IMG/VR virus record: IMGVR_UViG_3300010391_000080
Span: 1-23,098 of that record
Direction: 5' to 3' (one strand)
Source of the DNA: a virus
DNA: 23,098 bases
This document shows, piece after piece, positions 1 through 23,098 of this stretch. The position numbers and the translations under genes are program-made. The notes below the pieces were generated by a model. That model made no database searches. It had not been told where the DNA came from and saw nothing but the letters and a program-made list of their open reading frames with translations. Numbering within the stretch: the stretch's first letter is position 1; the number at the start of each line of letters is the position of its first letter.

Positions 1-1026
1 CTGCGCCTGCTCACGCCGAGTTCGATGATCGACGGGGAACCGGTTCCCGAGCGGAAATTCATCGTCTTTACCTACGGCTCGTCGGATAACCCCTACGGGA
101 AGGGGCTGGGGCAAAAATGCTGGTGGCCGGTCTGGTTCAAAAAACACGGGATCAAATTTTGGGTCATCTTCGCCGAGAAGTTCGGCGCGCCCACGCCCTG
201 GGGGAAATACCCGCCCGGGACAGATAAAACAGAACAAGACAAGCTCCTGGCGGCCCTGGAAGCCATGCAGCAGGAATCCGCCGTCATCACCCCGGATGGA
301 ATGTTGATCGAACTGATCGAAGCCGCGCGGGCGAGTTCGGTCAACACCTACGAGTCTCTCTGCGAGTTCATGGACAAACAGATCAGCAAGGCCGTGCTAG
401 GGCAGACGGCCACGACCGAGGGGACTCCCGGCAAGCTCGGCAACGAGGAGAGCCAGGAAAATGTCCGGGACGATATTGTCAAAGCAGACGCGGACCTGCT
501 CGCCGAATGCCTCAACGCGACGGTGATCAAATGGATCGTCGATTTTAATTTCGGGCCGCAGCCCGTCTATCCGAAATTCTGGATCCGGACCGAGCCGGAA
601 GCAGATCTCAAGGCCCTGGCGGAGAGAGACAAAATCATTCTGCGGGATATCGGCGGGATTGAAGTACCGAAGCGGTACCTATATGAGACCTACAATCTGC
701 CCGAACCGGAGGAAGGGGAAGAGGTGATCGCGCCGCCGGCGGGCCCCGTCCTTTCCCCGGGCCCCGGGCAATTTGCCGAATCGGATTCGGCCGGTCCGGG
801 TTCCACGATCGACCGGATTACGAACAAGGCAATGGCGGACGCATCGATCGATGAACTTATGGCGCCCGTGAGCAATGCCTTACAGGAATGCGGCTCCATC
901 GAGGAATTCCGGAATAAACTCTTCGACCTTTTTAAAGGAATGGATCCCGTATCCCTGGGCAACCTGATGCAGCGGGCCATGACCCTGGCCGATCTGTCGG
1001 GGAGGTTCGATGCCGCCCAGCGCTGA
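1..1026 (+). CDS. Mu gp29-like portal protein (DUF935), 5' end outside window
   Basis: This is the C-terminal part of a portal protein, the ring at the capsid vertex through which DNA is packaged and to which the tail attaches. The frame is open from base 1, so the true start lies upstream; the first ATG in view (25) is internal. Seen: the stretch GKGLGQKCWWPVWFKKHG, then KFWVIFAEKFGAPTPWGKYP, typical of the DUF935 portal core. A helical segment follows, with VKADADLLAECLNATVIKWI, and an acidic, Pro/Gly-rich linker near residues 235-265 of the visible part. About 341 residues are visible; the family is usually near 500. The stop overlaps the start of the head-morphogenesis gene by 17 nt, the usual portal-F pairing of Mu-like heads. 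Assignment is from recognition of the family, without a search. Confidence 0.9.
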   Translation: MRLLTPSSMIDGEPVPERKFIVFTYGSSDNPYGKGLGQKCWWPVWFKKHGIKFWVIFAEKFGAPTPWGKYPPGTDKTEQDKLLAALEAMQQESAVITPDGMLIELIEAARASSVNTYESLCEFMDKQISKAVLGQTATTEGTPGKLGNEESQENVRDDIVKADADLLAECLNATVIKWIVDFNFGPQPVYPKFWIRTEPEADLKALAERDKIILRDIGGIEVPKRYLYETYNLPEPEEGEEVIAPPAGPVLSPGPGQFAESDSAGPGSTIDRITNKAMADASIDELMAPVSNALQECGSIEEFRNKLFDLFKGMDPVSLGNLMQRAMTLADLSGRFDAAQR

Positions 1027-1729
1027 ATACCTGAATCTTCCCTTTGACGAGGCCATCGCCTTCTTCCGGCAGAAGGTCAATCTGCCTACGCGGGCCTGGA
1101 CGGACCTTTGGAAGGAGATGCACACTCGGGCCTTCACCGTGGCCGGGGCGATGAAGGATGACCTCCTCGCGGATTTGCGGGCCGCCGTGGACGCGGGAAT
1201 CGCCGAGGGGACGACGATCCAGGATTTTCGGAAGGCCTTCGACGAGATCATCCAGAAATATGGATGGAGCTACAAGGGCGGCCGGGGATGGAGGACGGGA
1301 GTAATTTTCAATACCAACGTGAGCGTGGCCTACAGCGCTGGGCATTACGCCCAGATGAGCGATCCGGATGTTCTGGCGGCCAGGCCCTATTGGCGGTATG
1401 TCGCGTCGACCTCGATCGAGAAGCGCCCGGAGCATATGAAGTGGTACAACCTGGTCCTTCCATCGGACGATCCTTTTTGGAATACCCATTATCCGCCCAA
1501 CGGCTGGGGCTGCAAGTGAGGGGTCGTGAATTTATCCGCCCGTGAGGTGGACAGATTGAAGACAGAGACGGCGGGGGGGGCTCACCCGGTGATGACTAAA
1601 GCCCCCGCGCCGGAATATTACGACTGGACCGATAAATCAACCGGCAGAACACATAAAATCCCGGTGGGGATCGATCCCGGCTGGGATTACAACCCTGGAA
1701 AAGTGGATGTAAAAAAATGGCCGGTGTGA
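1010..1729 (+). CDS. Mu F-like minor head (head morphogenesis) protein with in-frame TGA
   Basis: Minor capsid protein of the Mu F/SPP1 gp7 family, which acts with the portal in head assembly. Start ATG 1010 follows GGGGAGG at a good distance and overlaps the portal gene. Residues 1-169 are classical for the family: NLPTRAWTDLWKEMH, a YKGGRGWRTGVIFNTN segment, the PYWRYV/RPEHMKWYNLVLP region and WNTHYPPNGWGCK. A TGA (1517-1519) then interrupts the frame. The same frame stays open to TGA 1727-1729 and remains family-like (VNLSAREVDRLK; near the end GIDPGWDYNPGK), so the intact protein would be 239 aa. In relatives as I recall them, the motif is GWGCKC, so TGA replaces the second Cys. Options are selenocysteine insertion, a fresh nonsense mutation, or re-initiation at GTG 1526. 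A G8 run lies at 1573-1580. Confidence 0.8.
1517..1557 (+). promoter_or_regulatory. In-frame TGA plus SECIS-like hairpin (candidate selenocysteine signal)
   Basis: TGA occupies 1517-1519. A hairpin can be drawn from 1529 to 1557. Its upper stem is 1535-1540 (TCCGCC) paired with 1546-1551 (GGTGGA). One A-C mismatch (1534/1552) follows, then a five-pair lower stem 1529-1533/1553-1557. The apical loop CGTGA (1541-1545) has G at its second position. The TGA is separated from the loop by 21 nt. Known bacterial SECIS elements lie just 3' of the UGA inside the coding region, with a G early in the apical loop at roughly this spacing. The pairing is seen; the function is inferred. GC-rich DNA forms hairpins easily, so this alone is not proof. 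Confidence 0.4.
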
Positions 1730-2244
1730 CTCTCAACGTGAAAATCGAGGATCAGGGTGTCCGAGATCTGATCGGCAGGTTGCGGGAAAGGACCTCCAAT
1801 CTGACTCCGGCCATGAAGATCATCGGCAGCATCGTGCGGACATCCGTCATTCGCAATTTCGAAGCCGGCGGCCGGCCGCCGTGGAAGCCCCTCAAAGTCA
1901 TTTCTTACCATCTCGGCTACACGATGGGCCGTAAGACGAAAGCGTATACGCAAAGGGGCGGCCTCACGGCCGGGTTCCAGAGGTACCTGGCGGGGAAGAA
2001 AATTTTGATCGGGCGGGGTTTTGGCGGCGGGCTGATGGGCTCGGTCCACTTCACGGCTCACCCGGACCGGGTGGAGATCGGCACCAACAAAATTTACGGA
2101 GCCATCCATCAGCTGGGCGGCAAAGCCGGCCGGGGGCACAAAGTCGATATCCCGGCCAGGCCGTTTCTGATGGTCCAGAGCGAGGACTGGGCGGAGATCA
2201 GGGCGGCGCTGCAGGATTATCTGACATCGAAAAGCGGGGGCTAG
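1717..2244 (+). CDS. Phage virion morphogenesis protein (Mu gpG / P2 gpS-like)
   Basis: A 175-aa protein of the phage virion-morphogenesis/tail-completion family, needed for head-tail joining or tail maturation. Supporting features are the N-terminal VTLNVKIEDQGVRDLIGRLRE, the central RNFEAGGRPPWKPL, and the C-terminal AIHQLGGKAGRGHKVDIPARPF, all hallmarks of the family. Length is normal. ATG 1717 lies inside the last codons of the preceding head gene (13-nt overlap), so the two are probably translationally coupled. This overlap also argues that the frame after the upstream TGA is really translated, because coupling needs ribosomes arriving at 1729. It sits in the Mu gene order between F and the protease, after which a small non-structural insertion begins. 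Confidence 0.88.
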   Translation: MAGVTLNVKIEDQGVRDLIGRLRERTSNLTPAMKIIGSIVRTSVIRNFEAGGRPPWKPLKVISYHLGYTMGRKTKAYTQRGGLTAGFQRYLAGKKILIGRGFGGGLMGSVHFTAHPDRVEIGTNKIYGAIHQLGGKAGRGHKVDIPARPFLMVQSEDWAEIRAALQDYLTSKSGG

Positions 2245-2301
2245 AGCGCCCGGGCTTGAAAAGGCGGCCTCCCTACCGTCCTGCCCCCGCCCCACAATAC
2301 C

Positions 2302-2334
2302 AGGCGCAAGGTACAAGGTTCAAGGCGCAAGGTA
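2302..2334 (+). repeat. Short direct repeat (AGGCGCAAGGTA twice) in intergenic gap
   Basis: The 126-nt gap after the virion-morphogenesis gene holds AGGCGCAAGGTA at 2302-2313 and again at 2323-2334, with ACAAGGTTC-like sequence between (period 21 nt). Chains of AAGGT/CAAGGTTC words of this kind are familiar as intergenic filler in several environmental bacterial genomes. No coding signal is visible in the gap. No function is assigned. Confidence 0.5.
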
Positions 2335-2370
2335 AAAAAACAGGGAAACAAACTGAGGGAGGTTTGAAGG

Positions 2371-2568
2371 ATGAAGGCCAACGATTTTATCACTCTTGAG
2401 CAGCTTGCGAAGGAGATGGAGGTTTCGGAGACCACCGTCAGGGAATGGCGGCAGAGAAAGATGCCGGTCATAAAAATCGAAAAATTCGTGCGGGTCTACA
2501 GGCCGGGATTTTTTAGATGGCTGCTCGATCAGAAGGATGAAGGGACCGAAAATGGAAGCGGAGAATAA
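2371..2568 (+). CDS. Small HTH DNA-binding protein (MerR/excisionase-like)
   Basis: A 65-aa protein that is nearly all one winged helix-turn-helix domain of the excisionase/MerR-like type. It starts FITLEQLAKEMEVSETTVREW and continues RQRKMPVIKIEKFVRVYRPGFFRWL, the usual pattern of recognition helix followed by a basic wing. The ATG follows GGGAGG with a long spacing, or GAAGG immediately upstream. It probably binds DNA as an excisionase-like or regulatory factor; the target is unknown. Its place between the G-like and protease genes is outside the Mu late-gene plan, so it looks like an inserted 'moron'. Directly repeated 21-bp units some 215 bp downstream could be its sites, but that is only a guess. 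The domain call is fairly sure; the role is not. Confidence 0.7.
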   Translation: MKANDFITLEQLAKEMEVSETTVREWRQRKMPVIKIEKFVRVYRPGFFRWLLDQKDEGTENGSGE

Positions 2569-2782
2569 GGGGATAACCTGTCCGAATTGCGGCCGGTTGG
2601 AACGGGGAAACACGACCCGGGAAAAACTTAAATTCTGCGGCCTGTGCGTCCAGGATATGCTCCGGAAATTTGCCCGGGAAAAGAACGAAAAACGCGGAAA
2701 CCCGAATCGCTCAAATTTGCCCCAGGACGAGACTTCTCGGGGGGGGGTGCTACCCTTACCCTCGATTTCGGCAGGGGGGTAA
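2552..2782 (+). CDS. Small zinc-ribbon protein, unknown function
   Basis: A predicted 76-aa protein with two Cys pairs, CPNC near residue 9 and CGLC near residue 30, which could hold one zinc ion, then a basic helix (LRKFAREKNEKR). I chose ATG 2552 over 2537 because GAAGGGA lies six bases ahead of it; the gene then overlaps the HTH gene by 17 nt, suggesting co-expression. The last 25 residues are low-complexity and run through a G9 tract (2739-2747). Loss of one G would move reading into a frame that stays open to 2873 through the 21-bp repeats (FGRVLIS units). The C-terminus is therefore uncertain or possibly variable. I recognise no family; nucleic-acid or protein binding is the most that can be inferred. 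Confidence 0.5.
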   Translation: MEAENKGITCPNCGRLERGNTTREKLKFCGLCVQDMLRKFAREKNEKRGNPNRSNLPQDETSRGGVLPLPSISAGG

Positions 2783-2783
2783 T

Positions 2784-2840
2784 TTTGGGCGCGTCCTGAT
2801 ATCGTTTGGGCGCGTCCTGATATCGTTTGGGCGCGTCCTG
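2784..2840 (+). repeat. 21-bp tandem direct repeat, about 2.7 copies
   Basis: Two perfect 21-bp copies (2784-2804 and 2805-2825) and a 15-bp partial third copy (2826-2840). The core is GGGCGCGTCCTGATATCG, containing the palindrome GATATC. The period equals two helical turns, as in operator or iteron arrays. It is also a multiple of three, so the copies would encode FGRVLIS units if read. The array lies between the zinc-ribbon gene and the protease gene. Function unknown. Confidence 0.75.
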
Positions 2841-2873
2841 GCGCGTTTCAGGAACGAGATTCGAGGTCCGTGA

Positions 2874-2909
2874 CCCCAAAAACGGCATTTTTGAGTTTTC
2901 GGGGTTTTT
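2874..2909 (+). terminator. Candidate weak rho-independent terminator
   Basis: CCCCAAAA (2874-2881) can pair with TTTTCGGGG (2896-2904, one bulged C), followed by five T. It sits between the small HTH/zinc-ribbon pair and the protease gene, where it could separate the inserted genes from the late operon. The stem is half A-T with a 14-nt loop, so it would be weak. Confidence 0.3.
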
Positions 2910-2926
2910 GAGGGGGGTAAAAAGGC

Positions 2927-4174
2927 ATGCCTTACGCTAAAAAAGAGGACCTTCCGGAGGCGGTCAAAGGGCTCCCGGATCATGGCCAGGAGATCTGGAT
3001 GGCCGCCTATAACTCGGCCGCCGAGCAGTACGCCGGGGACGAGGAGAAATGCATGGCTACCGCCTGGGCCGCCGTGAAAAATAAATATGAGAAAAATGCC
3101 GACGGGAAATGGGTTGCTAAGGGCGGGGATCATGCCGACCCGGATCTCGGGTGGGTCCCAGTGTTCCGGATCGGGGAGCATACGGATTCCGAGGGGAATA
3201 CCCGGAAGTGGAGCGAGGCGGATCTGGACCTGATCGCCTCTTCCTATGATCCGTCGAAACACGAAGCGCCCGTGGTGATCGGCCATCCGATCACGGACGC
3301 GCCAGCCTGGGGATGGGTGGAAGGGCTCCGGCGCGAGGGGCTGGTCCTTTCCGCCAAACTCAAAAACCTGGTGCCGGAATTCGTGGATATGGTCAAGAAA
3401 GGAATGTTCAAGAAACGCAGCATCTCCCTCTATCCGGACCTGACCCTGCGGCATATCGGCTTTCTGGGAGCTATGCCGCCGTCGGTGAAAGGCCTGGCCG
3501 ACATAAAGTTCGACGAAGGTTTGATTACCCTGGAATATGAGGAATCCAACAACAAAAACAAAGGAGGAGCGAAGATGGGCTTGAGAGACATTTTAAAAGG
3601 CATTTTTACCAAGGCGATCGACGAGATCCCGGAGGATCAACTGCTGACCGCGCAGCCGCGGGTATTCAGCGAGGCCGAGGTGAAGGAGCGGGAACGCCTG
3701 GCGGCCGAGAGAGCGACTAAGGATTTCTCGGAGAAGGAGAAGGGGCTCAGGGATCGCGAGGCTATTCTCATTGTGGGGGAAACGGGGGCCAGGAGGAAGA
3801 TCCTCTCCGATCTATGTGAAGGGCTGCTGCAGGCCGGGAAGCTCATGCCGGGCATGACCAAACCGGGGATGGGCATGGTTTCGTTCCTCGAAGCCGTCGC
3901 GGGGATCCCCGCGGAGATCGAGTTCGAGGAAGGCGGGCAGAAGAAGAAGCAGAAGCCGCTGGACTTTGCGAAATCCTTTCTGGAAGGGCTTCCCAAGGTG
4001 ATCGAGTTTTCGGAGGTGGCGGGGCGGGGCAAACAGCCCCCGACCGATTTCGACAAGCTGGTCGACGCGAGGATGGCCGACAAAAAATGCTCGCGGGCGG
4101 AGGCCATCTCCTTCGTGGCCAAGGATAACCCCGAGGCGCATAAGGAGTATATCCAGCAGATCAACCAAAAATGA
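2927..4174 (+). CDS. ChaB-domain head maturation protease with scaffold region (Mu gpI-like)
   Basis: A 415-aa fusion. Residues 1-63 form a ChaB-like domain (LPEAVKGLPDHGQEIWMAAYN, then AWAAVKNKYEK). Residues about 75-205 resemble the Mu gpI-type prohead protease, with HEAPVVIGHP, AWGWVEGLRREG, KKRSISLYPDLTLRHIGFLGA and PPSVKGL. The His in IGHP and the Ser in KKRSISLYP are likely catalytic candidates, by family analogy. Residues 217-415 are the charged, helical scaffold part. The protease is expected to cut scaffold and capsid proteins in the prohead. ATG 2927 lies after GAGGGGGG at a long spacing. An internal, in-frame, strong start at 3575 should make the scaffold alone, as with Mu I/Z. Next come the decoration and capsid genes. 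ChaB at this position has been noted in other phage proteases; its role there is unclear. Confidence 0.85.
   Translation: MPYAKKEDLPEAVKGLPDHGQEIWMAAYNSAAEQYAGDEEKCMATAWAAVKNKYEKNADGKWVAKGGDHADPDLGWVPVFRIGEHTDSEGNTRKWSEADLDLIASSYDPSKHEAPVVIGHPITDAPAWGWVEGLRREGLVLSAKLKNLVPEFVDMVKKGMFKKRSISLYPDLTLRHIGFLGAMPPSVKGLADIKFDEGLITLEYEESNNKNKGGAKMGLRDILKGIFTKAIDEIPEDQLLTAQPRVFSEAEVKERERLAAERATKDFSEKEKGLRDREAILIVGETGARRKILSDLCEGLLQAGKLMPGMTKPGMGMVSFLEAVAGIPAEIEFEEGGQKKKQKPLDFAKSFLEGLPKVIEFSEVAGRGKQPPTDFDKLVDARMADKKCSRAEAISFVAKDNPEAHKEYIQQINQK
3561..3577 (+). promoter_or_regulatory. Strong internal ribosome binding site for nested scaffold
   Basis: AAGGAGG (3561-3567) stands seven bases before ATG 3575, inside the protease gene and in its frame. 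It is as strong as the sites of the decoration and capsid genes, and it falls at the junction between the protease domain and the helical scaffold part. The codons for the linker just ahead (SNNKNKGGAK) are partly shaped by it. Confidence 0.8.
3575..4174 (+). CDS. Nested scaffold protein (Mu gpZ-like internal start)
   Basis: A 199-aa product read in the same frame as the protease, from codon 217 (MGLRDILKGIFTKAIDE). It contains the charged helix FSEAEVKERERLAAERATKDF...KEKGLRDRE, then a Lys/Glu-rich linker. It closes with a compact helical tail (KLVDARMADKKCSRAEAISFV). Abundant, charged, helical sequence without a protease motif fits a head scaffold. In Mu, gene Z lies inside the 3' part of gene I in this way. 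The Shine-Dalgarno sequence is excellent, so separate, higher-level translation is likely. The role is inferred from position and composition. Confidence 0.75.
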   Translation: MGLRDILKGIFTKAIDEIPEDQLLTAQPRVFSEAEVKERERLAAERATKDFSEKEKGLRDREAILIVGETGARRKILSDLCEGLLQAGKLMPGMTKPGMGMVSFLEAVAGIPAEIEFEEGGQKKKQKPLDFAKSFLEGLPKVIEFSEVAGRGKQPPTDFDKLVDARMADKKCSRAEAISFVAKDNPEAHKEYIQQINQK

Positions 4175-4187
4175 ACGGCGCACGGCA

Positions 4188-4199
4188 TAGGGCGCCCTA
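4188..4199. repeat. TAGGGCGCCCTA palindrome (REP-like remnant)
   Basis: A perfect 12-bp palindrome just ahead of the decoration gene's ribosome site, inside GGCGCACGGCATAGGGCGCCCTACC. Its GCGCCCTACCA end matches the right end of the double-hairpin element at 12490-12554, so it may be a shortened copy of the same intergenic family. Confidence 0.5.
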
Positions 4200-4222
4200 C
4201 CATTCAATAAAGGAGGAACGAG

Positions 4223-5206
4223 ATGTTCAACGAGGGGATCAAGACATTCACGGCAAACGGGGCTTTGGGGGCCAAGGTGCGGGTAAAAATTACCGCCGCT
4301 TCGGCCACGACCCCGCCCCAGGTGGAATTGGCCGGGGCCGGGGAACAGCATATCGGCATCACCGAATACGCGGCGGCTACCGGCGCCGCGGTGGCGGTGA
4401 AGCTGCGCACCTACCCCGGGAGCCATGAGGGCATCGCCTCCGAGGCGATCGCCGTTGGAGCGACTCTTTACGGCGCCGCCGCCGGGAAAATCTCCGACAC
4501 GTCGAGCGGAACGGCCATCGGGATCGCACTTGAAGAAGCCACGGCCAACGGGGACATCATCGAGTTTATCGATTTCACCGTCATCTCCACGACCGCGGCG
4601 AATATCAGCATCGCCGATGCGGGCAACATCATCACCGGGGTCACCGCGGAAGCGGCGCTGGCGGAGATCATGGTGGGAATGAAGACGGCCCAATACCAGA
4701 TCCAGCCCGATTTCATGTGCGCCGAAGCGGGGGCGGCGATCGGGGCGTTCGCCTCTGAGGCCCAGGCGACCTTCGGCAACACGCAGATCTCCAACAAGGA
4801 CGTGGGGATCAGGTGGAACAATCATGCCACCCCGGGCGATATGGCCGTCCACTTCACGATGCCCCAGGACCTCGATGACGGGGCAGCCCTGGTGCTCCAC
4901 CTGCTCGGCACTGTGCTCAAGGTGGGCGGGGCGGTCGTCGACAGCCCGGTGGTCACGGTGGAAGCGTACTTCTCCGGAGTTGGAGACGCGCCCGCGGCCG
5001 ATGACAACTGCGGCGGAGATTCGAGCGAGTTCACCGCCGACGGAACCCTGGAGGAAGGGACCCTGACGATCACCGCGGGAAACCTCCCGGCCTCCCCCCA
5101 GGCGCTGACCCTGATTCTCCATCCCAAGGACGGGGAGCTCGGGACCGACGACTTCTTCCTGGCCGGGATCTGGCTCGAAGGGAAGAGGAAGTGCCTGACG
5201 ACCTAA
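4223..5206 (+). CDS. Capsid decoration protein (DUF2190-like) with extra C-terminal domain
   Basis: A 327-aa protein in the slot between scaffold and major capsid, where head decoration/stabilisation proteins sit. Residues 1-115 look like a DUF2190-type decoration domain: Ala/Gly-rich beta strands such as GAKVRVKITAAS, AGAGEQHIGITEYAAATGA and IGIALEEATANGDIIEFI. Residues about 130-327 are an added beta-rich part (MAVHFTMPQDLDDGAALVLH, then DDFFLAGIWLEGKRK) resembling jelly-roll domains of surface virion proteins. DUF2190 proteins alone are usually near 110 residues, so this is about three times the normal length. The start is fixed by AAAGGAGG seven bases upstream of ATG 4223. The decoration role of the N-terminal domain is fairly secure; the second domain's job (capsid-surface appendage?) is inference. 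Confidence 0.7.
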   Translation: MFNEGIKTFTANGALGAKVRVKITAASATTPPQVELAGAGEQHIGITEYAAATGAAVAVKLRTYPGSHEGIASEAIAVGATLYGAAAGKISDTSSGTAIGIALEEATANGDIIEFIDFTVISTTAANISIADAGNIITGVTAEAALAEIMVGMKTAQYQIQPDFMCAEAGAAIGAFASEAQATFGNTQISNKDVGIRWNNHATPGDMAVHFTMPQDLDDGAALVLHLLGTVLKVGGAVVDSPVVTVEAYFSGVGDAPAADDNCGGDSSEFTADGTLEEGTLTITAGNLPASPQALTLILHPKDGELGTDDFFLAGIWLEGKRKCLTT

Positions 5207-5220
5207 CACAGGAATAACCC

Positions 5221-5248
5221 GTGGGGGCGATCCGTGAATCGCCCCCGC
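5221..5248. repeat. REP-like hairpin (GGGGGCGAT type)
   Basis: Arms 5221-5231 and 5238-5248 pair over 11 positions (one G-T) around the loop CCGTGA. This is the GGGGCGA...TCGCCCC class of intergenic palindrome, and closely related copies lie at 6276-6303 and 16765-16786. It sits between the decoration and capsid genes and has no T run on either side, so a terminator role is unlikely. Confidence 0.75.
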
Positions 5249-5282
5249 AAAACACCTTAAAAGGAAAAAGGAGGAAACGGAA

Positions 5283-6251
5283 ATGCCCAGACCCACATCT
5301 GCAACCACCATTCAGAGGCCCGACCTGGGGGCGATCGCCTACGAGTATAACCAGGAGGCGAGCCAGCGGGGATTCATCGGGCTGGCGCTGCTGCCGCTCT
5401 TCGATGTGCCGGAGCAGTCGGCGGATTACCCCAAGATTCCCCTGGAAGCCCTGATTAAGCTCCAGGACAACAGGCGGGCTCCCCGGGGGAACTACGGACG
5501 CAGCGACTATGAGTTCGAAACGGGCACCTACGCCTGCAAAGAATACGGATGGGAGGAACCGGTGGACGACGTGGAGGCCAGACTCTATCGCAGGTACTTC
5601 GACGCCGAGGAAGTGGCGGCGAAGCGCTGCGTGGACATCAACCTCCGGGGGCAGGAGACGCGGATTGCGGCGATGCTGTTCAACGCCAATAATTTTACCG
5701 TTGCCGATGTGGCCATTGCCTGGAGCACCGCGGCGACCGCAGTACCAAAGGCAAACGTCGACGCCGGCAAGGATGCCATGAGGCTGGCCTCCGGACTCCT
5801 GCCCAACGCCCTGGCCATGAGCCTGAAGGTTTTTAACACCGTCATGCGCACGGCCGAGATCAAGGACGTCCTGAAATATACCAACCCGATCGAGATGAGC
5901 GGTTTTGAGGCGCAGAAACAAATGATGGCCAAGTATTTTGGCGTGGACCAGGTCCTGGTGGGAAATGCCATCAAGGACACCGCCAAGAAGGGGCAGGCAG
6001 CCTCGCTCGGAGACATCTGGGACGATGAATACTGCGGCCTGTTCAAAGTCAGCGCCGGCGGGGCGGATCTCCGCGATCCATGTTTGGGAAGGACGTTCCT
6101 GTGGACGGAGGACAGCCCGAACAACCTGGTCACGGAGCAGTACCGGGAAGAGCAGAAACGGTCCAACATCTACCGGGTGCGGCACAACGTGGATGAATGC
6201 CTGGTCTTCGCGGGGGCCGGGTACCTGTTGGGGAACATCATTCATCCGTAA
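5283..6251 (+). CDS. Major capsid protein
   Basis: A 322-aa protein that forms the icosahedral shell, expected to have the HK97 fold. Position (after scaffold and decoration protein, before the connector region), length and sequence agree. Supporting segments are DLGAIAYEYNQEASQRGFIG, LPLFDVPEQSADYPKIPLEA and YGWEEPVDDVEARLYRRYFD near the N-terminus, and KYFGVDQVLVGNAIKDTAKK and the closing VRHNVDECLVFAGAGYLLGN near the C-terminus. The start ATG 5283 follows AAGGAGG at a good distance. This pattern occurs in capsids of Mu-headed siphophages. The protease encoded upstream may trim it, but no cleavage site is evident to me. Confidence 0.9.
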   Translation: MPRPTSATTIQRPDLGAIAYEYNQEASQRGFIGLALLPLFDVPEQSADYPKIPLEALIKLQDNRRAPRGNYGRSDYEFETGTYACKEYGWEEPVDDVEARLYRRYFDAEEVAAKRCVDINLRGQETRIAAMLFNANNFTVADVAIAWSTAATAVPKANVDAGKDAMRLASGLLPNALAMSLKVFNTVMRTAEIKDVLKYTNPIEMSGFEAQKQMMAKYFGVDQVLVGNAIKDTAKKGQAASLGDIWDDEYCGLFKVSAGGADLRDPCLGRTFLWTEDSPNNLVTEQYREEQKRSNIYRVRHNVDECLVFAGAGYLLGNIIHP

Positions 6252-6275
6252 GGCTAGCGGCGTTGCCAGGGCGGA

Positions 6276-6303
6276 GTAGGGGCGATTCATGAATCGCCCC
6301 TAC
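6276..6303. repeat. 28-bp perfect palindrome (GTAGGGGCGATTC class REP-like element)
   Basis: Bases 6276-6303 read the same on both strands: GTAGGGGCGATTCA followed by its exact complement. The GTAGGGGCG...CGCCCCTAC form is a very common intergenic palindrome in many environmental bacteria and is of the type mobilised by REP-associated Y1 transposases. No T run follows it. It lies directly after the capsid gene. Confidence 0.85.
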
Positions 6304-6329
6304 GACTAGCGTTTATCAGGAGGTCTGCG

Positions 6330-6608
6330 ATGAGCGAAATCACGGCGACGATTCCGAGAGCCGTCGGGCTGGACGCCACCAACTGGATGAAGGTCCAATT
6401 CACCGACTCGGGGAACGTGCTCCTGCAGTGCCGGAGCGACGTGGATGTGTACCTGGCGAACCAGGCGAACCCCGGCGGGGCGTACTGGACGATCAAGGCC
6501 GGGAATTCCCTGGTGCTGGGGATAAATACCCCTGATTTCGAGCTCTGGGCGAAGGCTGCATCCGGGCCGGTGGAGCTGGAGATCCTGTACCTCAGCCCGG
6601 GAGCATAG
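6330..6608 (+). CDS. Small virion-associated protein, unknown
   Basis: A 92-aa protein with a clear start (CAGGAGGT before ATG 6330). It has no signal peptide and no membrane segment. The strand pattern (WMKVQFTDSGNVLLQCRSDV, DVYLANQANPGGAYWTIKAGN, FELWAKAASGPVELEILYL) predicts one small beta-sandwich, reminiscent of small phage head or fibre-associated domains that resemble carbohydrate-binding folds. It follows the capsid gene and precedes the three exported proteins. A head-surface or structural role is likely from context only; I do not recognise the family. Confidence 0.6.
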   Translation: MSEITATIPRAVGLDATNWMKVQFTDSGNVLLQCRSDVDVYLANQANPGGAYWTIKAGNSLVLGINTPDFELWAKAASGPVELEILYLSPGA

Positions 6609-6647
6609 CAAAATTGCGGAATCCGGATTGAAACGTAGGAGAAGAAC

Positions 6648-8030
6648 ATGAAAAAGGTCCTTTTCATCCTGCTCCTCATCTTTATGCTGGTTCCGGAGCC
6701 CGGGCAGGGGCAAGGTCTGGGCGTAAGTGGGACCCCATCCCTGACTGTCGAGGAAATAGACGGGGCTCCTTCCATCCGGCCTGTGAGGAAGGTGCAGGTA
6801 CCTAACGGGTCCCTGAGCGACCAGGGAAACGGGATCGTCCGGCTAACTATTTCCGGAACCGGAGACGTCCAAGGACCGGCCACGAACCATGACGGATATG
6901 TCCCCCAGTGGAACGGGGCCGACTCCAAGACTTTGAAGGACGGGATTCCGTTTTCCGCAAATGGGATCACCCTGATGGGCGAGACCTTTGCCCAGATGCT
7001 GACCTCCATCGGGGCGGCGGCGGCCGCGCATGGTCATTCCGGCGTTTACCAACCGGCGGCCGCAAATCTGACCACTTGGGCGGGGATTGCTCCTACGGCC
7101 AACGGACAGACCTTGATGGGCGAGACCTTTGCCCAGATGCTGACCTCCATCGGGGCGGCGGCGGCTTCTCATGCCCACGCGGCCACGGACCTTACCTCCG
7201 GGGCGCTGGCCTCCGTGGACCGGCTGCCGGCGCTGGCCCAGTATTATTTTTGGATCGGCAACGCATCCGGGAGGCCGGAGGCCACGAATTCGCTGCCCAT
7301 CGGATACATCCGGTCCGGCGTTAAATACTGCGACGCGGCCGACGCGACGAAGTGCTTTCAGTTCGGGCTCTCCGGCATCAGCACGGAGACGACCCGGACG
7401 ATCACCGTGCCCAACAGGGCGTTCACTTTTGATTACCTGACCACGGCGACGGAGACAAACATCACCGGCATCCTTAAAGGAACTGGTTCTCTTGTCGCGG
7501 CGGCATCTGCGGGAACGGACTATCCCGGCTTGGCTTCGACCAACGCCTTCACCGGGGCGAACACGGTGGGGGATACCTCTTCCAACAACCTCCAGAAGGT
7601 CATCCTCCAAAAAGCCACCTCGATGGCCGATCACGCCTGGCAGGGGACCGCCATCCTGGGGACGGCGGGGGAGAACCTGGCCCAGGGAGATATCGTCTAT
7701 AAGAAGTACAATGCCTCGGCCTGGAAATATTACAAATACGACTGCGACGGGACGGGTAAGCTGATCCATCCCAGCGGGATCGCCACGGCGGCGATCAGCT
7801 CGGCGGCGGACGGGGTGATTTTGATCAAAGGGGTCATGAGGGACGACACCTGGAATATCACCTCTCCGGCGGACGGGCCTACGGAGGTCTGTGCGAGCGA
7901 GACGGCCGGGGGGGTACAGCTTTGCAGCGGGTATACGCCGGGGACCGGGGACCAGGTGGTGGTGGTCGGGCTTTTGGTGGGGACCAACGTGATAGAGACG
8001 GCATTTGGGTACACCTGGGTGGAGAAGTAG
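6648..8030 (+). CDS. Exported fibre-like protein with internal duplication
   Basis: A 460-aa protein beginning with a textbook Sec signal peptide (MKKVLFILLLIFMLVPEPG, then QGQG). After it come fibre-like repeats: the 17-residue block MGETFAQMLTSIGAAAA occurs at residues about 109 and 156, each followed by an Ala/His run (HGHSG, HAHAA). Next is LPALAQYYFWIGNASGRPEA, then a beta region. The C-terminal 130 residues (GDIVYKKYNASAWKYYKYD ... GDQVVVVGLLVGTN) resemble the fibre/head-fibre domain also seen in the gene at 22187. The body therefore looks like a phage appendage, but the N-terminus directs export, unlike normal virion proteins assembled in the cytoplasm. It is first of three such genes. 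Possible roles are a surface adhesin or lysogenic conversion factor, or a virion part added outside. Function is inferred. Confidence 0.7.
   Translation: MKKVLFILLLIFMLVPEPGQGQGLGVSGTPSLTVEEIDGAPSIRPVRKVQVPNGSLSDQGNGIVRLTISGTGDVQGPATNHDGYVPQWNGADSKTLKDGIPFSANGITLMGETFAQMLTSIGAAAAAHGHSGVYQPAAANLTTWAGIAPTANGQTLMGETFAQMLTSIGAAAASHAHAATDLTSGALASVDRLPALAQYYFWIGNASGRPEATNSLPIGYIRSGVKYCDAADATKCFQFGLSGISTETTRTITVPNRAFTFDYLTTATETNITGILKGTGSLVAAASAGTDYPGLASTNAFTGANTVGDTSSNNLQKVILQKATSMADHAWQGTAILGTAGENLAQGDIVYKKYNASAWKYYKYDCDGTGKLIHPSGIATAAISSAADGVILIKGVMRDDTWNITSPADGPTEVCASETAGGVQLCSGYTPGTGDQVVVVGLLVGTNVIETAFGYTWVEK
6973..7165 (+). repeat. Identical 52-bp direct repeat inside fibre-like gene
   Basis: Bases 6973-7024 and 7114-7165 are identical; the offset is 141 nt, or 47 codons. 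Flanking codons have diverged although the protein repeat extends further. Perfect identity at DNA level points to a recent duplication or gene conversion. Confidence 0.85.
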
Positions 8031-8031
8031 A

Positions 8032-8823
8032 ATGCGAAAAATTTTCCTCGTTGCGCTGGCCTTTTTGCTGATTCCGGCTGTCTGCCTGGGGCAGAAGGTG
8101 GATGGGGTTTCCTCGCCGGCGAAGGTAGGTGGGGTGGCCGGTCCGGCGAAGGTGGCAGGGGTTGGGCTATCTGGCGCAGTCTGGTCATGCGCCGACGCGG
8201 GCTTAACCTGTGACTCGTTCGACACCAACCCTGGCTTTGATGCCAGTTGGTCCACGACTGGAACGCCAGACCCAGACTATCCCAATTCGTCGGCTTTAGC
8301 TTGTGACGCGGCTAACGTCCACTCCTTTCGAATAAACAAGACCGACGATGGGACGATCCAGGCGTATACCACGCTCACCGAGCAAAACACGTACAACAAT
8401 ATTTATTTTCTGAAGCTGGAATCTTCATCCAACGATACTACTAGACGGATCATGGTCCGTCTAGAAAATGATGTGCGTCTCCTGGTGGATATTAGCCAGT
8501 ATGTGGATGGGGGAAATTACTATTTAGCCATAAAAACGTCACAGCAGGATGAGTCGCCCGTTGAACAGGCTACGTACCAAGTCACTTTAAATGCTTTCTA
8601 TAAAATAGAAACTCACTGGTTGGCAAATCAGGCATCAGGAGGAGTCTCCGTCACGATCAACGATTTGCCTGTTAGTCTGGGTAACACGTCCACCTATAAT
8701 GGTGGCGTGAAATATGAGACGCTTCGCGCCGATGGAACGGGCGCGACCTCGCACTATGCGTTTCAAATTGATAACTGGAAATCCTCTGCCACGGCCCCGC
8801 CGGTTTGTGCGGGGAGTTATTAA
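8032..8823 (+). CDS. Exported protein with LamG/concanavalin-like domain
   Basis: A 263-aa protein. I take ATG 8032, not the in-frame ATG 8005, because it gives a clean signal peptide (MRKIFLVALAFLLIPAVCLG, then Q) and follows GGAGAAG just after the upstream stop. Next come short repeats with the motif PAKVxGV near residues 22-42, like linkers in phage fibres. The body (residues about 60-260) has the strand pattern of a concanavalin/LamG-like jelly roll, including FYKIETHWLANQASGGVSVT, where such domains carry a conserved hW....gG.v motif. That fold usually binds sugars or proteins. Bases 8380-8760 are clearly richer in A+T than the neighbours, which suggests separate acquisition. The gene ends one base before the next ATG. 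The export signal is secure; the fold is moderately so. Confidence 0.65.
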   Translation: MRKIFLVALAFLLIPAVCLGQKVDGVSSPAKVGGVAGPAKVAGVGLSGAVWSCADAGLTCDSFDTNPGFDASWSTTGTPDPDYPNSSALACDAANVHSFRINKTDDGTIQAYTTLTEQNTYNNIYFLKLESSSNDTTRRIMVRLENDVRLLVDISQYVDGGNYYLAIKTSQQDESPVEQATYQVTLNAFYKIETHWLANQASGGVSVTINDLPVSLGNTSTYNGGVKYETLRADGTGATSHYAFQIDNWKSSATAPPVCAGSY

Positions 8824-10236
8824 ATGGTCAAAATTTTTCCCCTAATCTGGATTTTACTCTTCTTTGCCCAGTCGGCATGGGCCGCGTGCAGCGGATCAAC
8901 CCCGACCTGGAGCTCTACCCCGGACCGAGCCTCAATCGCTTCCTGCGTTTCACAGGCGAGCTCCGGAGATACGATCAACGTTTCCGCCGGGGACGGAGGG
9001 ACGTGGACGACGGGGATCGTGATCGATAAACCACTCCAAATCATCGGGCCGGACTCGCAGGCATCGAACGCCTGCAATAATACCGGGGCCATGCTGAGCG
9101 CCGATCCCAGCTTGAACGCCGGCCTGTTTCAGGTCAGCCTGACCACGACCTCGCTGGTCCGTATCAGTGGATTTTATTTCGACCTGGGGACCTTCACTTC
9201 CTATGATCGGTACGGGGTGGCCATCTCCGGGAACATCACCCAGATCAGGGTGGACCACAATAAGTTTAACCGGGGAAAAGCCCAGATCCTAATAGATGGG
9301 GCTGTAAAGGGCGTGCTTGATCAGAACTGTTTTTATAACTCTAATATCTCCACCAGCCTGTTGGGCGGAGCGGCGGCGGCGCAGGGGAATCAGTCCTGGG
9401 CGGACCCCATCGTCGCCGGGATGGACATGGGCCTCAACACGCTCTACGTCGAGGACAATACTTTCACCCGGGATCAGACTCTCGCCTGCGGGAGCATAAA
9501 TCTGAACTGTCATATAGAATCGGGCCACGGAGGACGATTCGTCATCCGCCACAACACCTTCACCGGGACCTGGTGCTATAACGAATGCATTTTGGCCCAG
9601 GGCGATTGCTATGCCGACGCGGCGATTATGACCCACGGGAACGGGAACTATTATAACGGTTCGACCGATCTGCGCGGTCATCCCATCGTGGAGGTTTACA
9701 ACAACACGATCAACATGGTCAGGGTAACTGGCTATGCTTTGACCTTCAGAGGGGGGTCCGTTCTGGCCCATAATAATGCGATAACCGTGGGCATGTATCC
9801 CCAATATACATACCTCAGCCTGATTGAGGAGGAAACCTGGAGCAGCACCGTTTTCAGCCCTCTGCGGACCGCATGGCCGGCGGAAGACCAGATCTTCAAT
9901 AGTTTCTTCTGGAACAACACGGTGAACGGAAATCCCATCGAGCTGACCACCGACTCCGCAACGTTCCACGTACAGGACCGGGATTATTTTCTGCACGCCC
10001 CGGCGGCGACTGGCGGAAAGGAGACGTTCACCGGCAGGGCCGGTGCGTCAAACACCGCCCCGACGGAGGGGAGCCCCAGCACCATGCAATTCAGCTCGTC
10101 GGGGGCCAATGCCTATTACCCCTACACCCCATTTACCTATCCCCATCCGCTGAGGGCGGGCGACAATATTTTACCGGGGGGGATTACGCTAGGCGCCGGC
10201 GGCGCGGGGTCTACATTGGTTTTGGGAGGGAACTGA
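8824..10236 (+). CDS. Exported right-handed parallel beta-helix protein
   Basis: A 470-aa protein whose ATG directly follows the previous TAA. Signal peptide: MVKIFPLIWILLFFAQSAWA, with predicted cleavage after AWA, then ACSGSTPTW. The body reads as successive beta-helix rungs: IASCVSQASSGDTINVSAGD, then IDKPLQIIGPD, VRISGFYFDLGTF, ITQIRVDHNKFNRG, TLYVEDNTFT, FVIRHNTFTG, IVEVYNNTINM and VLAHNNAITV. This N-N/D-N-F/T rung pattern is typical of pectate-lyase-like folds, which include phage tailspikes and secreted polysaccharide lyases. Several Cys residues suit an exported, disulphide-bonded protein. The C-terminal 60 residues are Gly/Ala-rich. Possible roles are a surface polysaccharide-active enzyme or adhesin, or a tailspike acquired with a signal peptide. 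No catalytic residues can be assigned. Confidence 0.75.
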   Translation: MVKIFPLIWILLFFAQSAWAACSGSTPTWSSTPDRASIASCVSQASSGDTINVSAGDGGTWTTGIVIDKPLQIIGPDSQASNACNNTGAMLSADPSLNAGLFQVSLTTTSLVRISGFYFDLGTFTSYDRYGVAISGNITQIRVDHNKFNRGKAQILIDGAVKGVLDQNCFYNSNISTSLLGGAAAAQGNQSWADPIVAGMDMGLNTLYVEDNTFTRDQTLACGSINLNCHIESGHGGRFVIRHNTFTGTWCYNECILAQGDCYADAAIMTHGNGNYYNGSTDLRGHPIVEVYNNTINMVRVTGYALTFRGGSVLAHNNAITVGMYPQYTYLSLIEEETWSSTVFSPLRTAWPAEDQIFNSFFWNNTVNGNPIELTTDSATFHVQDRDYFLHAPAATGGKETFTGRAGASNTAPTEGSPSTMQFSSSGANAYYPYTPFTYPHPLRAGDNILPGGITLGAGGAGSTLVLGGN

Positions 10237-10238
10237 TC

Positions 10239-10658
10239 ATGGCCTATTGCCTTTTGGAAGACATCCGGGAAGTGATCTCCGACAAGGAGCTCATCCAGCT
10301 CACGGATGACGCCCTGACCGGGGCCATTGTCGAGAGCCGGGTCGCGCAGGGGATCGCGTCGGCCGACGCCGAGATCGACAGTTACTGCGCGGCCAGGTAC
10401 ACCGTGCCCTTCAGCCCGGTCCCCGCGGTGATCAAAAAATGCTCGGTGGATATTGCGGTCTACAACCTCCATGCCCGGCGGACCAAGACGATCCCGGAAG
10501 CCCGGCAGGTGCGGTACGACAACGCGGTGCGGATCCTCAGGGACATTGCCGAGGGGAAGGCAAGCATCGATGTCGACGTGGCGCCCGAGACCGGGGGCGT
10601 TTCCTATACCGCTCCGGATGAAAAGACGTTCACCCTGGATAAATTAAAAGGATTTTAG
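10239..10658 (+). CDS. Mu gp36-like head-tail connector (DUF1320)
   Basis: A 139-aa protein of the DUF1320 family, which closes the head after packaging and links portal to tail. Diagnostic segments are YCLLEDIREVISDKELIQLT at the start, IASADAEIDSYCAARYTVPF in the middle, VPAVIKKCSVDIAVYNLHAR and the RYDNAVRILRDIAEGKASID region. Length is normal for the family. It starts two bases after the stop of the exported beta-helix gene (GGGAGG upstream), so the inserted exported cassette is physically joined to the structural operon. The following gp37-like gene keeps Mu order. Confidence 0.9.
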   Translation: MAYCLLEDIREVISDKELIQLTDDALTGAIVESRVAQGIASADAEIDSYCAARYTVPFSPVPAVIKKCSVDIAVYNLHARRTKTIPEARQVRYDNAVRILRDIAEGKASIDVDVAPETGGVSYTAPDEKTFTLDKLKGF

Positions 10659-10663
10659 ATTGC

Positions 10664-10729
10664 AGATTTCAGATGGCAGATTTAAAAACCCGGCCTCAAA
10701 TCTGAAATCTTAAATCTGAGATCTGAAAT
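10664..10729. repeat. AT-rich inverted repeat with ATCTGAAAT words
   Basis: AGATTTCAGAT (10664-10674) is the exact inverse of ATCTGAAATCT (10700-10710). A further ATCTGAAAT lies at 10721-10729. The whole 80-nt gap between the two connector genes is made of such words. It resembles intergenic filler repeats of bacterial chromosomes, and its base composition differs from the flanking genes. The downstream gene has only a weak Shine-Dalgarno sequence. Confidence 0.65.
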
Positions 10730-10738
10730 GGACTTTTA

Positions 10739-11176
10739 ATGTTAACCGTTGCCGCCATCGAAGACGCCATTGTCGCCCAGTTGAAGGCCTCGGCTGCCCT
10801 CCTGGCCGCATGCGAGACGATCGAGACCTACGGCGGGCAGTTAGATTCATTGACCGCCGAGGCCGAGTCTTTGAGTATATCGTTCCCCGCCATCTATATT
10901 CATTATCTCAGGTCGGTATTTTCCGAGCCGGTCAACCGGTCATTCGACGAGGAGATGACCTTCACGGCGGTGATCCTCGACGCAAATCTGCGCGGCCTCG
11001 CGGACCTGCGAACCGGAGCATATAGCCTGCTTGCCCTGGTCAGGTCCGTCCTGATCGACAACAATCTGGACCTGAACATAGAGCCGATCCATCCTCTCTC
11101 GATCGAGGCGATATGGATCTCAGAGGAGATGGCCATTTACGGGTTCGATTTTAAGACCAGCCAGTCGCTGGATTAA
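10739..11176 (+). CDS. Mu gp37-like tail terminator / head-tail joining protein (DUF1834)
   Basis: A 145-aa protein fitting the DUF1834 family found right after gp36 in Mu-like phages. It is thought to cap the tail tube or join it to the head. Seen: VAAIEDAIVAQLKASAALLA, then an ISFPAIYIHYLRSVFSEPVN strand, the DEEMTFTAVILDANLRGLAD core, a long helix ending in RSVLIDNN, and EEMAIYGFDFKTSQSL at the end. The size is as expected. No strong ribosome site precedes ATG 10739; the gap upstream is filled by the AT-rich inverted repeat. Seventeen nt after its stop begins the tail-tube gene. Confidence 0.8.
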   Translation: MLTVAAIEDAIVAQLKASAALLAACETIETYGGQLDSLTAEAESLSISFPAIYIHYLRSVFSEPVNRSFDEEMTFTAVILDANLRGLADLRTGAYSLLALVRSVLIDNNLDLNIEPIHPLSIEAIWISEEMAIYGFDFKTSQSLD

Positions 11177-11192
11177 TGAAGGGAGATAAAAA

Positions 11193-12485
11193 ATGAGAAA
11201 CTACCTCGCCAATTACGATCAACTGGTCGTTTCGGCCAACCTCAAAGAAGCGGCACTGAATACCGAGCAGACCCTGGACACGTCCATGCTGGTGGCGATG
11301 GCGACCATCCTGGGGCTGGACCCTCGGCGGGAGTCCAACGCCGACGAGCTGACCGGGAAGGAAGAGCCGGATACCGTTTATGACCTGGGGGCGCTTACCG
11401 GGGCCGATATGCCTTTTGACAAGGCTCAGTCCCAGCACTTCGGGTTCGGTTATGCCTACGCCCTGGGGTCGGTCGTGGACGGGGCGGCCTGGGGAACCGG
11501 GTACAAGCACGTCATTACCCCGGCCGAGGGCCTCACCCTTCCTTCTTTCACGGCGGCGATGCGAATCGGGAAGACGATCTTCAAACGCCGGTTTGCCGGG
11601 ATGCACGTCGACCAGCTCACCGCGACTTTCGCAAAGGACAGCTGGGCGAAGCTGGCCCTGGCGGTGAAGGGGACCGGCAAGAACTCCTCCAATATCACCA
11701 AGGAAACGGTGAATGCGGCCTACAACGCCACGTCCATCACCCTGGCGACCAACGGGGTGCAGGGATCGACGGCGGCCGAGCGGCTGGACAACGTGCACCA
11801 TATCCGGGTCAAAGTGCCGACCACGGAAGAGTGGAAGGACGTGGTCTTTTCTGCTGTATCCGATGCCAGCCCGGCGGTGATCACCATCACCGCGCCTGGA
11901 GTCGCGGCTACTTTGTGCGATTACGAGATCATCTATTCCCCCACGGCGGCCGCGTGGGAAACATTCCCGGCGCGCGTCTCCGAGCCGCCACTGCGAGTCA
12001 CCGACCTGGTCGTGAAGATCGGCGGGAAATGGGACGGATCAGCCCTGATCGGGGGCCACGTCCTGGCCGAGGAGATCGAGTCGATCGAGCACGTGCTCAA
12101 CAATCAGATGCTCATCGAATTCCGCGTGGGCGGAACCGGGAACTATGCGAACTATGCGGTCCGCCAGGGCAGGATGCAGACCATCCGGCTGAACCGCCAG
12201 GCGAGGGATTACATCCTCCAGCGGAAGATGACCGACAACGAGTACTTTGTGGTCTACATGAAGGCCACGGGGGCGGAATTCGACGCGGCGGTGGTGGATC
12301 CTCCCGAGCCGGCGCATAACTATTTCGTGGAGGTGGTCTGTCCCCGCTGCAACGTCCTCAAAGCCCCCATCTCCGTGGGCGGAAAGTTTCTGGGGGAGGC
12401 TGGCGACCTGGTTGTTTTGCAGGATGACACCTACGGGTCGGTAAAGGTGACCGTGGGGAATAAGGTCACGCAGTACGCGCAATAA
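11193..12485 (+). CDS. Major tail (tube) protein
   Basis: A 430-aa protein, probably the tail-tube subunit of a long non-contractile tail. Evidence is partly positional: after the tail terminator, before the frameshifted chaperone and the tape measure. Sequence evidence is the tube-like pattern ITPAEGLTLPSFTAAMRIGK...FAGMHVDQLTATFAKDSWAKLALAVKGTGK, where strands and a loop recall siphophage tube proteins. It is larger than the usual 150-300 residues. The second half (residues about 230-375) looks like a further tube-like or Ig-like segment. A C-terminal part of about 55 residues contains CPRC. A tail sheath is the alternative, but only one such gene is present and the following genes are of lambda/GTA type, so a tube fits better. 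The start follows AAGGGAG. Confidence 0.65.
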   Translation: MRNYLANYDQLVVSANLKEAALNTEQTLDTSMLVAMATILGLDPRRESNADELTGKEEPDTVYDLGALTGADMPFDKAQSQHFGFGYAYALGSVVDGAAWGTGYKHVITPAEGLTLPSFTAAMRIGKTIFKRRFAGMHVDQLTATFAKDSWAKLALAVKGTGKNSSNITKETVNAAYNATSITLATNGVQGSTAAERLDNVHHIRVKVPTTEEWKDVVFSAVSDASPAVITITAPGVAATLCDYEIIYSPTAAAWETFPARVSEPPLRVTDLVVKIGGKWDGSALIGGHVLAEEIESIEHVLNNQMLIEFRVGGTGNYANYAVRQGRMQTIRLNRQARDYILQRKMTDNEYFVVYMKATGAEFDAAVVDPPEPAHNYFVEVVCPRCNVLKAPISVGGKFLGEAGDLVVLQDDTYGSVKVTVGNKVTQYAQ

Positions 12486-12489
12486 AGCA

Positions 12490-12554
12490 TGGTAGGGCCC
12501 GCTCGCCGAGCGGGCCGCGCATCCATCGGCGCGTTCGGCGAACGCGCCCTACCA
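12490..12554. repeat. Double-hairpin REP-like element (TGGTAGGGC...GCCCTACCA)
   Basis: Outer ends TGGTAGGGC and GCCCTACCA are inverted. Inside are two 9-bp hairpins: 12496-12504/12508-12516 (GGCCCGCTC, loop GCC) and 12528-12536/12540-12548 (GGCGCGTTC, loop GGC). This is the architecture of a paired REP (BIME-like) unit common in bacterial chromosomes. It separates the tube gene from the chaperone gene. Confidence 0.85.
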
Positions 12555-12580
12555 GTGGCGCGGAAAAATAAGGAGGATCG

Positions 12581-12991
12581 ATGGGAGAAAAATTCACGTA
12601 TGAGATCGGGGAAAAGAAATACACCCAGGGGAAGCTGGTCCTGGGACAGGTTCCTCAGCTGCTGGATTTGCTGATGGGGCTCAATCTGCCCGCGGTGATT
12701 ACACCATCGGCAGTCGTGCTCGCGCTGGGGAATAAGCTGCCCCGCGCATTTGCCGTGGTTCTGAATCCCGAAGGGGTCAACCTCAAGGACAAGGACCTGG
12801 AAGAAATCGCGGCCGATCTGGAGGCCGCTTTGGACATTGAAACGGCCACGAAGGTGATCGAGGATTTTTTGTCCTGCAACCAGATAGCTTCGCTCTCCAA
12901 AAAATACAAGGGGATGGCGGCAAATCTGGGGCTGGCGAAATCGGCGACTGGATCACCGAAATCTGCGTCATCCTTACCAAAGGGGACGTGA
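12581..12991 (+). CDS. Tail assembly chaperone, upstream (G-like) frame
   Basis: A 136-aa protein between tube and tape measure, the invariable place of tail-assembly chaperones that coat the tape measure during tail building. It starts at ATG 12581 after AAGGAGG. Residues 1-108 look like the globular part (YEIGEKKYTQGKLVLGQVPQ, FAVVLNPEGVNLKDKDLEEI and IETATKVIEDFLSCNQIASL). The last 28 are Gly/Ala/Ser/Lys-rich. As in lambda G/GT, a -1 frameshift should join it to the next frame, giving about 209 aa. Two slippery words are present, CAAAAAA (12898-12904) and AAAGGGG (12979-12985), both in register for -1. Sequence similarity to a named family is not clear to me; context and frameshift signals carry the call. 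Confidence 0.7.
   Translation: MGEKFTYEIGEKKYTQGKLVLGQVPQLLDLLMGLNLPAVITPSAVVLALGNKLPRAFAVVLNPEGVNLKDKDLEEIAADLEAALDIETATKVIEDFLSCNQIASLSKKYKGMAANLGLAKSATGSPKSASSLPKGT
12898..12985 (+). other. Candidate -1 frameshift sites in tail chaperone gene
   Basis: AAAGGGG at 12979-12985 is a perfect X XXY YYZ heptamer in the right register (codons AAG GGG slip to AAA GGG), six bases before the stop codon. CAAAAAA at 12898-12904 (codons AAA AAA) is a second possibility. After it the -1 frame reads IGDWITEICVILTKGDVTKR, which looks more protein-like than the zero frame there (SATGSPKSASSLPKGT), so the earlier site may be the one used. Confidence 0.55.
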
Positions 12992-13209
12992 CCAAACGGG
13001 ACGCGGTCCTTTGGGGATTTACCTATTCGGATGTCAAACCGTTTTTGAAATTTGCAAGCAGAGAGATTTTATTCCGCGAAGCGGTGATCGGGACCCTCAT
13101 TCAAGAAGAAAATGCCGAGTGCGGTCCCGAGCAAAAAAAGATTTGCGAGGCCCAGTCCGGGGAGTTTTTAGACTGGGCGTGCAAAAAGTGCGAGAAGAAG
13201 AAACTTTGA
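12904..13209 (+). CDS. Tail assembly chaperone, downstream (T-like) frame, made by -1 frameshift
   Basis: This frame supplies the C-terminal extension of the frameshifted chaperone, the part that in lambda contacts the tape measure and tube. From the first possible slip site it reads about 101 codons. The visible part includes GDWITEICVILTKGDVTKRDAV in two helices, then LWGFTYSDVKPFLKFASREI, and a C-terminal Cys-rich tail (CGPEQKKICEAQ ... WACKKCEKKK). The four Cys could bind a metal. A GTG at 12988 could in theory start a separate 73-aa protein, but no ribosome site supports it and the position fits frameshifting. The start coordinate given is the earliest slip point. Confidence 0.55.
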   Translation: MQGDGGKSGAGEIGDWITEICVILTKGDVTKRDAVLWGFTYSDVKPFLKFASREILFREAVIGTLIQEENAECGPEQKKICEAQSGEFLDWACKKCEKKKL

Positions 13210-13291
13210 ACCGCGAAGGCGCAAAGAACGCGAAGAATGAATTTTAGAAATATATTTCTAAAAACTTTGCGAACTTGGCGTCTTGGCGGTT
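13209..13291. repeat. Long imperfect hairpin element before tape measure gene
   Basis: The left arm AACCGCGAAGGCGCAAAG... (13209-13235) matches the inverse of the right arm 13265-13291 at 21 of 27 positions. At the centre, 13242-13263 is a perfect 22-bp AT-rich palindrome. AACCGCNAAGNCGCNAAG words are a familiar intergenic repeat in many environmental bacteria. It begins at the last base of the chaperone stop codon and ends ten bases before the tape-measure ATG, leaving that gene without a recognisable Shine-Dalgarno sequence. Confidence 0.75.
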
Positions 13292-13301
13292 AAGAAAAAA
13301 A

Positions 13302-16199
13302 ATGCCTGAAAATAAAGTCCAAATCACCATCGAGGCGGTCAACAAAGCCAACGCCATCCTGGCCGACGTAGGCAAAGGTCTGCAGAGCCTTCAGAAGCAG
13401 GGCGTCCTCCTTTATGACCAGTTCAACCGCCCCATCGACATGGAGCAAAACCTCAGAAAGGTCGATGCCCAGGCTAAGAGCACGACTCAAACGATGGGCG
13501 GGCTGGGGGGCGTTCTTTCCTCCGTGAAGCAAAACTGGCTCGCGCTGTCCATCGGCGTGAACCAGTTTTTGGAGATCGTAGGGAAGATCGGGAGCGCGGC
13601 CGCGGCCGTTTACAATTTCGTCAAAGAGGGACAGAAGGTCGAGCTGGTAGAGACCGCCTTCCGCAACATGGCCGGATCCGTGGGGGCGGACTCGGAGGCC
13701 ATGATCTCCCGCCTCAAGACGATCACCAAGGGCGTCATGGACGACACGGACCTGATGGCCCGGGCCACGGAGATGATGCTCGCCGGCGTCAAACCCGACC
13801 AGATCGAGAAGCTGACCGCCGCGATGGCCAAGATGGCCCCCTATGCCGGCATGACTTTACCGGAGGGGATGCAGAGGCTCGGCACCGCGCTGGAGACGGG
13901 GAACGCCAGAGCCATCCGGGCGATTACCGGGTACATCGATCTCAATTATGAATTGGATGTATATGCCCAGAGGTTGGGAAAGACCGCGGATCAGTTGACC
14001 GACGTGGCCCGGGTGCAGGCTACGGCGGAGATCATCCAGGACCGGATGAACTCCAAGACCAAGGATTTGAAAGCCACCCAGGAATTGGGCATCAATACGT
14101 TTTTGAGGTTCGAGTCTGCATGGAAGAACATGATCGAGAACATGCAGAAGGGCCTCGGGCCGCTCGCCGAGCTGCTCTCTCTGCTGACCAAGATCATCGA
14201 TAAAATGAATGAATACTCCAGCCGGGAAGCACAGGTAAAACAGGAGACGGACGCCAGGAAAAAATTTGCGGAGACCGCCCAGGGACAGGCCATGCTGGGA
14301 GCGATCGGCACGTCCCGGGGGCAGGGATATGAGCAGGCGTTTCAGACGTGGTATGCGGGGGAAAAACAGAGGGCCGAATCGCAGCAGGCCGCAAAGGCGA
14401 ACGCTCCGGCTGCCGGCGGCGGGAAGGAAACGCCAACCAGGAAAGGTGCGACCCCGCTTGAAAATTTACAAAAGCAGCAGGCGTTGATTGCGGCGATTAA
14501 CGATGAGGAAGCGAAAAGGAAGGCCGCTCTGGATGTCCAAATGAAGATGATGGGCATGCAGGTTAAAGGAATCTCCGATCAGGAGATGGCCGAATTTAAG
14601 AGGAATTCTCTTTCAAAAATAGAGAATGAATTCTCTGCCAAGCGGCTGATGGTCCAGGCGGAGATCCTGAAACAGCGCGGGTTTGAGATCGAGGCACTGG
14701 AGACCCAGAAGAATGCCGAGCTGATCCTGACGACGAATGCCGAAGACCGCCTGGCCCTCACCAAAAAATGGGACGAAGAGATCGGCAACGCGCGGCTGGC
14801 GCGGGAAACCAAGTTGGCCGAGAGCAGGGAAAAGGCCGAGCAGGATGCAGAGTCGCGGGCGACCGCTCATGCGCAGGCGGAATCCGAGGGGCGGCTGGCG
14901 ATCGTCGAGACCCGGATCGAGACGGAAAAGGTGCTCAACGAGCAGGCGCTGCGGGATGGCCGGATATCCGAGGAAAAGAGCCTCCAGGAACAATACAGGC
15001 TCGATCGGGAATTGATCGAGGCTAGGATCAAGCAGAAGGAAGAGAGCAAACTGGTCATCCCCATCGAGGATACGGCGGCAATCACGAAAGCGCTGTCGGA
15101 AATTATAGTTCTTAGAGAGCAACTGACCCAGGCCAGGGAAAAGGAAAAAGGGGCGTACAGCGAATATGACCGCCGGATGGAACTCTCCTGGGGAGAGGCG
15201 TCCCTGGCCAACCTCATCGCCCGGATCAACCGGACGCGGGAACTAAACCGGCTGAAGGTCGAGGCCGGGGAGATGCGGCCCGGCGAGGCACGCATGGCCG
15301 ACGTGGCCCTGGAACAGGAGCAGGTCCGGGCGGAGATCGCGCTCCTCGATATCCAGGATAAGGCGGAATCCTCCGACGCCAAAAAAGTGGAATACGCGCA
15401 GCAGAGAATCCGCTTGCAGGGGCAGCTCCATGACGCGGAGATGATCCGCCTGCGTCTGCTGGAGGAGACGGGGACTTTTGAAGAAGGGCTTCTCGCCGGG
15501 CTGAAAAGATACACCAATGCAGCCATGACGGCGTTTCAGGAAGGTATCTATCTGGCCCAGGGCGCGGCCAGGGCGATGGAGGACAGTTTCGGGACGCTCT
15601 TTTTCGATGCCATGCAGGGGAAATTGAAAAGAGGCATCGACTACTGGAGGCAGTTCGTCGCCTCGATCGAGAAGATGCTTTCCGACCTGCTGGCCAAAAA
15701 GCTGATGGAGCAGATCATCGGGACGCAGAGCCAAGGCGCGGGGGGAAACTACGGAGGGATCATCGGAATGATCGTCTCTTATTATTCAAGCAGCCCGTCG
15801 ACAGCATCGCCGCAGCCCGGAGTCTATACCGGAGTTGCCAACTCCGGATACGAGATGGCGACCGTGGGGCACGGGGGCAAGGGGCCCGGCGAAACGGTTT
15901 CCTATCGGTTGGTGCCTAGCGCAACCTTCATCGGCGCGCCCCGCTTCCATACCGGCAAGGGGGGCGAAATGCCGGCAATCATCAAGGAAGATGAATCGAT
16001 TTTTACGCCGGGGCAGCTCCGGGCCCTGGGGCGCGCGCAAAAGGCGGGTGGCGGGGATACCTACATCACGAATAACTGGAACGTGAGCGCCATCGATGCT
16101 CCGTCCTTCCGTCAATTCGCCCTGCGCAACAAGGGCACACTGGCGGACGCGAACCGGGCGGCGGCCAAGGACAATCATCCTTCCAGGAGAGGGGGATGA
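13302..16199 (+). CDS. Tail tape measure protein
   Basis: A 965-aa protein that sets tail length and is ejected ahead of the DNA. I start it at ATG 13302 (MPENKVQITIEAVNKANAI), since the nine codons ahead of it come from the hairpin element. Residues about 70-250 match tape-measure cores: a hydrophobic WLALSIGVNQFLEIVGKIGS stretch, then AFRNMAGSVGADSEAMISRL, TEMMLAGVKPDQIEKLTAAM and GMQRLGTALETGNARAIRAI. Residues about 390-700 are a long charged helical/coiled-coil region (QAEILKQRGFEIEALETQKN and many Glu/Arg/Gln heptads). The C-terminus has a Gly-rich hydrophobic patch and the closing INNW-like YITNNWNVSAIDAPSFRQFA. At about 1.5 Å per residue, the lambda rule, the tail would be roughly 145 nm. 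Stop TGA and the next ATG are one base apart. Confidence 0.92.
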   Translation: MPENKVQITIEAVNKANAILADVGKGLQSLQKQGVLLYDQFNRPIDMEQNLRKVDAQAKSTTQTMGGLGGVLSSVKQNWLALSIGVNQFLEIVGKIGSAAAAVYNFVKEGQKVELVETAFRNMAGSVGADSEAMISRLKTITKGVMDDTDLMARATEMMLAGVKPDQIEKLTAAMAKMAPYAGMTLPEGMQRLGTALETGNARAIRAITGYIDLNYELDVYAQRLGKTADQLTDVARVQATAEIIQDRMNSKTKDLKATQELGINTFLRFESAWKNMIENMQKGLGPLAELLSLLTKIIDKMNEYSSREAQVKQETDARKKFAETAQGQAMLGAIGTSRGQGYEQAFQTWYAGEKQRAESQQAAKANAPAAGGGKETPTRKGATPLENLQKQQALIAAINDEEAKRKAALDVQMKMMGMQVKGISDQEMAEFKRNSLSKIENEFSAKRLMVQAEILKQRGFEIEALETQKNAELILTTNAEDRLALTKKWDEEIGNARLARETKLAESREKAEQDAESRATAHAQAESEGRLAIVETRIETEKVLNEQALRDGRISEEKSLQEQYRLDRELIEARIKQKEESKLVIPIEDTAAITKALSEIIVLREQLTQAREKEKGAYSEYDRRMELSWGEASLANLIARINRTRELNRLKVEAGEMRPGEARMADVALEQEQVRAEIALLDIQDKAESSDAKKVEYAQQRIRLQGQLHDAEMIRLRLLEETGTFEEGLLAGLKRYTNAAMTAFQEGIYLAQGAARAMEDSFGTLFFDAMQGKLKRGIDYWRQFVASIEKMLSDLLAKKLMEQIIGTQSQGAGGNYGGIIGMIVSYYSSSPSTASPQPGVYTGVANSGYEMATVGHGGKGPGETVSYRLVPSATFIGAPRFHTGKGGEMPAIIKEDESIFTPGQLRALGRAQKAGGGDTYITNNWNVSAIDAPSFRQFALRNKGTLADANRAAAKDNHPSRRGG

Positions 16200-16200
16200 G

Positions 16201-16737
16201 ATGCCCGAGGTTTTCCCGGTCACCACTCCGTTTGCCTACTCTCTCACCAAGACGCCGGCGTTCCGGACGCTGATTATCGGCTACGGGAATAAAATCGAAC
16301 AACGGCTGGCCACCCAGGAAGATCCCCGGTACACCATCAAGGCCAAATTCGCATCCTACATCATCGCCGAAACATCCGACCTGGTTTTCGCATTCTTCGT
16401 ATCCCACAAGGGGAGCTATGAAGCCCTTTATCTCCAAAACCCGGAGGAAGCCTACCGGAATATCGTATGGCAGGCGGGGCACACTTACGCTTTGAACGCC
16501 ATCGTCCGGCCTGTAACCGCCAACGGACGCTCCTACATCTGCACCGCCGCGGGGATCAGCGGAGGATCCGAGCCGACCTGGCCCACGACGGCGAACGGGA
16601 CCGTGGCCGACGGCGGGGCGACCTGGAGGGAGAATTCCTACCTGGTCCGGTTGAAAGAGGACCTGGTGAATTTCGAATATTTTGCACATCAGTTTTACCG
16701 GCTCGGGGAAATCGAGTTTATCGAGGTCAACGCTTGA
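16201..16737 (+). CDS. Minor tail protein (DUF2460/gpM-like) with inserted carbohydrate-binding-like domain
   Basis: A 178-aa protein directly after the tape measure. I start at ATG 16201 (after GGAGAGGGGG), which leaves the upstream in-frame ATG inside the tape-measure gene. The outer parts, residues 1-87 (FPVTTPFAYSLTKTPAFRTL, YTIKAKFASYIIAETSDLVF) and 146-178 (KEDLVNFEYFAHQFYRLGEI), together resemble a small distal-tail protein. Between them, residues about 88-145 form a separate unit: VWQAGHTYALNAIVRPVTAN, GRSYICTAAGISGGSEPTWP and VADGGATWRENSY. This W...Y..G..V...g..Y......SG..EP.W...DG..W pattern is common in carbohydrate-binding-like modules of phage and secreted proteins. It may present a surface-binding loop at the tail tip. 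The host family is less certain than the inserted module. Confidence 0.65.
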   Translation: MPEVFPVTTPFAYSLTKTPAFRTLIIGYGNKIEQRLATQEDPRYTIKAKFASYIIAETSDLVFAFFVSHKGSYEALYLQNPEEAYRNIVWQAGHTYALNAIVRPVTANGRSYICTAAGISGGSEPTWPTTANGTVADGGATWRENSYLVRLKEDLVNFEYFAHQFYRLGEIEFIEVNA

Positions 16738-16790
16738 GGGCGCGCGCATCGCGCCCCTACGTCCGGGCGACCACATCGGGTCGCCCCTAC
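16738..16790. repeat. Paired REP-like hairpins (GGGCGCG and GGGCGACC types)
   Basis: First hairpin: 16738-16744/16750-16756 (GGGCGCG, loop CGCAT). Second: 16765-16772/16779-16786 (GGGCGACC, loop ACATCG). Each is followed by CCCTAC. It is the same general class as the elements at 5221, 6276 and 12490, and begins right after the minor-tail stop codon. Confidence 0.8.
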
Positions 16791-16812
16791 ATTTCGAAAA
16801 TGAGGAACCGGG

Positions 16813-17634
16813 ATGCCATTCGACTCTACACCCGCCGAGCTGGACATTGTCGAGCTCTATGAGATTACCCTCCAGAACGCGGCCGTGGCCAGGTTCACTT
16901 CTCATGATAAAAATGTGAGCTACGGCGGCAATCCCTTCCAGGCCATCCCCATCCGCAGGAGCGAGGTTAAATTCCATGCGGACCTGCAGGTGGATAAGGT
17001 CCAGATTGAAATGGGACTGATCGGCGTGACGGTCGGCGAGGAGCAGCATTCCATCCCCACGATCATCAAGCGCGATTACCTGCGGAACGCCCAGGTGAAG
17101 ATCATCCTGCTGGACCGTACGAACACCGCGACCTATCAGCTATTCGAGGGATGGGCCACGGGGGAGATCGGGTACAACAAAGGAATCCTATCCATGCAGG
17201 TGGGCTCGATTTTGGACAAGCTGCAGGACCGGTTTCCAAAGATCATCTATTCGGAGACCTGCAATCATGCCCATTTCGATACCTATTGCGGTCTGACCCA
17301 GTCCGCCTGGAGGGAGACCGGCGCAACTCAGGCCGGAACCACACTTTATAAAGTTTACGCGGCGATTTTTCTTTTCAGCCACCGGGCTCAGGGCTGGTGG
17401 AACCGCGGCAAGCTTGTATTGGGAGATTGCGAACGCGCGGTTTTTGACCATCAGGACGGATATGTAATTCTCATGAGGCCGCTGTGGGATATCCCCACGG
17501 TCGGGACTTCTTTAACCTGTACGGCCGGGTGTGACCGCACGGGGACGACGTGCAAGGATAAATTCAACAACTATGCCAATTTTCTGGGATTCGAATATAT
17601 CCCGAAGCCGGAGACGCTTTATGGAGGATTCTAG
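16813..17634 (+). CDS. DUF2163 / lambda gpL-like tail tip protein with cysteine cluster
   Basis: A 273-aa distal-tail protein. It starts at ATG 16813 after GAGGAAC. The N-terminal half is a set of strands typical of DUF2163 (LDIVELYEITLQNAAVARFT, GNPFQAIPIRRSEVKFHADL, QLFEGWATGEIGYNKGILSM). The C-terminal half carries SETCNHAHFDTYCGL, GDCERAV and the signature TCTAGCDRTGTTCKDKFNNY, then NFLGFEYIPKPE. Cys residues are at about 150, 159, 206, 236, 240 and 247. The related lambda gpL is known to hold an iron-sulphur cluster through conserved Cys near its C-terminus, so a metal centre is likely here too. Order tape measure - small minor tail - L-like - NlpC/P60 - J-like is that of GTA and lambda tails. 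The stop overlaps the next gene by 14 nt. Confidence 0.85.
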   Translation: MPFDSTPAELDIVELYEITLQNAAVARFTSHDKNVSYGGNPFQAIPIRRSEVKFHADLQVDKVQIEMGLIGVTVGEEQHSIPTIIKRDYLRNAQVKIILLDRTNTATYQLFEGWATGEIGYNKGILSMQVGSILDKLQDRFPKIIYSETCNHAHFDTYCGLTQSAWRETGATQAGTTLYKVYAAIFLFSHRAQGWWNRGKLVLGDCERAVFDHQDGYVILMRPLWDIPTVGTSLTCTAGCDRTGTTCKDKFNNYANFLGFEYIPKPETLYGGF

Positions 17635-18052
17635 GATCATCGAGGTTTTGGAATCATGGAAGGGGACCAAATGGATGCACGGAGTAGCCATAAAAGGGTA
17701 CCGGGCGGATTGCGGGCAATTCCTGCTGGCCGTATTCAAGGAATTGGGATGGTTGAGTCAGGATTATCGGACTCAAATTTATAACCGGCAGAGGGCATTG
17801 CATGATGCCTGCGCGCTGATCAGCGAAGAGATTTCGCGCGCATCGGAGATGAAGCAAATCGGTCCCCAGGGGCCCTTCAGGACGGGAGACGTTCTGGTTT
17901 TTAAACCCGGCCAGGGGGAGGGACACGTGGGAATGTACATCGGGGGAGACCGGATGATCCATTGCTCGATCAAACATGGGGTTGAGGAAATCCAGGTGAC
18001 TCATCCGATGCTCGGCCCGCTGGCCGCGGCCTGGAGGCGAGAGAACGAATGA
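17621..18052 (+). CDS. NlpC/P60-type cell-wall peptidase (tail tip)
   Basis: A 143-aa NlpC/P60-like Cys peptidase, expected to cut peptidoglycan cross-links during DNA entry, or to be a structural relative of lambda gpK. The start ATG 17621 (MEDSRIIEVLESWKGTKWMH) lies inside the end of the L-like gene and has GGAG seven bases ahead. The catalytic Cys is likely Cys31 in YRADCGQFLLAVFKELG. The His is likely His102 in GEGHVGMYIGG, and His114 (RMIHCS) fits the third polar residue. The DVLVFKPG strand before the His is typical. All key positions are present, so activity is plausible. It overlaps the tip gene by ATGA. Confidence 0.88.
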   Translation: MEDSRIIEVLESWKGTKWMHGVAIKGYRADCGQFLLAVFKELGWLSQDYRTQIYNRQRALHDACALISEEISRASEMKQIGPQGPFRTGDVLVFKPGQGEGHVGMYIGGDRMIHCSIKHGVEEIQVTHPMLGPLAAAWRRENE

Positions 18053-20169
18053 GCACGCCGGGGCAGGCAGTTCTGGGGGTTGTCGGGTTCGTCGCGGGTG
18101 GGCTGATCGGCGGGGGATTTGTCAGTTTCAACCCCTATACTGCCTATTATGGTGCGATGGCCGGCCTGATGGTCGGCGGCGCCCTCTTCCCGCCTCAGTC
18201 CGATACCGCACGGCCAACTACCGGCGGCCAGCTACTGCTTCAAACTTCCAATTATGGCGGATCGATACCCGTGACCTTTGGGCGCAGGCGCCTGTCCGCC
18301 AATTTGCTCTGGATCGGCACCCTGAACACCCAATCACATGAGGAAGGCGGCGGGGGCGGCAAAGGAGGAGGCGGCGGCGGAGGGTCCGTCAGTTATACCT
18401 ATTCGATATCGATGGCCTGGGGATTGTGCATGGCCGACAGCCCCCGGAAGAGCGTGCTCCGCGCGTGGGCGGGCAAAGACGAAATCACGGATTCGACCTT
18501 TGCAGACTGTGCGACCGTCTACGGAGGGGGCCAGACGGCTGCCGATCCGCTGATCGCCGCAGCGGTCTCCCGGGATCCGGTCTGGAAAAATCTCTGTTAT
18601 GTGGTCTTCAATGAATATCCTCTGGGCAATAGCCCGACAATCCCGAATTTCACTTTCGAGGTGGCGGACGTTTCGAGCCAATGTTTCATCGAAGCGGCGA
18701 CGAAGAGTGAAAGCACGGTTTACCGGAGAAAAATCCTTTATGCCGACGGATGGTTGTATTGCGCCGACACGGTGACCGGTCCGGACCGGCTGAGAATCTC
18801 CAAGGTGGACCCGAACAGCCTGGAAATCGTCGCCTCGACGACATTTTCCTCTGATGATTATGGCATGGCTCATGCGATTATCGATCTCCCGGACAAGCAG
18901 GTGATTGCCGTTTTGACCGAGCGCGGGTCGGGGGCGGGCGAAAGATACATTTTGGAGTTTGGCAAGGCAGACGTAACCCTTCACAACAAGCTCGCGGTTG
19001 GAGACGTTTGCACGGGGTCCGATGCGCAACTCTACGTTTGTTACTGGAGTCATGATTATGATGCGGGCTACGCCCCGATCACGGGCGGGAGCTGGCAGAA
19101 CATGTGGGCCCCCTTGGCCGCGGACACGAACAAATGTGTTTCTACCGGGGCCTATGGATCGTTGCAGACGTATTTGGGCGGGGGGAATCCATACGCGGGG
19201 TCTCATGCCTGGACCGCGACGATGGTTTATGATGCCGGTTATTATTACGTCAGTTTCTGGGGGAATGAACCGGTTGGCTGGGGCTATATTTATCCCTTTT
19301 TTAAGAAAAACCAGGAGACGGGAGGCGATACGATCAGGGCCAGCGGAGGAGCGAAATGGTTATGCAATGGACAAGCCGGGGCCCTTTATGGCATCACCGG
19401 TAAGGAGGGGACCTATCATTTAAAGAAGTTCAACAAGGAAGACCTTTCCGTTTTGTACGATCTGACGCTTCCGAATTATCCTTTTGGCTTCCCGATGATA
19501 TTCGAAAATGACCACCTCTTTTATCGGAAACAAAGTTCCTATCCGCAATCCGTGGTGAAATTATCCACCTTGGATTGGGCGGAAAAGGCGAGTTATTCCT
19601 TGACGGGTGGCGCTGCCCCGACCAAATTAACGATAATCGGCACCCTTCTGATCCTCGGGCAGGATAACCCCATCAAATTATCCAAAGAAAATCTCGTTTT
19701 TATCTGCCAGGGCACCGGTTTACATTGGGGTTCGGCCTCCTATGCCACGGACGGAGATAATCTTTTTGTCGGATTTTCCGATGCTGGAATGTGGTATCTG
19801 GAAAAATTCCAATTTAGCCTGCTGGACGTTACGCCTCAAACAATCACCAGGGCCATCATAACGAATAAACTCTGGGGTCTGGGCCTTTCCACGGGGGTAT
19901 TGGAAACGACGAAGTCCGCGGCCGCGGAGGCCTTTGCCACGGAAAAGGACCTTCTCATGTCCGTGGTTTTCGATCATCAGAGGAGCGTTCTTGACGGCCT
20001 GCAATATGTTCTCCAGCATCATGATGGATTTATCACCTACATGAACGGGCAGATCGCTCATCGACAGCTGACGATGGAAGGCGAGGCGGTGCAATTCACC
20101 GCGTCCACCAGGCTCACCGACGATTTTGCGGACGGAGTCAAAGGCGAGCAGTGGGAGAAGATCGAATGA
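18049..20169 (+). CDS. Tail tip (gpJ-like) protein, N-terminal part, with beta-propeller-like insertion
   Basis: A 706-aa protein in the tip/host-recognition slot. The N-terminus has small-residue hydrophobic segments (VVGFVAGGLIGGGFVSFNP, YYGAMAGLMVGGALFPP), then SNYGGSIPVTFGRRRLSANL and a Gly-rich loop at about 100-112. Together these are characteristic of GTA/lambda-like tip proteins. Residues about 215-620 are a long repetitive beta region (RRKILYADGWLYCADTVTGP, then KQVIAVLTERGS, WLCNGQAGALYGITGKEGTY, DNLFVGFSDAGMWYLEKF). They read like blades of a propeller inserted into the tip core. The core resumes at ITNKLWGLGLSTGVLETTKS. The frame ends in TRLTDDFADGVKGEQWEKIE, within what looks like the first strand of a sugar-binding-like domain that the next frame completes. 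Confidence 0.72.
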   Translation: MSTPGQAVLGVVGFVAGGLIGGGFVSFNPYTAYYGAMAGLMVGGALFPPQSDTARPTTGGQLLLQTSNYGGSIPVTFGRRRLSANLLWIGTLNTQSHEEGGGGGKGGGGGGGSVSYTYSISMAWGLCMADSPRKSVLRAWAGKDEITDSTFADCATVYGGGQTAADPLIAAAVSRDPVWKNLCYVVFNEYPLGNSPTIPNFTFEVADVSSQCFIEAATKSESTVYRRKILYADGWLYCADTVTGPDRLRISKVDPNSLEIVASTTFSSDDYGMAHAIIDLPDKQVIAVLTERGSGAGERYILEFGKADVTLHNKLAVGDVCTGSDAQLYVCYWSHDYDAGYAPITGGSWQNMWAPLAADTNKCVSTGAYGSLQTYLGGGNPYAGSHAWTATMVYDAGYYYVSFWGNEPVGWGYIYPFFKKNQETGGDTIRASGGAKWLCNGQAGALYGITGKEGTYHLKKFNKEDLSVLYDLTLPNYPFGFPMIFENDHLFYRKQSSYPQSVVKLSTLDWAEKASYSLTGGAAPTKLTIIGTLLILGQDNPIKLSKENLVFICQGTGLHWGSASYATDGDNLFVGFSDAGMWYLEKFQFSLLDVTPQTITRAIITNKLWGLGLSTGVLETTKSAAAEAFATEKDLLMSVVFDHQRSVLDGLQYVLQHHDGFITYMNGQIAHRQLTMEGEAVQFTASTRLTDDFADGVKGEQWEKIE

Positions 20170-22175
20170 GGTCCGTAGCCGAAGCCGGGGGAAAACTGAC
20201 CATTACCCTCTCGAACGAAGCCGCCGGGAGAGAGGCCGGATACCGGTCCGCGAAGCCGGTCATCGGGGCCTTTGACGCCCAGGCGGACTTCTCCGATTTT
20301 GCCGTCACGGCTCCCGGGGCGGATGAAGGATGGGGCGGGATCCGTTTCAGAATCTCGGACAACGACCTGGCTGAGATCAAGAGGGCCAAGACCGGGTCCA
20401 CGGACAGGATCTCTGCGCGGATACTCATTGAGGGGACTACGTATACCGCGGGGGCGGATAGTTCGGCGGTCGCCGGAAAATTCAGGATCAAACGCGATGG
20501 CATGGGGATCTCCTGCCAGTATGACGTGGGCGCGGGCTGGGTGATTCTCTTGAACAAGGCCACTTTTTCTACGGCTTTGGGCAAATTGTCCCTCCTGGCG
20601 GGAGTCGGCGCGACCGGCGTTGACGCGGCCATGTCATTTTTGGGCCTATCCTTTTATGAATCCCCTAACAGCATTTATGAAGACCATGTGCCGAAAGGAA
20701 CCGGGGATGAGAAGGAGGAGGGAGTATACCCGATCCAGGCGAACCGCAAAGGGCACAGGGAATATAAAAACCGGATCAATGTGCAGTTTACCAAGAGGGA
20801 TAAGGATTATGTCCAGGGAGTCGCGATGGCAGACGACATCGTGGATATCGATAAATTCGGCCTCCAGGACGGGAGCATGCAACTGGATGGGTTCTGCATC
20901 TTTGCCCGGGCGAGCAAAATGGGATGGCTTTTCCTCCGGAAAGGTTTGATGAATCCGCAGGTCCTGGATTTTAAGCTGGGCCCCCAGAGCCTGGGTTGCG
21001 CTCCGGGGGATGTGCGGTTTATCTCCGATAAGCATCTCGAATTGAATGCCCGCGGCATCCGGATTCTCAACATCAGTGAGGGGCCGGACTACGTACTCGA
21101 AGTAAACGCGGCGGAAGAAGAAGATTTTTCCGATCTGGTCACGTCCGGGAGCGACACCAGTCAGCCCGGGGCGATCGGATCTCTCCACGGCGATCCGGGA
21201 GACGTGGTCAGGCTCACGCCGTACGAATACCCTTCCCTTTTTGCCAGGTCTTGTACTCTAGGAATCTCTTTCTCCCGTCCGGCCAACGATTCCTGGGCGG
21301 CCAGCGCCCTTTTCCAGGCATACTCGGCGGTCGGCGATTATCTTTTTAAGGAGAGTGAAAACAAGAACGGGATCACGGGGACGGTGTACCAGGTCGGAAT
21401 GGATGGGATAACGGCATTCGTGACCGTCGACCTGGACTATGACTACACCCTGGAATCCCTGGCTAGCATCGATGCCCTCCTCCAAACCCCCGGGAAAAAT
21501 TTCGGAATTTCCATGACCGGGAGCGGGAATAAGATTTTCCGGTATCAGACGGCCACTCTGGTCTCCGCCAGGCGGTGGAAATTGACGGGCTTTTTTTATG
21601 ACCTGGCGGGATTTCCATCGATGAATTCTTACGGGGCGATCGCCGCGGCCGATGTCGTTATCCTGGATACCCCCTACCAGGTCCCCGTGCCGGATGTGGA
21701 CAAATTCAGGGCGCTCTATTTCAAGATGCCGTCGGCGAACTTCGCCGGCGAGGTGCAGCCCCTGGCGGATCTGGGATCGGTAACCATCACGCCCCAGGCA
21801 TTGTCGGACACGCCCCTGCCGCCGTGGGGAATTAAAGTGGGGGATTATTACCTCGACGAAGGGCTTTCGGCAAGCCAGGAGGCCGGCGATATCGCGCTGG
21901 CGTGGTCTTCGCGCAACCGCTTCGGCGACGGGATGTACGTCTACGATCGCGCGGATGCGCCAACGGATGACGCCGATTTTAAGAACTTTATCCTGGAGAT
22001 ACATCAAGGGGCAAACCTGCTCCGGACGGTGACCCAGACTGGAAAGAGCTTCACTTATACGACGGCCATGCAAACGGCTGACGGCGGGCCTTTTACGGCC
22101 TATACCTGTAAACTCAAACAGGAGTGCAACCTGGCCTTCAGCGACCAGGTTGTCTTCACCGTGACCACGGTTTAA
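20166..22175 (+). CDS. Tail tip (gpJ-like) protein, C-terminal part
   Basis: A 669-aa protein. ATG 20166 overlaps the previous stop (ATGA). Residues 1-155 (VAEAGGKLTITLSNEAAGRE, DADFSDF-like, GWGGIRFRISDNDLAEIKRA) look like the remainder of a concanavalin-like domain begun in the previous frame. Residues about 175-325 have the signature of gpJ-type hub proteins: REYKNRINVQFTKRDKDYVQ, VAMADDIVDIDKFGLQDGSM, FARASKMGWLFLRKGLMNPQ, SLGCAPGDVRFISDKHL and IRILNISEGPDYVLEVNAAEEE. Later segments are beta-rich (fibronectin/Ig-like), ending LAFSDQVVFTVTTV. Together the two frames equal one large J-like protein. They may be joined by -1 slippage, be two coupled subunits, or mark a frameshift mutation. 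The second half clearly belongs to the tip; how it is expressed is open. Confidence 0.7.
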   Translation: MRSVAEAGGKLTITLSNEAAGREAGYRSAKPVIGAFDAQADFSDFAVTAPGADEGWGGIRFRISDNDLAEIKRAKTGSTDRISARILIEGTTYTAGADSSAVAGKFRIKRDGMGISCQYDVGAGWVILLNKATFSTALGKLSLLAGVGATGVDAAMSFLGLSFYESPNSIYEDHVPKGTGDEKEEGVYPIQANRKGHREYKNRINVQFTKRDKDYVQGVAMADDIVDIDKFGLQDGSMQLDGFCIFARASKMGWLFLRKGLMNPQVLDFKLGPQSLGCAPGDVRFISDKHLELNARGIRILNISEGPDYVLEVNAAEEEDFSDLVTSGSDTSQPGAIGSLHGDPGDVVRLTPYEYPSLFARSCTLGISFSRPANDSWAASALFQAYSAVGDYLFKESENKNGITGTVYQVGMDGITAFVTVDLDYDYTLESLASIDALLQTPGKNFGISMTGSGNKIFRYQTATLVSARRWKLTGFFYDLAGFPSMNSYGAIAAADVVILDTPYQVPVPDVDKFRALYFKMPSANFAGEVQPLADLGSVTITPQALSDTPLPPWGIKVGDYYLDEGLSASQEAGDIALAWSSRNRFGDGMYVYDRADAPTDDADFKNFILEIHQGANLLRTVTQTGKSFTYTTAMQTADGGPFTAYTCKLKQECNLAFSDQVVFTVTTV

Positions 22176-22186
22176 GGAGATGGAAA

Positions 22187-22936
22187 ATGGCCGCTACGAC
22201 GCATAATAACTATGAGAAGCTTCCGGCCGGCCCGGTGGATTGGGTGGCCGTATTCAATGACCTGTGCGACAAGCTGGAAGCCGGGCAGACGATGAAACTG
22301 ACAGCATCCGTGACCTTGGCCCAATATGATCCATTCTATGTGAAATCGGACGGCAAGGCAGGCAAGGCCACGAATCTCACAGCGTGTGTCGGGCTTTGGC
22401 AAAGCACGACAACGGCCGCCGATGCGATCGGGTATGGGCAACGATCAGGAATTATGGCAAAAGGCACGTGGACCTGGACCAAGGGAGGATTGATCTACAT
22501 AGTTGCCAATAGTTCACTGACCCAGACATTCACCCCCGGGGCTCACGTGGTCGGCCTGGCCATATCAGCGACGGGGATCCTACTCCTCCCTCGGATCCAG
22601 CCGAGAAATGAACTGGAAGGCGTAGCCCAGACGACGGATGCTACACCGGCGACTTTGTTGAATTTCACTTTGGCGGAAGGAAAAGCTTACCTTGTCGAGG
22701 CTCGGATCGTCGGCAAACAAGGCGACACGAACAGAGGAGCCTATATTCGAAGAGCTTTGGTTTACAGGCCCACCGGGGGATCCGCCACGCTACAGGGATC
22801 AGTGCAGGATGCGCTAACGGTGGAATCGGAAGCATCCTGGGACTGCACGATCGATGTGAACGGAAACGACGCGCGGATCAGAGTAACCGGTGCGGCTGTG
22901 ACAATCGATTGGATGGGCAAAATGAACGTAGTATAA
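22187..22936 (+). CDS. Tail fibre / receptor-binding-like protein
   Basis: A 249-aa protein. Its start is fixed by AAGGAGAT before ATG 22187 (MAATTHNNYEKLPAGPVDWV). Residues about 35-140 form a fibre module (LAQYDPFYVKSDGKAGKATN, GTWTWTKGGLIYIVANSSLT, TFTPGAHVVGLAISATGILL) of the same kind as the C-terminus of the exported protein at 6648. Residues about 145-249 are a second domain, found at the end of phage fibres: VAQTTDATPATLLNFTLAEG, KAYLVEARIVGKQ and the closing strands SWDCTIDVNGNDARIRVTGA. There is no signal peptide. It sits last in the tail cluster, where receptor-binding fibres usually lie. Host-binding function is inferred from position and domain style. Confidence 0.75.
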   Translation: MAATTHNNYEKLPAGPVDWVAVFNDLCDKLEAGQTMKLTASVTLAQYDPFYVKSDGKAGKATNLTACVGLWQSTTTAADAIGYGQRSGIMAKGTWTWTKGGLIYIVANSSLTQTFTPGAHVVGLAISATGILLLPRIQPRNELEGVAQTTDATPATLLNFTLAEGKAYLVEARIVGKQGDTNRGAYIRRALVYRPTGGSATLQGSVQDALTVESEASWDCTIDVNGNDARIRVTGAAVTIDWMGKMNVV

Positions 22937-22954
22937 AGTACCTGCCTAAAAAAG

Positions 22955-22975
22955 TTATCCACAGGTTTATCCACA
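22955..22975 (+). repeat. Two DnaA-box-like direct repeats (TTATCCACA)
   Basis: TTATCCACA occurs at 22955-22963 and 22967-22975, in a perfect 12-bp tandem TTATCCACAGGT, with a degenerate third (TTTTCCAGA) at 22979-22987. TTATCCACA is the strong DnaA-box consensus. The repeats lie in the non-coding stretch after the fibre gene. Two sites alone do not make an origin. The remaining bases to 23098 show a small hairpin (GGGC TCC GCCC near 23030) without a T run, and an open frame without a supported start. Confidence 0.65.
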
Positions 22976-23098
22976 GGTTTTTCCAGACAATTTGCAAAAG
23001 TTTCCAGAACCGCGTGCAAAGCTATATCCGGGCTCCGCCCGAAGAAAAAATACACCCTACAGGTGATTCCCGCGGGGGGAGGAAACCCGGAGACCGTC

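Follow-up and report, generated by a model that had tools for sequence, protein, structure and literature searches.

Between the major capsid gene and the Mu gp36-like head-tail adaptor gene of the virus record IMGVR_UViG_3300010391_000080, analysed here over a stretch of 23,098 nt (the window), three complete open reading frames, A, B and C, follow one another and each begins with a predicted Sec signal peptide. Sets of comparable composition were found in several unrelated phage backbones, which bears out the earlier suggestion of a real multi-gene exported set. From the sequences we lean towards reading A–C as an exported set, expressed late and directed against surface polysaccharide, that would build up in the periplasm until lysis sets it free.

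Layout and start sites of the trio

The three genes lie where the first-pass annotation had placed them (Table 1), and the gaps of 0–2 nt by which it had joined them to one another and to the gp36-like gene were measured as 1 (A-B), 0 (B-C) and 2 nt (C-gp36-like gene). The sequence features of Sec export are present at the translated start of all three, i.e., a basic n-region, a hydrophobic core of 12–15 residues and a small-x-small cleavage site. A GGAG-type Shine-Dalgarno sequence is located 7–9 nt 5′ of each ATG, which places the translation start at the signal peptide itself rather than further downstream. Signal peptides were called by a home-made rule-based predictor (not SignalP), which gives ~1% positives on shuffled N-termini; it was positive for exactly A, B and C among the 26 window genes, in agreement with the three consecutive signal-peptide proteins first noticed in this virion operon. 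In 27 loci that were fetched via the capsid gene, and thus not selected for signal peptides, 18 of 443 genes (4%) were positive with zero runs of three; at this background ~0.0016 signal-peptide triples are expected in the window.

Table 1. Features of the trio and its borders (a slash marks the predicted cleavage position)
Feature	Position	Strand	Basis
Major capsid protein (phrog_1005), left slot border	5283..6251	+	PHROG E 2e-49; 17 IMG/VR relatives
Small head-region protein, 92 aa, without signal peptide	6330..6608	+	position
Shine-Dalgarno of A, AGGAG	6637-6641	+	sequence
Gene A, predicted exported fibre-type protein, 460 aa, acidic, 5 Cys	6648..8030	+	ORF, Shine-Dalgarno, motifs
Sec signal peptide of A, ~21 aa	6648..6710	+	MKKVLFILLLIFMLVPEPGQG/Q, rule-based prediction
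Shine-Dalgarno of B, GGAG	8021-8024	+	sequence
Gene B, predicted exported protein, 263 aa from ATG	8032..8823	+	ORF, Shine-Dalgarno
Sec signal peptide of B, ~20 aa	8032..8091	+	MRKIFLVALAFLLIPAVCLG/Q, rule-based prediction
Shine-Dalgarno of C, GGGGAG	8811-8816	+	sequence
Gene C, predicted exported right-handed beta-helix protein, 470 aa, 9 Cys	8824..10236	+	relatives, PF13229 via family
Sec signal peptide of C, ~20 aa, AWA/A cleavage site	8824..8883	+	MVKIFPLIWILLFFAQSAWA/A, rule-based prediction
Mu gp36-like head-tail adaptor, right slot border	10239..10658	+	PF07030 E 1e-34; phrog_195 E 4e-44

The 92-aa protein encoded upstream of A gave no family match in Pfam and PHROG profile searches. 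In two capsid relatives (L006, L009) the space between the capsid gene and the later genes is occupied by small transmembrane- or signal-type genes together with phrog_1501, a family of unknown function. Distant relatives of the capsid protein were present in seven prophage regions from the phylum of G007; none of these regions showed such a trio, and in five of them the interval between the capsid and gp36 genes is short. The slot was also considered as a plain lysis cassette, which was rejected, as no holin, endolysin or spanin signature was found in A–C.

The folds named at first pass were borne out to different degrees. Gene A, described as fibre-like, contains phage-fibre-type motifs and over 60 residues matches (42%) a protein that is encoded on a different phage contig and has no signal peptide; the name stands to this extent. 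Close relatives of A were not found among viral contigs, nor close relatives of A or its C-terminal part among annotated phages, and AlphaFold run without alignments gave pLDDT 33–34 for A and B. The description of B as LamG-like was not confirmed, since there is no Pfam, PHROG or NCBIfam match above noise and the AlphaFold model made without alignments, which is all-beta, is of low confidence (pLDDT 33); a LamG/ConA profile or fold was not recognised in B, whereas a sister-set protein of phage ctLwi270 does match. Close relatives of B were likewise absent among viral contigs. For C the beta-helix is supported through its family, as the relative L021 matches PF13229 (E 3e-5), and C itself gives a weak NosD-type beta-helix match. 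Catalytic residues were not recognised in C, and none of the three proteins showed a demonstrable catalytic domain of the kind present in sister sets (Apiosidase, GH28).

Similar sets in other phages

Gene C shows 35–46% identity to L019, L020 and L021 and has further relatives in L041, L109, L107 and L108, while tblastn gave no match to it in annotated phages. In L019, L041 and L109, the last of which is a prophage within chromosomal sequence of a Desulfobacterales MAG, the C relative comes last in a run of three to four consecutive signal-peptide genes, in which a larger first gene is followed by a small protein and then by the beta-helix. The larger gene is of fibre type in L041 and L109, and that of L109, which has a signal peptide, matches tail-fibre PHROGs (3e-12). 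As close relatives were detected for neither A nor B, the tie of the window to this wider class rests on C and on the layout.

The complete podovirus ctLwi270 carries a fibre gene, a gene for a 195-aa protein, a LamG gene and a GH28 beta-helix gene, all four with signal peptides and with overlaps of 1–14 nt between neighbours. One of these four genes is without any annotation. Among 32 IMG/VR loci found via the first gene of this set, runs of at least three signal-peptide genes occur in 10, compared with a mean of 3.5 and a maximum of 9 in 1000 permutations; the family of this first gene is not homologous to A by BLAST, so these statistics back the class and not A directly. Some signal-peptide starts were missed by the gene caller, hence the run lengths are underestimated.

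Three parts recur: a protein of phage-fibre type, a small protein that, wherever it can be recognised, is LamG or lyase-like, and a third that is either a beta-helix or a glycoside hydrolase. The domains detected in sister sets include Laminin_G_3 (8e-14), GH28/pectate-lyase-like and Apiosidase (1e-41), with Polysacc_lyase and PL14 matched at weak E-values. Relatives of C were also found in two Desulfobacterota loci (L107, L108) rich in glycosyltransferase-type and other exopolysaccharide-type genes, an assignment read by eye from the gene sequences and not by family search. The idea of a surface adhesin or polysaccharide-binding set is strengthened by these sister-set domains and by the host exopolysaccharide loci.

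The predicted exported fibres are enriched in cysteine, with 173 Cys in 11316 aa of signal-positive fibres vs 2 Cys in 2146 aa of four signal-negative relatives, and three Cys are invariant in 14 of 14 aligned C-terminal domains of predicted exported fibres. The enrichment in the window (1.5 vs 0.9%, p 0.07) is weak taken alone, and L020, a signal-less beta-helix relative of C, is as Cys-rich as C (1.9%). In hosts, the fibre C-terminal domain gave one marginal match in a search of 398 genomes from the phylum of G009. Seventeen signal-positive proteins encoded near the fibre, otherwise dissimilar in sequence, share a short motif at their C-terminal end (Gly-rich, then LxLLG[VA]G). The product of the gene that follows the signal-less ctMEh928 fibre has this ending too, so the motif is not an export signal.

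Proposed role and alternative explanations

In the mechanism towards which we lean, A, B and C would be co-transcribed with the virion genes and made late, exported through Sec to the periplasm and folded there, probably with disulfides. A would act as a fibre-type adhesin, B as a small beta-rich and possibly carbohydrate-binding protein, and C as a beta-helix polysaccharide-active protein. Having built up outside the cytoplasm, the three would be freed with the virions at lysis, bind and cut or modify polysaccharide of the host surface or matrix, and thereby help the progeny to exit and spread. What counts against an exported module is that Sec delivers proteins to the periplasm only, which bears on any crossing of the outer membrane before lysis. 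Of the first-pass interpretation as a whole, the exported set and the polysaccharide idea are retained, the named folds are confirmed only partly, and lysogenic conversion is weakened, for reasons given below.

Somewhat unlikely, in our judgement, is that the products are appendages added outside the cytoplasm, where an exported fibre and its partners would attach to the particle once the cell has lysed, or while it crosses the envelope, docking via C-terminal peptides to place disulfide-bonded receptor-binding or enzyme parts on the particle. Such docking is consistent with first genes that belong to phage fibre families, as in L109, with signal-less fibre relatives in other phages (L046, L047, L048, L086) and with the shared C-terminal ending, which is also found beside the ctMEh928 fibre. 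However, A and B lack this motif and the end of C (STLVLGGN) merely resembles it, and ctLwi270 additionally carries signal-less tail-collar/fibre genes, so the exported set is not needed as its only receptor-binding part. Tailed-phage structural proteins are assumed to remain cytoplasmic until lysis, and to our knowledge no tailed phage adds parts following Sec export. The wider proposition that many environmental tailed phages possess an exported fibre, a small protein and a polysaccharide enzyme, which would fold oxidatively in the periplasm and dock onto virions by a conserved C-terminal peptide at lysis, is more doubtful still; with docking of this kind, tailed-phage assembly would have a second stage outside the cytoplasm.

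Lysogenic conversion, in which a lysogen would display or secrete the trio as adhesin or matrix proteins or as a superinfection block, fits less well than the late exported set and is, in our estimate, improbable. Its precedent is lom of phage lambda, which lies among the tail genes, encodes a signal peptide and is expressed in lysogens (PMC12309495), and conversion would accord with the chromosomal prophage that houses the L109 set and with the G+C of B and C (52–57%), which is below that of the neighbouring genes, as in acquired genes. Yet promoter- and terminator-like sites around the trio are in no excess over shuffled sequence, and the coupling to virion genes is tight. Carriage by temperate phages, as expected of morons, is also not general among such sets: an integrase is recognisable in 4 of the 11 records that have them and in none of the other seven, the complete ctLwi270 included.

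Very improbable is a role as carbon-scavenging auxiliary genes, i.e., secreted CAZymes that would supply oligosaccharides to the host during infection, a role that has been proposed for glycoside hydrolases of soil viruses. The Apiosidase, GH28, PL-type and LamG domains of sister sets would suit it, and active soil-virus CAZymes such as a chitosanase are known (PMC9485262), but genes expressed together with late virion genes would come too late to be of much use in feeding the host, a fibre-type gene is often a partner, and transport or catabolism genes were not seen adjoining the sets. That A–C are ordinary cytoplasmic virion parts whose hydrophobic N-termini arose by chance or serve as uncleaved anchors, as signal-less relatives of the C-terminal segment of A, of C (L020) and of the fibres might suggest, is scarcely credible given canonical cleavage sites with a Shine-Dalgarno sequence at each start, three consecutive positives where the background is 4%, and the repeated appearance of such sets with unrelated sequences.

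Relation to known systems

Literature searches found no description of exported fibre sets in phages. What the present comparison adds is that fibre-type genes with predicted cleavable export signals occur repeatedly next to lectin and polysaccharide-enzyme genes of the same orientation, as a set inside the virion operons of unrelated phages, a set that annotation one gene at a time ('tail fiber', 'lectin AMG', 'hypothetical') would overlook. If the proposed late export is true, an export step is added to the phage late programme, with a testable route by which the host matrix could be acted on at lysis or earlier; should the products end on virions as well, the picture of tailed-phage assembly would change.

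Lom shares with the trio a signal-peptide gene within the virion gene block, whereas it is a single outer-membrane beta-barrel expressed by the lysogen and the trio, coupled to late genes, combines a beta-helix with a fibre-type and a small protein. With the beta-helix proteins of phage tailspikes and depolymerases, free depolymerases included, C has in common the fold and a probable polysaccharide target. Those proteins, however, are made and folded in the cytoplasm without an export signal and stay on the virion, to which tailspikes bind by an N-terminal domain, or leave at lysis, while C begins with a Sec signal peptide.

Carbohydrate-active or lectin domains of environmental phages are also represented by the soil-virus CAZymes and by ConA-like lectin genes of groundwater phages (PMC12911398). 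These are described as single genes, in contrast to the co-directional sets with a fibre-type gene found here, and word searches returned no mention of signal peptides in either report (PMC9485262; PMC12911398) or of secretion in the former. Finally, the L107 and L108 proteins belong to the same family as C and each have an N-terminal signal-like segment; they are chromosomal and lie in exopolysaccharide-type loci, whereas C is part of a phage trio that includes a fibre-type gene, which these loci do not show.

Export signals within a Mu-like head block

Profile searches assigned a Mu-like head gene block and tail genes to the 23,098-base IMG/VR viral fragment, and three consecutive genes, A, B and C, lie inside that block. 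The N-termini of all three products are canonical Sec signal peptides according to rule-based prediction, as the first-pass annotation had held, and among 26 window genes exactly these three were flagged. In 27 loci fetched via the capsid gene, without selection for signal peptides, the same rule applied to mechanically called genes gave a background of 4% (18/443 genes) and zero runs of three, and the number of such triples expected in the window is ~0.0016. Since a Shine-Dalgarno sequence precedes the ATG of A, B and C separately by 7-9 nt, true starts downstream of the signal peptides are not supported. The gaps, annotated as 0-2 nt, measure 1 nt (A-B), 0 nt (B-C) and 2 nt (C-gp36).

Features of the window and of loci compared with it
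Feature	Record	Positions	Remark
Portal	window		head block
MuF-type minor head protein (phrog_220)	window	1010-1729	ORFs 1010-1519, 1526-1729
Short repeats	window	10651-10729, 2302-2337	intergenic gaps after gp36 and before 2371
Head maturation protease	window		head block
Capsid	window	5283-6251	head block, left of trio region
28-bp palindrome	window	6276-6303	between capsid gene and next ORF
92-aa ORF	window		between capsid gene and A
Gene A	window	6648-8030	
Gene B	window	8032-8823	
Gene C	window	8824-10236	
gp36-like adaptor	window	10239-10658	head block, right of trio region
phrog_4271 tail protein	window	18049-22175	two successive ORFs
195-aa protein gene	L044 (MW202554.1)	10237-10824 (26465-27052)	between fibre and lectin genes
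Relative of C	L107	7431-8852	host locus
Relative of C	L108	8001-9374	host locus

That C is a right-handed beta-helix protein is supported through its family, with relatives at 35-46% identity in the loci L019, L020 and L021, a Beta_helix match (PF13229, E 3e-5) in the L021 relative and a weak NosD-type match for C itself. The fibre-like character of A is backed by phage-fibre-type motifs and by 60 residues of a signal-less protein from another phage contig that match its C-terminal part (42%); beyond this match no relatives of A or of B were found. The LamG-like nature of B is a guess, as B gave no family match and its structure model (pLDDT 33) was uninformative.

The G+C content over B and C (window 8000-10000) is 52-57% versus roughly 58-64% in flanking head genes, which suggests later acquisition. 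The palindrome is perfect (GTAGGGGCGATTCA/TGAATCGCCCCTAC), and its 22-bp core has no exact copy among the other fetched loci; the short repeats are of AAATCTGAAAT type with inverted copies, plus AGGCGCAAGGTA. The minor head protein (phrog_220) appears split, as a frame change or an assembly error would produce, and the tail protein is also split in two, since its ORFs cover phrog_4271 profile positions 5-207 and 838-1282 of 1309.

Sister sets in other phages

Relatives of C led to sets of the same kind, which the first-pass annotation had proposed to look for, in contigs that are often incomplete; the relatives close signal-peptide runs in L019, L041 and L109. In L019, an unrelated phage, a portal-type fusion gene lies upstream of four such genes in a row, the last a beta-helix. 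The podovirus L041 carries three in succession between portal and presumed scaffold and capsid genes. The L109 contig belongs to a Desulfobacterales MAG and also carries chromosomal genes; its run of three comes after a 2045-aa phage protein, and the first of the three matches tail-fibre PHROGs (3e-12). A protein match from the first gene of L041 reached the complete podovirus genome ctLwi270 (MW202554.1), where four genes that overlap by 1-14 nt follow the portal. Each product has a signal peptide, and in order they are an 846-aa fibre, a protein of 195 aa, a LamG_3 lectin and a beta-helix of GH28 type. The 195-aa gene is unannotated in the deposited genome.

With this fibre as query 37 IMG/VR loci were retrieved, and runs of at least three signal-peptide genes occur in 10 of 32 non-redundant fibre loci (expected 3.5; maximum 9 in 1000 permutations). 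When alternative starts are taken into account, only a few complete fibre genes of the family lack a signal peptide. The runs share little sequence but the same gene kinds (fibre, small protein, beta-helix or enzyme), the enzymes being an Apiosidase (L062) and polysaccharide-lyase-like proteins (L055, L061, L078). In L020 a relative of C lacks the signal, as do fibre relatives in L046, L047, L048 and L086, so within these families its presence is switchable.

Cysteines and the C-terminal ending

Exported fibres are Cys-rich (173 Cys in 11,316 aa, 25 genes), compared with 2 Cys in 2,146 aa of four signal-less relatives, counts that are not independent because the loci are related; including one short signal-less ORF (4 Cys in 120 aa), probably 5'-truncated, gives p = 0.02. 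Three of six invariant residues in the exported fibre C-terminal domain are Cys (14/14 aligned). Within the window alone the excess of the trio is weak (p = 0.07), and the signal-less L020 relative has as high a Cys content as C. The enrichment is counted as evidence that export of fibre-type proteins is probably real.

The product encoded close to the fibre frequently terminates in a glycine-rich segment and LxLLG[VA]G. This ending is present in 17 signal-positive proteins that otherwise differ in sequence; most signal-negative instances are the capsid's own C-terminus. As an export signal it was ruled out, since the product of the gene behind the signal-less ctMEh928 fibre carries it too. 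It is absent from A and B, and C ends STLVLGGN, only a loose likeness. In four related phage contigs with a signal-peptide set (L064, L077, L087, L090) the last protein ends GGGRR(L/F)(L/F)HMW.

Proposed role and known systems

The favoured reading, drawn from sequence, is a polysaccharide-directed set that would be expressed late, coupled to the late virion genes, exported to load the periplasm and freed at lysis. It is based on that coupling, on the fibre and polysaccharide-active make-up, on records without a recognisable integrase and on relatives of C with signal-like N-termini in two apparent exopolysaccharide loci of Desulfobacterota (L107, L108). The make-up and these relatives support the surface polysaccharide link proposed earlier. 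The products might also stay on virions, and the LxLLG[VA]G ending is possibly a docking peptide. In ctLwi270, where tail-collar and tail-fibre genes without signal peptides are present as well, the exported set is an extra and not the only receptor-binding apparatus. Lysogenic conversion, also put forward by the first-pass annotation, is possible for some sets but is not their common denominator, as 7 of 11 records with such sets, including one complete genome, lack a recognisable integrase.

In the open-licence literature searched, nothing was found that describes virion operons holding sets of several signal-peptide genes together with fibre-type genes; each part resembles something known, while the set and its predicted export do not. 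The closest known counterparts are the exported protein Lom of lambda, whose gene lies in the tail gene region (PMC12309495), depolymerases of phages, and CAZyme genes of soil viruses (PMC9485262). ConA-like lectin genes of groundwater phages were reported as single AMGs (PMC12911398), whereas here several genes form a set.
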